Shown here: positions 1-64,000 of the stretch, piece by piece
How the letters are laid out: each line of letters starts with the position of its first letter
How positions within the stretch are numbered: position 1 is the stretch's first letter
Origin: Cycloclasticus sp. 46_120_T64
GTDB taxonomy: Bacteria; Pseudomonadota; Gammaproteobacteria; Methylococcales; Cycloclasticaceae
Direction: 5' to 3'
Assembly: GCA_002162695.1 (NCBI GenBank)
Contig: MAAM01000004.1
Coordinates: 186,001-250,000 of the forward strand
DNA length: 64,000 bases
Notes under the pieces: generated by a model
Told to the model about the DNA's origin: nothing
Seen by the model: only the letters and a program-made list of their open reading frames with translations
Databases searched by the model: none
Program-made: the position numbers and the translations under genes

Positions 1-324
1 GCGGACGTCCTTTTCTGCTTGTTTGGATTGTTTGAGATACCGGTACTGAATCGGCCGTATCTGACCATCGATGAGTTCAAATAGGCTGCTTTCGACCAGC
101 TTCTTCTGTTGAATAAACGATAATAGGCCGCTGTTGCGGGTGGTTGAGGTGAGCTGGTATCGATTATTGCCCAGCGCTTCAACGCTCAGTTCCACCCGGC
201 CAATTTCTAATTTATTATGTTGTAGCAGGTATTCAGCGTTGAATAAGGGGATTATTGGCTGATCGGCGAAAGCGGGCGATAGGCCGAGAATAAACAGTAG
301 CAGGAGGGCTGACAGTAGGCGCAT
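1..324 (-). CDS. DUF3108 domain protein, partial (C-terminus outside the window)
   Basis: An open frame runs on the minus strand from an ATG at 324 to the window edge, giving 108 codons with no stop. It begins MRLLSALLLLFILGLSPAFA, a typical signal peptide, followed by a mature part starting DQPIIPLFNAEYLL. The pattern of an N-terminal AEY segment, then IGRVELSVE and an L-S-F-I-Q segment, fits the periplasmic DUF3108 family. That family commonly lies just downstream of purN in Pseudomonas-like genomes, which matches here: the start codon is 9 bases after the purN stop, so it is probably cotranscribed with purMN. No biochemical function is known to me. The family assignment rests on short N-terminal similarity and position. 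Confidence 0.75.
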   Translation of the reverse strand, partial: MRLLSALLLLFILGLSPAFADQPIIPLFNAEYLLQHNKLEIGRVELSVEALGNNRYQLTSTTRNSGLLSFIQQKKLVESSLFELIDGQIRPIQYRYLKQSKQAEKDVR

Positions 325-333
325 CGAATGGGT

Positions 334-972
334 TTACATATAATCGATGACGACGGGGCCGCTCATTTTCTTCTGATCCATATACACCTCATGGCCCTTG
401 AGTTCGATACGACCTTCGGCTAGCCAGCTGATCGCGGTTGGGTAGATCAACTGCTCCTTGCTTTTGATGCGCAGCTCTAAGCTCTCGACGTTATCGCTAG
501 GGAGTACCGGTACTCGCGCTTGCAGCACCACAGGGCCACCATCGAGTTCGGTGTTTACAAAGTGTACGCTGCTGCCATGTAGGGGTTCACCATCATCCAT
601 TACCCGTTGGTGGGTGTACATGCCCTTATATTTTGGTAATAAGGAGGGGTGGATGTTGATCAGTTTGCCGTAATAATGGTTAACGAAGTCATCGCTCAGA
701 ATGCGCATGAAACCGGCTAAAACGATTAAGTCGGCTTGCTGTTGTTCGATCAGTTTTTTGAGTTCTAAGTCGAAGGCTTCACGCGAAGGAAAGGCGGTAT
801 GCTCGAGCACGTGGCTGTTTATACCGGCTTTTTGCGCACGCTCTAAACCCATTACATCGGCTTTATTGCTAATGACGGCGCAAATATCGGCCGGCAAATC
901 GGCGTCTATCATCGATTGTAAGGTGCTGCCTGAACCCGATAATAGAACGACGATGCGGTAGCGATTACTCAT
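334..972 (-). CDS. purN: Phosphoribosylglycinamide formyltransferase (GAR transformylase)
   Basis: This cytosolic enzyme transfers a formyl group from 10-formyl-tetrahydrofolate to GAR in the third step of purine synthesis. The 212-residue product has the usual PurN length. It shows the N-terminal phosphate loop VLLSGSGSTLQ (residues 9-19), the catalytic NIHPSLLP motif (Asn and His at about 106 and 108), the GSSVHFV segment and the catalytic Asp in TELDGG near residue 144. The loop has Thr where many homologues have Asn, which is a mild variation. It starts 5 bases after the purM stop, and a DUF3108 gene follows after 9 bases, so the three form one operon. Confidence 0.97.
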   Translation of the reverse strand: MSNRYRIVVLLSGSGSTLQSMIDADLPADICAVISNKADVMGLERAQKAGINSHVLEHTAFPSREAFDLELKKLIEQQQADLIVLAGFMRILSDDFVNHYYGKLINIHPSLLPKYKGMYTHQRVMDDGEPLHGSSVHFVNTELDGGPVVLQARVPVLPSDNVESLELRIKSKEQLIYPTAISWLAEGRIELKGHEVYMDQKKMSGPVVIDYM

Positions 973-977
973 GCGGC

Positions 978-2015
978 TTACAGGTAATTAACCACGGGTT
1001 CGCCTTCTGCGGCGGAGATGTCGCCAATAACAAAGGCTGATTCACCGCTGCTAGCGAGCTGCGCCAAGACGGCGTCGGTATCTTCTTTTGCTACGCAGAC
1101 GACCATGCCAATGCCACAGTTAAAGGTTTTTAGCATTTCTTCGTCGCTGATATTGCCTTCTTCTTGTAACCAGTCAAATAAAGCCGGTGTTGGCCAGCTG
1201 CCCAGTTTTACATTGGCAACGGTATTTTCTGGTAATACACGAGGGAGGTTTTCGGTAATGCCGCCACCGGTAATATGCGCTAAGGCGTGTACATCATGTT
1301 GGCTGATCAGCGCGAGTAATGATTTAACGTAAATACGGGTGGGTTCAAGCAAGAGCTCGGCGAGTGGTTTGCCGTCTAAGGTTTGTTCGAGGTCGTCTTG
1401 TAATTCGATCACCTTACGGATTAATGAATAACCGTTAGAGTGTGCGCCAGATGAAGCAAGGCCGATTAAGACGTCGCCGACGGCTACTTTGGAACCATCG
1501 ATAATAGCGTCTTTTTCAACGATGCCGACACTGAAACCGGCTAAATCGTAGTCTTCACCTTCGTACATGCCAGGCATTTCAGCGGTTTCGCCGCCCACTA
1601 AGGCTGCACCGGATAGTTCGCAACCTTTACCAATACCGGCGATTGCGTCACTAGCGATGTCGAGATCGAGTTTTCCGGTCGCGTAATAATCGAGGAAAAA
1701 TAGAGGTTCTGCGCCAGTGACGATAATATCGTTAACGCACATCGCCACTAAGTCGATGCCGATGGTGTCATGTTTGTTGAGCATCATCGCTAATTTGAGT
1801 TTGGTACCCACGCCATCGGTGCCGGAGACCAATACAGGTTTTTTGTAGCGATCTAAGGGCAGTTCAAATAATGAGCCGAAGCCACCCAGTCCTGACATAA
1901 CACCGGGTCGCTGAGTCCGTTTTGCGATGGGTTTAATTCGTTCTACGAGTTGAGCACCAGCATCAATATCAACACCAGCGTCTTTATAGCTTAGGCTATT
2001 TTTGGAATCACTCAC
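978..2015 (-). CDS. purM: Phosphoribosylformylglycinamidine cyclo-ligase (AIR synthetase)
   Basis: PurM closes the imidazole ring, converting FGAM and ATP to AIR in the fifth step of purine synthesis. The 345 residues match the family length. The start region [14 protein letters not shown], the [11 protein letters not shown] segment near residue 62, the [12 protein letters not shown] segment and the [15 protein letters not shown] motif are all hallmarks. The start codon is GTG at 2015; no nearer in-frame ATG keeps the conserved N-terminus. It is the first gene of purM-purN-DUF3108 and diverges from the DUF2066 operon. A perfect extended -10 on the minus strand lies about 30 bases upstream. 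Confidence 0.97.
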
Positions 2016-2045
2016 AATCGGCTCTATACGGTTATAAAAAAAAGG

Positions 2046-2054
2046 ATTATATCA
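2046..2054 (-). promoter_or_regulatory. Extended -10 promoter for purMN
   Basis: On the minus strand the sequence reads TGATATAAT, a perfect extended -10 (TG-N-TATAAT). It sits so that transcription would begin near 2040, leaving a leader of about 25 bases before the purM GTG at 2015. No good -35 box is seen, which is common for extended -10 promoters. Confidence 0.6.
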
Positions 2055-2064
2055 GTTGAGTTAA

Positions 2065-2093
2065 TTGTTAGCAGTAATAGGGCTAACTATATT
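2065..2093 (+). promoter_or_regulatory. Sigma-70 promoter for the DUF2066 operon
   Basis: TTGTTA (2065-2070) and TATATT (2088-2093) are separated by exactly 17 bases, a good sigma-70 arrangement with start near 2100. It settles the start of the downstream gene: an upstream in-frame TTG at 2065 lies inside the -35 box and would not be in the transcript. It is interleaved with the divergent purM promoter. Confidence 0.6.
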
Positions 2094-2136
2094 ATGCTAT
2101 AGCGATCTTTTACTAGTCGTTTGTTGGGTTTTTTTG

Positions 2137-3243
2137 ATGCGTTATTTAATCGCTTGTTTGTTGTTAATATTGAGTGCTTCTGCACAGGCAGTGCAGTTGG
2201 ATGGCCTATATAGCGCCTCGGTGCCGGTGGCTGATCAATCGCCAGCGGTACGCAAAGCGGCGATGGCTGAGGCCTTGAAAAAAGTCATTCAAAAAGTATC
2301 GGGAAGGCGTCAGCCAGTGGCTGAACCCTCGCTGCAAGCCGCCTTGTCAAATGTGAGCTCCTACGTCGAACAATTTCAATACCAGCGTGTAGAAGACGAG
2401 CTATCGGCTTACCGGCTGAGGGTGAGTTTTCAGAAAAGCGCATTGGATACGGTGTTACAGCAGTTTTCGGTGCCAGTCTGGGGCAGGAATAGGCCCGAAG
2501 TATTGCTTTGGTTGGCGCTAGATGATGGCTCTACGCGGTACCTATTAGGCGCAGAATCGACCCTTGATGCGGTGTTGCCGGCCGCCTCGGATGCGGGTCT
2601 GGCGATGACCCTGCCTTTATTAGATTTAGATGATCAGCGTGCCCTCGGTTTTAATGACGTTTGGGCGGGTTTTGCTGAGCAGGTATTAGCCGCGTCGCAG
2701 CGTTATGGCGTTAAACAAGTGATGCACGGGCGCTTATTAAAAATAGCGGACAATGAATGGCGTTTACGTGCGCGTTTGCTGAATGCGCATGAGCAATATC
2801 CAGAGTTTGAGCAGCAAGGTCGGATGGATGAGGTGTTGGCGGCGTTTTTTGCCACGACAGCCGAGCGTTTGGCTGATATTTATGCGCCGCGTGGGCTGAG
2901 CCAGCAGCGCCAATTAACGATGCACATCAGCGGGGTCAATGATTTGGCAAAGTTGGCTGAAGTTAGTGATTATTTGTCGTCTTTAGATCGGATTAAAACG
3001 GTCGAATGGCGGGCGATACAGGGCACAGAGCTTGAATTATTGTTGACGGTATCTGGCGATGTCTCGGTCTTGCAGGAGATTATTGCCTTGAATAAGGTGT
3101 TGTCGCTTGCCGCGACACCGTTATTTCCCGCGGAGAGCCCATCACAAGAGCTTAACGAGCAGGGTACTGTGCTGCAGCCGTCGGTATTACAGGGCGCTGC
3201 CGCTCGGTTAATACCGGAGGTGCTTTATTACCGAGCTGATTAA
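2137..3243 (+). CDS. DUF2066 domain-containing exported protein
   Basis: The 368-residue product starts at the ATG at 2137, giving the signal peptide MRYLIACLLLILSASAQA with a cleavage-like Ala-x-Ala. The longer frame back to 2065 would begin upstream of the likely transcription start. The early mature region has the DUF2066 hallmarks: LYSASVPVADQSPAVRKAAM and a following VIQKVSGRR. The rest is soluble and alpha/beta-like with no catalytic motif that I recognise. The family is conserved between purM and a CDP-alcohol phosphotransferase in Pseudomonas-like bacteria. Its function is not established. The stop codon directly abuts the next ATG, so the two are translationally coupled. Confidence 0.85.
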   Translation: MRYLIACLLLILSASAQAVQLDGLYSASVPVADQSPAVRKAAMAEALKKVIQKVSGRRQPVAEPSLQAALSNVSSYVEQFQYQRVEDELSAYRLRVSFQKSALDTVLQQFSVPVWGRNRPEVLLWLALDDGSTRYLLGAESTLDAVLPAASDAGLAMTLPLLDLDDQRALGFNDVWAGFAEQVLAASQRYGVKQVMHGRLLKIADNEWRLRARLLNAHEQYPEFEQQGRMDEVLAAFFATTAERLADIYAPRGLSQQRQLTMHISGVNDLAKLAEVSDYLSSLDRIKTVEWRAIQGTELELLLTVSGDVSVLQEIIALNKVLSLAATPLFPAESPSQELNEQGTVLQPSVLQGAAARLIPEVLYYRAD

Positions 3244-3810
3244 ATGACTCGTAAGGATATCCCCAATATTATCAGCGTGTTGAGGATGCTGCTGGTAGTG
3301 CCGATTGTGTATCTGCTACTGATTGAGGCTTATCAGTTCGCGTTATTACTGATCGTACTGGCCGGTCTGTCGGATGCGCTAGATGGTTTTTTGGCAAAAC
3401 GCTATGATTGGTCCAGCCCATTGGGCTCTTTTTTGGACCCCTTAGCGGATAAAATATTATTGGTGTGTTGTTTTCTGGTCTGTGTGTTTATTGGTTTAGT
3501 GCCGGCTTGGTTGTTCGTGCTCATCGTATTACGCGATTTGGTGGTGGCTCTGGGGGCCTTGTTATACCACTTGGCGATCGAAAAATTTCACGGTGAACCG
3601 CCTTTTTCGAGCAAGCTGAATACCGCGTTTCAGATTATTTATTTGGTGATGTTGATCGCGAGTCAAGGTACGATTCAATTACCAAACGATTGGCTGGAGT
3701 ATGCGGTGTATGTGGTTGCGCTGACCACCGCGATCAGTGGTCTGGAGTATGTTTGGACTTGGGGTATGCGGGCTTGGCGAATAAAAATAGAGGGCTATCG
3801 TGGGCAGTGA
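3244..3810 (+). CDS. CDP-alcohol phosphatidyltransferase family protein
   Basis: This is an inner-membrane enzyme of 188 residues with about five hydrophobic segments. It carries the family motif near residues 43-69: DALDGFLAKR, then SPLGSFLDPLADK, which fits D-x2-DG-x2-A-(K)R-x8-G-x3-D-x3-D with all four metal-binding Asp present. Such enzymes move a phosphatidyl group from CDP-diacylglycerol to an alcohol. The family includes PgsA (glycerol-3-phosphate) and CMP-forming cardiolipin synthases, and the motif alone does not tell which applies. The ATG follows the DUF2066 stop directly, and the end overlaps the AI-2E gene by 11 bases. Confidence 0.9.
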   Translation: MTRKDIPNIISVLRMLLVVPIVYLLLIEAYQFALLLIVLAGLSDALDGFLAKRYDWSSPLGSFLDPLADKILLVCCFLVCVFIGLVPAWLFVLIVLRDLVVALGALLYHLAIEKFHGEPPFSSKLNTAFQIIYLVMLIASQGTIQLPNDWLEYAVYVVALTTAISGLEYVWTWGMRAWRIKIEGYRGQ

Positions 3811-4849
3811 TAATAATAAATATTTATTGATAGTACTGGTGTTTTCCGGCTTGCTGTATAGCTTATCGGCGATTTTGATGCCTTTTTTAATGGCCTTATT
3901 ACTGGCTTATATTGGCGACCCCTTGGTAGACCGGTTGGAACGTTATAAGTGTTCGCGTACGGTGGCGGTGAGCGTGGTCTTTGTGGTTATTTTTTCATTA
4001 CTGGGGGGGGCGGTGGTTATTTTATTGCCCCTGCTTGAACAGCAAATATCGGTGTTGCTGGGAAAGGTGCCGGCGGTGATTGGATGGCTAAAACAAACAG
4101 CTTTGCCGTGGTTGCAGACCCGCTCCGTTGGTTTGGCGACGCTGGATGTTGAGACGCTGTCGCAAACCTTGCAAGATAATGTCGGTGGTGCGAGTAGTAT
4201 CGCGGCGAGTTTGTTACGCTCAATGAGTGCTTCGAGCATGGCGTTTATCGCGGTATTGGCCAATGTGCTATTAGTACCGGTGGTGACCTTTTACCTATTG
4301 CGTGACTGGGATCTGATGACGGCAAAAATTCATGATGCGATTCCACGTCGAATGGAACAAAAGGCCAGCCAGATCGTGAAGGACGTTGATGTGGTCTTAG
4401 GCGCCTTCTTTAAGGGGCAGATACTGGTGATGCTGTGCTTGGCGTTGCTTTATTTTATTGGTTTGAGCCTGCTCGGTTTAGAGTTTGCACTGTTAATTGC
4501 GCTGATTGCTGGGGTGGTGAGTTTTGTACCTTATTTGGGGCTGATTATCGGTTTGTTATTGGCGTGTCTGGCCTCGTTACTGCAATTGCATGATGTGAGC
4601 GGGATCTTATCGGTATTGCTGGTGTTTGGTACGGTGCAGGTGTTAGAGAGTGTGTTATTAACACCGGTATTGGTTGGCGATAAAATTGGCCTACACCCGG
4701 TGGCGGTTATTTTTGCGGTGATGGCTGGCGGGCAATTATTCGGTTTTAGTGGTGTTTTGTTAGCCTTACCGATTGCCGCGGTGTTGTTAGTTTTGTTAAA
4801 CCACGTGAATGACCGCTATAAAAATAGTCCGCTTTATAAGCAGGCATAA
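3800..4849 (+). CDS. AI-2E family transporter / PerM-like permease
   Basis: The 349-residue membrane protein starts at GTG 3800, inside the end of the preceding gene. It has the layout of the AI-2E (UPF0118/PerM) family: two N-terminal membrane segments (about 7-60), a soluble amphipathic stretch (65-150), and a cluster of five or six C-terminal segments including GVVSFVPYLGLIIGLLLA and GHPxG-like LVGDKIGLHPVAVIFAVMAG. Members include TqsA, an autoinducer-2 exporter, and several antiporter-like proteins, so the substrate cannot be read from sequence. It closes the DUF2066 operon, followed by a strong terminator. Confidence 0.88.
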   Translation: MGSDNNKYLLIVLVFSGLLYSLSAILMPFLMALLLAYIGDPLVDRLERYKCSRTVAVSVVFVVIFSLLGGAVVILLPLLEQQISVLLGKVPAVIGWLKQTALPWLQTRSVGLATLDVETLSQTLQDNVGGASSIAASLLRSMSASSMAFIAVLANVLLVPVVTFYLLRDWDLMTAKIHDAIPRRMEQKASQIVKDVDVVLGAFFKGQILVMLCLALLYFIGLSLLGLEFALLIALIAGVVSFVPYLGLIIGLLLACLASLLQLHDVSGILSVLLVFGTVQVLESVLLTPVLVGDKIGLHPVAVIFAVMAGGQLFGFSGVLLALPIAAVLLVLLNHVNDRYKNSPLYKQA

Positions 4850-4851
4850 AA

Positions 4852-4873
4852 AAAGGCGCTTTGCAGCGCCTTT
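4852..4873. terminator. Bidirectional intrinsic terminator between permease and sodB
   Basis: A 9-bp perfect stem (AAAGGCGCT / AGCGCCTTT) with a 4-base loop is flanked by A-rich sequence on the left and T-rich on the right. It can stop transcription in both directions between two convergent genes. Confidence 0.85.
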
Positions 4874-4891
4874 CTTATCGAGCGTAGTGAT

Positions 4892-5464
4892 CTACAGGTT
4901 TTGTGCAACAAAATCCCAGTTCACTAATGCCCAGAACTTGTCCATATAAACTGGACGAGCGTTACGACAATCGATGTAATAAGCGTGTTCCCAAACGTCA
5001 CAAGTCAATAACGGTGTTTTGCCATCGGTTAATGGGTTAGCGGCATTGCTTGTTTGTACGATTTCTAATTTGCCGTCGGCATTTTTAGCCAACCAGCACC
5101 AGCCAGCACCAAAAAGATTGACCGACTTATCGGTGAATTCTGCTTTAAACGCGTCCACTGAACCGAATGTATCATTGATAGCGGTTAATAAGTCGCCTGC
5201 AGGTTCGGTAGATTCTGGTGTTAGACAGTTCCAGTAAAAAGTGTGGTTCCAGATCTGCGCGCCATTGTTGAAGATAGGGCCAGATGCTTTTTTAATGATG
5301 TCTTCAAGGCTTGAGTTTTCAAACTCAGTACCTGGGATTAAACCGTTTAACTTAGTCACGTAAGTCGCGTGGTGTTTGCCGTGGTGAAATTCTAGAGTTT
5401 CTTGTGAAATATGTGGTTCTAATGCGTCGATAGCATAAGGTAGAGCAGGTAATTCATGAGTCAT
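4892..5464 (-). CDS. sodB: Iron superoxide dismutase
   Basis: This cytosolic enzyme converts superoxide to oxygen and hydrogen peroxide. At 190 residues it matches bacterial Fe-SOD. The metal ligands are all visible: His27 (EFHHGKHH), His74 (AQIWNHTFYW), Asp156 and His160 (CDVWEHAYY). Gln70 just before the second ligand is the outer-sphere residue typical of the iron type, where Mn enzymes place Gln elsewhere. The C-terminal NARPVYMDKFW is normal. It appears monocistronic: 160 bases separate it from mscS upstream and a terminator lies at its end. Confidence 0.97.
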   Translation of the reverse strand: MTHELPALPYAIDALEPHISQETLEFHHGKHHATYVTKLNGLIPGTEFENSSLEDIIKKASGPIFNNGAQIWNHTFYWNCLTPESTEPAGDLLTAINDTFGSVDAFKAEFTDKSVNLFGAGWCWLAKNADGKLEIVQTSNAANPLTDGKTPLLTCDVWEHAYYIDCRNARPVYMDKFWALVNWDFVAQNL

Positions 5465-5624
5465 GATTGAGCCTCTGGTTCGGTTGGTGCGCTAAGCGCT
5501 GAAATGATGCGTGGCAGAGCAAGCCGTTTGGCCCGCCCCGCCGTCTGTCGCATATACTAAAGTAAATGCTGAGTCGATTAAATAAAAATGGTTACTAATT
5601 CAGTTGCGCTGACCATGATCTAGC

Positions 5625-6461
5625 TCATGATTGCGTGCAGGCTGCGCCGTGTAGGTGAATATCTTGCTGCGGGTAGGGGATACTGATGCCCTCTTGATCG
5701 AACCGTAGTTTGATGTTCTCTAATAAGTCGAAGTGTACAGCCCAGTAATCGGCTGAGTTTACCCAAGGGCGAACCGCGAAATTGACGCTGCTATCGGCCA
5801 ATTCCAATAAACCCAAGGTCGGTGCGGGTTCTTTTAGGATGCGCGGTTCTTGCTGCATTAATTCGCTTAATACATTTTTTGCTTTTTTAATGTCGTCGTC
5901 ATAACCGATGCCAATGACGAGGTCGAGTCGTCGAGTAGGCTTGCTGGAGTAATTAACGATATTGTTGTTCATCAGGCTGGCATTGGGAATGATAATGGTT
6001 TTGTTGTCGCCCGTACGCAGAACGGTGTTGAATATATGTATTTCTTCCACAACCCCGGCTACTCCCGCGCCTTCGATGAAATCGCCTTGCTTGAACGGGC
6101 GGAAGATGATCATCAGTACACCCGCGGCGAAGTTTGACAAGGAGCCTTGTAGCGCTAAACCGATAGCTAAACCCGCGGCACCCAAAATGGCAATGAATGA
6201 GGTGGTTTGAATGCCGAGCTGGCCGAGTGCGGCGATGATGACGAAGGCGAGTAGTGCGGCATAAACCATATTACTGGTAAACGAAATAAGTATAGGGTCG
6301 GATTTTGCTTTGGTCATCGCCTTACCGATGCCTGACTTGATGAGACTGGCGAGTAGTTTACCGATAATGAATATCGCCAAGGCGGCGATCAGTTTTAGCC
6401 CATATACGGTGAGTATTTCTTGGATCTGTTGCTGTGTTTGTGCCGAAAATAATACGTCCAT
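5625..6461 (-). CDS. mscS: Small-conductance mechanosensitive channel, MscS family
   Basis: MscS channels open under membrane tension to release solutes after osmotic downshock. The 278 residues match E. coli MscS (286). Three N-terminal membrane helices are seen at about 20-45, 60-85 and 88-115. The pore helix is Gly/Ala-rich (AAGLAIGLALQGSLSNFAAG), followed by FRPFKQGDFI and the beta-domain start VVEEIHIFNTVLRT. The C-terminal alpha/beta cytoplasmic domain is complete. It follows hda after 75 bases on the same strand and may be cotranscribed or have its own promoter. Confidence 0.93.
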   Translation of the reverse strand: MDVLFSAQTQQQIQEILTVYGLKLIAALAIFIIGKLLASLIKSGIGKAMTKAKSDPILISFTSNMVYAALLAFVIIAALGQLGIQTTSFIAILGAAGLAIGLALQGSLSNFAAGVLMIIFRPFKQGDFIEGAGVAGVVEEIHIFNTVLRTGDNKTIIIPNASLMNNNIVNYSSKPTRRLDLVIGIGYDDDIKKAKNVLSELMQQEPRILKEPAPTLGLLELADSSVNFAVRPWVNSADYWAVHFDLLENIKLRFDQEGISIPYPQQDIHLHGAACTQS

Positions 6462-6536
6462 GTTGTGGTTGCTTCTTAGTGTTAGTTTTGAAGCCTGAAA
6501 GTATCTACAGCTAAGGGCTGGCTGGCAAGTTAGATG

Positions 6537-7220
6537 TTAGTCTTTTTTGAGTGTGTTTTTGATGAATGGGATGCTGAGTTTACGCTGTGCTACAAGGCTT
6601 GCTTGATTCAGTTGCTCCAGCTGTGACCATAAGCTAGGGAGGTCCCTAGGGTAGTGGCTGATCAGGTATTTGGCGTTGTCTTGGGTCAGTTCTAGTCCCA
6701 GTTTTAGTGCGTGGGCTTGTAGCGCCTTGATGGTGCCGACATCGGATAGCGGTTTTAAGTTCAACGGCAAACCGCTACATAAACGACTTTTTAAGTCGTT
6801 TAACTGTGCTTGGGATTGTTGTGGTGAGGCGTTGGAGCTGATCACTAAGCGCCCCTCGGCTTGGCGCAGCTGGTTGAATAAATTGAATAAGGCTTCTTCC
6901 CACTCGGCCTCGCCGTAGACCAGCTCGATGTCCTCGAGGCATACTAGGTCGATATTGCCCATGCCGTCGAGAATTTGCGGTGAAAATTTCTGCAATTCTT
7001 TTAGCGGTAAGTAGGCGGCAGTTTTACCCAGCTGGGTCTGATATTGACAGGTTGCCTGTAATAACTGGGTCTTACCGGTGCCGGCATCCCCCCAAAGGAA
7101 AATAAAAGGCTCAGAAGAGTTCTTTAAGGCGTCGACGATTAAGGCATTGTCGTCGGCAATGAAGCTGTCGAAATTAAAGTCTTCTTGTAAGCCTAGCGGC
7201 AGCGGAATTTGTTGCTGCAT
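6537..7220 (-). CDS. hda: DnaA regulatory inactivator Hda
   Basis: Hda binds the DNA polymerase sliding clamp and stimulates ATP hydrolysis by DnaA, preventing re-initiation of replication. The N-terminal QIPLPLGL (residues 4-11) is the clamp-binding motif of Hda. The AAA+ core has Walker A WGDAGTGKTQLL (about 43-54), a Walker B-like LVCLEDIE and a sensor ISSNASP. The length of 227 residues is normal, and there is no C-terminal DNA-binding domain, which separates it from DnaA. Its start overlaps the DUF2069 stop (TAATG), showing tight coupling. Confidence 0.95.
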   Translation of the reverse strand: MQQQIPLPLGLQEDFNFDSFIADDNALIVDALKNSSEPFIFLWGDAGTGKTQLLQATCQYQTQLGKTAAYLPLKELQKFSPQILDGMGNIDLVCLEDIELVYGEAEWEEALFNLFNQLRQAEGRLVISSNASPQQSQAQLNDLKSRLCSGLPLNLKPLSDVGTIKALQAHALKLGLELTQDNAKYLISHYPRDLPSLWSQLEQLNQASLVAQRKLSIPFIKNTLKKD

Positions 7221-7572
7221 TAAGGCTTGTTCAAACGACGAATATAGAGCGATGCGCTAAAAAACACGGTTAAGCTGATGATGATTTCAATGATGCCGAG
7301 CAGCCGAGTGTCGGGGCTGGCCATCGCTTCCGATACACCGTGAATGAAATATAATAGGCTCAAATAAGCCGCCCAATTAACCGGTTTATCCTTCCCGTGT
7401 AAAACGCCCATTAGCGGTAGCAGCAGGGGGACCACACAACAGATCAGCAGCAAGCCGATGGGGAATGTTTGTGGTGGCGCGAGCAGGGTTATCCAAGCGG
7501 TGATGAAAAAGATAAGGCTGAAGTAGCTTAAGAGTTGTAGCCAGTAGGCGACTTTTTTTCCGGGTAAGGTCA

Positions 7573-7573
<1 letters not shown>
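7220..7573 (-). CDS. DUF2069 membrane protein
   Basis: The start is placed at the ATG at 7573, which overlaps the wrbA stop as TAATG; a longer frame upstream would run inside wrbA. The 117-residue product has four predicted membrane segments (about 8-28, 33-52, 63-80 and 86-108). It contains WAAYLSLLYFIHGVSEA, typical of the DUF2069 family found next to hda or wrbA in gammaproteobacteria. No catalytic residues are recognised, and its function is unknown. Stop/start overlaps on both sides place it firmly in the arsC-wrbA-DUF2069-hda operon. Confidence 0.85.
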
Positions 7574-8166
<593 letters not shown>

Positions 8167-8514
8167 CTAGATAATATCCAGCACGCTTTCAGGAGGGCGG
8201 CCGATAGCGGCTTTACCGTTGGCTAACACGATAGGGCGCTCGATTAGAATAGGGTTACTGAGCATCGCGTCCAATAATTGTTCGTCGCTTAAGCTCTCTT
8301 CGGCTAAATTTAATTCTTTATAAATAGCTTCACCTTTACGCATGAGTTGGCGTGGGCTGAGTCCGAGCAGGCTCAATATCGATTCAAGCTCAGTCTTGCT
8401 AGGGGCTTGTTTTAGGTATTCAATAATTTCCGCTTGGACATTATTGTCGGCAAGTAACTGCAGGGTTTGGCGTGACTTACTGCAACGAGGGTTATGGAAA
8501 ATTTTAATGCTCAA
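8167..8514 (-). CDS. ArsC-family (YfgD-type) glutaredoxin-like reductase
   Basis: The 115-residue product has the ArsC fold, with the catalytic Cys in FHNPRCSKSRQTLQLL (Cys10). It also has LMRKGEAIYKEL and the Arg-containing IERPIVLANGKAAIGRPPE. This short form resembles YfgD, which neighbours hda in E. coli, more than the 141-residue plasmid ArsC arsenate reductase. Arsenate reduction is therefore possible but not certain. The start is TTG (8514), the only initiator that keeps the N-terminal strand SIKIFHNP. It is the first gene of the arsC-wrbA-DUF2069-hda operon and diverges from hldE. A TATAAT lies upstream on the minus strand at 8544-8549. Confidence 0.88.
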   Translation of the reverse strand: MSIKIFHNPRCSKSRQTLQLLADNNVQAEIIEYLKQAPSKTELESILSLLGLSPRQLMRKGEAIYKELNLAEESLSDEQLLDAMLSNPILIERPIVLANGKAAIGRPPESVLDII

Positions 8515-8543
8515 TGCTCTGTCCTGATAATTATTTTGCAGCG

Positions 8544-8549
8544 ATTATA
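8544..8549 (-). promoter_or_regulatory. -10 box for the arsC-wrbA-hda operon
   Basis: The minus strand reads TATAAT here, about 30 bases upstream of the TTG start at 8514. I see no convincing -35 hexamer at the proper distance, so this is a partial promoter call. Confidence 0.4.
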
Positions 8550-8597
8550 AATTATCTAATGATTTGCAGGGTGGCTTTTTCTGCATCGCGCCCCGCG

Positions 8598-8606
8598 TGA
8601 TATGAT
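8598..8606 (+). promoter_or_regulatory. Extended -10 promoter for hldE
   Basis: TGATATGAT fits an extended -10 (TG-N-TATGAT). Transcription would begin near 8613, downstream of the ATG pair at 8602-8607. This supports the hldE start at 8638 rather than the longer frame. Confidence 0.5.
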
Positions 8607-8637
8607 GCACGCCAGATCGTTGAACAGATATTTGAAG

Positions 8638-10065
8638 ATGAAATTACCTGAATTTGAGCAAGCCGCCGTGTTGGTGGTGGGTGACCTGATGCTAGACCGA
8701 AACTGGCAGGGTGATACCTCGCGTATTTCCCCCGAGGCGCCGGTGCCGGTGGTTCACGTGAAAGACGTGGAAGACCGTCCAGGTGGGGCTGGCAATGTTG
8801 CGCTAAATATTGCCGCGCTGGCCTCTAGGGTGACCTTGCTGGGTTATACCGGCAATGATGACGCGGGGCGCAGCTTGCAGCGTTTATTAGAGCAAGAGAA
8901 CGTGCAGTGTCAGTTTGAACAACTATTAGACCAGCCAACGATTACCAAATTACGTATTTTAAGCCGGCACCAACAATTGATCCGCTTGGATTTCGAAGAT
9001 AGTTTTCATCATATGCCGGTGGCTAAGTTACGTGCTGATTTCGCGCAGGCCTTGCCTGCGCATGAAGTCGTGGTACTGTCTGATTATGGCAAGGGCACTC
9101 TAGCCTGTGCGCCACAACTGATTGCAGAAGCCAAGGCAGCAGGCAAAAAGGTGTTAGTGGATCCGAAAGGCAGTGATTTCACGAAATATCGTGGTGCCAC
9201 TTTGATTACCCCCAATTGGAGTGAGTTTCAGGCGGTGGTGGGTGAGTGTCAAAACGATCAAGAGGTGGTTGAGCGTGGCACCAAGCTATTGCTTGATTTG
9301 CAGCTGGAAGCCTTATTGGTCACCCGTGGCGAAAAAGGTATGAGTTTATTGCAACCCGGACAAGCGGCGATACATTTACCGACGCAGGCACAAGAAGTGT
9401 TTGATGTGACCGGTGCGGGCGATACGGTTATTTCAACCTTGGCGGCGAGTTTGGCCGCCGGTGCTAGTTTTGCTGAGGCCACGGTGCTGGCGAATCAAGC
9501 CGCCGGTTTGGTGGTCGCCAAGCTAGGTACCGCGACGATTAGCCAGCAAGAATTAAAAGCGAGTTTACACACGCTAGATGATACCCCGCGTGGTTTTGTC
9601 AGCGCGGAACAATTAGACCTTGCGGTTCGGACGGCGCGGATCAACGGTGAAAAGATTGTATTGACCAATGGTTGTTTCGATATTTTGCACCCAGGCCACG
9701 TGCGTTATTTACAGCAAGCGAAGGCGCTCGGGGATCGCTTGATTATTTTAGTGAATGATGATGCGTCGGTTAGGCGTTTAAAAGGGCCAGAGCGGCCGAT
9801 TAATGATGTGGCGACGCGCGCCGAGATGTTATCGGCCTTGGCCTGTGTGGATTGGGTGTGTGAGTTTAGCGAAGACTCGCCGCGCGAGCATATTTGCCGA
9901 ATTTTACCGGATGTGTTGGTGAAGGGCGGTGATTACCAGAACATCGAAGATATTGCGGGTCACGATTGTGTGGCAAAAGCCGGGGGGCAGACCCGGGTGC
10001 TGGATTATGTAGACGGTTGTTCTACAACGAATTTAATTAAAAACATACGCGATTTAGAGCGTTAG
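8638..10065 (+). CDS. hldE: Bifunctional heptose 7-phosphate kinase / heptose 1-phosphate adenylyltransferase
   Basis: HldE performs two steps of ADP-heptose synthesis for the LPS inner core. The N-terminal PfkB-type kinase (about 1-315) makes heptose 1,7-bisphosphate; the C-terminal nucleotidyltransferase (about 340-475) adds AMP. The kinase shows [12 protein letters not shown], the [11 protein letters not shown] sugar loop and the catalytic DVTGAGDT. The transferase shows [16 protein letters not shown], with the HxGH motif, and VKGGDY. The 475 residues from ATG 8638 begin MKLPEFEQA, aligning with the E. coli enzyme (477 residues). An upstream in-frame ATG at 8602 falls inside the -10 box. 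hldD follows after 10 bases. Confidence 0.97.
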
Positions 10066-10075
10066 GGGTTTTCAA

Positions 10076-11017
10076 ATGATCATAGTAACAGGCGGTGCAG
10101 GGTTTATCGGTAGCAATATCGTCATGGGCTTGAATGCGAAAGATATTAACGATATTTTGGTGGTGGATGACCTCAGCGATGGCACCAAATTTAAGAATTT
10201 AGTCAACGCGCAGATTGCTGATTATATGGATAAAGACCAGTTCTTGGCGAAAGTCGAAGCGGGTGGTTTTGCGGGTGTGGCTATTGAAGCCTTGTTTCAT
10301 GAAGGGGCTTGTTCATCGACCACCGAGTGGGACGGCAAGTTTATGATGGAGAATAACTACGAGTATTCGAAGACCTTATTGCACTTCTGTCAGGCACAAT
10401 CAATTCCCTTTATTTATGCGTCTAGTGCCTCGGTTTATGGTGGCGGTAGCGTGTTTAAGGAAGAGTTGAGCAATGAGGCACCGTTGAATGTGTATGGTTA
10501 TTCTAAATTCCTCTTCGACCAGTACGTGCGCGGACAAACCTTAAGCAGCCAAGTGATTGGACTGCGTTATTTCAACGTTTATGGTCCTCGTGAGCAACAT
10601 AAGGGGAGTATGGCCAGTGTGGCGTTTCATTTAAATAATCAATTGTTAGAGAAGGGTGACATTAAGTTATTTGCCGGCTGTGACGGTTATGCCGATGGTG
10701 AGCAATTGCGTGATTTTGTTTACGTCGACGATGTGGTGGCGGTGAATCTTTGGTTTTTAGATAATCCCGAGGTGAGTGGTATCTTTAACCTTGGCACCGG
10801 TCGTAGCCAGCCGTTTAATGACGTGGCGCAGGCGGTGTTGGCCTATCATCAACGCGGTGAATTAAGCTATATTCCATTCCCTGATCACTTAGTGGGGCAT
10901 TATCAGAGTTTTACCGAAGCCGACTTAGGCGCTTTGCGCGAAGCAGGCTGTGAACATGAGTTTAAAACGGTGGCCGAGGGTGTTACAGCCTATATGCAGT
11001 GGTTAAACGCGGGTTAA
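10076..11017 (+). CDS. hldD: ADP-L-glycero-D-manno-heptose 6-epimerase
   Basis: HldD converts ADP-D-glycero-manno-heptose to the L,D form used in the LPS core. It is a short-chain dehydrogenase-type enzyme of 313 residues. The NADP-binding loop is [11 protein letters not shown] (residues 4-14). The catalytic Tyr and Lys are in [12 protein letters not shown], with the Ser in [31 protein letters not shown] is a strong family signature, as is [10 protein letters not shown]. It lies between hldE and waaA with gaps of 10 and 3 bases, in a compact LPS core operon. An AGGGG ribosome site precedes its ATG. Confidence 0.97.
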
Positions 11018-11020
11018 CTA

Positions 11021-12286
11021 ATGCGTTTGTTGTATTCGGTTCTGCTGTATTTATTCTCGCCCTTTATATTATTGCGCCTATTGATACGAGGGCGTAAAGC
11101 TCCCGCGTATTTGAACCGTTGGGCCGAGCGTTTTGCTTATTATCAAGGGGCGCAAACCGGCTCGGTTATTTGGTTCCATACCGTGTCGGTGGGAGAGGCG
11201 GAAGCGGCCTTCCCGCTGATTAATCAGTTGGCAGAACTCTACCCAGCCAGTGAGATACTGGTGACCACCACCACGCCAACCGGCTCGGCGAGGGTGAAGG
11301 CTTTTCTCGGCCATCGGGTGCAACACGTTTACCTACCCTATGACACACCGGGGGCGATGCGCCGTTTTTATCGCCGTTTTAAGCCAAGGATTGGGATCAT
11401 TTTGGAAACGGAAATTTGGCCTAATATGTTACACCAGGCCAAACAACACGGCGTTCCAACGCTGATAGTGAATGCACGCCTGTCGGAAAAATCGGCCAAG
11501 GCTTATGCCCGTTTAGCGTCGTTTACGCGACAAACCTTAGCCGATATAACGCAGGTCTGCGCACAAACAGAGCTCAGCGCCGAGCGTTTCATTGCGCTAG
11601 GGCTTGCGCCAGAGAAAGTCAGTGTGCCGGGTAATATTAAGTTTGATATGCGCTTGCCCGCCAATTTGAGTGAACAGGCCGAGGTGATTCGTCGAGACTG
11701 GTTTCAACAGCGGCCCAGTTGGATTGCCGCCAGTACCCACGATGGCGAAGACGGGAAAATTCTCGATGCTTTTGCCGAGTTGAAACAAGAGTTTTCCAAT
11801 AGCTTGTTGGTGTTGGTGCCAAGACACCCAGAGCGTTTCGATGCGGTGGCTAAACTCTGCGAGAAACGTGGTTACTCGGTGACTCGACGTAGCGAACACC
11901 GGGGTACACGAGTGAGCAGTGATGTTTTTCTATTAGACAGCCTAGGTGAGCTCAGACTGTATTATGGTACGGTTGATGTGGCTTTTGTTGGCGGTAGCCT
12001 AGTGCCCACCGGAGGGCATAATATGCTTGAGCCGGCGGCTTTAGCGGTGCCGATATTATTTGGCCCCTACGTACATAACTTTACGGATATTAGTCAGCGT
12101 TTGCTGGAACAGCAGGCGGCCGCTCAAGTGGCGGATCAACAACAGTTGGCGAGCCAGTTAATTGACTTGCTGAGGCATTCGGAAAAGCGAGATCAGATGG
12201 GTTCGGCTGGACAGCGTTTTGTCGAACAAAATAAAGGTGCGGTGGAGAACGTCGCGCAGCAGATTGTTTGTGTTTTAGGTGAGTAA
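11021..12286 (+). CDS. waaA: 3-deoxy-D-manno-octulosonic acid (Kdo) transferase
   Basis: WaaA adds Kdo from CMP-Kdo to lipid A precursor at the cytoplasmic face of the inner membrane. The 421 residues have one N-terminal hydrophobic anchor (about 3-20). The acceptor-side motif is HTVSVGEAEAAFPLI, with the conserved Glu. It also contains ETEIWPNM, LVPRHPERF and the C-terminal FVGGSLVPTGGHNMLEPAA, all typical of GT30 family Kdo transferases. The start is the ATG 3 bases after the hldD stop. It overlaps the following MFS gene by 8 bases. Confidence 0.96.
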   Translation: MRLLYSVLLYLFSPFILLRLLIRGRKAPAYLNRWAERFAYYQGAQTGSVIWFHTVSVGEAEAAFPLINQLAELYPASEILVTTTTPTGSARVKAFLGHRVQHVYLPYDTPGAMRRFYRRFKPRIGIILETEIWPNMLHQAKQHGVPTLIVNARLSEKSAKAYARLASFTRQTLADITQVCAQTELSAERFIALGLAPEKVSVPGNIKFDMRLPANLSEQAEVIRRDWFQQRPSWIAASTHDGEDGKILDAFAELKQEFSNSLLVLVPRHPERFDAVAKLCEKRGYSVTRRSEHRGTRVSSDVFLLDSLGELRLYYGTVDVAFVGGSLVPTGGHNMLEPAALAVPILFGPYVHNFTDISQRLLEQQAAAQVADQQQLASQLIDLLRHSEKRDQMGSAGQRFVEQNKGAVENVAQQIVCVLGE

Positions 12287-13463
12287 CTCAAATAACCGCC
12301 TGCGGGTGTTGGCCTCGGGGATTTTCTGTTTGATGGTGACCCTCGGTATTGCACGGTTTGCCTACACGCCGATGATGCCGATTATGTTTGAGCAAGCGGG
12401 TTTAACGAAGGTTTGGGCCGGTTGGTTAGCGACCATTAACTACCTAGGGTATATGTCGGGTGCGCTCACCGCGACGCTGGTTGGCAGTCTGTTGTTAAAG
12501 GATCGGATTTACCGGGCGGGTTTGTTATTGGCGGTGATGACCACCTTGATGATGGGTTTGAGTGATAACCCTTGGTTATGGGCGTTATCACGATTTATTG
12601 CCGGTTTTAGTACCGCATCGGGTTTATTAATAGGTTCAGGGTTAATGTTGAACTGGTTGCTGAGGCATAACCATCGCGGTGAAATGGGTATTCATTTCAG
12701 TGGCATGGGGCTTGGCATTGTGGTTGTGGCCTTGGTGGTCGGCTTTTCCGAACCATTAGCTTGGGCGCAGCAATGGTGTTTGCTGGGGGTGTTAGGGATG
12801 GTTTTTGTGATTCCCGCTTGGCGCTGGTTACCTAGACCTGAGACATCAACGATGACTCATCTGGGTGAGGCCTTACAGGACAGACCACCGAGTCGTCGTT
12901 TTTTCTGGTTGATGATGTTGGTGTATTTCTGTGGCGGTTTTGGTTTCGTGATCAGCGCGACCTATATCGTGGCGATTGTGGAAAACCAGCCCGCTTTGCA
13001 AGGGCAGGGTGATTTGGCGTTTCTATTGTTAGGGCTTTGTGCGGTGCCAGCCTGTATCGCTTGGGACCTTATTTCGCGAAAAATAGGCGTGTTGAACGCC
13101 TTATTCTGTGCGTATTTAATTCATGCGCTGGGCATCGTATTGCCGGCATTAGCGGATAGCTTGCTGTTTGCTCTATTGAGTGCGGCTTTATATGGTTTCA
13201 CCTTCGTGGGTATCGTCAGCATCGTATTGACCATGGCGGGGCGTTTTTACCCGACTAAACCGGCCAAACTGATGGGCACCTTAACTATGAGTTATGGGGT
13301 TCCGCAAATTATTGCGCCAACCATCGCGGGTTATTTGGCGCGTGAAACCGGTCACTATAACGGCGCTTTGTATATGGCCAGTGCTTTTGTTGTATTAGGC
13401 CTCGTGGCGGTTGTGGCGATTAAGCGCTGGGCGGCAGACGATATACGCTTATTGACTGATTAA
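12279..13463 (+). CDS. YbfB/YjiJ-family MFS transporter
   Basis: The 394-residue protein has about twelve membrane segments. It starts at GTG 12279 within the waaA end. The first helix LGIARFAYTPMMPIM and the following LTKVWAGWLATINYLGYMSGA match the YbfB/YjiJ (DUF1228) branch of the major facilitator superfamily. A second family feature is MSYGVPQIIAPTIAGYLA in the C-terminal half. The substrates of this branch are not known to me. Being coupled to the LPS core genes does not prove a role in the envelope. It is the last gene of the hldE operon and converges on tolC. Confidence 0.87.
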   Translation: MSNSNNRLRVLASGIFCLMVTLGIARFAYTPMMPIMFEQAGLTKVWAGWLATINYLGYMSGALTATLVGSLLLKDRIYRAGLLLAVMTTLMMGLSDNPWLWALSRFIAGFSTASGLLIGSGLMLNWLLRHNHRGEMGIHFSGMGLGIVVVALVVGFSEPLAWAQQWCLLGVLGMVFVIPAWRWLPRPETSTMTHLGEALQDRPPSRRFFWLMMLVYFCGGFGFVISATYIVAIVENQPALQGQGDLAFLLLGLCAVPACIAWDLISRKIGVLNALFCAYLIHALGIVLPALADSLLFALLSAALYGFTFVGIVSIVLTMAGRFYPTKPAKLMGTLTMSYGVPQIIAPTIAGYLARETGHYNGALYMASAFVVLGLVAVVAIKRWAADDIRLLTD

Positions 13464-13515
13464 TCGAGCCAATAAGCGTTGATAGCTTGAGCGCAGCTTG
13501 CCTTGCGGCATCGCT

Positions 13516-14859
13516 CTATAGCTTGTCCTGTTGCAACCATTGATTAACAACTTCTAAATCGCTAACGGTCAGCGATCCAGTGATTCCTTTAAGGTTTAAT
13601 ACATTGATGATGTAGCTGTTTTTTGCATCAATCAGCTGTAGTTTTGCGCGTGATAAATTACTTTGAGCGTCTAATACGTCGACGATGGTACGGGTACCCA
13701 CCTCTAGGCCGACCTCGTTAGCGTCTAAGGAACTTTTATTCGAAATAATGGCTTGCTCTAGGGCTTTAATTCGCCGCGAGCTGCTGATCACGCCTCTAAA
13801 CGCATCACGTGTTTCTCTTAAGGTGGTGCGCTGTAAGGATTGTAAGTTGTCCAATGATGCCATGTGTTGAAAAGCGGCTTGCTCGGTGAGCGCTTGGGTT
13901 TTTCCACCAGAAAAAAGCGCTAGATTGAGTTCTAAACCAATGTTATCGGATTCATTTCTGAAACCACTACCAAAGCTGCTGCCACCCGTTTCGCTGTAAT
14001 TGTGAGAGGCGACGAGGTCGACGCTCGGGTAGTGTCCGGCTCGGTTGATGCTAATGTCTTTTTTGGCGATGCTGACATCAAGTTTAGCCATTTCTAAGGA
14101 TAAATTATGTTGCGCGGCGGATGTTTCCCATTGTTTGATGTTATTGGGTTCTGGCGGGGCTAACGGGAATGTTTGCGCTAACGGGCGGAGAGCTAGTTCG
14201 TCGTGCTGGATGATTTGTCGTAACGCTTCTTGTTTGGAATATAAGTTATCCTGTGCGGCGATTTGACTGGCGATGGCTAAATCGAATCGCGCTTGCGCGT
14301 TATGTACATCGGTGATCGCAATTAAACCCACTTCAAAACGTATTTTTGCTTGTTCAAGTTGGCGGGTGAAAGCTTTTACATCATCATTCGCCACGGTTAG
14401 ACTGACGCCGGCCTGCAGACTGTTTAAATAACGTTCGGTTAGGCGAATAATTAACGCCTGTTCGGCGAGACGGTATTCGAGTTCGGCTTTAGATACACGT
14501 TGCGCAGACTGTTGATAACGAACAAAACTAGCCCAGTTAAAGACCGGTTGACGCAGAGATACACTGAATTTTTCATCACGATATTGAGTGGTGCCTTTGC
14601 CGGTCGTAGACGAAGTGCTTTCACTTTCCTGCCTGACCTCGGTAGATGAGGCTGAGGCGTTGATAGAGGGTAATAAGTCGGCCAGAGCTTGTGGGCGTAT
14701 TTGTTTTGACGACTGTAATTGATTATAAGCGGCGTGAATGTCCGAATCGTGTTCCAGTGCGGCTTGGTAAGCGCTGATCAGGTCGATGGGTTCCGCGTAA
14801 GCGAATACGGAGGTAATGGAAAATAAGGCGCAGCTTAATACTTTAGATGTTGTCTTCAT
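13516..14859 (-). CDS. tolC: TolC-family outer membrane channel protein
   Basis: TolC is the trimeric outer-membrane duct used by type I secretion and tripartite efflux pumps. The 447-residue protein has a signal peptide (MKTTSKVLSCALFSITSVFA). It begins PIDLISAYQAALEHDSDI, the usual first helix of the family. Two repeat halves are seen, each with long Gln/Ala-rich coiled-coil helices and short strands such as YRDEKFSVSLRQPVFNW and DNIGLELNLALFSGGK. The length is close to E. coli TolC (about 493 with its tail). No pump genes are adjacent. It follows dtd on the same strand after 58 bases. Confidence 0.92.
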   Translation of the reverse strand: MKTTSKVLSCALFSITSVFAYAEPIDLISAYQAALEHDSDIHAAYNQLQSSKQIRPQALADLLPSINASASSTEVRQESESTSSTTGKGTTQYRDEKFSVSLRQPVFNWASFVRYQQSAQRVSKAELEYRLAEQALIIRLTERYLNSLQAGVSLTVANDDVKAFTRQLEQAKIRFEVGLIAITDVHNAQARFDLAIASQIAAQDNLYSKQEALRQIIQHDELALRPLAQTFPLAPPEPNNIKQWETSAAQHNLSLEMAKLDVSIAKKDISINRAGHYPSVDLVASHNYSETGGSSFGSGFRNESDNIGLELNLALFSGGKTQALTEQAAFQHMASLDNLQSLQRTTLRETRDAFRGVISSSRRIKALEQAIISNKSSLDANEVGLEVGTRTIVDVLDAQSNLSRAKLQLIDAKNSYIINVLNLKGITGSLTVSDLEVVNQWLQQDKL

Positions 14860-14917
14860 GACTCGTTATATTGAATATATTGGCCTTACTCTAGCATGTT
14901 ACGCGTTAGGAGAACGT

Positions 14918-15370
14918 TTATTGCCGCTTGTTCTTGCTGCTCAGGGTGAAGGTAACGGGGCCGTTATTACATAAGGAGACTTGCATATCGGTACCAAATT
15001 GGCCGCTGGCCACCTGCGGGTGAAGCTGTTGTGCGTATTGTAAGGCAAATTCGAATAAAACCTTGGCGCTGGCCGGCGGTGCGGCGGCGCTGAAGCTAGG
15101 TCGGTTACCCTTATTGGTATTGGCGGCGAGGGTAAACTGCGGAATCAATAATAAACCACCGCCGATATCGCGTAGGCTGAGGTTCATTTTATCGTCGGCA
15201 TCGGCGAAAATACGATAATTCAAAATACGCTCAATGAGTTGTTCGGCATTCGCCTCCATATCGTGTTTTTCTACCGCGAATAAAGCGACGATGCCTTGTT
15301 GAATTTGCGCAATTTGTTGCTGATCGACCACCACATTGGCGTGTGATACGCGTTGAATAACCGTTAGCAT
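14918..15370 (-). CDS. dtd: D-aminoacyl-tRNA deacylase, with Ser77 replaced by Pro
   Basis: DTD removes D-amino acids (and glycine) wrongly attached to tRNA. The 150 residues match the family. The N-terminus MLTVIQRVSHANVVVD and the cross-subunit motif NNGPVTF near the C-terminus are conserved. The usual SQFTL motif at residues 77-81 reads PQFTL here: Ser77 has become Pro while Gln78 and Thr80 stay. The related ATD group of animals also has Pro at this spot, but the rest of this protein is DTD-like. The start overlaps the glycosylase gene by 7 bases, so it belongs to the rhodanese-glycosylase-dtd operon. Confidence 0.93.
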   Translation of the reverse strand: MLTVIQRVSHANVVVDQQQIAQIQQGIVALFAVEKHDMEANAEQLIERILNYRIFADADDKMNLSLRDIGGGLLLIPQFTLAANTNKGNRPSFSAAAPPASAKVLFEFALQYAQQLHPQVASGQFGTDMQVSLCNNGPVTFTLSSKNKRQ

Positions 15371-15906
15371 AAAGAGTGTGTGTCGCTTGTTTGCAATAGT
15401 TCTCGATAACTATCGCTAATGTCGGATAAAGAATAGGCCGCGTTTGCCGAGCTTGGGTTCGGGCTGACATAAACGGGGCAGCCGTTGATGTGCCAGTGTT
15501 GTAAACCCCAGCGGCAGTGTAGGCTTTTTTGTGGGCTGTATTGCAGGTATTTCTGGCAGCTGAGTTTCCCGTGGAACCAGACCACGCGCGGTTGCAATTG
15601 TTCAATCAGGGTTTGTAAACGGTGTGAGCCGGCGCGGTAGTCGGCGGCGACGAGGTCTTTGCAACCCGCGGTGGGGCGTTTTACCAAGTCGGTAAAACCA
15701 ATATGGTAGTGCTGTAATAAGTACTGACTGCTGCTTAGGCTCGGTTCGAGTGTTTGTTCAAAAACACCGCAAGCGTTGAGCGCCCGCCAGAAACGATTTC
15801 TCGGATTGGCAAAATAAAACCCAGCGATCACCGAGGGAATCGATGGATTTAACCCGACCGATAAAAATTGCATCTCATGGTCAAGCAGGTCGGGTAGGCT
15901 GAGCAC
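15364..15906 (-). CDS. Mismatch-specific uracil/thymine DNA glycosylase (Mug/TDG type)
   Basis: Enzymes of this family remove uracil or thymine from G:U and G:T mismatches. The 180-residue product has motif 1 as SVGLNPSIPSV (about 16-26), with the Asn that positions the catalytic water, then FANPRNRFWRAL. Motif 2 is VSPNPSSANAAYSL near the C-terminus. These fit the Mug branch of the uracil-DNA glycosylase superfamily. The start used is GTG 15906, eight bases after the rhodanese stop. An ATG at 15873 would still leave motif 1 only five residues in, so GTG is preferred. The exact substrate is uncertain. Confidence 0.87.
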   Translation of the reverse strand: MLSLPDLLDHEMQFLSVGLNPSIPSVIAGFYFANPRNRFWRALNACGVFEQTLEPSLSSSQYLLQHYHIGFTDLVKRPTAGCKDLVAADYRAGSHRLQTLIEQLQPRVVWFHGKLSCQKYLQYSPQKSLHCRWGLQHWHINGCPVYVSPNPSSANAAYSLSDISDSYRELLQTSDTHSLC

Positions 15907-15913
15907 TTATTGC

Positions 15914-16234
15914 TTAATAACGCGGCATATCGAGATCAACCTGCTGCGCCCAAGCGTCAACACCGCCGCTTAGGTTGGTAATGTTGCTGAAACCATTTTG
16001 TACTAAAAACTGAGCCACTTGCTGGCTGCGCATGCCGTGGTGGCAGATAGTCACGATGGCTTGTTCTTTGTCTAGCTGGTCTAGGTGGCCGGGTACGCTT
16101 TGCATCGGCATTAATTGGCTGCCCTCGATACGACAACACTCAAACTCGTGGGGTTCTCGCACGTCTAATAATAAAGGTGTTGTTTGCTCGCTGTCGATGA
16201 GTTGTTTTAACTCGCTTACTGAAATATGTTGCAT
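15914..16234 (-). CDS. Single-domain rhodanese-like sulfurtransferase
   Basis: Rhodaneses carry sulfur on a Cys persulfide. The 106-residue cytosolic protein is one rhodanese domain: LLLDVREPHEFECCRIEG at about 19-36, the active-site loop ICHHGMRS (Cys followed by six residues closing on the next helix), and NLSGGVDAW near the end. A five- or six-residue loop of this kind suits thiosulfate or protein persulfide donors, as in GlpE. Its physiological partner is not evident. The gene diverges from thiC, which is suggestive because thiamine synthesis needs sulfur, but the two have separate transcripts. It is first in an operon with the glycosylase and dtd. Confidence 0.9.
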   Translation of the reverse strand: MQHISVSELKQLIDSEQTTPLLLDVREPHEFECCRIEGSQLMPMQSVPGHLDQLDKEQAIVTICHHGMRSQQVAQFLVQNGFSNITNLSGGVDAWAQQVDLDMPRY

Positions 16235-16289
16235 GGCTTATCTGACATTGGTTATTTGAAAATAATTATAACAGGCTGTGATAAAATGA

Positions 16290-18200
<1,911 letters not shown>

Positions 18201-18239
18201 TTTTGTATAGCTAGTTGTTGGCTAGAGCCACTTTAATAA

Positions 18240-18274
18240 AAGCCCAATATGCGTTCGTATATTGGGCTTTTTTT
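18240..18274 (+). terminator. Intrinsic terminator of thiC
   Basis: An 11-bp perfect stem (AAGCCCAATAT / ATATTGGGCTT) encloses an 8-base loop and is followed by a run of seven T. It begins 40 bases after the thiC stop. Confidence 0.9.
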
Positions 18275-18408
18275 ATACATTGGAAAAATTCAGCTATACT
18301 GAAATTTGTCGGATAGCTGTTTTTTAATGATTAGGGTCGTTGTTGTTGCATTCGAGGCTGGTATATCGTCTTATTGCCCTTTATTGATAACTTGAAACGG
18401 GGGTTTGA

Positions 18409-19350
18409 GTGGGGGGAGTTGCACATATCTTAATCGTTGATGATGAGCCCATCGGTGTGGAGCTGATGCGCGAGGTCTTAAGCGATGCCGAGGACTATGA
18501 GATTACTTCGGCGGAAGATGGTGAGACCGCACTGAAGTTATTAGAAGCGTCGCCATCGACGTTTGATGCCGTTTTATTAGATCAAAATATGCCTGGGCTG
18601 TCGGGCATGCAGGTGTTAGAAAAAATCAAAGAGCACCCCGTGTTATCGCATTGCCCAGTAATATTTCAGTCGGGGAACGATGATCCGCGGGATATTGCCG
18701 CGGGGCTTAGAGCCGGCGCACACTATTATTTAACCAAGCCATACGATAACGTGGTGCTCTGTTCGGTGGTAAAAACGGCGGTAAACGATTATTCTGAGTA
18801 TAAAGAAATACAGGCGGAACTTGATCGGCGCACATCGTTATTGGGTTTACTGACTTCGGCTCGTTTTGAATTTAGCACCCTTAATGAAGCGCGCGCTCTA
18901 GCGGCCTTATTGAGTCGAGCTTGTCCTGACCCCGTTACGGTGGCAACGGGCTTGACCGAGCTCTTATTGAATGCGATTGAACACGGCAATTTGCAAATCA
19001 GCTACGCTGAAAAAACGGCGCTGAATGAAACGGATTCCTGGAATGATGAAGTTGAACGTCGCTTGGGATTGCCCGAGTATCGTCAACGTAAGGCATCGGT
19101 TGAATTCAAATTAATCGGTTCGACGATTGAATTAACGATTCAGGATGAGGGTGCTGGTTTTGATTGGTTGCCTTATCTGCAGCTTTCCCCACACCGTGCG
19201 ATGGATAGTCATGGCCGAGGGATTGCTCTGGCCAATACACTTAGCTTTTCGAGCCTAGAATACCGCGGTAATGGCAACGAAGTTTGTGCGCGGGTTGAAA
19301 AGGATGCACTCATCAGTGAAGAAGCTCCGCTGGCGGTTAATCAGGCTTAG
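18409..19350 (+). CDS. Response regulator with C-terminal RsbW-like ATPase domain
   Basis: The 313-residue protein joins a receiver domain (about 5-125) to a GHKL ATPase domain (about 155-300). The receiver has the acidic pair Asp11-Asp12, the phospho-acceptor Asp58 (VLLDQNMPG) and Lys110 (LTKPYD). The ATPase part has an N-box ELLLNAIEHGN, a G1 motif QDEGAGF and a G2 motif HGRGIALAN. It lacks a His phosphorylation domain, so it resembles anti-sigma/serine kinase ATPases rather than a sensor kinase. The start is GTG 18409 behind a G-rich ribosome site. No partner antagonist or phosphatase is next to it. Its target is unknown. Confidence 0.88.
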   Translation: MGGVAHILIVDDEPIGVELMREVLSDAEDYEITSAEDGETALKLLEASPSTFDAVLLDQNMPGLSGMQVLEKIKEHPVLSHCPVIFQSGNDDPRDIAAGLRAGAHYYLTKPYDNVVLCSVVKTAVNDYSEYKEIQAELDRRTSLLGLLTSARFEFSTLNEARALAALLSRACPDPVTVATGLTELLLNAIEHGNLQISYAEKTALNETDSWNDEVERRLGLPEYRQRKASVEFKLIGSTIELTIQDEGAGFDWLPYLQLSPHRAMDSHGRGIALANTLSFSSLEYRGNGNEVCARVEKDALISEEAPLAVNQA

Positions 19351-19686
19351 TTAAGTTCACCTGGATGGGTTTCAACTCTGCTCACGGTACTCAATGGCTG
19401 CGTAAGGGGCGCCGGCGTACGAGCTAGTATAAGACGAACCTGAATTTTGTGTCTAGGTGTCGATGTTACGGTTTTTTCACAATCACTACGTTTCTTTATA
19501 TTCCAATATTGCTCCTAGTTCGCTCCGTCTAGGTGGCTTAAAACGCAGACGCAGATTATCGGTAACGGGCTGACCGACGGGATGGGACAGCAGCTATTTC
19601 GTACGTTTTTTTGTTAAACTCTGGGGTTGGTGGCGCTTTACAGTGTTAAGCGCTTATAACTACAGTATTAATAAATTAGAGAAATC
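19351..19686. other. Non-coding interval with small hairpins
   Basis: These 336 bases hold no plausible gene on either strand. A hairpin GCGCTT / AAGCGC lies at 19633-19653, just before the thioesterase gene. The word GTCTAGGTG occurs twice, near 19452 and 19526. I cannot identify a known RNA or regulatory family. Confidence 0.5.
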
Positions 19687-20073
19687 ATGGATCAAGAAAA
19701 ATCGTATATTGCGAATGACACGTTTGCAAAAAATTTAGGAATTAACTTAGTGAGCGCCGACAAGGGTAGTTCACGTTGTGAATTGACGGTGGGAGATGAA
19801 CATAAAAATGGCCTAGGTTCTGTTCATGGGGCGGTTATTTTTGCGCTGGCCGACGTGGCTTTTGCCGCGGCCTGTAATAGTGTGCAAGCCTCTATTGGAA
19901 TGCAGGCTGACATTCGGTATTTAAACCGGCCATTGGGTAACACCTTGATAGCCGAGGCAGATGAAATTGCCGGTTCTAACAAAATAGCGCACTATCAGGT
20001 GAAGGTCAGTGACGATCAAGGTTCGTTGGTAGCGCAGTTTACCGGCATGGCTTACCGCTTTCCCAAAAAATAG
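19687..20073 (+). CDS. PaaI-type hotdog thioesterase
   Basis: This is a 128-residue single hotdog-fold protein. The family motif is seen as KNGLGSVHGAVIFALADVAF (about 40-59), with the conserved His-Gly and the Asp at the active site. It continues as MQADIRYLNRP. Enzymes of this group hydrolyse acyl-CoA or aryl-CoA thioesters in the cytosol, for example hydroxyphenylacetyl-CoA in PaaI. No phenylacetate genes are nearby, so a broader acyl-CoA proofreading role is equally possible. It stands alone, with non-coding DNA on both sides and an AGAGAA ribosome site. Confidence 0.88.
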   Translation: MDQEKSYIANDTFAKNLGINLVSADKGSSRCELTVGDEHKNGLGSVHGAVIFALADVAFAAACNSVQASIGMQADIRYLNRPLGNTLIAEADEIAGSNKIAHYQVKVSDDQGSLVAQFTGMAYRFPKK

Positions 20074-20589
20074 TTTTAGCTAAACACTGCAAGCAGGGCC
20101 TTAGTTTTTTCTGAGCTAGGTGCCCTGCTGATAAGGTGTTTATATTAATGAGGCTTCTGGCTGGTGCCTGCTGGCCTATTCAAATTCACTAATCCTCCCT
20201 CTTTTATAAGCCTTTCCTAGGCAAGCTAAATAGGTTTGCCATGCGCCTGTTATTGGGCTGTTACGTGGTTTCGACGTCCATTGCTACGACTATCGATAAG
20301 CTCAACCATATTAGGGAAAACCTCGGCAAGGCGAGGAGGTTTTAAATAGCTGGTTTTTTTGTAAAAAACTACCCAACATACCCCTATAGTCTTACCGAAT
20401 TGCAGCTATTCAGCTGAATAGCTGACGACGCTCGAGTGAGCGTTTAATGACCGTATCCTAGGCGTTAGCCTAGGTGACGAACCCTTAAAAACCTGGGGGT
20501 TTAAGGCAAAGGCGTGCTGTCTACACTAAGCGTCATTATCAACTACACTCAGTAAGGGTTGTAATAATAATGAATACAGGGAGTTAGCT
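20074..20589. other. 516-base non-coding interval rich in inverted repeats
   Basis: No credible gene is found here. From left to right it holds an 8-bp-arm hairpin AGCAGGGC / GCCCTGCT (20092-20129), probably the end of the thioesterase transcript. Next come AAAACCTC / GAGGTTTT (near 20313-20343), an A/T-rich hairpin (near 20352-20374), and four closely spaced hairpins at 20403-20506. The last part is the leader of the chemoreceptor gene. I matched it against the consensus of the c-di-GMP, TPP and fluoride riboswitches from memory and found no fit. Confidence 0.5.
20403..20506 (+). repeat. Chain of four hairpins upstream of the chemoreceptor gene
   Basis: Four inverted repeats follow each other within about 100 bases. 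First is a 22-base perfect palindrome (20403-20424). Second is ACGCTC / GAGCGT with loop GAGT (20428-20443). Third is CCTAGGC / GCCTAGG with loop GTTA (20457-20474). Fourth is CCTTAAA / TTTAAGG with a 10-base loop (20483-20506). None ends in a T run, so they do not look like plain terminators. A structured 5' leader or small RNA is possible. Confidence 0.55.
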
Positions 20590-22614
20590 ATGGGTACGTT
20601 ATTTAATCCGGCCGTTAATATAATGAGTCGGCTCACTTATCCGAAGAAAATCGCACTGATCTCAGTGTTTTTTTTACTGCCATTGATTGTTGTTTCGGTG
20701 CTGCTAAGCAAGGAATTGAACCTGAAAATTGAGGTGACTGAGCAAGAACAGCACGGCTTAAAGTATATCCAAGCGATACGTCAGCTGTATCAGCACCTGC
20801 CAGAGCACCGGGGGATGATGAATGCTTACCTCAATGGCTCGGTTGAATTCAAAGAAAAAATCCTCTTACAAAGGCAGCTGATAACAGCGGATATAGCGGC
20901 GATTGATGTGGTCGATACGCGCTTCGGTGCGGAGTTTACTAGCCAGCAACATTGGCAGGCTATAAAACAAGATTGGCGGGCATTAGAGCAACGTGCGTTT
21001 AATGGCGAGGCGGTGGATATATTTGCTGCGCATAGCGCGCTGATCAGAAAAGTCTATGCGCTATTGGGTACCGTTAGCAACGGTTCTGGGTTGGCGCTAG
21101 ACTCCTACATTAACACTTATTCGGTGGTTGATGCCCTAGTCTACCGGCTGCCTTTAATCGGCGAGAGTCTGGGGCAATTACGAGGGATGGCGATGGGCGC
21201 GGTGTCGGTGTCGGAGATTTCCTTATTACAGCGGGTGAAACTGGGTTTGATCATGGGTGAATTGTCCTCCAGTTATTTATCAGTAAAGGAGGATATCGAT
21301 ATTGCCTTACGGGAAAATGAGGGCTGGAAAAACAAGTTTGGCCCGGGTTTGCTAGCGACTGAACAGCAGTTAATCAAGTTCAATGCAATGGTAACAACGA
21401 GTGTGTTAGAGGCTGAGCTGTTAACCCTAGATGCTAATACCATTTTTAATGAGGGCTCAAAAACGATCGCCTTGGCTTACAGCTTATATGATGATTTATT
21501 TCTAGCCTTGGATGGCTTGTTTGTCGCTAGGCAGGCTGAATTGGCGGCTGTGCGCAATACGGTAATGGGTTTGATTTTGGTCACCGCCTTGGTTGTTTTA
21601 TACCTGTTGGTGGGGTTTTATTTGACGATCATGAATACCATTCGGACTTTGGACGATTCAATGCGTCGAGTTGCGGCGGGGGATTTAACGGTGAATGTTG
21701 TCAGTGGTACTCAAGATGAACTTGATAGTATTGCTATATCGTTAAATAAGATGGTGGGGCAGATGCGCGGTTTGATGCGTAAATTAGGCGAGCACTCGTC
21801 TTTACTGGCCTCGGCTTCTACCGAGTTGTCGGCCACTACCGAGGGTTCTAAAAATACCGCGCTAGCGCAGCAGCAGCAAGCAGATCAAATTGCCACCGCG
21901 ATGAGCGAAATGGTGGAGAGTATTAATCAAGCCTCCTCTAATGCAACAACGGCTTCAGCGGATGCCAGTGATGCTGACCGAGAAGCGAACGAGGGGGGCG
22001 CGGTTATTCGCAAAACGATCGTCTCGATTGAAGGTTTGGCGGAAGAAGTAAATGTGGCGGCGGCTGAAGTGGCTAAACTTGAGCAAAATAGTATTGATAT
22101 CGGCTCGGTGCTGGACGTGATTCGAAGCATCGCCGATCAAACTAACTTGCTGGCGTTAAATGCGGCGATCGAGGCCGCTAGAGCCGGCGAGCACGGCCGT
22201 GGGTTTGCGGTGGTAGCGGATGAGGTACGTACCTTGGCTGGGCGTACTCAAGAGTCTACCGAGCAAATTCAACAAATGGTTGAGCGCCTGCAAAATAACA
22301 CCAAGAAGTCGGTCACGGTGATGGAGGCGAATAAATTGAATGCCGGTAAGGTCGCTGGTGATGCGTCGAATGCCTCGGAGTCGATTGATATCATTGTCGC
22401 CAAGGTGGCGCAAATCATGGGCAAGACGAATCAAGTCGCGAGTGCGACCGAAGGGCAGGTGTTGGTGGCTAAGCAGATTGATAGCCGTGTGGATGAGGTC
22501 TCCGATGGGGCGCACTCTGGCGTAGCGGCGGCGGGTGAAATTGCCTTAGCGAGTGAAGAACTGGCGCGCTTGGCGATTGAATTGCAAGGCGTAGTCTCTC
22601 ATTTTAAAACCTAA
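20590..22614 (+). CDS. Methyl-accepting chemotaxis protein
   Basis: This inner-membrane chemoreceptor has 674 residues. One membrane helix lies at about 19-38 and another at about 325-347. Between them is a periplasmic, mainly helical sensor of about 285 residues containing [11 protein letters not shown] and [17 protein letters not shown], reminiscent of four-helix-bundle sensors. A HAMP domain follows (about 348-400), then the cytoplasmic signalling domain with hairpin tip [19 protein letters not shown] and [17 protein letters not shown]. There is no C-terminal NWETF-type pentapeptide, so it would not tether CheR. The ligand is unknown. It is not next to che genes. Confidence 0.93.
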
Positions 22615-22675
22615 GGCTTACGCTGATAATTGGCTGCCTGGAGACAGAGCAGCTTATGAGTTGGATTGTTATGCC

Positions 22676-23287
22676 CTAGCGTCGCCGGCTGACGATGGCT
22701 AACCAAGGTTGCTGTTCTATTACTTGGCCAGTTGGGCGGTAATAGTGCTGTATCACCTCAAAGCCCGCTTGCATTAATAATTCACGGCTAGTCTCGAATT
22801 GCATATAGTTGCCATAACGTTGGCCCTGCCAGCCTTCACCATCGCCACGTGGGTTCGAGCTAAATAAAATACCGCCTTCGCGTAAGCAGCGGTGTAGTTT
22901 TTTTAACACCGAGGGGAGTTGCTCACTCGGTACGTGAAATAGACTGGCATTGGCGAATACCCCATCGAAACTGTGCGCTTCAAGATTTAATTGGCAAAAA
23001 GTCTGCTGCAGTGTTGGGCAAGCGCTATGTGCTTCTGCCATTCGGCAAAAGGTTGCGCAGCCATCCAAGCCAACTGGGCGGTGCCCTAGCGACTTGAAGT
23101 ATTTGAGGTCACGGCCTGGGCCGCAGCCGAAGTCGAGAATATCTAACGCCTTGTTGCTCGGTAAGGCGCTTAAAAAGGCGCTGATGTTTTGTGATACATC
23201 ATGTCCCTTAGTGCCATCCCAAAATGCCTCGGCGCTAGCTTCGTAGTGGGCAATGGTGGTGTTTTCTTTGTCATGGGTACTGTTCAT
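22676..23287 (-). CDS. SAM-dependent class I methyltransferase
   Basis: The start is set at the ATG at 23287, giving 203 residues; the longer frame overlaps the uvrD promoter region and adds an implausible hydrophobic tail. The SAM-binding motif I is ILDFGCGPGRDLKYF (about 54-68), with the acidic end of strand 2 at VGLDGC. Motif IV is DGVFANASLFHV. The N-terminus IAHYEASAEAFWDGT resembles a subgroup sometimes involved in small-molecule or SAM-dependent tRNA and thiol methylation, but I cannot name a substrate. It diverges from uvrD. Confidence 0.85.
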   Translation of the reverse strand: MNSTHDKENTTIAHYEASAEAFWDGTKGHDVSQNISAFLSALPSNKALDILDFGCGPGRDLKYFKSLGHRPVGLDGCATFCRMAEAHSACPTLQQTFCQLNLEAHSFDGVFANASLFHVPSEQLPSVLKKLHRCLREGGILFSSNPRGDGEGWQGQRYGNYMQFETSRELLMQAGFEVIQHYYRPTGQVIEQQPWLAIVSRRR

Positions 23288-23365
23288 AACGAACAAATAT
23301 AGACATAAAGTCGGCAATGTCAAACAAGCAAGGCGCAATAGGGGTAGACGCGGTAAAATAACCCG

Positions 23366-25537
23366 ATGGATATTACACATATATTAGACGGGTTAAATGA
23401 TGCTCAGCGCGATGCGGTGAGTGGCACAGAAAAAGCAGCGCTTATCTTAGCTGGTGCGGGCAGTGGTAAAACACGGGTGCTGGTGCACCGCGTAGCGTGG
23501 TTGATTCAGGTGGAAAATGTATCGCCGTATGCGATTTTGGCGGTGACCTTTACCAATAAGGCCGCCGGTGAGATGCGCGAACGGGTTCAGCAGATGCAAC
23601 AAAGCCCCGTCGGCGGAATGTGGATTGGCACCTTTCATGGTATTGCCCATCGTTTATTGCGCATGCACGCGCAACAACTCGGCTTGCCGGATGCTTTTCA
23701 GGTGTTGGATTCGGACGACCAGTTCCGCATGATCAAGCGGCTATTGAAGTCAATGAACGTGGATGATTCGCGTTGGCCACCGCGCCAAGTGCAGTGGTAC
23801 ATCAATGCACAAAAAGACGAGGGTCGACGGGCCAAACATATTGCGCCGTCGAGTGATCACTTCGAGCAAAAAATGCAGGACATCTATGCCGAATACGAGC
23901 GTGGTTGTATTCGTTCAGGGCTGGTGGATTTTGCTGAATTGTTGCTGCGGGCGCATGAATTATTACGCGATAACGATGAGATTCGTCAGCACTACCAGCA
24001 GCGCTTTAAACACGTGTTGGTGGATGAATTTCAAGACACCAATACGATTCAATACGCCTGGTTACGATTATTAACCGAAGAGTCAGAAAACCTATACGTG
24101 GTGGGCGATGATGACCAATCTATTTATGGCTGGCGTGGGGCGAAAATAGAAAATATTCACCGTTTCCAGAAGGATTACCCAGCGCATAAGCTGGTTAAAT
24201 TGGAACAGAATTATCGTTCCACCAGCACCATTTTGAAAGCGGCGAACGCCTTGATCGTCAATAACGACGGCCGTATGGGTAAAGAGCTGTGGACCGATGG
24301 TGAGGAGGGCGAGCCGATTTCTTTGTACTCCGGCTTTAATGACCAAGATGAAGCGCGTTTCGTGGTGGATCGAATCAGAGACTGGGCCAGCAAAGGCCAT
24401 GCGCGTGCTGAAGCAGCGATTTTGTATCGCTCAAATGCCCAATCTCGTTTATTCGAAGAATACCTAATGGCCGCTGGCGTGCCCTATCGGGTGTATGGTG
24501 GGCAACGATTCTTTGAGCGTTTGGAAATTAAAAATGCCTTGGCGTATTTGCAATTGGCGACCCACCACGAAAATGACGCGGCGTTTGAGCGTATTGTTAA
24601 CACCCCAACGCGTGGTCTAGGTACGCGGACCTTGGATATTATTCGTGGCTCGGCTAGGGCCGAACAAATAAGCTTATGGCAGGCGGCGGTTCAATTATGC
24701 CAAGGCGATGAATTAACCGGTCGCGCCTCGAATGCGCTGAGCGGTTTCTTAAATTTGATTAAGCAAATTTCCTCAGAGATGGCCGCTGGTAATTTGCACG
24801 AACAGGTCGAGCAGGCGATTGTTCGTTCGGGTTTAATTGAGTTCCATAAAAAAGAAAAAGGTGAAAAGGGCGAAGCACGGGTAGAAAACTTAGAGGAACT
24901 AGTCAATGCTGCACGGCAGTTTAGCTACCAAGCCAATGAGGACGATAGTCTCAGTGAGCTAGATGCCTTTTTAGCCAATGCTGCCTTGGAAGCGGGCGAA
25001 GCACAGGGTGATGAATCTGAAGATTGCGTGCAACTAATGACCCTGCACTCGGCGAAAGGCCTAGAGTTCCCCTTGGTGTTTATGACGGGGGTGGAGGAAG
25101 GCTTATTCCCAAGTCAACGTTCGGTTGACGATGTGGCCAAGCTGGAAGAAGAGCGCCGTTTGGCGTATGTCGGGATTACCCGCGCGATGCAGCAACTGTA
25201 TATTACCTATGCTGAGTCACGGCGCTTACACGGGCAGGAAAATTATCCGATGCCATCGCGTTTTATTCGTGAAATCCCCAGCGAATTAATGCAAGAGGTT
25301 CGTTTGGGTACGAAAGTTTCGCGCCCAGTGGTGAATGCTCACGCGGCGACTAGCGGCCTACAAAAGAAAGCTGAGGGCGGTTTTAAAATGGGCCAGCGAG
25401 TGAGCCACGGCAAATTTGGTGAAGGGGTGGTACTGAATCACGAGGGCAGTGGCGCACAAGCGCGGGTTCAGGTTAACTTTGCCGCAGTGGGTAGCAAGTG
25501 GTTAATGTTGGCGTACGCGAAGCTAGATAAGCTGTAA
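23366..25537 (+). CDS. uvrD: DNA helicase II (UvrD)
   Basis: UvrD unwinds DNA 3'-5' in nucleotide excision and mismatch repair and removes RecA filaments. The 723 residues match E. coli UvrD (720). The beginning DITHILDGLNDAQRDAV is characteristic. Motif Ia/Walker A is LAGAGSGKTRVLVHRVAW, motif II DEFQDTN, motif III VVGDDDQSIYGWRGA, motif V LMTLHSAKGLEFPLV and motif VI RRLAYVGITRA. A C-terminal Tudor-like segment is present (KMGQRVSHGKFGEGVVL), which in UvrD binds RNA polymerase. This distinguishes it from the Rep helicase at 38-40 kb. Confidence 0.96.
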   Translation: MDITHILDGLNDAQRDAVSGTEKAALILAGAGSGKTRVLVHRVAWLIQVENVSPYAILAVTFTNKAAGEMRERVQQMQQSPVGGMWIGTFHGIAHRLLRMHAQQLGLPDAFQVLDSDDQFRMIKRLLKSMNVDDSRWPPRQVQWYINAQKDEGRRAKHIAPSSDHFEQKMQDIYAEYERGCIRSGLVDFAELLLRAHELLRDNDEIRQHYQQRFKHVLVDEFQDTNTIQYAWLRLLTEESENLYVVGDDDQSIYGWRGAKIENIHRFQKDYPAHKLVKLEQNYRSTSTILKAANALIVNNDGRMGKELWTDGEEGEPISLYSGFNDQDEARFVVDRIRDWASKGHARAEAAILYRSNAQSRLFEEYLMAAGVPYRVYGGQRFFERLEIKNALAYLQLATHHENDAAFERIVNTPTRGLGTRTLDIIRGSARAEQISLWQAAVQLCQGDELTGRASNALSGFLNLIKQISSEMAAGNLHEQVEQAIVRSGLIEFHKKEKGEKGEARVENLEELVNAARQFSYQANEDDSLSELDAFLANAALEAGEAQGDESEDCVQLMTLHSAKGLEFPLVFMTGVEEGLFPSQRSVDDVAKLEEERRLAYVGITRAMQQLYITYAESRRLHGQENYPMPSRFIREIPSELMQEVRLGTKVSRPVVNAHAATSGLQKKAEGGFKMGQRVSHGKFGEGVVLNHEGSGAQARVQVNFAAVGSKWLMLAYAKLDKL

Positions 25538-25581
25538 AAAGCGTTTAACGAGACGTCGCCTCGTTTACAACGGCCAAATGA

Positions 25582-26367
25582 CTATTTGGCCGTAGGACGT
25601 TTCAGTGATAACACGAGTAGTACCACGCCGATTAAGATAAACGGCACGCTGAGCCATTGGCCGGTGCTGATTGATAAGTCGCTGGCGTAGGCGGCTTGTT
25701 TAGTTTTGACGAACTCAATGAGGAAGCGTGCGCTAAATACGCTAATTAAAAAACAGGAAAAGAGGATGCCGTTTTTTAATTTATCGGCGGTGCGGCGGTA
25801 AATGAGCAGTAAACCGACAAATATTACCGCGTAAGAGAGGGCTTCGTAGAGCTGGGCTGGGTGTCTAGGTAGGGTGTCTACTCGCTCGAATATAATGGCC
25901 CAAGGCACTGAACTGGGAATGCCGAGTATTTCGGAGTTGAAGAGGTTACCAATACGAATCAAGCAGGCGGCGAGGGCGGCGGGGATGGCGAGCCGATCGA
26001 GCAACCAGAGGTAGTTTTCTGCGGTTCTTCTTTGATACAGGTAAAGCCCCGTTAACACGCCGATCGCGCCACCGTGGCTGGCGAGTCCACCTTCCCAAAT
26101 AGCCAATATTTTGAGTGGGTTTTGCCAATAGTACTGAGGGTCATAAAACAGACAGTGGCCTAGACGTGCGCCGATGAGGGTGCCTGCGATGAGAAAGATA
26201 AATAAACGATCGATATGTTTCAGGCTACGGCCTTCGTTGCGATAGATCCATTCCATCAGTTGCGAGCCGAGCAAAAAAGAGGCGGCGAATAAGGCTCCAT
26301 ACCAGCGAATTTGAATACCAAAAATATCGATAATATTTGGGTTAATGTTCCAAACTAAATAATCCAT
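25582..26367 (-). CDS. lgt: Prolipoprotein diacylglyceryl transferase
   Basis: Lgt attaches a diacylglyceryl group from phosphatidylglycerol to the lipobox Cys of prolipoproteins in the inner membrane. The start is the ATG at 26367, 5 bases after the transglutaminase stop, giving 261 residues; the longer frame overlaps the neighbouring gene. The signature RIGNLFNSEILG (about 135-146) contains the conserved Arg, Asn and Glu. GGLASHGGAIGVL and LPRHPAQLYEAL hold other essential residues. Seven membrane segments are predicted. It is the last gene of a cupin-tautomerase-transglutaminase-lgt run. Confidence 0.95.
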   Translation of the reverse strand: MDYLVWNINPNIIDIFGIQIRWYGALFAASFLLGSQLMEWIYRNEGRSLKHIDRLFIFLIAGTLIGARLGHCLFYDPQYYWQNPLKILAIWEGGLASHGGAIGVLTGLYLYQRRTAENYLWLLDRLAIPAALAACLIRIGNLFNSEILGIPSSVPWAIIFERVDTLPRHPAQLYEALSYAVIFVGLLLIYRRTADKLKNGILFSCFLISVFSARFLIEFVKTKQAAYASDLSISTGQWLSVPFILIGVVLLVLSLKRPTAK

Positions 26368-26372
26368 AGAGC

Positions 26373-27017
26373 TTATATCTCGTTTTTTGCGGAGTATCTG
26401 CCGGCTGTGCGGCGGTGACTTGCGATTAAGGGTAGGTCGGGTAAGTTGGCTAGCAGTTGTTGGTAGCTGCTGTGTTGCTGGAGCACATCGACCACTTGCG
26501 GTATGGGCTCTGGCCATATTTCTGCTAGATCGGCCTCGCCGTCGATAGTAATAGGGAAGGCCAGTTTTTCAAAGGGTGGGCAAAACTGCGCATCGACTTC
26601 GGCCTTATTGCCTCTGGGGTCGAGTCGGTACCAGCCGTATTGCTGTAGGTAAACGGCGTTCAAACCGTGTAGGCAAAAGGGTGGTTTATTATCGCGGATG
26701 CTGAGGCGTTGGTAACACAAGCCCGTAGGGATCTGGTTGGCGCGTAATAAGGCGGCGAGTAAATGGCTTTTGGCGTAGCAAAAGCCGGTTTCCTGCGTCA
26801 GCACCTCGGATGCCTTGCTGGTAATGGGGTTTAAGCAATAGTCGGCGCTGTGTTTGATATGGTCTCGAACAAATTCAAAACAAGCTTTAACCAGCGACTC
26901 TTCATGATGGCTAGTCTCGGCGAGTTGCGCGGCTTTCGCCAAGATATTGGGGTTTTGCCAATCGATATAAAGACTCGGGGCGAGGTAGGCGGCTAGCGGG
27001 GCCGTATGCTTAGGCAT
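26373..27017 (-). CDS. Transglutaminase-like domain protein
   Basis: The 214-residue protein has the papain-like transglutaminase core. The catalytic Cys is in ETGFCYAKSHLLAALLRA (about 75-92), His in FCLHGLNAVYL (about 115-125) and Asp in YRLDPRGNKAEV. Bacterial members act as cysteine proteases or amide hydrolases more often than as cross-linkers, and the substrate is not evident. No signal peptide is seen, so it is likely cytosolic. It overlaps the tautomerase-fold gene by 8 bases and is followed by lgt after 5 bases, so all are probably transcribed together. Confidence 0.85.
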   Translation of the reverse strand: MPKHTAPLAAYLAPSLYIDWQNPNILAKAAQLAETSHHEESLVKACFEFVRDHIKHSADYCLNPITSKASEVLTQETGFCYAKSHLLAALLRANQIPTGLCYQRLSIRDNKPPFCLHGLNAVYLQQYGWYRLDPRGNKAEVDAQFCPPFEKLAFPITIDGEADLAEIWPEPIPQVVDVLQQHSSYQQLLANLPDLPLIASHRRTAGRYSAKNEI

Positions 27018-27396
27018 TGATGTTATAGCTTAGGTCGCGGGCTTCGTCACCGCTCATCCCACGAAAGCCCCAGCAATGTGGCGCTTGCTGTTTGATGATG
27101 ATTTCTATATCGGCGTTGCTGATGGCCAATTGTTGCTCAAGGTCAGCGAACAGCGCCTTGATGAGCTTTTTTAAGGTGTCGGGCTGGCGTCCTTCCATCA
27201 TGTTGATTTCGATCACGGTATATGCATCGGTGCGTCCATCGGGGTCATAAAAGTCTTCTTTTTGCATCGGTATAAAGCGGTGTGCGCGTTTACTCTCGGG
27301 CAAGCCCAGTACTTGGCTCATGCAGCCTTGGATAACCGTCGACAAGCGCGCCTTGATAGGGTCGAGCTGTTGCTTTATTCCGTAAATGACAATCAT
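27010..27396 (-). CDS. Tautomerase-fold protein lacking the N-terminal proline
   Basis: The start is the ATG at 27396 (128 residues), since an upstream in-frame ATG at 27468 lies inside the cupin gene. The sequence has the pattern of larger tautomerase-family proteins: a first strand IVIYGIKQQL, a helix ending in CMSQVLGLPESKR, then RFIPMQKEDFY, a strand YTVIEINMMEGRQPDTLKKL and a late IEIIIKQQAPHCWGF. Members use a proline exposed after Met removal as the catalytic base. Here the second residue is Ile and no Met-Pro start is available. Activity of the usual kind is therefore doubtful. Its gene lies between cupin and transglutaminase genes. Confidence 0.72.
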   Translation of the reverse strand: MIVIYGIKQQLDPIKARLSTVIQGCMSQVLGLPESKRAHRFIPMQKEDFYDPDGRTDAYTVIEINMMEGRQPDTLKKLIKALFADLEQQLAISNADIEIIIKQQAPHCWGFRGMSGDEARDLSYNINA

Positions 27397-27446
27397 CGAT
27401 CTTCCTTCGTATCGGTATGTTGAGTCGCGGAGGGTATTGTAAGCGG

Positions 27447-27758
27447 TTAATAGTGTACGGTCAGCCAAATAGTCTCAATATTGGGCTCGGTCCAGCTGAC
27501 TTTGTGTTTTTGGTGAGCCGGTATATTAAGGCTGTCACCGGCTTGCAGCCTGAGCTCGGGTTTATTTTCAAAGGTTAATATCGCCTGCCCTTGCAGTAGT
27601 ATCAGCCATTCATTATCGGCTTGGTCGTACCAGCCGGTGGCGGGTGTGGTGTGTCCCTTGGAGACGATGCGTTCAATTTTCAGCAGATCGGTTTTGAGCA
27701 ATTCAGTGAATGATTCAGCGCTTAAATCTTTTGGAATATTGTTGAAAATATTATTCAT
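27447..27758 (-). CDS. Small cupin-domain protein
   Basis: The 103-residue protein is a single cupin barrel. The first cupin motif is degenerate (TTPATGWYDQADNEWLILLQG, with Glu but few His). The second is LQAGDSLNIPAHQKHKV, with Pro-Ala-His giving one metal ligand. WLTVHY ends the chain. Such small cupins can bind a metal or simply act as a scaffold; the missing His residues in motif 1 make an iron-dependent oxygenase unlikely. It is the first gene of the cupin-tautomerase-transglutaminase-lgt run, separated from the next gene by 50 bases. Confidence 0.82.
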   Translation of the reverse strand: MNNIFNNIPKDLSAESFTELLKTDLLKIERIVSKGHTTPATGWYDQADNEWLILLQGQAILTFENKPELRLQAGDSLNIPAHQKHKVSWTEPNIETIWLTVHY

Positions 27759-27823
27759 TGGTTTTTTTATGGGTTGCCTAGCAGCGGGTATTATCAGTAT
27801 AACAAGCGAGCCGATGATTGATG

Positions 27824-27857
27824 GGGCTGCTACCTAGTATTGTTGGTAGCAACCCCG
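27824..27857 (-). terminator. Strong hairpin after hmp
   Basis: A 12-bp stem with one G-T pair (GGGGTTGCTACC / GGTAGCAGCCCC on the minus strand) and a 10-base loop begins about 10 bases after the hmp stop. There is no T run behind it, so termination would be weak or factor-assisted, or it may protect the mRNA end. Confidence 0.5.
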
Positions 27858-27867
27858 GTGATATCGT

Positions 27868-29040
27868 TTAGGCGGCTAGGTTGGCAGTAGGGCCGAAAAA
27901 CTCATAATGAACCTGCTTGTTAGGAATGCCTAAACGCTGGGTTATTTTTAACATTTCGCGCATAAAAGGGAGTGGGCCGAGCAAATAAAACTCGACATCG
28001 CGTGCATCACCCAGTTGTGCATCAATTAATTCAGCGGTGACATAACCATTGGCATCAGCCTGGCAATGCTTGCTGGGCGCACTGTATACGTATAACGATG
28101 AAATATTCTCGTTATCGGTGCGTAGCTGATCCACGTGTTGTTTAAAGGCGTGAGTGTCGCTATTGATCGCCGCGTGGATGAAGTGAATTTTCCGGTTTGA
28201 AGCCTCGGCCTCATTGAGCATGCTGATTGCAGGGGTAATGCCCACGCCAGCGGTGAGTAAGACCAACGGTTTGTTGTTTTTTCGTAGGGTGAAATCACCG
28301 CAGGGTGGCAGTAGTTTGACTTCGTCGCCGATCGAGAGTTGGCGGTGTAAATAGTTAGAAACTAGGCCTTCGCGTTTAACGCTAATGCGTAAATAATCAC
28401 CGCCTGGGGCGTCTGATAAGCTGTAGTTACGGCGTGCCTCTTGGCCGTTTATGTCTAATATGATGGTTATATATTGGCCTGCTTGAAACTCTGGCAGTGC
28501 TCCACCATCACTGGCTTGAAAGTAAAAAGAACGAATAACTGAACTTTCATCGTTGTGTTTGATTAGTGTGAAGTTGCGTTCGCCACGCCATCCGCCAGCC
28601 TTTTGCTCGTTGTCGCGGTAGACCTCGGTTTCAGCGGCGATCAAAATATCGGCTAGTTGCTGATAGGCTTTACCCCAAGCAGCGATAACCTCTTCGGTGG
28701 CGGCATCGCCGAGCACTTGTTTGATGGCTTGCAATAAACAGTCGCCGACAATCGGGTATTGCTCGGGCTGAATACCCAGTGAGCAATGTTTCTGTACTAT
28801 TTTACTGATCGCCTCGCTTAAATTGCCTAGCTGGTCAATATTGGCCGCGTAAGCGATGACTGCATTGGCTAAGGCTTTGGATTGAGTGCCGTTGGCTTGA
28901 TTGGTTTGGTTGAAGAAGCTTTTGACCTCGGGGTATTGTTCGAACATCAGCGGATAGAAACACGCGGTGATTTGTTCGGCGTGTGCCTGAACGGCGGGTA
29001 AGGTGGCCTTGATGGTGTTGATTGTATTGCTGTCTAACAT
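27868..29040 (-). CDS. hmp: Flavohaemoglobin, nitric oxide dioxygenase
   Basis: Hmp oxidises nitric oxide to nitrate using oxygen and NAD(P)H in the cytosol. The 390 residues contain a globin domain (about 1-140) with Tyr29, Phe43, Gln53 and the haem-binding His85 (KHCSLGIQ). A ferredoxin-reductase-like FAD domain follows (about 150-255) with ARRNYSLSDAPG, then an NAD domain (260-390) with LLTAGVGITPAISML and YLLGPLPFMREM. All catalytic features are intact. It diverges from norR; the gap contains a sigma-54 type promoter and three NorR boxes, so it is probably induced by nitric oxide. Confidence 0.96.
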   Translation of the reverse strand: MLDSNTINTIKATLPAVQAHAEQITACFYPLMFEQYPEVKSFFNQTNQANGTQSKALANAVIAYAANIDQLGNLSEAISKIVQKHCSLGIQPEQYPIVGDCLLQAIKQVLGDAATEEVIAAWGKAYQQLADILIAAETEVYRDNEQKAGGWRGERNFTLIKHNDESSVIRSFYFQASDGGALPEFQAGQYITIILDINGQEARRNYSLSDAPGGDYLRISVKREGLVSNYLHRQLSIGDEVKLLPPCGDFTLRKNNKPLVLLTAGVGITPAISMLNEAEASNRKIHFIHAAINSDTHAFKQHVDQLRTDNENISSLYVYSAPSKHCQADANGYVTAELIDAQLGDARDVEFYLLGPLPFMREMLKITQRLGIPNKQVHYEFFGPTANLAA

Positions 29041-29077
29041 GAATAAACCTGTTGTTATGAAAGTTATAATAACTAAT

Positions 29078-29092
29078 TCATTATTCGTGCCA
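29078..29092 (-). promoter_or_regulatory. Sigma-54 promoter of hmp
   Basis: The minus strand reads TGGCACGAATAATGA. The -24 element TGGCACG is perfect, and the -12 element has GA where GC is usual, with the correct 10-base spacing after GG. Transcription would begin near 29066, 26 bases before the hmp ATG. NorR is a sigma-54 activator, which fits. Confidence 0.7.
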
Positions 29093-29134
29093 GTATCTAA
29101 CTATTTGATTCTTGGTGCTTTAAATTCTCTATGG

Positions 29135-29190
29135 GTTATAATGACCTAGTTGTAAACGTGTCATTTTGACCTTTGTTAGGTTAAAATGAC
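29135..29190 (+). promoter_or_regulatory. Three NorR enhancer boxes (GT-N7-AC)
   Basis: Three 11-base boxes fit GT-N7-AC: GTTATAATGAC (29135-29145), GTCATTTTGAC (29160-29170) and GTTAAAATGAC (29180-29190). They start 25 and 20 bases apart. Boxes 2 and 3 form a near-perfect inverted repeat. They lie about 70-125 bases upstream of the proposed hmp start, a normal enhancer distance. Box 3 covers the annotated norR start codon, so NorR bound here could repress its own gene. Confidence 0.75.
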
Positions 29191-30739
29191 ACGGATGGAA
29201 CCTTTGCCTTTTATTTATTTACTCGAAGACCTCAGTCGTGATTTAAGCGTTCGTCAGCGTTATCAGCGAATGGTAGCGGCCATTCGTGCGACGAGTTTTA
29301 ATTTAGATGTTTCGCTGGACGCGGTTGCGCTATTGAAGCTGGAGGGGGATTCGCTGCGACCTGTGGCGGCCTTAGGCTTGAAAATGGAGGTGTTGGCTAG
29401 GCGCTTTAAAGTAGCGGCCCACCCGCGGCTGAAGATTATTTTAGAAAACCGGCGACCGACTCGTTTCTCGGCCGATTCGACGCTGGCTGATCCGTATGAC
29501 GGCCTCATTGATGGAGGTGGCACTCAACTGGAGGTGCATGATTGTATGGGCTGTGCTATTTACATCGATGAGCAACCTTGGGGGGTGCTAACCCTCGATG
29601 CGATGCAGGCTGGGGCCTTTGATCTTTTCCGCGAAGTAGACGGCGAGCGGCATATGCAAACGATAACGGCGTTGATTCAAGCCATTCAACGGATTGAAAC
29701 ACTGGAAAACCAAGCCGTGCAGCAGCATGAGATTGCCCGGCGCCTATTAGTGAATGAACTAAGCCCTGAAATCATTGGGCGCAGCCCTGTAATTCAAACG
29801 ATGCTGGCGGAGATCGATACGGTGGCTGGCAGTGAATTATCGGTATTAATTACCGGTGAAACGGGCGTGGGTAAGGAATTGGTGGCGCATAGCCTGCATC
29901 AGTACTCGGCGCGGCGTGATCAAGCCTTGGTGCAGTTAAACTGCGCGGCTTTAGCGGAAAATATTATTGAAAGTGAACTCTTTGGGCATTTACGTGGGGC
30001 CTATTCCGGCGCAAGCAGTGATCGTCGTGGACGTTTTGAACTTGCCGATGGTGGCACCTTGTTTTTGGATGAAATAGGTGAGTTGCCTTTGTCTGCGCAG
30101 GCGAAATTATTACGCGCCTTGCAGAGTGGCGAGATCCAGCGGGTGGGTAGCGATCAAGACATTTCGGTGGATGTGCGGATTATTGCGGCGACCAATAGAG
30201 ACCTGCAACAGGAGGTCAAGGCGGGGCGTTTTCGGGCCGACCTTTATCATCGGCTCAGTGTTTACCCCTTGCTGGTGCCGCCGTTGCGCGAACGAGAGCA
30301 GGATTGTGAGTTATTGGCTGGTTTTTTTCTGGAAAAATATCAACAGCAGCTGGGAGTGAAGAAGTTATGCTTGAGCCACGCCGCGCGAGCGCAATTGCTG
30401 GCCTATGACTGGCCAGGTAATGTGCGTGAATTGGAACACTTGTTGAGTCGGGCGGCATTAAAGGCGGTGCGGGAGCAAGGGCGTGTTAGCCCGATTATCA
30501 GCTTAGAGACCCGGCACCTAGGGCTGACGATAGAGCCTGAACAGGCGGGTCAGCAGCCACCGGCTGAGCCGCCCTTGACGGTGAGCGGTGATGGCTTTCG
30601 TGAGCGTGTCGATCATTTTCAGCAGCAGCTCATTGAACAAGCATTGCAGAATAATGCAGGTAATTTAGCCGCCACCGCCCGTGAGTTGAAACTAGACCGC
30701 AGTAATCTGCTGCGCACCATCAAGCGCTTAGCTGGATAG
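29186..30739 (+). CDS. norR: Nitric oxide-responsive sigma-54 activator NorR (FhpR-like)
   Basis: NorR senses nitric oxide through non-haem iron in its GAF domain and activates sigma-54 promoters. The 517 residues have an N-terminal GAF domain (about 15-170) including HPRLKIILENRRPTRF and ADPYDGLID, an AAA+ domain (about 195-420) and a C-terminal Fis-type helix-turn-helix (NLAATARELKLDRSNLLR). Walker A is GETGVGKELVA. The sigma-54 contact loop reads GAYSGA, not the usual GAFTGA. TTAGG five bases before the ATG at 29186 is a likely ribosome site; an ATG at 29195 is an alternative start. It diverges from hmp, its likely target. Confidence 0.93.
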   Translation: MTRMEPLPFIYLLEDLSRDLSVRQRYQRMVAAIRATSFNLDVSLDAVALLKLEGDSLRPVAALGLKMEVLARRFKVAAHPRLKIILENRRPTRFSADSTLADPYDGLIDGGGTQLEVHDCMGCAIYIDEQPWGVLTLDAMQAGAFDLFREVDGERHMQTITALIQAIQRIETLENQAVQQHEIARRLLVNELSPEIIGRSPVIQTMLAEIDTVAGSELSVLITGETGVGKELVAHSLHQYSARRDQALVQLNCAALAENIIESELFGHLRGAYSGASSDRRGRFELADGGTLFLDEIGELPLSAQAKLLRALQSGEIQRVGSDQDISVDVRIIAATNRDLQQEVKAGRFRADLYHRLSVYPLLVPPLREREQDCELLAGFFLEKYQQQLGVKKLCLSHAARAQLLAYDWPGNVRELEHLLSRAALKAVREQGRVSPIISLETRHLGLTIEPEQAGQQPPAEPPLTVSGDGFRERVDHFQQQLIEQALQNNAGNLAATARELKLDRSNLLRTIKRLAG

Positions 30740-30793
30740 CAGCAGATAAAACGCTAATGGCCTAGTTTTCTTGGCTGGTTTAAAACGAAACGG

Positions 30794-31213
30794 TTATAAA
30801 CAGGCGATGATTTTTTCGGCGGTAATTTTTAATTCATCGGGGTCGGCAAACTCTGCGGCGTGACCCTTGATGCCAAATAATGAACCCGGCAGGATGTGAA
30901 TATGGAAGTGGGGCACGGTCTGCCCAGCGTCTTTACCATTGTGTTGGAATACCGTTGAACCATTGATGTTCATTGCTTGTTGTACTGCCTTGCCCACGCG
31001 TTTAACGGTTTTAATACAGGCTAAGGCCGCTTCGTCGGAGAGTTCGTATAAGGTGCTAACGGGCTCTTTTGGAATAACGAGGCTGTGGCCACTTGTTTGT
31101 GGCATCACATCCATAAAGGCGAGGGTGTGTTCATCTTCAAAAATTTTGATACAAGGTATTTCTTCGCGGAGGATCTTGGCAAAAATATTATCGTGATCGT
31201 AGCTTGTTTGCAT
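30794..31213 (-). CDS. HIT-family nucleotide hydrolase/transferase
   Basis: The start is the ATG at 31213, giving 139 residues (MQTSYDHDNIFAKILREEIP), a classic HIT-family N-terminus; the longer frame adds a non-conserved Lys-rich tail. The catalytic histidine triad is HFHIHILPG (about 98-106), preceded by QHNGKDAGQTVPH. Proteins of this branch (Hint/HinT-like) hydrolyse AMP-lysine or adenosine phosphoramidates. It sits 37 bases downstream of the MOSC gene on the same strand. Its role in the cell is unknown. Confidence 0.92.
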   Translation of the reverse strand: MQTSYDHDNIFAKILREEIPCIKIFEDEHTLAFMDVMPQTSGHSLVIPKEPVSTLYELSDEAALACIKTVKRVGKAVQQAMNINGSTVFQHNGKDAGQTVPHFHIHILPGSLFGIKGHAAEFADPDELKITAEKIIACL

Positions 31214-31250
31214 GGTATTCCTTGTGGATTTGTAATGATTGATTTGTTTT

Positions 31251-31733
31251 TTATAGCGGCTCGTCGCTGTCAATTTGGATCGCCTCAGCGAGTTTGATCT
31301 CGCCGCTGGATAGAATTTGCGCGCGTAATCCGCCTTTGTTTAATAGCTGTGGCAGCACTAAGGGGTCTAAGGTTTCCGCGAGTTGTACGCAGGGCTCACA
31401 TAGCATAATGCCCTTCAGTCGAACCTTGCCTAGAGTGAATGTTTTGCCGACTAAGTCATTTAACTCGATGCCTTCGGTGATGATATTTCGGCGAAAATCA
31501 GCATAGGCGTATTGGCGTTTATATTGTTTATTAAAGTGGTCGATTTGTTCTTGTTCGATGAGCGTGAGTTCGGTGGACGGGTCGTGTTTCGCGGAGGCTG
31601 AAAAACTGCCTTGTTGGTTAAAATAGCGATCACCTTGAATGCCTTGCCCAGCCACTAGGTTGGCGCAGGAGAGAGTCTGTAGCGCTGCGCCGGCCGTTTT
31701 GGCGATATAGATGTGTTTGATGGTTGCGCTCAT
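31251..31733 (-). CDS. MOSC domain protein
   Basis: MOSC domains occur in molybdenum cofactor sulfurases and in YiiM/YuaD-like proteins that handle N-hydroxylated compounds. The 160-residue protein is a stand-alone MOSC domain: GQGIQGDRYFNQQGSFS (about 29-45), ELTLIEQEQI, FRRNIITEGIELNDLVG and the Cys-containing LCEPCVQL (about 112-119), then GLRAQILSSGEI. The conserved Cys is present, so sulfur or molybdopterin binding is plausible. The gene overlaps the small unknown gene upstream by 4 bases (ATGA). Confidence 0.88.
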   Translation of the reverse strand: MSATIKHIYIAKTAGAALQTLSCANLVAGQGIQGDRYFNQQGSFSASAKHDPSTELTLIEQEQIDHFNKQYKRQYAYADFRRNIITEGIELNDLVGKTFTLGKVRLKGIMLCEPCVQLAETLDPLVLPQLLNKGGLRAQILSSGEIKLAEAIQIDSDEPL

Positions 31734-31975
31734 GCTGAATCAGCGCTGGCTAACTCGGCCAGGGTGGTGAGTGGACTCGGGTCAATTTGCCAGGTGTTAA
31801 ACAACTGCTCTAATTGTTTGACGGTGTGCATATCAAAATCCTGATTGAGTTCTAGCAGGTAGTGAGATCCCATGACTTTGTTGTCTTTATAGGCGTGAAC
31901 TTGCTGGAGCTCGTTAAAAAAATCGTGTTCGCTTTTGTTGCTGTTATAGCTGGGGCTGATGATCAGTATTTTCAT
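31730..31975 (-). CDS. Small protein of unknown function, coupled to the MOSC gene
   Basis: I do not recognise this 81-residue protein. It begins MKILIISPSYNSNKSEHDFF and is soluble and mildly acidic, with predicted strand-helix-strand-helix content, for example VMGSHYLLELNQDFDMHTVK and LEQLFNTWQIDPSPL. It has no Cys and no membrane segment. Support for it being real is the ATGA overlap with the MOSC gene and a clean ATG start. It could be a partner of the MOSC protein or an unrelated gene. Confidence 0.65.
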   Translation of the reverse strand: MKILIISPSYNSNKSEHDFFNELQQVHAYKDNKVMGSHYLLELNQDFDMHTVKQLEQLFNTWQIDPSPLTTLAELASADSA

Positions 31976-32041
31976 TGGGTGGTTATCGGTAGAAGCTTCT
32001 AGTTTTTGTTGTGGTGCTTTTTGAGGGCGCGGGGTGGCTGT

Positions 32042-32407
32042 TTATTTCTGCTGTAGTAAGTTGGCTAAACCGGCAAAAGGGTTGTGGCTGGCTTCTTGGC
32101 GGGGTTTGTTTTCGTGCACATCGCCGGCAACGTTATCGATATAACGCGCATGTTCATTATCATGACAGTATAGGCATAATAATTCCCAGTTACTGCCGTC
32201 TTGCGGGTTGTTATCGTGGTTATGGTCGCGGTGGTGTACGGTGAGTTCACGTAAGTTTTGTTGGTTGAACTCGCGTGAACAGCGGCCACAAATCCACGGG
32301 TACATTTTGAGTGCCTTGGCGCGATAACCCTTATCGCTTTGTTCACGGGCACGGCGTGCTTGCGCAACAATTTGGTCGAGTTTCTGATCTGAATCCTTGG
32401 CTGACAT
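32042..32407 (-). CDS. yajD: HNH nuclease family protein YajD
   Basis: The 121-residue protein is close to E. coli YajD (115). It has two zinc-binding pairs, ICGRCSREF and LLCLYCHDNEH, around the HNH core ELTVHHRDHNHDNNP. The stretch EDGSNWELL-like QDGSNWELLCLYCHD and the C-terminal NPFAGLANLL also match. Cleavage activity and target are not known to me. It lies on the same strand as the MOSC group, 66 bases upstream of the small gene, and probably has its own transcript. Confidence 0.93.
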   Translation of the reverse strand: MSAKDSDQKLDQIVAQARRAREQSDKGYRAKALKMYPWICGRCSREFNQQNLRELTVHHRDHNHDNNPQDGSNWELLCLYCHDNEHARYIDNVAGDVHENKPRQEASHNPFAGLANLLQQK

Positions 32408-32535
32408 TTTTTCAACGCTCCTTTTTTGTCGATTCAGCTAATAAAGCAGTTATTGCGCTGTTGTGCCAGTTATTTTTTGCCTAGCGGCGGACTTGGCTTG
32501 GTTGTCCATGGGCTAAGCCCGCTAAATAGGCGCTT

Positions 32536-33324
32536 TTAATACCCCTTGAATTCAGGTTTGCGCTTTTCACCAAAGGCGCTTAAACCTTCTTGTAGGTCGT
32601 ATGACTTGGTTTGCAGGTGTAGCATATTGAGTTCGGCGCGTAAGGCAACGTCTAGCGGCATATCTTGCCCATCCTTGACCATTTGTTTCATCCGTTGCAA
32701 GGCGAGAGGGCTCTTCGTGGCAATTTTTTTCGCCATCTTCATGGTGTGTTCCATTAGCTCGTCATCGGCGATAACGTCCAATAATAAACCCCATTCTTTC
32801 ATTTTATGTGCGTCGACAAAGTCACCGGTGAATAATAGGTAGTTTGCCGCGTTCCAAGGGATTTTACGGGATAACACCACCGCGCCGCCGGCACCTGGGA
32901 AAACGCCAAAATTAGCGTGGGCATCGGCCAGTTTGGCGCTTTCGGCAGCCAATAAAATATCGCCGGCCATTGCGAGCTCTAAACCGCCGGCGCAGACCAC
33001 GCCGTTAATGGCGACTAATAGGGGTTTTCTAAAGCCGGTGACGGCTCCGAAGCCATCACGCGCACGGGTCCAAAAGTTTGGTGCGGGTCTAGCACCCTCT
33101 TTGATGTCATCGAGCAGTAGTTTGAGGTCGGCACCGGCGCAAAAAGCTTGACCTTCTCCGGTTAATACCGCGACTCGAATCTCATTATCATCATCCAGCT
33201 TTGGAAATAAGTCGGCCAGTTCTTCCATCATGGTTTCCGACACGGAATTCATTGCCGCTGGACGGTTCAGCTTAACGAGTGCGATCGCACCTTGTTTTTC
33301 ATAACTAATATCTTGGTAGTTCAT
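32536..33324 (-). CDS. Crotonase-superfamily protein annotated as enoyl-CoA hydratase, second Glu missing
   Basis: The 262-residue protein has the crotonase fold. The oxyanion-hole segments are AFCAGADLKLL (60-70) and NGVVCAGGLELAMAGD (107-122). Hydratases use two Glu residues spaced by 20; here Glu116 is present, but residue 136 is His (DAHANFG), followed by PGAGG. Loss of the second acid makes simple hydration less likely; isomerase, hydrolase or other crotonase chemistry should be considered. The next gene upstream is a thiolase with its own terminator, so the two may share a fatty or sterol acyl-CoA pathway without being one operon. Confidence 0.88.
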   Translation of the reverse strand: MNYQDISYEKQGAIALVKLNRPAAMNSVSETMMEELADLFPKLDDDNEIRVAVLTGEGQAFCAGADLKLLLDDIKEGARPAPNFWTRARDGFGAVTGFRKPLLVAINGVVCAGGLELAMAGDILLAAESAKLADAHANFGVFPGAGGAVVLSRKIPWNAANYLLFTGDFVDAHKMKEWGLLLDVIADDELMEHTMKMAKKIATKSPLALQRMKQMVKDGQDMPLDVALRAELNMLHLQTKSYDLQEGLSAFGEKRKPEFKGY

Positions 33325-33386
33325 AGTCTGCTCTCTGGGTTATTGAGGATGCTTTCATTGTATGATGCCTAGGGAAAGTAATCGGC

Positions 33387-33419
33387 AAAAAAAAGGCTTG
33401 GCATACGAGATGCCAAGCC
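33387..33419 (-). terminator. Intrinsic terminator of the thiolase gene
   Basis: On the minus strand a perfect 10-bp stem (GGCTTGGCAT / ATGCCAAGCC) with a 5-base loop is followed by eight T. It lies 33 bases after the thiolase stop and separates it from the crotonase gene. Confidence 0.9.
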
Positions 33420-33452
33420 ATTTAGTTGCAACTATAAAAGTTGCTGGAGTTG

Positions 33453-34625
33453 TTAAGCCGCTTGATACATCGTCACAACCACTGCGCCACCGAGGCCTAG
33501 GTTGTGTTGTAAAGCTACTTCTGCGCCTTCTACTTGACGTTTGCCGGCATTGCCGCGGATTTGGTTAACGAGCTCGAAACACTGTGCTAAACCGGTTGCG
33601 CCAATAGGGTGGCCTTTAGACATTAAACCGCCCGATGGATTAACAACAAATTTACCACCGTAGGTGTTATCGCCATTATCAATAAAGGTGGTGGCTTCGC
33701 CTTCGTCGCATAAACCGAGGCCTTCATAGGTAATGACTTCGTTAACGGTAAAGCAATCGTGTAACTCAATCACTTGGATGCCGTCTGGGCCAATGCCTGA
33801 TTCTTCGTAAACCGCTGCTGCTGCGCGGCGAGTCATATCTGAACCAATGAGGTTGATAGGGTCATTCCAGCTGGCAGGGGTATCGGTTGCCATTGCCTGC
33901 GCAATAATCGCTACACCGCTAGTAATGCCGTGTTTTTTAGCAAAGGCTTCACTACAAACAACCGCAGCGCCAGCGCCACAAGTAGGAGGGCAGCACATGG
34001 TGCGAGTGAGGTAATCCATGTAGACCATTTTGTCAGCCATGACTTCTTCAACAGTGAGTGGTTTATCAAATAACGCAAATGGATTTTGCATGGCGTGGTT
34101 ACGTGTTTTTACCGAAACTTTGGCGAAAATATCGGCGCTCGCAGCATATTTTTCCATGTAGTAATGGCCGGCTGCACCAAAGGCACGTAGTGCTAGTGGG
34201 CCTGCAGGGTAGCCTTTTTCGTCGAGCACGTTAAGAAAGTTATCAAATGGAGATTCGCGATCATCCCATGCAGAGCCGATAGCGCCGGGTTGCATTTCTT
34301 CAAAGCCGAATGCTAATGCACATTCAACCGCGCCACTGCTAACCGCTTGGCGGGCTAAGAATAAGGCAGTAGAGCCAGATGAACAGTTATTGTTCACATT
34401 AATAACAGGTATGCCAGTTTGGAACGCGTCGTAAAGAGCGGCTTGTGCGCAGGTTGAATCACCATAAATATAGGCACCGTAAGCTTGTTCGATTAGCTCA
34501 GGTTTGATGCCTGCTTCTTTTACGGCACCTTGAATGGCTTTAGATGCCATCACGCGGTACGATTCTTGTTTGCCAGGTTTGGCGAATTTAACCATATCAA
34601 CGCCAGCGATAATTGCCTTGCTCAT
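33453..34625 (-). CDS. SCP-x-type thiolase (lipid-transfer protein family)
   Basis: The 390-residue protein is a thiolase of the SCP-x/SCP2 branch, which cleaves branched or side-chain acyl-CoA. The nucleophilic Cys lies in NVNNNCSSGSTALFLAR (about 76-92). The catalytic His appear in VIELHDCFTVNEVI and in SKGHPIGATGLAQ; HNLGLGGAVVV ends the chain. It lacks the CxG C-terminal motif of ordinary degradative thiolases, as expected for this branch. No SCP2 sterol-carrier domain is attached. It is bounded by a strong terminator downstream. Confidence 0.92.
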   Translation of the reverse strand: MSKAIIAGVDMVKFAKPGKQESYRVMASKAIQGAVKEAGIKPELIEQAYGAYIYGDSTCAQAALYDAFQTGIPVINVNNNCSSGSTALFLARQAVSSGAVECALAFGFEEMQPGAIGSAWDDRESPFDNFLNVLDEKGYPAGPLALRAFGAAGHYYMEKYAASADIFAKVSVKTRNHAMQNPFALFDKPLTVEEVMADKMVYMDYLTRTMCCPPTCGAGAAVVCSEAFAKKHGITSGVAIIAQAMATDTPASWNDPINLIGSDMTRRAAAAVYEESGIGPDGIQVIELHDCFTVNEVITYEGLGLCDEGEATTFIDNGDNTYGGKFVVNPSGGLMSKGHPIGATGLAQCFELVNQIRGNAGKRQVEGAEVALQHNLGLGGAVVVTMYQAA

Positions 34626-34759
34626 AATCGAGTTCCTATTTATTGGGTATTTAAGTCAGGTGCAGACTATGCCTGAATCAGACGTAATAATAAATGTTGG
34701 ATTACGACATTACTCTTGGCAAAAACGCTCGTGTTAAACCCTGCTAGGGCAAGGTTGGG

Positions 34760-37099
34760 TTAAGGTAGCTGTACTGCGTAAAGAGCAGCTTCTTGGTGTT
34801 CGCCGTTAAGGTTGGTGTTCGGGGTATGAGCCTTTAAATGTTTTATAAGCTGTGTGTTTTCCATCGGCTTTGCAAAATAATAACCTTGGAATAAGTCGCA
34901 ACCAAACTCAAGTAGTAAGTCAGCCTGTTCTTTTTCTTCAACGCCCTCCGAGAGAACGGGAATTTGCAGGCTTTTGCCGATGTTAATAATGCTTTGAATG
35001 AGGTTTTTATCGCTTTTAGAGCTGAGAACATGCTGAATAAAACTCTTATCAATCTTTAGTTCATTAATTGGAAGTTTAGTTAACACGCTTAATGAGGAGT
35101 AGCCTGTGCCAAAGTCGTCAAGTGAAATTTTCACGCCGATGGCCTGTATTCTGTCGAGTACAAGTTTGGCCGCCTTTAAGTCCTCGATGAATAAACTTTC
35201 AGTGACTTCAATGCAAAGAGGGATAGATGGATACTGGTCTGTTAGTTGTTGGATGTCATTGATGATCGTTGAATGAAATAACTGCTGCACAGATATGTTG
35301 ACGGATAGTTGTAAGTTTTTGTATTTAGGTTGTTTTTTTGTTATTTCAGCAAGCTCTCGCATTGAGGTTTGCAGAACGAAACGACCAATATCGATGATAA
35401 GGCCGGTTGATTCAGCGATGGGGATAAAGACATCTGGAGGAACCATGCCTAATTTTTCATTCTTCCAACGAATGAGCGTTTCTATGCCAACGATGTTTTT
35501 TGTCTGTGCTTCGACTTGAGGTTGGTAGACTAAAAATAGCTCATCTCTTTCGAGCGCTAGGCGTAACTCTTGTTCAATAAGGAAGGCGTTCCTCTGTTTC
35601 TCTTCTAAATGATCAGAGTAGATAAAGTGACGGGCGCCGGTTGCCTTGGCTTGATACATAGCCATATCGGCTTTGCGTAAGAGGTCATCAAGGCTGTGGC
35701 CATTGCTTGGGGTATGGGCGATACCCATGCTTACGGTAATAGAAAAGTCTAGCTGACTCACTAAAATGGATTGTTTAAGTTGTTGATAAAAATCATCACA
35801 AAGTTGAATAACGTGTTTGGCATCAATACTGGGAGTGAGAATGATGAACTCGTCGCCACCAGGCCTTATTTTTAAACACTCAGGGAAGCAGTTGTTAATA
35901 CGTGACGCGACTTCTTGTAGGATTTGATCGCCAACAGAATGCCCATGTAGATCATTGCAGCTTTTAAAGTTATTTATATCCATAAAAATGATATGAAAAT
36001 CGCCGTGGCAATGTGCTTGCCAACTAGGGTAGGCCTTCAATAAGTGTCGTCGGTTAGGTAAGCCAGTGAGAGGGTCGTGTGTTGCTTGCTGCTCTAGGGT
36101 GTTTTTGGCGGTATTTTGCAGCCGGATATTTGAGCGGAAGGTCCAAAACAAGACGAGGTTAAATATAATGAAGGCAAGAGCTAAAACGCTTAATGGGATG
36201 AGTAGTCGTTGGCTGATTAATTCATAGGGTGTGGCAATGATGGTGTAGTGCGCGAAGCGTGGGTCATAGCTAATGCTCACAAGGGATTTTGCTCGTCGCT
36301 CTGTCTGCAAGGCTACGCTGGTGAAAATCTCTGGGCTGCTGTTGCGTATGGTTGCTAAAGTCGCGCCTTCATCACGAAAGCGGTCTTCAAATTTTCTGAC
36401 CCAGGCGTATGGAATGGGTTGTGAGTAGGCGGATTCCGCGCTGCTAAAGGCAGTTTTCGGCGCATATTGCCTATAGAAGTCCTCCCTTACAATAAATGTA
36501 CTCATGTGGCTGGGTAGGAACGAGCCAGACCAGGTGTTGAAGTTAGATTCTAGTTTTAGCCCGCTGGTCATGACGCCTGTGACCAGGCCATTTTTATCGG
36601 TAATGCGTTGTCTTAGCGGGATAACCCATTGCTGAAGGCTTTTCATGTAATAGGTTCTGCCAACGACCATCTGTGGACTGTTGAGGGTTTTTTTAAAACT
36701 GACGGCAGAGGCTGGGTTTTTTTGTAAGCTGATTGCTGTTGGGTTATTGATGTCGAAGCTAGCCAAGATGAAACGTCCTGAGGGGTTGGCTAGACCAAAT
36801 CCGGCAATTTCGGGGTTGGTTTTAAGTAGGCTGTCGAATAATTGTTGAGGCTCTATGGCAGGATCTTGCTGTTTCCTTAAGGCAATTAATAGCTCACCAA
36901 GGGTTTTTAATAAACCTTCATTTTTACTTAATACCGATTGGGTGGAGTTTGAAATAACTCGGTGAGAATAAATTAATTCAGTTCTTGCCTGGGTGTGAGT
37001 GTTCAGCCATATAAAATATGCAGTAACAGCGGCGAAGATAACTGACGTCGTAACGATGAAAATATATGTTTTCCATAAACCGTTAAATTTTTGCATCAC
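34760..37099 (-). CDS. Membrane GGDEF-EAL protein (c-di-GMP turnover)
   Basis: This 779-residue inner-membrane protein has a helix at about 11-30, a periplasmic sensor of about 260 residues (dCache-like), a second helix near 298-320, a GGDEF domain (about 335-495) and an EAL domain (about 510-760). The cyclase signature RPGGDEFIIL is intact, but I see no RxxD inhibitory site in front of it. The phosphodiesterase signature is ETL (GIETLIRW) instead of EAL, while the loop SLDDFGTGYSSLS, VTES and LKIDKSF are intact. It could make or degrade c-di-GMP. The ligand of the sensor is unknown. It is a single gene. Confidence 0.93.
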   Translation of the reverse strand: MMQKFNGLWKTYIFIVTTSVIFAAVTAYFIWLNTHTQARTELIYSHRVISNSTQSVLSKNEGLLKTLGELLIALRKQQDPAIEPQQLFDSLLKTNPEIAGFGLANPSGRFILASFDINNPTAISLQKNPASAVSFKKTLNSPQMVVGRTYYMKSLQQWVIPLRQRITDKNGLVTGVMTSGLKLESNFNTWSGSFLPSHMSTFIVREDFYRQYAPKTAFSSAESAYSQPIPYAWVRKFEDRFRDEGATLATIRNSSPEIFTSVALQTERRAKSLVSISYDPRFAHYTIIATPYELISQRLLIPLSVLALAFIIFNLVLFWTFRSNIRLQNTAKNTLEQQATHDPLTGLPNRRHLLKAYPSWQAHCHGDFHIIFMDINNFKSCNDLHGHSVGDQILQEVASRINNCFPECLKIRPGGDEFIILTPSIDAKHVIQLCDDFYQQLKQSILVSQLDFSITVSMGIAHTPSNGHSLDDLLRKADMAMYQAKATGARHFIYSDHLEEKQRNAFLIEQELRLALERDELFLVYQPQVEAQTKNIVGIETLIRWKNEKLGMVPPDVFIPIAESTGLIIDIGRFVLQTSMRELAEITKKQPKYKNLQLSVNISVQQLFHSTIINDIQQLTDQYPSIPLCIEVTESLFIEDLKAAKLVLDRIQAIGVKISLDDFGTGYSSLSVLTKLPINELKIDKSFIQHVLSSKSDKNLIQSIINIGKSLQIPVLSEGVEEKEQADLLLEFGCDLFQGYYFAKPMENTQLIKHLKAHTPNTNLNGEHQEAALYAVQLP

Positions 37100-37358
37100 T
37101 CGGACAGCCTTTTATTTGAGCGTTATCAGCTTGATAAACACTTTGATTTTTAGGCTACAACGTCATTAGTGGTTAGGATGAAAACGAGCCAGCGACAGTA
37201 TTTATGCCTTAGATGGCTATGTGGTGCAAGCTAATTCGTATCGTTGGTTTGACAGCGATGCTGTTTTGTACGGCTAAATTGTCAGTGTGTTCTTAAGCCG
37301 AGGGTGACATGTTGGGTATCACAGAGCTGAGCAGGCTTTATAAGTAAGCTTTGATGAA

Positions 37359-37435
37359 TGGCGCGCTCGGCGGGAGTCGAACCCACGACCTTCGCCTTCG
37401 GAGGGCGACACTCTATCCAGCTGAGCTACGAGCGC
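37359..37435 (-). tRNA. tRNA-Arg (anticodon CCG), CCA encoded
   Basis: The minus strand folds into a full cloverleaf of 77 bases including the encoded 3' CCA (37359-37361). The acceptor stem is GCGCTCG / CGAGCGC. The D arm is GCTCAGCTGGATAGAGT, the anticodon loop is CTCCGAA with CCG at 37399-37401, and the T loop is GGTTCGACTC. No integrase or repeated 3' end is seen, so it is not visibly an insertion site. Confidence 0.97.
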
Positions 37436-37453
37436 TTAATTTTTTCAGCGGCC

Positions 37454-37482
37454 ATTATAGCGCGATAATCACGAGGGGATAA
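37454..37482 (-). promoter_or_regulatory. Promoter of tRNA-Arg
   Basis: The minus strand carries TATAAT (37454-37459), a 17-base spacer and a weak -35 TTATCC (37477-37482). The GC-rich stretch GGCCGC right after the -10 is the discriminator type found at growth-rate-controlled stable RNA promoters. The start would be about 12 bases before the tRNA. Confidence 0.65.
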
Positions 37483-37586
37483 TATTAACTGTTATCAGTA
37501 AGACCAATAATTGATGGTTTTTTGTGTCGGGCGGGTAAAATTACGGTTTATAATAAAAAACTAAATCAATTAAATGGAGTGGCTTC

Positions 37587-38060
37587 GTGAGCGAAGAAAA
37601 AATGGGTTTGAATAGAAATGGTGGTATTGCTACGGTTTTAGTCGGTTTTCTGCTTAGTTTGTTGCTGGCTACGGCTGCCATTGCCGACGAGGCCAGTTCA
37701 AGCGAAGCGAGTATTCTGGAAAGAATTAAGCCCCTAGGTATGGTTGCTACGAGCGCTGATGAAGCGCAACAGGCTAGCCCTGTTGTTGAGGAACCTGCTC
37801 CGGTTGTGGCGGCGGGCCCGATGACCGGTGAGCAAGTATTCAATACGGCCTGTATGGCTTGCCACTCCACGGGCGCTGCTGGCGCACCTAAGGTGGGTGA
37901 TGTAGCCGCTTGGGCTCCACGTATTGCACAAGGTATGGAAGTGCTGTTTGAACACGCAACGAAAGGCTTTAAAGCGATGCCTCCACGCGGCGGTTCAGCG
38001 CAATTATCCGATGAAGAAGTTCAATCGGCTATCAGTTTCATGGTTGATAACAGCAAATAA
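37587..38060 (+). CDS. c5-type monohaem cytochrome c
   Basis: The 157-residue protein is exported by, or anchored through, an N-terminal hydrophobic segment (about 15-33). A Glu/Pro/Ala-rich linker follows (about 40-77), then one cytochrome domain. Haem attaches at CMACH (residues 89-93) and the axial Met is in FKAMPPRGG. This matches cytochrome c5 (CycB), whose gene neighbours rep in Pseudomonas as it does here. It likely carries electrons to a terminal oxidase or reductase in the periplasm. The start is GTG 37587 with GGAG 8 bases upstream. TATAAT at 37549-37554 is a possible -10. Confidence 0.88.
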   Translation: MSEEKMGLNRNGGIATVLVGFLLSLLLATAAIADEASSSEASILERIKPLGMVATSADEAQQASPVVEEPAPVVAAGPMTGEQVFNTACMACHSTGAAGAPKVGDVAAWAPRIAQGMEVLFEHATKGFKAMPPRGGSAQLSDEEVQSAISFMVDNSK

Positions 38061-38102
38061 TAACGGTTGTTGAACCCTGTAAGGGGTTCAGTATATTACT
38101 GG

Positions 38103-38134
38103 CCGATGAGTTAAGTCTGTTCTCAACTCATCGG
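38103..38134 (+). terminator. Hairpin between the cytochrome gene and rep
   Basis: A perfect 10-bp stem (CCGATGAGTT / AACTCATCGG) encloses a 12-base loop and is followed by TTTA. It lies 43 bases after the cytochrome stop, between two convergent genes. The short T run makes it a moderate terminator candidate. Confidence 0.5.
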
Positions 38135-38170
38135 TTTAGTGCTTGTTTTAAGGCTTGTTGGTGTAGCGGC

Positions 38171-40177
38171 TTAGTTTAATAAGTTTTTCATCATCGCTAG
38201 GTTGGCTTTGCCTTTTTTCTTTTGTTCTTCGGGGTTAACTTTATTCACCGCGGGCCAATTGAGCTCATCAACCGGTAGCTCATTTAAAAAACGGCTCGGT
38301 TCAGGCGATGACATTTCACCATATTTTTTGCGTTGTGCGCAGTAACTAAAGGTCAGCTGTTTTTGCGCTCGGGTGATACCCACGTAGGCGAGTCGGCGTT
38401 CTTCCTCTATTTGCTCGGAGTCGATGCTGTTTTGATGCGGCAAGACGCCTTCTTCCATACCAATCAGATAAACATAGGGGAACTCTAGCCCCTTGGCCGC
38501 GTGTAGGGTCATGAGTTTTATTTGGTCGGTTTTTTCTTCATCTTCGTTGCGCTCTAAGCTATCTAATAACATCATGCGAGAAACAATGTCGCCCAAGCTG
38601 CGTTCCTGCTGTGATTTTTTAGCGCTATTTTCGATCCACTTGATCAGTTCAAGCACGTTATTAATGCGTCGTTCGGCTTGTTTGTCGCTATTAGCTTGAG
38701 CTTTTATCCAATCGTAATAATCGATGTCTTGCAGCATTTCGTGTAATACGGCAATCGGCTCTTCTTCTTGTTGAGTTCTATCGGATAGTTGTACTACCCA
38801 ATCGCAGAATGAACGGAGTTTTTTGTAGGTACGCTCATTCAGTTGATGCTCTAAGCCAAATTCGAAGCAGGCGTCAAACAGGCTGATATGGCGTTCATTG
38901 GCGTATTGCGCTAGTTTCTCAACCGTTGAGGTGCCGATCTCGCGTCGCGGGGTGTTGATAACGCGTAAAAAAGCACTATTGTCATCGGGGTTAATGAGCA
39001 GTTTGATATAGCTTAATACGTCTTTTATTTCGGCGTGTGAAAAGAACGATGCACCGCCGCTGATGGCGTAGGGTAGAGATAATTCGCGTAGACTTTTTTC
39101 GAGTAAGCGGGCTTGGTAGTTGCTGCGGTATAGAATGGCAAAATCACCGTTGTTGGCTTGTAGCTGGAATTTAACGCGTGAGATTTCGGCCGCTATTTGC
39201 TGGGCTTCGGAGAACTCGTCGCGGCATTTGATCACATTGATGCGATCCTCACCTTGGATATTACTCCAGAGGTTTTTTTCATATAAATGTGGGTTATTGG
39301 CGATTAATTGGTTGGCCGATTTTAAAATGCGCTGAGTTGAGCGGTAATTTTGTTCGAGTTTGATGATTTCTAGGCGCGGAAAGTCTTTCTTTAATTGGAA
39401 TAGATTTTCTGGGTTGGCACCGCGCCAAGCATAAATGGATTGATCATCGTCGCCCACGACGGTGAATTGGCCGACTGAACCGACCAGGTATTTAAATAAT
39501 TCATACTGACTGGTGTTGGTGTCTTGGTATTCATCGAGCAGTAAATATCGTGAATTATTGCGCCATTTTTCGAGAATAGCAGGGTGGTTTTTGAATAAAT
39601 CTAAGGGGGCAAGAATTAGGTCGTCAAAGTCGACGGCGTTGCAGACGAGGTTGTAGGACTGGTATTGCTCGTATAAGGCGGCGGCGAGTTGTTGTTGAGC
39701 GTCTTCGGCTAAAGACATGGCTTGTGGCGGTAGCACGGCTTGGTTTTTCCAATCGGAAATCTGCCAAGCAAGGGGTTTTATTTGATCTTTGTCGAGTTTA
39801 TGTTTGCCATTTTCTAGGATGTCTTGCAAGACCTTGTATTTGTCTTGCTCGTCCATAATGCTGATATTCTTTTTGAAACCAAGGGCGGCGTGCTCTCGAC
39901 GAATAATATCGAGCCCCATTGAGTGAAAGGTCGAAATGCGTAAATGTTTGGCCTTTTTGTGCGAGCAAATCTTTTCTACCCGTGAGCGCATTTCTCGCGC
40001 CGCTTTATTGGTAAAGGTCACCGCCACTATGTGCTTGGCTTCGATGCCTTTGTCCAATAGGTGGACGATTTTTTCGGTAATAACGCGGGTTTTACCACTG
40101 CCCGCACCGGCGATGACTAACAAGGGTTTATCGGTGGTGGTAACGGCTAATTGCTGTTCGGGGTTGAGGTCTGGCAC
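38171..40177 (-). CDS. rep: ATP-dependent DNA helicase Rep
   Basis: Rep helps replication forks pass protein barriers. The 668 residues match E. coli Rep (673). The beginning LNPEQQLAV and Walker A VIAGAGSGKTRVITEKI are typical. DEYQDTNTSQYELFKYLVGS, VVGDDDQSIYAWRGANPEN, ISGGASFFSHAEIKD and LMTLHAAKGLEFPYVYLIG separate Rep from UvrD. There is no Tudor-like C-terminal domain. It converges with the cytochrome gene and lies 175 bases after comM on the same strand. Position beside a c5 cytochrome gene is shared with Pseudomonas. Confidence 0.95.
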   Translation of the reverse strand: MPDLNPEQQLAVTTTDKPLLVIAGAGSGKTRVITEKIVHLLDKGIEAKHIVAVTFTNKAAREMRSRVEKICSHKKAKHLRISTFHSMGLDIIRREHAALGFKKNISIMDEQDKYKVLQDILENGKHKLDKDQIKPLAWQISDWKNQAVLPPQAMSLAEDAQQQLAAALYEQYQSYNLVCNAVDFDDLILAPLDLFKNHPAILEKWRNNSRYLLLDEYQDTNTSQYELFKYLVGSVGQFTVVGDDDQSIYAWRGANPENLFQLKKDFPRLEIIKLEQNYRSTQRILKSANQLIANNPHLYEKNLWSNIQGEDRINVIKCRDEFSEAQQIAAEISRVKFQLQANNGDFAILYRSNYQARLLEKSLRELSLPYAISGGASFFSHAEIKDVLSYIKLLINPDDNSAFLRVINTPRREIGTSTVEKLAQYANERHISLFDACFEFGLEHQLNERTYKKLRSFCDWVVQLSDRTQQEEEPIAVLHEMLQDIDYYDWIKAQANSDKQAERRINNVLELIKWIENSAKKSQQERSLGDIVSRMMLLDSLERNEDEEKTDQIKLMTLHAAKGLEFPYVYLIGMEEGVLPHQNSIDSEQIEEERRLAYVGITRAQKQLTFSYCAQRKKYGEMSSPEPSRFLNELPVDELNWPAVNKVNPEEQKKKGKANLAMMKNLLN

Positions 40178-40352
40178 GATGAAATTATGCTCGGAGTAAA
40201 AAGAAGATTCTACCTGTTTTAGCGGTGGTTTTCAGGGCTTTTAATTATGTAAGGCTTGCTTAAGTTTGCTTGGCTTTAGGCTGAAAGAGTAAGTTTGCGC
40301 TTATTTCTGCTGGCACAAAATAATCATGACGTGGGCGGGGCCTCCTTAGTCA

Positions 40353-41873
40353 TCATGGTGCTTGTATGACCTTGTCTAAGCGGCGATAACTGAGGGCTTC
40401 GGTCAGGTGCTTTCGCTGAATATGGGTTTCATCGGCGATATCGGCAATACTCCTAGCAACCCTGAGAATGCGGTGATAAGCGCGGTGGGATAGGCCTAAT
40501 TTCTCCATCGCCTGCTCTAATAATGCGTGATCATCATCGTTGAGCACACAATGTTTTTTTATTTGCCCGCTGCTGAGTAGGTTATTCACCGAGCCTTGAC
40601 GGTTTATTGAGCGCTGCTGGGAGTTTTGTACGCGTTGGGCAATGACATGGCTGTTTTCTTCGCCGCCGTTGCTGCCCTTTCTCAGCGTCTCGCTGCTTAT
40701 ACGGGGGACTTCGATGTGCATATCGATTCTATCTAATAAGGGCCCAGATATTTTTTGCCGATAACGTGAAATCTGCGCGGTAGTGCATTGGCAGCGCTGG
40801 CTGTTATCCCCTAGGTAGCCGCAGGGGCAAGGGTTCATCGCGCAAATAAGTTGAAAGCGTGCTGGGAAATCGCTTTGCTGGTTGGCGCGGGAGATGGCTA
40901 TGCGGCCATTCTCCATCGGTTCGCGTAATGCCTCGAGTACTTTTCGATCAAACTCGGCGAGCTCGTCTAGAAATAGAATGCCATTATGTGCGAGTGAGAC
41001 TTCACCGGGTTTCGGGCGGCTGCCACCCCCTACGAGGGCAACCGCAGATGCGGTATGGTGCGGAGACCTAAAGGGTGCGATCCGCCAGTTGGCGCTATCA
41101 ACAGGTTGTTGGCTAATGGAGTAGACCGAGGCGGTTTCTAATGCTTCTTGTTCGCTGAGGCTGGGGGTAATGCTTGGTAGGCGTGAGGCGAGCATCGACT
41201 TTCCCGTGCCCGGTGGGCCAAGCATCAGTAGGCTATGTCGACCGACGGCGGCAATCTCCAAGGCGCGTTTGCTATATTGCTGGCCGTGCACGTCGGCAAA
41301 ATCCGTGTTGGCCTCATGGGGAGCGGCTGACATATCGAGATGTTTGATCAACGGGAGTGTTTGCTGGCCAGAGAGGTGTCCACAAATAGCCAACAAGTGT
41401 GAGCAGCTCAAAATTTCGCTATCTGCAATGAGCGCTGCTTCTTGTTGGTTTTGTTCGGGTAGGCATAAGCGGCGCTGGTCTTTTTTACAGGCTAGCGCGG
41501 CGGGTAGTGCACCCTTGATGGTTCGCAGTTCGCCACTGAGCGATAGCTCGCCGAGAAATTCGTAATGGCTGAGTTGCTGTTGGGGGATTTGCCCGGATGC
41601 CGCCAAAATACTTAAGGCTATCGGTAAATCAAATCGCCCGCCTTCCTTGGGTAGGTCGGCAGGAGCAAGATTGATGGTGATGCGTTTAGCGGGAAACTCA
41701 AATTGGCAGTTGATGATGGCGCTACGCACGCGGTCTTTGCTTTCTTTTACCGCGGCCTCGGGCAGGCCAACAATTGATAAGCTGGGTAAGCCGTTGGCGA
41801 GATGCGCTTCAACGGTGACCAAGGGTGCGTTGATGCCCGATGAGCTACGGGTAAATATTGTTGCAAGAGACAT
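40353..41873 (-). CDS. comM: YifB/ComM family AAA+ helicase-like protein
   Basis: ComM is a hexameric AAA+ helicase that promotes branch migration during natural transformation; YifB is the E. coli relative. The 506 residues have an N-terminal Lon-protease-like fold domain (about 1-170, starting IFTRSSSGINAPLVTVEAHL), a Mg-chelatase AAA+ core with Walker A GPPGTGKSMLASRLP and ICAMNPCPCGYLGDN, and a C-terminal helical part with LSHRAYHRILRVARSIADI. It is common in bacteria that are not competent, so competence cannot be inferred. It is followed downstream by rep and preceded by ubiK. Confidence 0.94.
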   Translation of the reverse strand: MSLATIFTRSSSGINAPLVTVEAHLANGLPSLSIVGLPEAAVKESKDRVRSAIINCQFEFPAKRITINLAPADLPKEGGRFDLPIALSILAASGQIPQQQLSHYEFLGELSLSGELRTIKGALPAALACKKDQRRLCLPEQNQQEAALIADSEILSCSHLLAICGHLSGQQTLPLIKHLDMSAAPHEANTDFADVHGQQYSKRALEIAAVGRHSLLMLGPPGTGKSMLASRLPSITPSLSEQEALETASVYSISQQPVDSANWRIAPFRSPHHTASAVALVGGGSRPKPGEVSLAHNGILFLDELAEFDRKVLEALREPMENGRIAISRANQQSDFPARFQLICAMNPCPCGYLGDNSQRCQCTTAQISRYRQKISGPLLDRIDMHIEVPRISSETLRKGSNGGEENSHVIAQRVQNSQQRSINRQGSVNNLLSSGQIKKHCVLNDDDHALLEQAMEKLGLSHRAYHRILRVARSIADIADETHIQRKHLTEALSYRRLDKVIQAP

Positions 41874-41909
41874 GGAATCCTTTCCTTGTGCACTAAAAGA
41901 GGCGTTAGC

Positions 41910-42155
41910 TTAGTCTATCTTGTTATTGAGTTCGGCAATGGTTTTTTCTAGCGCGTCGAGTTTCTCACGGGTTCTGGCGAGTACCGCGCTTTGTGTGTCA
42001 AACTCTTCTCGGCTAACCAGGTCTAACTTGGTGAATTGCTGCTGAAGAATGCCTTTGAAGTTTTTATTCAACTCCTCTTTTATATTTGCGAGCCCCGCAG
42101 GTAATTGGTTGCTGAGGGATTTGGCTAATTGCTCGATGGTGCTGGTATCAATCAT
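41910..42155 (-). CDS. ubiK: Ubiquinone biosynthesis accessory factor UbiK
   Basis: UbiK is a small coiled-coil protein that works with UbiJ in the soluble complex making ubiquinone under oxygen. The start is the ATG at 42155 (81 residues); the longer frame to 42335 has a basic, low-complexity extension and overlaps the likely control region. The sequence has an amphipathic N-terminal helix (TIEQLAKSLSNQLP) and a C-terminal coiled coil LVSREEFDTQSAVLARTREK, which is the BMFP/YqiC motif. coq7 at 61 kb belongs to the same pathway. It precedes comM by 36 bases. Confidence 0.88.
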   Translation of the reverse strand: MIDTSTIEQLAKSLSNQLPAGLANIKEELNKNFKGILQQQFTKLDLVSREEFDTQSAVLARTREKLDALEKTIAELNNKID

Positions 42156-42386
42156 ATACGGTTTAATTTGTTTTGTTTTTTTTGGCGGGGGCTCTGCGCG
42201 GGTGTTGTGTCTGCAAAAAAGTACACGGTTAATCCTTGCTAAGCGGGTGTTGTTGTTTTTTTTAAACAGATAACCGGTGGAAACGCGGGTTTGTGCTAAT
42301 ATGACAACATGATTATGACGGTTGCATGTCAACATCGTTGATGTTTCATGTGCCTATCATAGATTAATTAAAATCAGGGAGCAAAA

Positions 42387-43055
42387 ATGAACGTATTAAA
42401 AACAACTGCAATTGCTGGTTTACTAGCAGCATCTGGCGCAGCAACAGCTGTAGAAGTAACGGGCAACGTTGCATTAACAACTGACTACGTATGGCGTGGT
42501 ATTTCTCAATCTGACAATGCGCCTGCTATTCAAGGTGGTTTCGATGTTGATTACGGCAATGGCTTATATGCTGGTGTTTGGGGTTCAAATGTAGAGCTTA
42601 ATAACGATAGTAGCCTTGAGCTTGATTTATACGCTGGCTGGGCTGGTGAATATCAAGGTGTTGGTGTTGATGTGGGTATCATCCACTATCACTACAACGG
42701 TTCTGCGGAACTAAATACCAATGAAGTTTATGTTGGTATGAGCTTTGGTCCAGCGACCTTGACTCAGTACTTTGGTTTAGACACGGGTTCTGAAAGCACC
42801 GGCGATCGCGGTTTTGGTAACTACACGGACCTTGCTTTAGACTTAGGCAGCTATGACGTTGTGGCATTTGATGCTCACCTTGGTTATTACGACTTAGATG
42901 AAGCTGGTGATGATTACTGGGATGTTAAGTTAGCGGCATCAACAACAGCATACGGTGTTGATTTTGAACTTGCTTATACTGACACGGATCACACGTCTGA
43001 CAACGGTAAGCAAGACGACGATAAAGTTGTATTGACTATTTCTAAGTCGCTATAA
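42387..43055 (+). CDS. TorF-family putative outer membrane porin
   Basis: The 222-residue protein starts with a signal peptide (MNVLKTTAIAGLLAASGAATA). It continues VEVTGNVALTTDYVWRGISQ, the hallmark of the TIGR02001 (TorF) family, and alternating beta strands such as GVDVGIIHYHYNGSAE and YTDLALDLGSYDVVAFDAHL. The C-terminus ends in an amphipathic strand with aliphatic residues. It is acidic, as expected for a marine surface protein. In Pseudomonas-like genomes the gene is next to glnK-amtB, as here, but a terminator lies between them. A transport role is inferred only. Confidence 0.87.
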   Translation: MNVLKTTAIAGLLAASGAATAVEVTGNVALTTDYVWRGISQSDNAPAIQGGFDVDYGNGLYAGVWGSNVELNNDSSLELDLYAGWAGEYQGVGVDVGIIHYHYNGSAELNTNEVYVGMSFGPATLTQYFGLDTGSESTGDRGFGNYTDLALDLGSYDVVAFDAHLGYYDLDEAGDDYWDVKLAASTTAYGVDFELAYTDTDHTSDNGKQDDDKVVLTISKSL

Positions 43056-43122
43056 GTTTTATCTACTTGGATTAATAGAATCCAATGTCTCGCACCGACG
43101 AGTTAAAACATTAATTGTTTTG

Positions 43123-43153
43123 AAACGCCCCTATTAAGGGGCGTTTTTTTTTA
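43123..43153 (+). terminator. Intrinsic terminator of the porin gene
   Basis: A 9-bp perfect stem (AAACGCCCC / GGGGCGTTT) with a 6-base loop is followed by a run of T. It isolates the porin gene from the glnK control region. Confidence 0.9.
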
Positions 43154-43179
43154 CTGAAAGATAGTCATCGAGCGCAAAA

Positions 43180-43206
43180 GGTGCGGTATCCGCACCATTT
43201 TGGTGG
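43180..43206 (+). promoter_or_regulatory. Probable NtrC binding site
   Basis: Positions 43192-43206 read GCACCATTTTGGTGG, close to the NtrC consensus GCACC-N5-GGTGC. It overlaps a second inverted repeat GGTGCGG / CCGCACC (43180-43196). The sites are about 90 bases upstream of the sigma-54 promoter of glnK, the usual enhancer distance. Confidence 0.65.
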
Positions 43207-43282
43207 TATTGTTTTGAATGAGATGGAGCTATCAAACGCTTGTTTTTATTTAATGCGTTGTAATACAAGCTTTTTTTTGAGT

Positions 43283-43298
43283 TGGCATGCCGTATGCT
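43283..43298 (+). promoter_or_regulatory. Sigma-54 promoter of glnK-amtB
   Basis: TGGCATGCCGTATGCT matches the -24/-12 consensus with GG (43284-43285) and GC (43296-43297) separated by the required 10 bases. Only two less conserved positions differ. The start would be near 43309, 39 bases before the glnK ATG. Confidence 0.75.
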
Positions 43299-43314
43299 AC
43301 GATGGTTTTGCTAA

Positions 43315-43686
<372 letters not shown>

Positions 43687-43812
43687 AGTTAAGAAGGTGA
43701 GTCTTTAGTAAGGCAGGGTGACTGTCTACTAAGGATAAGAGACATGGACTGTTGTTAGCTCACGGGATCGTTATGGTCGAGGGCCATAATAACAATATAT
43801 GGGGAGTTTAAA

Positions 43813-45090
43813 GTGGATCAAATTTTAGAATTACAATATGCGCTCGACACATTTTATTTTTTAATGTGTGGTGCGTTAGTCATGTGGATGGCAGCGGGGT
43901 TTTCAATGTTGGAAGCCGGTCTCGTCCGTTCAAAAAATACAGCTGAGATTCTAACCAAGAATGTGGCCTTGTATTCAATCTCATGCATCATGTATTTAGT
44001 GTATGGCTATGAGGTTATGTATGGCGGCGGCGTTATGCTGAGCGGTATTGAGTTAGATGGTGCGGCGAGTGCCGATGCGCTAACCGCGACGGTGTTGGCG
44101 GAATCGAAAGCGGCTGGTTTTGATGGTGACTCGGTGTACTCAAATGCGTCAGACTTCTTTTTCCAAGTGGTGTTTGTGGCTACGGCGATGTCTATCGTAT
44201 CCGGTGCGGTTGCTGAACGGATGAAACTCTGGGCGTTTTTGGCATTTGCGGTGGTGATGACAGGTGTTATTTACCCGCTGGAAGGTGCCTGGACATGGGG
44301 TAGCGAAGATGTGTTTGGTTTGTATAACTTGGGCGAGCTTGGATTTTCTGATTTTGCCGGTTCAGGTATTGTGCATATGGCCGGTGCAGCAGCGGCCTTA
44401 GCGGGTGTGTTGTTGTTAGGCGCACGTAAAGGTAAGTACGGATCAGATGGGCAAATAAATGCGATTCCCGGTGCAAACCTACCCTTGGCGACCTTGGGTA
44501 CGTTTATCTTATGGATGGGTTGGTTCGGTTTTAATGGCGGTTCAGTATTGAAATTGGGTGATATTAGCAGTGCTAACTCGGTTGCGATGGTGTTCCTAAA
44601 CACTAATGCGGCAGCGGCGGGTGGTGCTATTGGTGCCTTAATCATTGCGCGTATTTTGTTCGGTAAGGCGGATCTGACCATGTTACTGAATGGTGCTTTG
44701 GCTGGTTTGGTAGCGATTACCGCGGAACCTTCTACGCCAACCGCGTTGCAGGCGACGTTGTTTGGTGCTGCTGGTGGTGTATTGGTGGTATTCTCAATTG
44801 TTGCTCTTGATAAAATGAGGATTGATGATCCGGTAGGCGCTATATCGGTACACGGTGTATGTGGTTTATTAGGTCTATTATTGGTGCCATTGACTAACGA
44901 CGGGGTGAGTTTCTCGGGTCAGTTGATTGGTGCGGCTACGATCTTCGGCTGGGTCTTTGTTAGTAGTCTAGTGGTCTGGGGCGTACTCAAAGCAGTGATG
45001 GGTATTCGTGTATCAGAAGAAGAAGAATACGAAGGTGTGGATCTGAGTGAGTGTGGTTTAGAAGCTTATCCTGAGTTCACCAATAAGTAG
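43813..45090 (+). CDS. amtB: Ammonium transporter AmtB
   Basis: AmtB is a trimeric inner-membrane ammonium channel. The 425 residues have eleven predicted membrane segments. The two pore histidines are visible in GIVHMAGAAAALAG and SVHGVCGLLG, together with the outer Phe-gate regions. GFSMLEAGLVRSKN and WMGWFGFNGGS are typical. The start is GTG 43813 behind GGGGAG. There is no cleaved signal peptide like that of E. coli AmtB, because the first helix begins almost at once. It follows glnK and ends at a strong terminator. Confidence 0.96.
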   Translation: MDQILELQYALDTFYFLMCGALVMWMAAGFSMLEAGLVRSKNTAEILTKNVALYSISCIMYLVYGYEVMYGGGVMLSGIELDGAASADALTATVLAESKAAGFDGDSVYSNASDFFFQVVFVATAMSIVSGAVAERMKLWAFLAFAVVMTGVIYPLEGAWTWGSEDVFGLYNLGELGFSDFAGSGIVHMAGAAAALAGVLLLGARKGKYGSDGQINAIPGANLPLATLGTFILWMGWFGFNGGSVLKLGDISSANSVAMVFLNTNAAAAGGAIGALIIARILFGKADLTMLLNGALAGLVAITAEPSTPTALQATLFGAAGGVLVVFSIVALDKMRIDDPVGAISVHGVCGLLGLLLVPLTNDGVSFSGQLIGAATIFGWVFVSSLVVWGVLKAVMGIRVSEEEEYEGVDLSECGLEAYPEFTNK

Positions 45091-45110
45091 CTAGCTAGTT
45101 TAGCGGTATT

Positions 45111-45140
45111 AAAAAAGGGCGCCTTCGGCGCCCTTTTTTT
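45111..45140. terminator. Bidirectional terminator between amtB and purC
   Basis: A long stem (AAAAAAGGGCGCC / GGCGCCCTTTTTT) with the tight loop TTC lies between two convergent genes and works in both directions because it has A and T runs at either side. Confidence 0.92.
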
Positions 45141-45158
45141 GTGTTTATTGTTGCGGGT

Positions 45159-46049
45159 TTATTGGGTTAATAAATCCTGCACTTGGCGATATTTAGCCGC
45201 TGTTTTTTCGGCTATTTCGCTAGGTAGACTAGGAGCGGGGGCGGTTTTATCCCAGTCGAGAGTTTCTAGGTAGTCCCGCACAATTTGTTTGTCGAAGCTA
45301 GCAGGGCTAGTGCCTACTTGGTATTGTTTAGCATCCCAGAAGCGTGATGAGTCAGGGGTTAGCACTTCATCAATCAGGTGCAATACACCGTCATCATCAA
45401 GGCCAAATTCAAACTTAGTATCGGCGATAATGATATTACGCCCGAGCGCATACTCAGCCGCTGAGCTATACAGGGCAATACTAACGTCACGTACTTGTTT
45501 CGCTAAATCTTCGCCGAGTAACTCGATGGCTTGCTGATAAGAAATGTTTTCATCGTGTTCGCCAACAGCCGCCTTGGTGGATGGGGTGAAGATTGGCTCG
45601 GGTAGTTGTGAGGCCTGCTGTAGGCCCTTGGCGAGCTCGATGCCGCATACTTGGCCGCTGTTCTGGTAGTCTTTCCAGCCAGAACCAATTAGGTAACCGC
45701 GAACGATGGCTTCAATCGGCAAAGGTTTAAGTTTTTTGACGATAATGCCGCGTTTTGCAAGGCGTTGGCAGTCTGCCGAGTCATCTAAAACTTGCTCCAG
45801 GGTTACCTCAGATAGCTGATTTGGAATAATATGAGCTAATTTCTCAAACCAGAAGTTAGAGACTTCATTTAGCACAATGCCCTTACCAGGAATTGGATCG
45901 GTTAGAATAACGTCAAAAGCCGATAGACGATCGGTGGTTACGATAAGCATATGTTTGTCGTCAATATCGTAGATGTCACGAACTTTTCCTTTATGGAGTA
46001 GTGGCAAGCTATTGAGGTTGGCGTCGAGTAGAGAGGCTGGAATAGTCAT
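45159..46049 (-). CDS. purC: SAICAR synthase
   Basis: PurC joins aspartate to CAIR using ATP in purine synthesis. The 296 residues are longer than the 237-residue E. coli form and match the long (yeast-like) bacterial type. It begins [20 protein letters not shown], with the KGKVRDIY nucleotide loop, then [31 protein letters not shown] and the metal-binding [11 protein letters not shown] followed by [14 protein letters not shown]. All active-site segments are present. It stands alone between a terminator and the divergent djlA gene. No other purine gene is adjacent. Confidence 0.96.
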
Positions 46050-46127
46050 ATAGAATATATTGGATGATAAAAAAGCAGCTAATGATCTAATTTTATTAAT
46101 AATTATGCAAGTAAAAGGTGTGAAACG

Positions 46128-46904
46128 ATGAGATGGACGGGGAAATTACTGGGTGGTGTATTTGGTTATATGACCTTTGGTGCTCTGGGTGCGTTATTGG
46201 GTATTTATATTGGGCATAAGTTTGATAAGGGGCTGGCGAAAAATCCGTTTGATCCTGCGCGTCAGCAGCAAACGAAAAAAACGTTTTTTAAGTCAACCTT
46301 TGCCATCATGGGGCATATCGCGAAGGCTGATGGACAGGTGTCGCAAGAAGAAATTCGCATGGCCGAGCGGGTTATGGCTCAAATGGAACTGTCGGCGGCG
46401 ATGCGACAAGAGGCGGTGGCTGAGTTTAATCGCGGCAAAAGCGAAGGGTTTAATTTAGACGCCGAGCTCGATGACTTCAAGCAAGCCTGTCAGCGGCAGA
46501 AAAATTTGGTGCGGATGTTTATTGAGGTGCAATTGCAGGCGGCTTATGCCGACGGCACCTTGGATGCAGAAGAAGATAGAATTTTATTGCATATTTGCGC
46601 ACGCCTGGGTATTCCTCAGTTTGCTTATGAACAACTCAAGCGGATGCTGGGCGCGAGTCAGCGTCGTGGTTCACACCAGCAAACACGCTCTACACCCGAA
46701 GAGGCTTATGCGATCTTGGGGGTTGCCGAATCGGCGAGTGATGGCGAGCTTAAAAAAGCCTACCGTCGTTTAATTAGTCAGCACCACCCTGATAAATTGG
46801 TTTCGAAGGGTTTACCGGATGAGATGATGAAGATTGCAAAAGAAAAAACCCAACAAATTACCGAGGCTTACGACACCATTCGAAGCCTACGCAAGAATAA
46901 TTAA
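46128..46904 (+). CDS. djlA: Membrane-anchored DnaJ-like co-chaperone DjlA
   Basis: DjlA stimulates DnaK at the inner membrane. The 258 residues begin with a membrane segment (about 8-28, with GxxxG-like glycine spacing). A TerB-like helical domain follows (about 50-170), with [20 protein letters not shown] and [18 protein letters not shown]-terminal J domain (about 188-255) carries the invariant HPD in [14 protein letters not shown]. The order matches E. coli DjlA. It diverges from purC, and yajQ follows after 39 bases. Confidence 0.94.
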
Positions 46905-46943
46905 TTCTTATTTAATTAATAACTAACAAATATAGGAGATCTT

Positions 46944-47426
46944 ATGCCATCTTTTGATGTGGTATCTGAAGTCGATAAACACGAACTAAGTAACGCGGTT
47001 GACCAAGCGAATAAAGAAGTGACAACACGTTTTGACTTTAAGGGAACCGGCGCGAATTTTGAACTAGCGGATACCGATGTAACGCTGATTGGAGAGTCTA
47101 AATTTCAGTTGGGGCAAATGCTGGATATTTTTCGTATTAAGCTATCACGTCGTGGTGTTGATGTGGATTGCATGGATGTGCAGAACGCAGAGGAGACTGG
47201 ACTTAAGGTTAGGCAAAAGGTGAGCATCAAAGACGGCTTGGACAGCGAATCTGCAAAAAAAATAACCAAGCTGATTAAAGAGAAAAAACTCAAGGTGCAA
47301 GCACAAATCCAAAAAGAACAAGTGCGGGTAACAGGTAAGAAGCGTGATGAGCTACAAGCGGTGATGGCGATGTTGAAGGCCGAAGGCTTAGGTGTTCCGC
47401 TGCAGTTTAAAAATTTCCGCGATTAG
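46944..47426 (+). CDS. yajQ: YajQ-family nucleotide-binding protein
   Basis: YajQ is a small two-domain protein with ferredoxin-like folds that binds nucleotides; a Xanthomonas member is a c-di-GMP receptor. The 160 residues begin [20 protein letters not shown] and contain [24 protein letters not shown] and [18 protein letters not shown], all family hallmarks. The AGGAG ribosome site is 8 bases before the ATG. It may be cotranscribed with djlA. Whether it binds c-di-GMP here is unknown, but the cell has c-di-GMP enzymes in this window. Confidence 0.95.
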
Positions 47427-47668
47427 TTTTAGGGTTTGTTTAGCACGACGAGGCTGAGCCGTTTTGTCGTTGCTAGAGGTCATAGTTTCCTACTAAGTCT
47501 TACCGCTTAGTGAGGCAAGAGCTTGCCACCTTTGTTATCCTTAGGTCTTTATTTGAATGAAAAAAAGCCCGTTAAAGACTTAAGTGGTTGGTTTTTGTCG
47601 GGTGTATTTGAAATGGTACGCCAATTGCTTGTTTCTTCATATTGATATGATGAATAAGGTTTGCTGCG

Positions 47669-48505
47669 ATGAGATTTTTTACGGTTTTTAATTTAACCCT
47701 GTCGTTATTATTGGGCGCGGTGGTGACGCTGATCTCCCCCGGGAATTTATTTGCGCTGATTAACCTCCCGGGGTTGTTGGTGGTGCTAGGCGGCACCTTA
47801 TGTGCGGTGATGTTAAGCAAGCCGCAGCAGATGGTGCTGCAGTTATTGACTGAATTGCCGAAAATCGCCAAAGGTGCCACGGTTGATTTTCAGGCGCGGA
47901 CGGAATTCCAGCAGTTACTTCGCTGTGCTCAGTTGTATCGGTCGGCACAATTGCGGCAGCTAGAACAAGAAATTAAGTTGGCGCAACAACCGATATTGAG
48001 AAAGGGCGTGCAGCTGGTGTTAGACCGTTGTTCCTTACGCGATGTTGGGCAAATTATGCGTAAGGAGCGGGCGCGTTTATTAACCGCCAATCAGGAAAAA
48101 TCACAAATTTTACGCTTGATGTCGAGTTACGCCCCAGCATTTGGCATGCTGGGAACCCTATTGGGGATGATTCACATGCTATACGCGCTAGGCGACGTTG
48201 GTTTGGAGCAGATAGGGGAAACGATGGGTTTTGCGATGCTGACAACCTTGTATGGCCTAGTACTCGCCAACCTTGTTTGTAAACCCTTGGCGATTAAACT
48301 CGAACGCCGTAGTGCGGAACACGCCGCTCACCTCAATACCTTGATTGAAGGTTTGGCGATGCTGTATGAAAAGGCGCACCCGATGTTAATCCGCGACATG
48401 CTAGAAGCGCACGGTCTTCCCTCCGAGAATGCCCCTGTTAGGCGAAAAGGACTCGCTGGTAAGTTTGCCAAACTGTTGCCACTGGCGGCCTCGCATGTCG
48501 ATTGA
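47669..48505 (+). CDS. motA: Flagellar motor stator protein MotA/PomA type
   Basis: MotA and MotB form the ion-driven stator of the flagellar motor. The 278 residues have four predicted membrane helices (about 5-25, 28-48, 150-170 and 180-205). The cytoplasmic loop contains charged residues such as IMRKERARLL. The third and fourth helices are in YAPAFGMLGTLLGMIHML and GFAMLTTLYGLVLANLVCKP. The second helix NLPGLLVVLGGTLCAVMLS is typical. No other flagellar gene is adjacent. Whether it uses protons or sodium cannot be read safely. The end overlaps motB by 11 bases. Confidence 0.9.
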   Translation: MRFFTVFNLTLSLLLGAVVTLISPGNLFALINLPGLLVVLGGTLCAVMLSKPQQMVLQLLTELPKIAKGATVDFQARTEFQQLLRCAQLYRSAQLRQLEQEIKLAQQPILRKGVQLVLDRCSLRDVGQIMRKERARLLTANQEKSQILRLMSSYAPAFGMLGTLLGMIHMLYALGDVGLEQIGETMGFAMLTTLYGLVLANLVCKPLAIKLERRSAEHAAHLNTLIEGLAMLYEKAHPMLIRDMLEAHGLPSENAPVRRKGLAGKFAKLLPLAASHVD

Positions 48506-49199
48506 GCGGCGTAGAACGGATTTTGTCGCCGCGCAGGAGTCAGAGTCGGCTATCGAAGATCCGAATGAAAGCTGGGCTCTGAGTTATATCGATCTGTTGT
48601 TATTAATGGTGACCTTGTTTGTGTTGTTATTGAGCTTTCAGCGGCAAGAGGCCAAGCAGCTGAAAGCCGAACAGCGGCAACAAACCCAACAATTGCTCTC
48701 CGAGCAGCAGAACCAACAGCAGAATCAACAGCAGAACCGGCCTGAGCCAGCATTGCAGGTACCGAGCCAGCCGGCCTTTTTAGACCAAAGCTATCTCAGT
48801 GACTTAAAAGGCAAGGTCAGTGTGGTTGAAGAAGGTAATGTTATTAAGTTGGCAATGAGTGATAGCATCTTGTTTTTGCCGGCGGATGCGGCCTTGAGTT
48901 TGACCGGTGAGCAGCTGCTAGATGAGATTGCGTTGATGCTGAAACAACGGCCATGGCATATTTTGGTCGAGGGACACACCGATAACCAGGCTATTTCTAC
49001 CCCGCGCTATTTATCGAATTGGGAGCTTTCGTCGGCCAGAGCGACCAGTGTTACACGTTATTTGATTAGCCGAGGGATTAAACCGCAGCGGTTAAGCGCG
49101 ATTGGTTATGCCGATACGCGGCCCCTTGTTAGCAATAAAACTGAGCAGGGCCGAGGCAAGAATAGGCGGGTAGCGCTAGTGTTGCGAGCGATTGAATAA
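48495..49199 (+). CDS. motB: Flagellar motor stator protein MotB type
   Basis: The start is the ATG at 48495 (MSIERRRTDF), overlapping motA by 11 bases; a longer frame to 48429 lies wholly inside motA. The 234 residues have one membrane helix (about 34-52) with the ion-binding Asp in SYIDLLLLMVTLF. A Gln/Asn-rich linker follows (about 65-85). The C-terminal OmpA-like peptidoglycan-binding domain has VEGHTDNQAI and NWELSSARATSVTRYL. The linker is encoded by three 12-base repeats near 48710-48738. Confidence 0.9.
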   Translation: MSIERRRTDFVAAQESESAIEDPNESWALSYIDLLLLMVTLFVLLLSFQRQEAKQLKAEQRQQTQQLLSEQQNQQQNQQQNRPEPALQVPSQPAFLDQSYLSDLKGKVSVVEEGNVIKLAMSDSILFLPADAALSLTGEQLLDEIALMLKQRPWHILVEGHTDNQAISTPRYLSNWELSSARATSVTRYLISRGIKPQRLSAIGYADTRPLVSNKTEQGRGKNRRVALVLRAIE

Positions 49200-49599
49200 C
49201 GTTTAACGAATAGTGGCTTATTCACCTAGGCGGCTTAGCCCAGTAAGGAGACTGTGATCCTGTATTGCTAAGTCACTAAGCGCTGCTGTCAACGGAATAT
49301 ACCTTGCCAGCTGCCGCGTGCTACTCACCATGGCTAATAGGACTCGATAGCTGGGGTTGGTGAGTAAGCTACGAATATGGCTGGACATGCCGTCTGCCCT
49401 CTAAGGTATGAATGACGCGAGGGCCGCCGTTACGTACGAGGCCGTTGATGCGTGTTGGCAAGCGCCTTGCTCATCGGCTGGCATTTTCATAAATAAGCCG
49501 TGAGGCGGTCGGTATCAACGCCGTTGTTACGCACAACGGAGCAACGTCGGCGCTTATTGCAAACGCGCCTCGTAGGGGTAGCGATCAGCCGCTAGTCTT
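49200..49599. other. 400-base non-coding interval with inverted repeats
   Basis: I find no gene on either strand between motB and DUF445. Inverted repeats include TACTCACC / GGTGAGTA (49322-49366), GCAAG / CTTGC (near 49460-49473) and CCGTTG / CAACGG (near 49523-49543). The composition is richer in GC than other gaps. It might hold a convergent transcript end, a repeat element or a decayed gene. No known family is recognised. Confidence 0.5.
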
Positions 49600-50337
49600 T
49601 TATAGCAGGCTAAATGCGAGACCTATCAGGCCACCAAACACCCCACCCCAAACCACTAGCCAGCCTAGGTGAGCTTTGATCATGCGCTGAATGATTTGTT
49701 TGACCATCTCGGGGCTTAGTTCATCTAAGCGTTTAGAGACGATCGCCTCGATATCAGAAACGAGGTCGCCACTGATTTTCTGTGAATTAATGCCTTCGTG
49801 CAGGGCTTCGTTAAAGGCGCTGCTCTCGGTCATTTCGCTGAGGGTTTGCCGAATTTTTTCGCTGAACGGTTCTTTTAATGGCAATAAGGCATCGGTGCCG
49901 CCCACCATGGCTAACATGCTGCCAAAAGATGACTCAGATATGGCGTCTAATAAACCTTGGAATAGCTTGTCATAATCGAGGCGGTCTAATAGTGGCTCGA
50001 CATTAAATAGTTTTTGCGCCGAGTCTTCTTCGCGTTGTAAGAAACGCTCGATATTTTCTTGGGTGAAGAACTGGGTCATGATCAGCTCGCGGATGCCGCG
50101 TTTGAATTCTTCGAAATGAGCAGGAATAACCCCAGAGCCATATAAGAGGGGGACACGTTCAAATAACATATGAATCGCGATCCAGTTGGTAATCGCGCCG
50201 GATAAGGCAAAAACGCCGACGGCTTGGATGTTATCGGCGTATTGCGGGCAATAAAAGCTGAGAACGATGATGCCGATTGCCAGCAGATTGGTGACGAGGC
50301 TCTTATCGATAGTGCATTGTTTGGCTGAGTTGGACAT
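49600..50337 (-). CDS. DUF445 family membrane protein
   Basis: The start is the ATG at 50337 (MSNSAKQC), giving 245 residues; the longer frame overlaps the CopD gene end. There is one membrane pair near the N-terminus (about 12-55, with ALSGAITNWIAIHMLFE, a conserved segment) and one C-terminal helix (GWLVVWGGVFGGLIGLA). The middle is a helical cytoplasmic part. DUF445 proteins such as YjiN and YheB are of unknown function. It follows the CopD gene on the same strand after 16 bases. Confidence 0.87.
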   Translation of the reverse strand: MSNSAKQCTIDKSLVTNLLAIGIIVLSFYCPQYADNIQAVGVFALSGAITNWIAIHMLFERVPLLYGSGVIPAHFEEFKRGIRELIMTQFFTQENIERFLQREEDSAQKLFNVEPLLDRLDYDKLFQGLLDAISESSFGSMLAMVGGTDALLPLKEPFSEKIRQTLSEMTESSAFNEALHEGINSQKISGDLVSDIEAIVSKRLDELSPEMVKQIIQRMIKAHLGWLVVWGGVFGGLIGLAFSLL

Positions 50338-50353
50338 GAATAAACGTTGAGTG

Positions 50354-50818
50354 TTAAGTGAGAAGGTAGCGACCGGCGGTGGCAATAATGATAACGATAA
50401 TGCCTAGGCTGAGATTAATGGCGAGCAATTTTCTTATTTGCGCAAGTGCCTGACCAGCCGTTGACCAGTCTTGTTCGCTGACGGCGCGGCTCAACCGCCG
50501 TTTAGGCGCGAAAAATATATGCATGAAAATAAGCGTCATCAATAACCAAATCGTCAACATGATATGGATGTGTACGCCGACGTGTTGCATGCCACCAAAT
50601 TTGTGTTTGATCAGCCATAAGCCAGTGGCCAGAAGCAAGATGACGGCGGCCCAGACCCAAGGGAAGAACTTAGAAAAAACCTCTGACCATAAAGTCAGCC
50701 GTTGCGGTGGTTCAAACTGGATAGCCGCAATGGGGCGTAAAATACAATAGGCAAAAAACATTCCGCCAACCCAGAGGGTGGCTGAGAGCAGGTGTAGGCT
50801 AATCGCAAGTGGGAGCAT
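50354..50818 (-). CDS. CopD family integral membrane protein
   Basis: The 154-residue protein has four membrane helices and starts SLHLLSATLWVGGMFFA, with the conserved His and Trp of the CopD/YcnJ-type domain. HVGVHIHIMLTIW contains two more conserved His that could bind haem or copper. Stand-alone members are common in gammaproteobacteria and are annotated as CopD family, but copper transport has not been shown for them. It lies between a DUF3530 and a DUF445 gene with gaps of 1 and 16 bases, in one operon. Confidence 0.85.
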   Translation of the reverse strand: MLPLAISLHLLSATLWVGGMFFAYCILRPIAAIQFEPPQRLTLWSEVFSKFFPWVWAAVILLLATGLWLIKHKFGGMQHVGVHIHIMLTIWLLMTLIFMHIFFAPKRRLSRAVSEQDWSTAGQALAQIRKLLAINLSLGIIVIIIATAGRYLLT

Positions 50819-50819
50819 A

Positions 50820-51656
50820 TTATTTCTCGGGTAATTTAAAGGAGTGAATGAGCCAGCCGTGGATCGAATGCACCAGGCTGTCGCCTAGGCCATTAAAGCC
50901 GTGGTCGGCTCCGGAGATTTCGATTTGACGGTTTAATGGATTGTTTTTTATCAGGCTTAGTTTTCTTGTGGTTGCCATGCCAGTCACGCTAACGAGGTCT
51001 TGGCTGCCAAATACATCCAGGGTAGGGATTTTTATTTGAGTTAATAAATCGAGTGACTGCGCCTCGGCGAGCTCGGATGGCAGAGTCGGTAGGCTGATTA
51101 ACACCAGTGCGTCACAGGCGAGCTTTTTTTGTTGAGCGAAGAAGTTGACCGCCACCATGGCACCCAAGCTGTGCGCAATTAATACACAGGGACGATTTTT
51201 GAAGTTCTCCCGCATATAGTCCAGGCTGGCTTGAACTCGAGCCGAACTGGGCTTAATTAGCTCTAGATACTCATTGATACTTGCGCCGGCGGCTAACACC
51301 GGTAATTGAATCGCCGCGGTGACCCAACCTAGCTTAGCCAACTGGCTCCGTAAGGGGTGGATGACTTGCGGTGCATTAGGGTTTGAGCCCATGCCGTGTA
51401 GAATAATCACACTGCCACGAGGTTTATCGGGTTCTTCGTTATTGATTAGACTGATAAACTCGCCGCCTTCGGCTTGTAAGGTGACGATCTCACCGACGAT
51501 GATGCTGTTTTTAATATTCTCCGCCAGACGTTGCTCGCGCGCCATATCGGCGGCGCTTACCAGCGAGCACAGTGTGCTGCAACAGAGCAGGAGTAAGGTC
51601 GCGGGTAAGGATATCAGCTTCAAGGTTATTGTTCGGGTGTTTACGAGAGTGCTCAT
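50820..51656 (-). CDS. DUF3530-type alpha/beta hydrolase, exported
   Basis: The 278-residue protein has a hydrophobic leader (about 12-35, LPATLLLLCCSTLCSLVSAA). The alpha/beta hydrolase features are HGMGSNPNAP (oxyanion side), the nucleophile elbow LIAHSLGAMVAV with Ser after His, the acid in VFGSQDLVSV and His in ISGADHGFNG. This pattern and the size fit DUF3530 proteins. The substrate is not known. It is the first gene of a DUF3530-CopD-DUF445 operon and diverges from the DUF2835 gene. Confidence 0.85.
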   Translation of the reverse strand: MSTLVNTRTITLKLISLPATLLLLCCSTLCSLVSAADMAREQRLAENIKNSIIVGEIVTLQAEGGEFISLINNEEPDKPRGSVIILHGMGSNPNAPQVIHPLRSQLAKLGWVTAAIQLPVLAAGASINEYLELIKPSSARVQASLDYMRENFKNRPCVLIAHSLGAMVAVNFFAQQKKLACDALVLISLPTLPSELAEAQSLDLLTQIKIPTLDVFGSQDLVSVTGMATTRKLSLIKNNPLNRQIEISGADHGFNGLGDSLVHSIHGWLIHSFKLPEK

Positions 51657-51718
51657 GGTGCATCAGTGGCCAAAAAAAATCTAGTGCGAGGCGTGCTTTA
51701 AACGCATAAAATTGGCCG

Positions 51719-51946
51719 ATGAGGACAGAAAAGATCATTTTTAATTTAGCCATTTCAGCCGAGGCGTTTTTGGCGGTGTATCAGGGGCGGGCTAAAAACA
51801 TTTCAACGGTCGCCGTTGATGGACGGCGGTTGGAGTTTTCCGCTGAGAAGGTGAAGCCTTTTTTAACCCATGACGGGGTGTATGGGACCTTTGAAATGGA
51901 GCTGGCCGAGGCGCATAAGTTTGTCGGCATCAGGCGCTTAAGCTAA
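51719..51946 (+). CDS. DUF2835 family small protein
   Basis: The 75-residue protein matches the DUF2835 family in size and pattern: ISAEAFLAVYQGRAKNI near the start, a VDGRRLEFSAEKVKPFLT segment and the ending FVGIRRLS. It is a small soluble beta-rich protein of unknown role. It is on its own, divergent from the DUF3530 gene. The 180 bases that follow hold an inverted repeat (ATTCAGG / CCTGAAT) and no gene. Confidence 0.85.
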   Translation: MRTEKIIFNLAISAEAFLAVYQGRAKNISTVAVDGRRLEFSAEKVKPFLTHDGVYGTFEMELAEAHKFVGIRRLS

Positions 51947-52126
51947 GCGAGCTGAATACCTTGAATGATTTTATCCTGACGAATATTGCTGGATTCTCAG
52001 CAACTTAAGCCACCGCTCACTGAATAAGCAAAGAAAGTACGGGGAATCACCGCCTTAGCGAGGATTCAGGTGAAATAAATCCTGAATTCGGGTAACCTGC
52101 TTTTTTATTCAAGATATAACATAGCC

Positions 52127-52801
52127 ATGAAAACACCGTTAATTGCCCCGTCTATTTTGTCGGCCGATTTTGCCCGTTTGGGTGAAGAAGTGGATAACGT
52201 GCTCGCCGCAGGCGCCGATGTTGTCCATTTTGACGTGATGGACAACCATTATGTGCCTAATTTAACGATAGGGCCGATGGTCTGCGAGGCACTGCGTAAG
52301 CACGGTGTGAGCGCACCCATTGACGTACATTTAATGGTCAAACCGGTGGATCGGATTATTCCTGATTTTGTTAGTGCCGGTGCCAGCATCATTACCTTTC
52401 ATCCTGAAGCCTCTGAGCATATCGATCGTAGCTTGGGATTGATTAAGGAACACGGCTGCCAAGCGGGCTTAGTGTTTAATCCAGCGACGCCGTTAAGCCA
52501 TTTAGATTATGTGATGGATAAGTTGGACGTTATTTTATTGATGTCGGTCAACCCCGGTTTTGGTGGGCAAAGCTTTATTCCGGCGACCTTGGACAAATTA
52601 CGCCAGGTTCGGCAGCGGATTGATGCCAGCGGTTATGATATTCGTCTAGAAGTAGATGGTGGGGTCAATATTAATAATATTGCCGACATTTCTGCGGCGG
52701 GAGCCGATATGTTTGTCGCTGGCTCAGCTATTTTTAATAGCAATGACTACGCGAAAACCATCGCCGAGATGCGTGCGCAAATTGCCCAGGCCCACGCTTG
52801 A
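52127..52801 (+). CDS. rpe: Ribulose-phosphate 3-epimerase
   Basis: Rpe interconverts ribulose 5-phosphate and xylulose 5-phosphate in the pentose phosphate pathway. The 224 residues form a TIM barrel. [17 protein letters not shown] is the conserved start, with [28 protein letters not shown] and [13 protein letters not shown] bearing the metal and catalytic residues. The phosphate site is near EVDGGVN and VAGSAIF. It begins the rpe-gph pair, overlapping gph by 4 bases (TTGA). Confidence 0.97.
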
Positions 52802-53490
52802 AGCAATTACGCAAAAATTGCCAGCTGAAGCTGATGGCGTTTGATTTAGACGGCACCTTGCTCGACAGTGTGCCTGATTTGACAACGGCGGTGCAGCTGA
52901 CTTTGGCGGAATTGGGTTTGTCCAGTCCTTCACAGGCGCAGGTTCGTTTGTGGATTGGTAATGGCGCGAGGAAGTTGGTGCAGCGAGCCTTAGCGGCGGG
53001 TGTTAATGGCGAGGTTGCCGACGAGCTCTTTGCCAAGGCCTATCCGCTGTTTTTAAAGTATTATGCGGATAATTTAAATACCCACAGCGCGCTGTATGAT
53101 AACGTTAAAGAAACATTATTAGCGTTGCAAGTGGCGGGTATTGAGCTGGCTTGTATTACCAATAAGCCAACCGAGTTCACCCTGCCATTATTGCAGGAGT
53201 TGGGCTTAGATAGCTTGTTTAGTAAGGTGGTTTGCGGCGATACCTTCGAGCAACGAAAGCCTCACCCGATGCCGTTGCAACGGGTGGCCGAGTTTTTTCA
53301 ACTGCCGGTAGAGCAGGCCATTATGGTCGGTGATTCGGTGAATGATATTGCGGCGGCCCAAGCGGCGGGGTTTTACTCCATTTGTGTCGATTACGGTTAT
53401 CATGGTGATGACGACGTGCATCAACTCGGTGCCGATGTGGTGATCAGTCAATTTTCAGAGATTAAGCAATTGCTGCCAGACGCAGCGTAA
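52798..53490 (+). CDS. gph: Phosphoglycolate phosphatase
   Basis: Gph removes phosphate from 2-phosphoglycolate, formed in DNA repair. It is a HAD-superfamily enzyme of 230 residues. The nucleophile motif is [14 protein letters not shown] (about 15-28), motif II is CITNKP, the conserved Lys is in [10 protein letters not shown] and motif IV is [16 protein letters not shown]. The start TTG 52798 overlaps the rpe stop; an ATG at 52834 is an alternative but would remove the N-terminal strand. The order rpe-gph-trpE is conserved in Pseudomonas. The GlcF-like protein at 62-63 kb may handle the glycolate formed. Confidence 0.95.
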
Positions 53491-53506
53491 GGGATACGGT
53501 TTAAAC

Positions 53507-53560
53507 ATGGGCGTTTTAAAAATGATTTTAATGAAACAGCGATGGCGGTTCGGCTGGTAA
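53507..53560 (+). CDS. Candidate trp leader peptide (trpL-like)
   Basis: A short frame of 17 codons between gph and trpE encodes MGVLKMILMKQRWRFGW followed by TAA. Two of the last five residues are Trp, which is rare by chance. A weak AAGGGA ribosome site lies 12 bases upstream. Such peptides let the ribosome sense tryptophan supply. I find no terminator hairpin with a T run between its stop and the trpE ATG 51 bases later, so classic attenuation is not supported by what I see. Confidence 0.5.
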   Translation: MGVLKMILMKQRWRFGW

Positions 53561-53610
53561 ATTTTATAGCTGCAAGACAACCATTGATGAAGTAATTAAG
53601 AGACAGTGTA

Positions 53611-55113
53611 ATGACACCCGAGAAATTTAAACAATATAGCGATCAGGGCTATAACAGAATTCCCCTGATGAAAACCATTCTTGCCGATTTAGAAACGCCG
53701 CTGAGCGCGTATATGAAATTGGCTAATAGCGCGTATAGCTACCTATTTGAATCCGTCGAAGGCGGTGAAAACTGGGGTCGCTATTCGATTATTGGTTTGC
53801 CGTGTAAAGACGTTATCAAGGTGAGCGGTACGCGTATTACTGTGGAATCGGCTGGGCAAACAATACAAAGCCTTAACAGCGATAAGCCATTAGATTGGGT
53901 GCGTGATTATGCCGCACAATTTAATACCCCAGAAGTGGAAGGTTTACCGCGTTTTAGTGGGGGCTTGGTCGGCTATTTTGGTTACGAAACGATTCATTAT
54001 ATTGAGCCGAAGGTGGCGGCTGCGGGCGCGCAGGCGACAAAGCCTGATCAGATTGGTTCCCCAGATATTTTATTGATGGTCTCGGAAGAAGTACTGGTAT
54101 TTGATAATGTCAGTAATCAGTTGATGATCGTGACGCACGTGAACCCAAAACAAGATAATGCCTACCAACAAGGCATTGCGCGTTTGCAGGATATTGTGCA
54201 GACGTTGGAAAACAGCCAGTTAAATAACTCTTATACTAAAACGAGTTCGAAAACCGTCGATGAGGCTGATTTTGTGTCCGGTTTTACTCAGGAGGGTTTT
54301 CAGCAGGCGGTCAGAAAAGTTAAAGACTATATCGTCGAAGGCGATGTCATGCAGGTGGTGTTATCTCAACGGATGAGCATACCGTATGCTGAGCCAGCGA
54401 TTGACTTATACCGTGCTTTGCGTTGTATCAACCCATCGCCTTATATGTATCATTTGAATTTGGGTGATACTCATGTGGTGGGCTCTTCCCCAGAAATTTT
54501 GACCCGTTTAGACGATGAAGAAGTGACGGTTCGGCCCATTGCCGGTACGCGGCCACGAGGCGCGACCCGTGAGCAAGACGAAGCCCTCGAAAAAGAACTA
54601 TTGGCCGACCCGAAAGAATGCGCTGAACACTTGATGTTGATTGACTTAGGGCGTAATGATGCTGGGCGTGTGTCACAAACGGGTAGCGTCGAGCTGACCG
54701 ATAAAATGGTGATTGAGCGCTATTCACACGTGATGCATATTGTGTCTAATGTAACGGGTAAGTTATTGCCGGAATTAGATGCCATTGATGTGTTGGCGGC
54801 AACCTTTCCTGCTGGCACGGTGAGTGGCGCACCAAAAATACGCGCGATGCAAATTATTGATGAATTAGAGCCGGTGAAACGCGGAATCTATTCGGGTGCG
54901 GTGGGTTATTTGTCATGGTCTGGAAATTTAGATACCGCGATTGCGATTCGCACTGCGGTGATTAAAGACGGGCAGTTACATATTCAAGCGGGGGCTGGTA
55001 TCGTTCACGACTCGGTGCCTGAGAATGAATGGGCAGAAACGATGAATAAAGGTCGGGCAATATTTAAAGCGGTGGCGATGGTGCAGCGTGGATTAACAGA
55101 AGGTGAAGACTAG
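53611..55113 (+). CDS. trpE: Anthranilate synthase component I
   Basis: TrpE converts chorismate and ammonia to anthranilate, the first step of tryptophan synthesis; TrpG supplies the ammonia. The 500 residues are full length. Near the N-terminus lies [19 protein letters not shown], part of the tryptophan feedback site. The chorismate-binding core shows [51 protein letters not shown] and [19 protein letters not shown]. Its stop overlaps the trpG start by one base. In P. aeruginosa trpE and trpG are separated by the pyocin cluster; here they touch. Confidence 0.97.
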
Positions 55114-55706
55114 TGGCTGCTTGTAAATTGGTAATGATCGATAACTATGACTCGTTCACCTATAACCTAGTGCAGTACTTTGCCGAGCTAGGAGCCGATG
55201 TGCATGTGGTGCGTAATGATCAGTTGAGCGTTCAGCAAGTGATCGATATGCAGCCGGATAAGCTGGTTATTTCCCCAGGGCCGTGTACCCCAACCGAGGC
55301 AGGTATTTCGCTGGAGTTGATTAAAACACTGGCGGGTAAGCTGCCTATTTTAGGGGTGTGTTTGGGGCATCAAAGTATCGGAGAAGTGTTCGGTGGCAAG
55401 GTGGTGCACGCTAAGCAAATTATGCACGGCAAAACATCCCCGATGTACCACAACGATTTGGGCGTGTTTAAGGGCTTGAGTAAGCCTTTTAAAGCCACTC
55501 GATATCATTCGCTGGTGGTGGAAAAAGACTCCCTACCCGATTGCTTAGAGATTACCGCTTGGACAGAAACCGTCGAGGGTGAGTTGGACGAAATTATGGG
55601 GCTACGCCACCGTGAGCTGGACGTCGAAGGCGTGCAGTTTCACCCCGAATCTATCTTGAGTGAGCATGGTCATGATTTGCTCAGAAACTTTTTAAATAGG
55701 GCTTAA
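55113..55706 (+). CDS. trpG: Anthranilate synthase component II (glutamine amidotransferase)
   Basis: TrpG releases ammonia from glutamine for TrpE; many such subunits also serve p-aminobenzoate synthase. The 197 residues are a class I amidotransferase domain. [15 protein letters not shown] is at the N-terminus, SPGPCTP forms the oxyanion region, the nucleophile is in [12 protein letters not shown], and the His-Glu pair is in [10 protein letters not shown]. The start GTG 55113 overlaps the trpE stop (TAGTG). trpD follows after 2 bases. Confidence 0.96.
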
Positions 55707-55708
55707 TA

Positions 55709-56737
55709 ATGGATATTCAACAGGCGCTTGCGGCAGCCATTAACGGTCAGCATTTATCGACCGCTGAGATGACGGCGGTGATGCGGCAGATTATGCAAGG
55801 ACAGGCGACGCCTGCGCAGATTGGTGGTTTTTTAGTCGCGCTACGGATGAAAGGCGAGAGCTTGGATGAAATTGAAGGTGCGGTGATTGTGATGCGTGAG
55901 CTGGCTACCCCGGTGGAGGTACAGGCAGCGTTTTTGGTCGATACCTGCGGCACTGGCGGCGATGGTTCAAACCTATTTAATGTCTCTACCGCCTGTGCGT
56001 TTATCGTGGCGGCGGCGGGTGGCTCGGTTGCCAAACACGGTAACCGTTCGATTTCTAGCTCCACCGGCAGCGCCGATGTATTGGAGGCGGCGGGGATTAA
56101 TTTAAACCTCAGTCCCGAGCAGGTAGCCGCCTGTATTCAGGATGTAGGTATTGGCTTTATGTTTGCGCCCGCACACCATAGTGCGATGAAACACGCGATT
56201 GGCCCGCGCAAAGAGTTAGCGCAGCGGACTATTTTTAATATGTTGGGGCCAATGACTAATCCGGCAGGGGTGAAGTCACAAGTTGTAGGCGTGTTTGATA
56301 AGGCGTTGTGTCGGCCGATTGCCGAGGTGCTGCAGCGCTTGGGGAGTGAGCGGGTGCTAGTCGTGCACGCGGAGGATGGCTTAGACGAAATTAGTTTGGC
56401 GGAGCCGACCCATGTTGCCGAACTGAAAAATTCGCAGATTACCGAATACAGTCTTTGCCCTGAGGAATTTGGCATTGCTCGGCAAAGTTTGGACGGCTTG
56501 GTGGTGGATAGCGCGGAACAATCGCTGACCTTGATTAAGGCGGCATTAGGTGCGGGTGTAAGCTTGGAGGCTAAAAAAGCGGCCGATATGTTGGCGTTAA
56601 ATGCCGGTGCGGCCTTATACGTCAGTGGCGTTTCCGCAAGTATTAAGGCGGGTGTACTATTGGCTCAAGAGGTTATTCATTCCGGCGCGGCCTTGCAAAA
56701 AATAAATGATTTAACAGAAAAAACCCAGAGTTTCTAA
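55709..56737 (+). CDS. trpD: Anthranilate phosphoribosyltransferase
   Basis: TrpD transfers phosphoribose from PRPP to anthranilate. The 342 residues match the family. The PRPP loop is [17 protein letters not shown] (about 79-95), followed by [20 protein letters not shown] and the anthranilate site around [12 protein letters not shown] and [14 protein letters not shown]. The N-terminal helical domain with [13 protein letters not shown] is normal. It is separated from trpG by 2 bases and from trpC by 1 base. Confidence 0.97.
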
Positions 56738-56738
56738 T

Positions 56739-57536
56739 ATGAGTAATACCCCCGACGTTTTAAAAAAGATCTTAGCCCGTAAGCAGCAAGAAATTGCCGA
56801 GCGTTCAGCGACGGTATCCATTGATGACTTAAAGCAGCAAATTACGACGGCATCGCCGGTACGTGGCTTTGTGAAAGCGATTGAACTAAAACTGGCGAAG
56901 GGTGAGACGGCGGTGATCGCCGAGGTTAAAAAAGCCTCGCCGAGCAAGGGTTTGTTGCGTGAGCACTTTATCCCCGCGGAGATTGCGCAAAGCTACCAAG
57001 TGGGTGGGGCGGCGTGTTTATCGGTATTGACCGATAAGGATTTCTTTCAAGGCTCTGAGTTGTATTTACAGCAGGCCCGAGCGGCCTGTGATTTACCGGT
57101 TATTCGAAAAGACTTTATTGTCGACGTGTATCAGGTGTATGAAGCGCGGGTGATTGGGGCGGATTGTATTTTATTGATCGTGGCCGCCTTGGATGATCAG
57201 CGTTTAGCGGAGTTGTACCAACTGGCGATTGATTTGGGGATGGATGTGTTGGTTGAGGTGCACGATGCGGCTGAGCTAGCGCGGGCGTTACGTTTAAACT
57301 TGTCGTTGGTAGGGATTAATAATCGGAACCTGCATACCTTCGAGACCTCCTTACAAAATACTCTACAGCTGTTAGATAAAATTCCTGCCGGGGTGGTGGT
57401 GGTGAGTGAAAGTGGCTTGCATAAAAGCGAGGATATAAAAATGCTTAAAGAGCATCAGGTGAATACGTTTTTAATTGGTGAGGCCTTTATGCGCTGTGAA
57501 GACCCAGGTCAGGCGTTGAAAGAGTTAATCGCTTAG
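56739..57536 (+). CDS. trpC: Indole-3-glycerol phosphate synthase
   Basis: TrpC closes the indole ring of the tryptophan precursor. The 265 residues form a single TIM barrel without a fused TrpF domain, unlike in E. coli. Visible motifs are [17 protein letters not shown] (about 60-76), [43 protein letters not shown] and VSESGL. The stop overlaps that of the convergent crp-like gene by 4 bases, leaving no room for a terminator. trpF, trpB and trpA are not in the window. Confidence 0.97.
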
Positions 57537-58207
57537 CGACTACCTTTGATGAGGATGGTTTTGCCGGCCGTTTCGATGAGGCCATCTTCGACCATCGACT
57601 TCAAAACACGGCCCGCCATTTCGCGCGAGCAGCCGACCATTCGACCGATATCTTGCCGAGTAATGCGGATTTGCATGCCCTCTGGGTGGGTCATTGCATC
57701 GGGAGACTCGCTTAGCTCAATTAAGGTGCGGGCGACCCGGCCACTGACGTCTAAAAAAGCTAGGTGCCCCGCTTTGCGGCTGGTTTGTAATAAACGCTTG
57801 GCTAATTGACGGCCCAGTGCATTGATGATTTCGATGCTGTCGACTTTTAGTTCATTTTCAAATAGGTTGTTGAGGCGTTTATAGCTAATTCTAGCGAGCT
57901 GCGATTTTGCGCAGGTTTGAACATACACGTCGCGCTTACCGCGTTGCGTCTCGGCCTCAAAAAACCCCGCTTCGCCAATAAAATCACCGCGGCTTAAGCA
58001 GGCTAAAATGAACTCGTGGCCATCCACCTCATCGACACGAACGTAGGCCGAACCTTCGATAAAATAATACAGCGTATCAGCTTCATCACCAGGCTGAATA
58101 ATGTCGGTTTTATTGGCATATTCGTGGCGATGGCAGAAGCTAATAAACCGTGAAAAGGTTTCGTCGGGCATTCCTGAAAAATTGAGGATGGGCTTGAGCT
58201 TACTCAT
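57533..58207 (-). CDS. crp: CRP/Vfr/Clp-family transcription regulator
   Basis: The 224-residue protein has an N-terminal cyclic nucleotide-binding barrel, a long dimer helix and a C-terminal winged helix. The recognition region [20 protein letters not shown] keeps the Arg-Glu-x-x-x-Arg contacts of CRP, so the DNA site should be TGTGA-like. The phosphate-binding cassette reads [16 protein letters not shown] where CRP has Arg82-Ser83; Ser is lost, and whether Arg is kept depends on a one-residue gap. It may bind cAMP weakly, or another ligand as Xanthomonas Clp binds c-di-GMP. The divergent osmC neighbour is conserved near crp/vfr. Confidence 0.9.
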
Positions 58208-58312
58208 GGCGAAAGTGTAGCAGAGATTGCTGGAATTACTCGGAGGCGGAAAATACCGGCGATATTTTATGATATTCTTTGCGGCTAAAATTTTAAATGA
58301 TGGGCAGAGAAC

Positions 58313-58738
58313 ATGAAGGTAACAATTAAGTGGGTTGAGGGTGCGATGTTTTTGGGTGAATCAGGCAGTGGTCACGCGGTGATCATGGACGGTGCGCCAG
58401 AGAATGGCGGCAGAAACCTAGGTCTGCGTCCGATGGAAATGTTGTTAACGGGCATGGGCGGTTGTACTGCGTTTGATGTGAAGATGATTTTGGACAAGGC
58501 GCGGCAGAATGTTAGCGATTGTGTGGCTGAGATCGAAGCCGAGCGCGCTGATGCGGTGCCGGCGGTATTTACTAAAATCCATGTGCACTTTATTGTCACA
58601 GGTAAGGGTTTGAGCGATAAAGCGGTTGCGCGTGCGGTGAGCCTGTCGGCAGAGAAATATTGTTCGGCTTCTATCATGTTGAGTAAAGCGGTAGAGATTA
58701 CGCATGATTACGAAATTGTTAATGTGGATGAGGCGTGA
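58313..58738 (+). CDS. OsmC family protein (YhfA-like)
   Basis: OsmC proteins are dimeric thiol peroxidases acting on organic hydroperoxides. The 141 residues contain the first Cys in GMGGCTAFDVKMIL (about 47-60) and the second in AEKYCSASIMLSKA (about 112-125). The N-terminal strand region KVTIKWVEGAMFLGESG is of the YhfA type, whose gene lies beside crp in E. coli as it does here. It diverges from the crp-like gene and overlaps the VOC gene by 4 bases. Confidence 0.92.
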   Translation: MKVTIKWVEGAMFLGESGSGHAVIMDGAPENGGRNLGLRPMEMLLTGMGGCTAFDVKMILDKARQNVSDCVAEIEAERADAVPAVFTKIHVHFIVTGKGLSDKAVARAVSLSAEKYCSASIMLSKAVEITHDYEIVNVDEA

Positions 58739-59127
58739 AGCGACCTAATCCAACCACCGGTTTACGTCACCTAGCATTAAACGTTAATGACTTAGCGGCG
58801 GCGGAGCACTTCTATGTGGAACTGATGGGAATGTCGATTGAATGGCGGCCAGATGCAGAGAATGTCTACCTGACGTCGGGTAACGATAATCTTGCTTTGC
58901 ACGTGGTTAAGGGCGAGCAAGCCGGGGTGCCAAAACTCGACCATATCGGTTTCTTTCTAAACAGTGAGCAAGACGTGGATGACTGGTTTGATTTTTTGTC
59001 TCATCATGAGGTACCGATGAAAACTCAGCCGCGTAAACACCGCGATGGTGCAAAGAGTTTTTATTGTTATGACCCTGAGGGAATTATCGTGCAGATTATT
59101 TGCCATCCGCCGCTGATTGGTAAATAA
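58735..59127 (+). CDS. VOC (glyoxalase/dioxygenase fold) protein
   Basis: The 130-residue protein is one VOC module of paired beta-alpha-beta units. LRHLALNVNDLAAAEHFYVE gives the first metal-ligand His position, KLDHIGFFLNS the second strand with His, and CYDPEGIIVQIICH the late Glu region. Relatives include glyoxalase I, fosfomycin resistance enzymes and extradiol dioxygenases; nothing narrows the reaction. The start is GTG 58735, overlapping the osmC stop (GTGA), so the two are translated together. Confidence 0.86.
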   Translation: MKRPNPTTGLRHLALNVNDLAAAEHFYVELMGMSIEWRPDAENVYLTSGNDNLALHVVKGEQAGVPKLDHIGFFLNSEQDVDDWFDFLSHHEVPMKTQPRKHRDGAKSFYCYDPEGIIVQIICHPPLIGK

Positions 59128-59136
59128 ACCTCGTTT

Positions 59137-59973
59137 TTAACGGGTCGTCTGTGGAACGATGACGGCCAAACCCGTTGCTTGCCCTGCTGATAGCGATTGC
59201 GCGCCTATGAGTAGGGCGATAACTTGGAAATGACCTTTTCTTTTTATTAATAAGGGTGAGCCCGAGTCTCCCTTAGTGGCATCGCAGTTATGTCTGACTA
59301 AAGGCAGTTTTTGGTGTTGTTTTATTATTTTGCAGCGTTTATTGGCGGTCAGTATGTACCGTCTATCACCACTAAATCCCGCTTGAATAATATCGCTATT
59401 TTGCCCCGTTGCGATGAGCTGTTTTACGCTTAAGGGGCTCAGCGGAATTGGTCGAATATTGTTGATCGGCGAGGCTAGTTCTAAGATGGCCCAATCCAGC
59501 GCTAAATTATTTAGACTCATTGCTTGCTCTTGTTTGAACTGATATTGGGCGGGAAGTTTGATCCGTTTAACGACTCTTGTGGCGAGGAATGTTTCACGGT
59601 GATGCCCCGTTTCGAAATGTATATATTCTACTGGAATGAGCTGGTTGTTTTGTTTGTTCCAAATACAGTGGGCCGCAGTTAATACCTGTTTTGGGCTGAT
59701 CAGTACCCCCGTGCAAGCGAATAAGTCGGCGCTGTATATTTTACCGATGGCTTGCCACGGGGCTTTGGAGCCATTGACGATGACGCGGTTGTCGATACCT
59801 TGGATGCCAATTAATGGCTGCTCCTTGAAGGTGTTGTCGGCAAACGATAGCGTCGAGCTGATGAGGATAATGAATAGGCAGCTTAGGCGGTGGCGTATAA
59901 ATACCTTGATAGACAAGCGGAAACGGTTTTTTACCGTGCTGGAGGGTAAGCCTGCAGCTCCGCAGCGGATCAT
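59137..59973 (-). CDS. Trypsin-like serine protease, probably secreted
   Basis: The chosen start is ATG 59973, which overlaps the bioA stop by 4 bases; it gives 278 residues and a long leader ending in CLFIILISSTLSFA. A TTG at 59916 would give a more usual 26-residue signal. The catalytic triad is visible: His in VLTAAHCIW, Asp in LALDWAILEL and Ser in DATKGDSGSPLLI. A disulfide pair around the His loop (FACTGVL and HC) and another near RHNCDATK are typical of S1 proteases. The target is unknown. It follows bioA and may be cotranscribed. Confidence 0.88.
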   Translation of the reverse strand: MIRCGAAGLPSSTVKNRFRLSIKVFIRHRLSCLFIILISSTLSFADNTFKEQPLIGIQGIDNRVIVNGSKAPWQAIGKIYSADLFACTGVLISPKQVLTAAHCIWNKQNNQLIPVEYIHFETGHHRETFLATRVVKRIKLPAQYQFKQEQAMSLNNLALDWAILELASPINNIRPIPLSPLSVKQLIATGQNSDIIQAGFSGDRRYILTANKRCKIIKQHQKLPLVRHNCDATKGDSGSPLLIKRKGHFQVIALLIGAQSLSAGQATGLAVIVPQTTR

Positions 59974-61265
59974 TTTTGGCTGATTTCTGCGACGACCTGC
60001 TGCATGGCGGCGGTTAGGGTAGATAAGTCCTCGGCTGGCATAATATAGGGGGGCATCACGTACACCAAGTTTGCGAAGGGGCGTACCCAAACACCCAGCT
60101 CAACAAAGCGTGGTTGTATCCAGTGAATGTCGATGGGCTGATGCAGTTCGATAACCCCAATAGCGCCTTTAACGCGTACATCTTTTACCGCGCTGAGCGA
60201 GCGGCAGGGTTCGAGCTCACGCCGTAGTTGTTGCTCTATCGCGCTCACGCGTTGTTGCCAGGGTGAATCGAGTAGTAATTTCAAGCTAGCGTTGGCGACC
60301 GCGCAGGCTAAGGGGTTAGCCATAAAGGTGGGGCCGTGCATTAGCGTGGGGTATTCGCCGCTGCCGATGCCATTGGCGACTTTGCTGCTGCACAGGGTGG
60401 CGGCTAAGCTCATATAACCACCGGTTAGCGCCTTGCCTACGCAGAGAATGTCGGGGCAAACATCGGCTTGTTGGTAGGCAAACAGGCTGCCCGTTCGGCC
60501 AAAACCGGTAGCAATTTCATCGAGAATCAGTAATACACCGAATTCATCACAAAGCTCACGGGCTTTCTTTAAATAGGCGGGGCTGTAAAAACGCATGCCG
60601 CCGGCACCTTGTACGATGGGTTCTAATATGACTGCGGCAATGCTGTGTTGATGGGTCGTCAGTAAGCCTTGTAGGTCGGCAATGGCCGCTGGGTCGTAGT
60701 GCTCGGCATCTACGCACTGCGGGCGTTTGGCGAACAAGTGTTTCGCTAATACGTCTTTAAATAAATGGTGCATGCCATTATCGGGGTCGCAAACGGCCAT
60801 CGCGCCGAAGGTATCGCCGTGGTAGGCGTTTTCGATGGTGAGTAACCGCTGTTTTTGCGGCTGACCCTTTGATGCCCAGTATTGGATGGCCATTTTTATC
60901 GCCACTTCTACCGAGACTGAACCCGAGTCGGCAAAGAAGACGTGCTGTAAATCTTGATGGCTGATGTCGATCAGTGTTTTTGCTAAATCAACCGCCGGTT
61001 GGTGGGTGAGGCCGCCAAACATCACGTGTGACATCTTTGTTAGTTGGTCTGTTACCGCCGCATTCAATACGGGGTGGTTATAGCCGTGTACCGCGGCCCA
61101 CCATGAGGACATCCCATCAATTAATTCGCGTCCATCGGCTAACTTGAGGCGCACCCCAGAGGCTGACTCTACGGGGAATACGGGCGTCGGGTGGTTTAGA
61201 CTGGTATAGGGGTGCCAGATGTGTTTCTGGTCAAAGTCGATGAGCTGTTGGTAATGGCTAGGCAT
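59970..61265 (-). CDS. bioA: Adenosylmethionine-8-amino-7-oxononanoate aminotransferase
   Basis: BioA makes the diamino intermediate of biotin synthesis using SAM as amino donor and PLP as cofactor. The 431 residues fit. HIWHPYTSL near the start, GMSSWWAAVHGYNHPVLN, ENAYHGDTFGAMAVCD and LILDEIATGFGRTGS are family hallmarks. The PLP Lys lies in CVGKALTGGYMSLAA, and HGPTFMANPLACAVA follows. The other biotin genes are not in the window. It follows coq7 after 6 bases in the glcF-like-coq7-bioA-protease run. Confidence 0.96.
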   Translation of the reverse strand: MPSHYQQLIDFDQKHIWHPYTSLNHPTPVFPVESASGVRLKLADGRELIDGMSSWWAAVHGYNHPVLNAAVTDQLTKMSHVMFGGLTHQPAVDLAKTLIDISHQDLQHVFFADSGSVSVEVAIKMAIQYWASKGQPQKQRLLTIENAYHGDTFGAMAVCDPDNGMHHLFKDVLAKHLFAKRPQCVDAEHYDPAAIADLQGLLTTHQHSIAAVILEPIVQGAGGMRFYSPAYLKKARELCDEFGVLLILDEIATGFGRTGSLFAYQQADVCPDILCVGKALTGGYMSLAATLCSSKVANGIGSGEYPTLMHGPTFMANPLACAVANASLKLLLDSPWQQRVSAIEQQLRRELEPCRSLSAVKDVRVKGAIGVIELHQPIDIHWIQPRFVELGVWVRPFANLVYVMPPYIMPAEDLSTLTAAMQQVVAEISQK

Positions 61266-61271
61266 ACTGCT

Positions 61272-61913
61272 TTAAACCCAATACGAGGCTTTGGTCATTA
61301 TTTTAGACACTAGGCTCATGCCGTGTTTAATTGGCGCGGGCAGTTCGACCCCGCCTTGTTCGATAGCGCTGGCCGCGTGTTGGTTTTCGTCGATATGCAT
61401 TTGTTGCAAAATGGCGCGGGTTTTATGGTCGTTATCGGGTAACTTGTCTAAGTGGCTATCGATATGTTTAACGACCTGCTTTTCGGTTTCGGCTAAAAAA
61501 CCTAGGCTCCATTTATCCCCGGCGAGCCCGGCGGTTGCGCCGATGGCTAATGAACCGGCATACCATAGTGGGTCAAAAATACTGGTTTGCTGGCCGAGTT
61601 CGTTAACACGTTTTTTACACCAAGCGAGGTGGTCGTTTTCTTCTTCGGCGGCTTGGGTTAATTCTTCTTGTACAGATTTATTCTTCGCGGTTAATGACTG
61701 TCCTTGGTAGAGGGCTTGTGCGGCGACTTCGCCGGCGTGGTTTACGCGCATTAACTGAGCGGATAGTTTGCTCTCATCGTCACATAGCTCGCTGTCGGCG
61801 GCGTTGTCCGCAGGGTTTGCGCGGCCGGTAGTTTTAGCGTGGCCGGTTAAGGTGCGTAAAACGCGGTCGGCATGTTCGATCAGGGTGTCGGCGGGGGAGT
61901 ATGCTCTGTTCAT
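61272..61913 (-). CDS. coq7: Coq7 demethoxyubiquinone hydroxylase
   Basis: Coq7 is a di-iron hydroxylase of ubiquinone synthesis bound to the inner membrane. The 213 residues contain the carboxylate-bridged iron ligands in MRVNHAGEVAAQALY, EEENDHLAWC and MHIDENQHAA. A hydrophobic face is predicted in GSLAIGATAGLAG. Members of the Coq7 type replace the flavin enzyme UbiF of E. coli in many gammaproteobacteria. Overlap with the GlcF-like gene is 4 bases. It shares a pathway with ubiK at 42 kb. Confidence 0.95.
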   Translation of the reverse strand: MNRAYSPADTLIEHADRVLRTLTGHAKTTGRANPADNAADSELCDDESKLSAQLMRVNHAGEVAAQALYQGQSLTAKNKSVQEELTQAAEEENDHLAWCKKRVNELGQQTSIFDPLWYAGSLAIGATAGLAGDKWSLGFLAETEKQVVKHIDSHLDKLPDNDHKTRAILQQMHIDENQHAASAIEQGGVELPAPIKHGMSLVSKIMTKASYWV

Positions 61914-63094
61914 GATGATGCCTTCAATTGTTGTGCGAGTAATGATACCGGATGTAGCACTTCGATGTTGAGGCTGGCTTGTTTTAGGCCGGCGCGGATG
62001 TGCATGGCGCAGCCTATATTGCTGCTGAGTAAATATTGTGTTGGCTGTTGTTTGACCGGCTTAATCAGTTGTTCACGTAGCTGGTTGGCAATTGTCGGCT
62101 GTTGCAGCATATAGCTGCCGGCCGCGCCACAGCAGGATTGTGAGCTATCAAACTTGTTGATGTTGAGGCCTTCAATATGGCTGAGCAGGGCTGCAATATC
62201 AGTCCCTTTAGATAGAGTGTTTTTTAACGAGCATGGGTTGTGTAACCAGGCGCTACTGTCGAGTTTATTAAAAGAGAGTTCGGCCAAATAGGGGGCAATA
62301 AAATCGTAAATATCGTATATTTTTTCCGCCAAGGGGTTGTCGTAGCGGGCTAAGCTTGCGCCGCAACCGCTGGCCACGGTGATGACGGCGCTATAATCAG
62401 CCGCGGGAAAAGCGGCATTGTTTTGCTCGGCTAATTCGTTTGCTGCTGTTTTCCTGCCGGCGTGTAAATCCAACGCGCCACAGCAGCCTTGCTCGCTTGG
62501 AATGCTCAGCTCGAAGCCGCAGTGTTGTAGGATGAAAATTGCATCGTGTAAGGTTTTTTTATCAAACACCTCGCTGGCGCAGCCGGTAAATAAGGCGATA
62601 TGTCCTCGTTTGATCGAGCCGAGTGCGGGGTAATGGGCTCGCAGGCGCTGGGTATTGATACTGTCGGCTAAATAATCGTTGCGGGGAATCGGCAGCTTGC
62701 TGAGCCCTGTTTTTTGATATACATTCACTAATTGACTCATCATTGTTCTATGTGAGCCCGTTAAGGTATTAATTGTGATGCTTTCCAATAAACCTAAGTG
62801 GTTGTCGTTTGAGTCGGCCGTCGTTTCTGCGCGAAAGTCATTCAATAAGCGGGTGTAGGGTACTTGCGCAGGGCACATTGCTTCGCAAGAGCCGCAGGCT
62901 AGGCAGTTATCAAGGTGCCTGTTTAAGGTGGTTGTTAGCTCCAATTTGCCCTCGCTCCAGCCCTGGATCAGTGCTAAGCGACCGCGGGGTGACTCACTTT
63001 CGTTCTTGCTGAGCGTATAGGTCGGGCAGTGCGGTAAACATAGGCCGCATTTGACGCATAAGTCGGTGTCTGAAAGGTTGATTCGTGTTGTCAA
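61910..63094 (-). CDS. GlcF-like (Fe-S) oxidoreductase subunit
   Basis: The 394-residue protein has two ferredoxin-type 4Fe-4S motifs, CVKCGLCLPHCPTY (about 13-26) and CLACGSCEAMCPAQ (about 64-77). Two CCG-type domains follow, seen in EQGCCGALDLHAG and SSQSCCGAAGSYML. This is the layout of the glycolate oxidase iron-sulfur subunit GlcF and of related heterodisulfide-reductase-like proteins. glcD and glcE are not adjacent, so calling it GlcF is an inference. It overlaps coq7 by 4 bases. It diverges from cysD. Confidence 0.85.
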   Translation of the reverse strand: MTTRINLSDTDLCVKCGLCLPHCPTYTLSKNESESPRGRLALIQGWSEGKLELTTTLNRHLDNCLACGSCEAMCPAQVPYTRLLNDFRAETTADSNDNHLGLLESITINTLTGSHRTMMSQLVNVYQKTGLSKLPIPRNDYLADSINTQRLRAHYPALGSIKRGHIALFTGCASEVFDKKTLHDAIFILQHCGFELSIPSEQGCCGALDLHAGRKTAANELAEQNNAAFPAADYSAVITVASGCGASLARYDNPLAEKIYDIYDFIAPYLAELSFNKLDSSAWLHNPCSLKNTLSKGTDIAALLSHIEGLNINKFDSSQSCCGAAGSYMLQQPTIANQLREQLIKPVKQQPTQYLLSSNIGCAMHIRAGLKQASLNIEVLHPVSLLAQQLKASS

Positions 63095-63128
63095 TGTAAT
63101 AAAATGGGCAGAGTTATTAAAAATTCTT

Positions 63129-63134
63129 TATAAT
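63129..63134 (+). promoter_or_regulatory. -10 box for cysD
   Basis: A perfect TATAAT lies 35 bases before the cysD ATG, with no clear -35. Weak -35 elements are expected at CysB-activated promoters. It would put the transcript start near 63141, favouring ATG 63169 over the in-frame ATG at 63145. Confidence 0.5.
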
Positions 63135-63168
63135 TAAAAATTATATGTTTCAGTTAAAAGAGCGAGAT

Positions 63169-64000
63169 ATGGTTATAAGCGAACAGCGTTTGACTCATCT
63201 AAAACGATTAGAGGCGGAGTCTATACACATTATACGGGAAGTGCTGGCGGAGTTTGATAATCCGGCGATGCTTTATAGTGTAGGCAAAGACTCATCGGTG
63301 ATGTTGCACTTGGCGCAAAAGGCATTTTACCCGGCAAAACCGCCGTTTCCGTTGGTGCACGTTGATACCCAGTGGAAATTCAAGGAAATGATTGCGTTCC
63401 GTGATCGTCGCGCGAAAGAAGTGGGTATGGAATTATTGGTGTACATCAACCCAAAGGGCGAGGAGCAAGGTATTTCGCCGTTTGAACACGGTTCGGCGAT
63501 GCATACCGATATTATGAAAACTGAAGGTTTACGCCAGATGTTGGATAAATATAAGTACGATGCGGTATTTGGTGGTGCTAGAAGGGATGAGGAAAAATCG
63601 CGTGCAAAAGAGCGTATTTACTCGTTCCGTGATAAGAATCATCGTTGGGACCCGAAAGCGCAGCGCCCTGAACTTTGGGATGTCTACAATGGTCGTCACC
63701 AGCAAGGCGAGTCTATTCGAGTGTTTCCCTTGTCGAACTGGACCGAGCTGGATATTTGGCAGTATATTTATTTAGAAAGCATTCCCATTCCTGATCTGTA
63801 TTTTGCCAAAGAGCGTTTAGTGGTTGAATACGGCGGTACTAAGATTATGGTCGATGATGAGCGTATGCCAGAAGAGCTGCGGGCAACGGCGGTGAAGGAA
63901 AAGGTGCGTTTTCGAACCTTGGGCTGTTACCCGTTAACCGGTGCAGTGTCCTCGACGGCGGAAACCCTGCCTGAAATTATTCAAGAAATGTTGTTAACCA
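63169..64000 (+). CDS. cysD: Sulfate adenylyltransferase subunit 2, partial (C-terminus outside the window)
   Basis: CysD with CysN activates sulfate to adenosine phosphosulfate for cysteine synthesis. The frame is open from ATG 63169 to the window end (277 codons). The pyrophosphatase loop is [17 protein letters not shown] (about 36-52), followed by [41 protein letters not shown] and [18 protein letters not shown], all near-identical to E. coli CysD. About 25 residues are missing at the C-terminus. cysN is expected next. It diverges from the GlcF-like gene. Confidence 0.96.

Follow-up and report, generated by a model that had tools for sequence, protein, structure and literature searches.

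The window, i.e. the whole stretch of 64,000 nucleotides that was analysed, carries on its + strand a gene for a response regulator with a HATPase domain (18409–19350), a gene for a PaaI-like hotdog thioesterase (19687–20073) and, beyond a spacer, a gene for a methyl-accepting chemotaxis protein of 674 amino acids with HAMP and MCPsignal domains (20590–22614). Within the spacer, the thioesterase gene is followed by a long hairpin (20081–20142), while positions 20403–20506 consist of four back-to-back inverted repeats, each able to fold as a hairpin, the last of which ends 83 bases before the receptor ATG at 20590. Hairpin 1 (20403–20424) is a perfect 22-bp palindrome, CAGCTATTCAG followed by CTGAATAGCTG, whose 11-nt arms are 100% complementary and meet without a spacer (predicted + strand stem 20403–20411/20416–20424). 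Hairpin 2 (20427–20444), obtained from fold prediction, comprises ACGCTC-GAGT-GAGCGT plus one closing G-U pair on the + strand (stem 20427–20433/20438–20444), and hairpin 3 (20452–20479), returned by both repeat search and fold prediction, comprises CCTAGGC-GTTA-GCCTAGG (stem 20457–20463/20468–20474) with three additional outer pairs (20452–20454/20477–20479). Hairpin 4 (20480–20506) has two alternative pairings: AACCCTTA/TGGGGGTT (20480–20501), corresponding to the predicted + strand stem 20480–20487/20494–20501, or CCTTAAA/TTTAAGG (20483–20506), the form in which it had been described in an earlier, sequence-only reading of this DNA. The proposal made in that reading, namely that four hairpins including a 22-base perfect palindrome lie within 104 bases upstream of the receptor gene, was confirmed by repeat search and folding.

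The predicted minimum free energy of positions 20395–20515 (121 nt, + strand) was −49.9 kcal/mol versus a mean of −31.6 for shuffled sequences (z −5.06; 0 of 200 shuffles as good), with extra G-U pairs in the + strand fold, and the block on the − strand gave a fold z of −4.73. Other parts of the spacer fold less notably (z −2.1 for 20074–20397 and −0.4 for 20507–20640). Under a strict rule for hairpins (a perfect stem of at least 6 bp, a loop of 3–8 nt and at least three G-C pairs), by which hairpin 4 is not counted, and with a cluster defined as three such hairpins within 125 nt, no cluster besides the block turned up in the window or in the 464 kb sampled from its own genome, nor did any arise in 30 dinucleotide-shuffled copies of the window or occur in 400 kb drawn from two other genomes of the genus. 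None of the four hairpins is followed by a T run on either strand (read from the sequence, the − strand by eye), just as had been claimed, and a terminator scan of the block detected no intrinsic terminator.

The block is a real, statistically strong, single-copy row of palindromes. BLASTN against its own genome at E values up to 10 retrieved only the block itself and chance-level pieces, the best of which, an exact 16-mer on contig 13 within a gene of the 4Fe-4S ferredoxin type (named by eye from its cysteine pattern), was taken as chance. In the sampled 464 kb of the 2.21-Mb genome, hairpin 1 has no second copy with up to four mismatches, and near copies of the palindromes are in no clear excess, the largest being that of hairpin 3 (three found, one expected). 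A dispersed repeat, which the sequence-only reading had named as one finding that would tell against it, did not emerge, and this explanation was rejected on the absence of both BLASTN copies and a near-copy excess in the 464 kb. Additionally, BLASTN of the block against 60 relatives yielded only chance-level pieces: some match at E values up to 10 is present in 56 of 61 genomes (its own included), and the best outside its own genome has an E value of 0.0098 over 40 bases. A covariance model of the block, built from this single sequence, scored 148 bits against itself; in a search of 311 genomes of the order, run with stricter filters, matches at E values up to 1 were returned from seven genomes (its own included), the next best of them (19.5 bits, E 0.042) being taken as chance. 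The same model returned only self matches and one match at E 7.2 from 43 sequence sources. Plasmid and phage records gave no match to the block at E 0.01, and a plasmid, phage or viral origin was rejected for want of any match. The block has no Rfam match at the gathering score, the sole match in the window being a tRNA elsewhere, and relaxation to E 10 produced four chance-level matches and no riboswitch, which bears out the earlier view that no known riboswitch fits. A literature search on riboswitches, small RNAs and palindromic elements in Cycloclasticus revealed, among the matches listed, no title on such an element.

Orthologues of the receptor gene are present in two of the 17 other genomes of the genus, the first 385 residues being 45 and 44% identical. 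In both (loci L016 and L017), the receptor gene comes directly after thiC, and the hairpin block is absent. In the window, the response-regulator/HATPase and PaaI-like thioesterase genes (18409–20073) separate thiC from the chemoreceptor gene. The response regulator gene occurs in one of 18 genomes of the genus, and the query used found no relatives of it among viral contigs; the thioesterase gene has a counterpart, 83% identical and in a different context, in one further genome of the genus. On this comparison, the spacer belongs to a remodelled stretch; its G+C content is unremarkable.

Promoter-like words occur on both sides of the block, those downstream being better supported. Upstream, 12 nt ahead of hairpin 1, CTATAGT (20384–20390, + strand) is a candidate −10 element, for which no good −35 element was seen in the sequence. 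Downstream of the hairpins, CTACACT occurs twice on the + strand, at 20522–20528 as a candidate −10 element of the chemoreceptor promoter and at 20543–20549 as a further candidate, 40 nt before the ATG and within the range of distances seen in homologues. The −10-like word CTAYACT, which was picked after the leaders had been viewed and has no good −35 element with it, was counted in the zone 20–70 nt before the ATG in nine of the leaders of 31 homologues, where it ends at 29–43 nt; one leader (L032) has it at 80 nt, and none of the 31 has it at 100–300 nt. These leaders come from a subset of the 53 genomes with a match, with start codons picked automatically. An alignment query for related loci gave seven, of which L050 and L051 were used and the weak L052 was left out, while L046–L049 duplicate L019, L020, L017 and L016. 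The genome of the window has 12 matches to the signalling domain, of which one was dropped as its gene start falls outside its locus; of the 11 remaining leaders, the window's included, four contain CTAYACT within 80 nt of the ATG, the background being 39 per 928,000 strand-bases of the genome sample (the window's own two copies included). The copy at 20543–20549 sits in TATCAACTACACTCAG, and the near-identical TATCAACTACACTTAG precedes another receptor gene of the genome (L061), such that two chemoreceptor genes (window 20537–20552 and L061) share a promoter-like TATCAACTACACTYAG approximately 40 nt before the ATG. Pairwise alignment of these two whole leaders was no better than that of shuffled sequences, 29 of 200 of which reached its score, and thus only the short common words count. 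Some homologue leaders carry GCCGATA-like words instead. The genome possesses fliA; a FliA promoter for the receptor gene of the window was rejected, as its leader contains no good FliA match.

As the candidate CTACACT copies lie downstream of the block, these words indicate that the block is probably upstream of the receptor mRNA start and outside the main mRNA. The description of the hairpins as lying in the leader of the chemoreceptor gene is weakened accordingly: their position ahead of the gene stands, while their place in its transcript is made doubtful by the downstream CTACACT words and by the absence of the block from the two same-genus orthologues. Our preferred reading, held at a probability of roughly 0.4, is that the spacer between the thioesterase gene and the receptor gene's own promoter was remodelled and holds, as the block, a row of mutually dissimilar palindromes specific to this lineage. 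The block would have come with, or arisen during, this remodelling. If active at all, it would work through hairpins formed where two transcription units adjoin, in RNA read through from upstream, either by protecting the 3′ end of the incoming RNA or by hindering read-through into the receptor gene. Under this reading the block is not a ligand-sensing leader, and it has the look of a unique feature of this spacer, not of a new class of regulatory RNA. Several points count against it: the word CTAYACT was selected with the leaders in view and lacks a good −35 partner; a second barrier is not obviously needed, because the long hairpin at 20081–20142 already follows the thioesterase gene; and CTATAGT just upstream of hairpin 1 could start an RNA holding all four hairpins.

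It is this latter word on which a structured 5′ leader or small RNA would depend, with transcription starting near 20397 and yielding a four-hairpin RNA for control of the receptor gene or for action in trans. With CTATAGT 12 nt before hairpin 1, the RNA would open with a 5′ hairpin; the + strand fold is strong and has extra G-U pairs, and small RNAs are often species-specific. Nevertheless, we regard this as unlikely, given that neither a T run nor a terminator follows any hairpin on either strand, that Rfam has no match, that the block is missing from both same-genus orthologues, that the ten other readable receptor leaders of the genome contain no strict hairpin, and that the better-supported promoter lies downstream of the block. 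A bolder version is highly improbable: in it, the block would be a regulatory RNA of a new, multi-hairpin type, made of two tandem copies of a two-hairpin unit with diverged stems and the kept joining words TAGsTGACGA and GTTTAA, and would control the chemoreceptor in one Cycloclasticus lineage. Alternatively, the palindromes may function as DNA, as sites ahead of the receptor promoter to which transcription regulators bind. The block lies 36–140 bp upstream of the CTACACT at 20543, and hairpin 1, as a perfect 22-bp palindrome, has the usual length of an operator. A regulator usually has several sites in a genome, however, and neither related sites nor repeated half-sites were found in the 464 kb of 2.21 Mb. 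An operator array is disfavoured, and in our judgement quite improbable, because the four palindromes and their half-sites are unlike each other and no palindrome has a clear excess of near copies in the 464 kb; moreover, the palindrome centres, spaced by approximately 22, 30 and 29 bp, do not recur in even helical phase.

The block may also be a functionless relic, its palindromes a legacy of mobile DNA or of template-switch errors made while the spacer was being remodelled, an explanation that we consider rather unlikely while giving it some weight. Its single copy, the lack of homologues and the variable neighbourhood are in keeping with such an origin, as are TGACGA directly after both hairpin 1 and hairpin 3 and the somewhat better alignment of the two halves of the block than of shuffled sequences. 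The alignment score of the halves (20399–20450 and 20451–20507, a split point chosen after the block had been seen) was reached by 11 of 5000 shuffles and by 156 of 5000 random units in which the hairpins were kept; judged from these sequences, an old two-hairpin duplication within the block is suggested, and no more than suggested. Conversely, unless they are recent, four unselected stems should no longer be intact, and no other copies exist in the genome. The presence of two genes for Y1 transposases in the same genome also speaks for a relic, although no hairpin clusters flank them. These two genes (L121 and L122) are IS200-like, and the absence of hairpin arrays beside them led to the rejection of a REP/RAYT system. 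Inspection by eye for integron attC core sites found no pair.

Comparison with known systems revealed partial likenesses. Ligand-sensing riboswitches, of which the c-di-GMP (GEMM) type and others are known before chemoreceptor genes, resemble the block in that structured sequence precedes a receptor gene; the block differs in having no Rfam riboswitch match at E 10, in not being conserved in orthologues and in its likely position outside the mRNA. With intrinsic (Rho-independent) terminators it shares G+C-containing stem-loops between transcription units, but as a T run is absent after each hairpin these are not ordinary terminators. In Di Nocera et al. 2013 (PMC3733652), CGTC is given as the tag of one superfamily of REPs, and CGTC-tagged REPs are described as having a stem of 8–9 bp starting with AT, a loop of 4–5 nt and a CCA-like tail. 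In such repeats the tag, CGTC or GTAG, stands unpaired at one end. Relative to that description, the block is similar in its short extragenic palindromes with stems of approximately 7–9 bp, 4-nt loops and no terminator tail, and CGTC precedes hairpins 1 and 3 (not 2 and 4) on the − strand. It is dissimilar in that it is not repeated in the genome, its four units are unlike each other, and the stems start with CAG and CCT rather than AT and are followed by CAA and ATA on the − strand. CGTC was present at seven of 316 hairpin ends in the 464-kb sample, where the mean per tetranucleotide is 4.9, so that an enrichment is not clear. Membership of the REPs, CGTC-tagged or otherwise, was rejected, as the block is not repeated and its stems and tails differ from the pattern described. 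For the Crp/Fnr-type regulators DPR-1 and DPR-2 of Cycloclasticus, binding sites between genes have been reported (PMC8547461), and the block is likewise intergenic; the passages concerned print no motif with which it could be compared.

If the block were transcribed with the receptor gene, it would represent lineage-specific RNA control of chemotaxis in a marine oil degrader. On the present evidence its value is mainly cautionary, in that four well-formed hairpins ahead of a gene do not by themselves make a leader, and promoter positions in homologues, taken together with the other receptor genes of the same genome, provide a cheap check on leader calls. Two other sequences were noted during the survey of folds. 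A long inverted repeat, TAGGTTGG...CCAACCTA (L084:18436–18540), forms the second most stable 105-nt fold in the 464 kb sampled, and a tandem array of the 7-base unit TGGGTAC is present elsewhere in the same genome as the block (L076:13561–13665).
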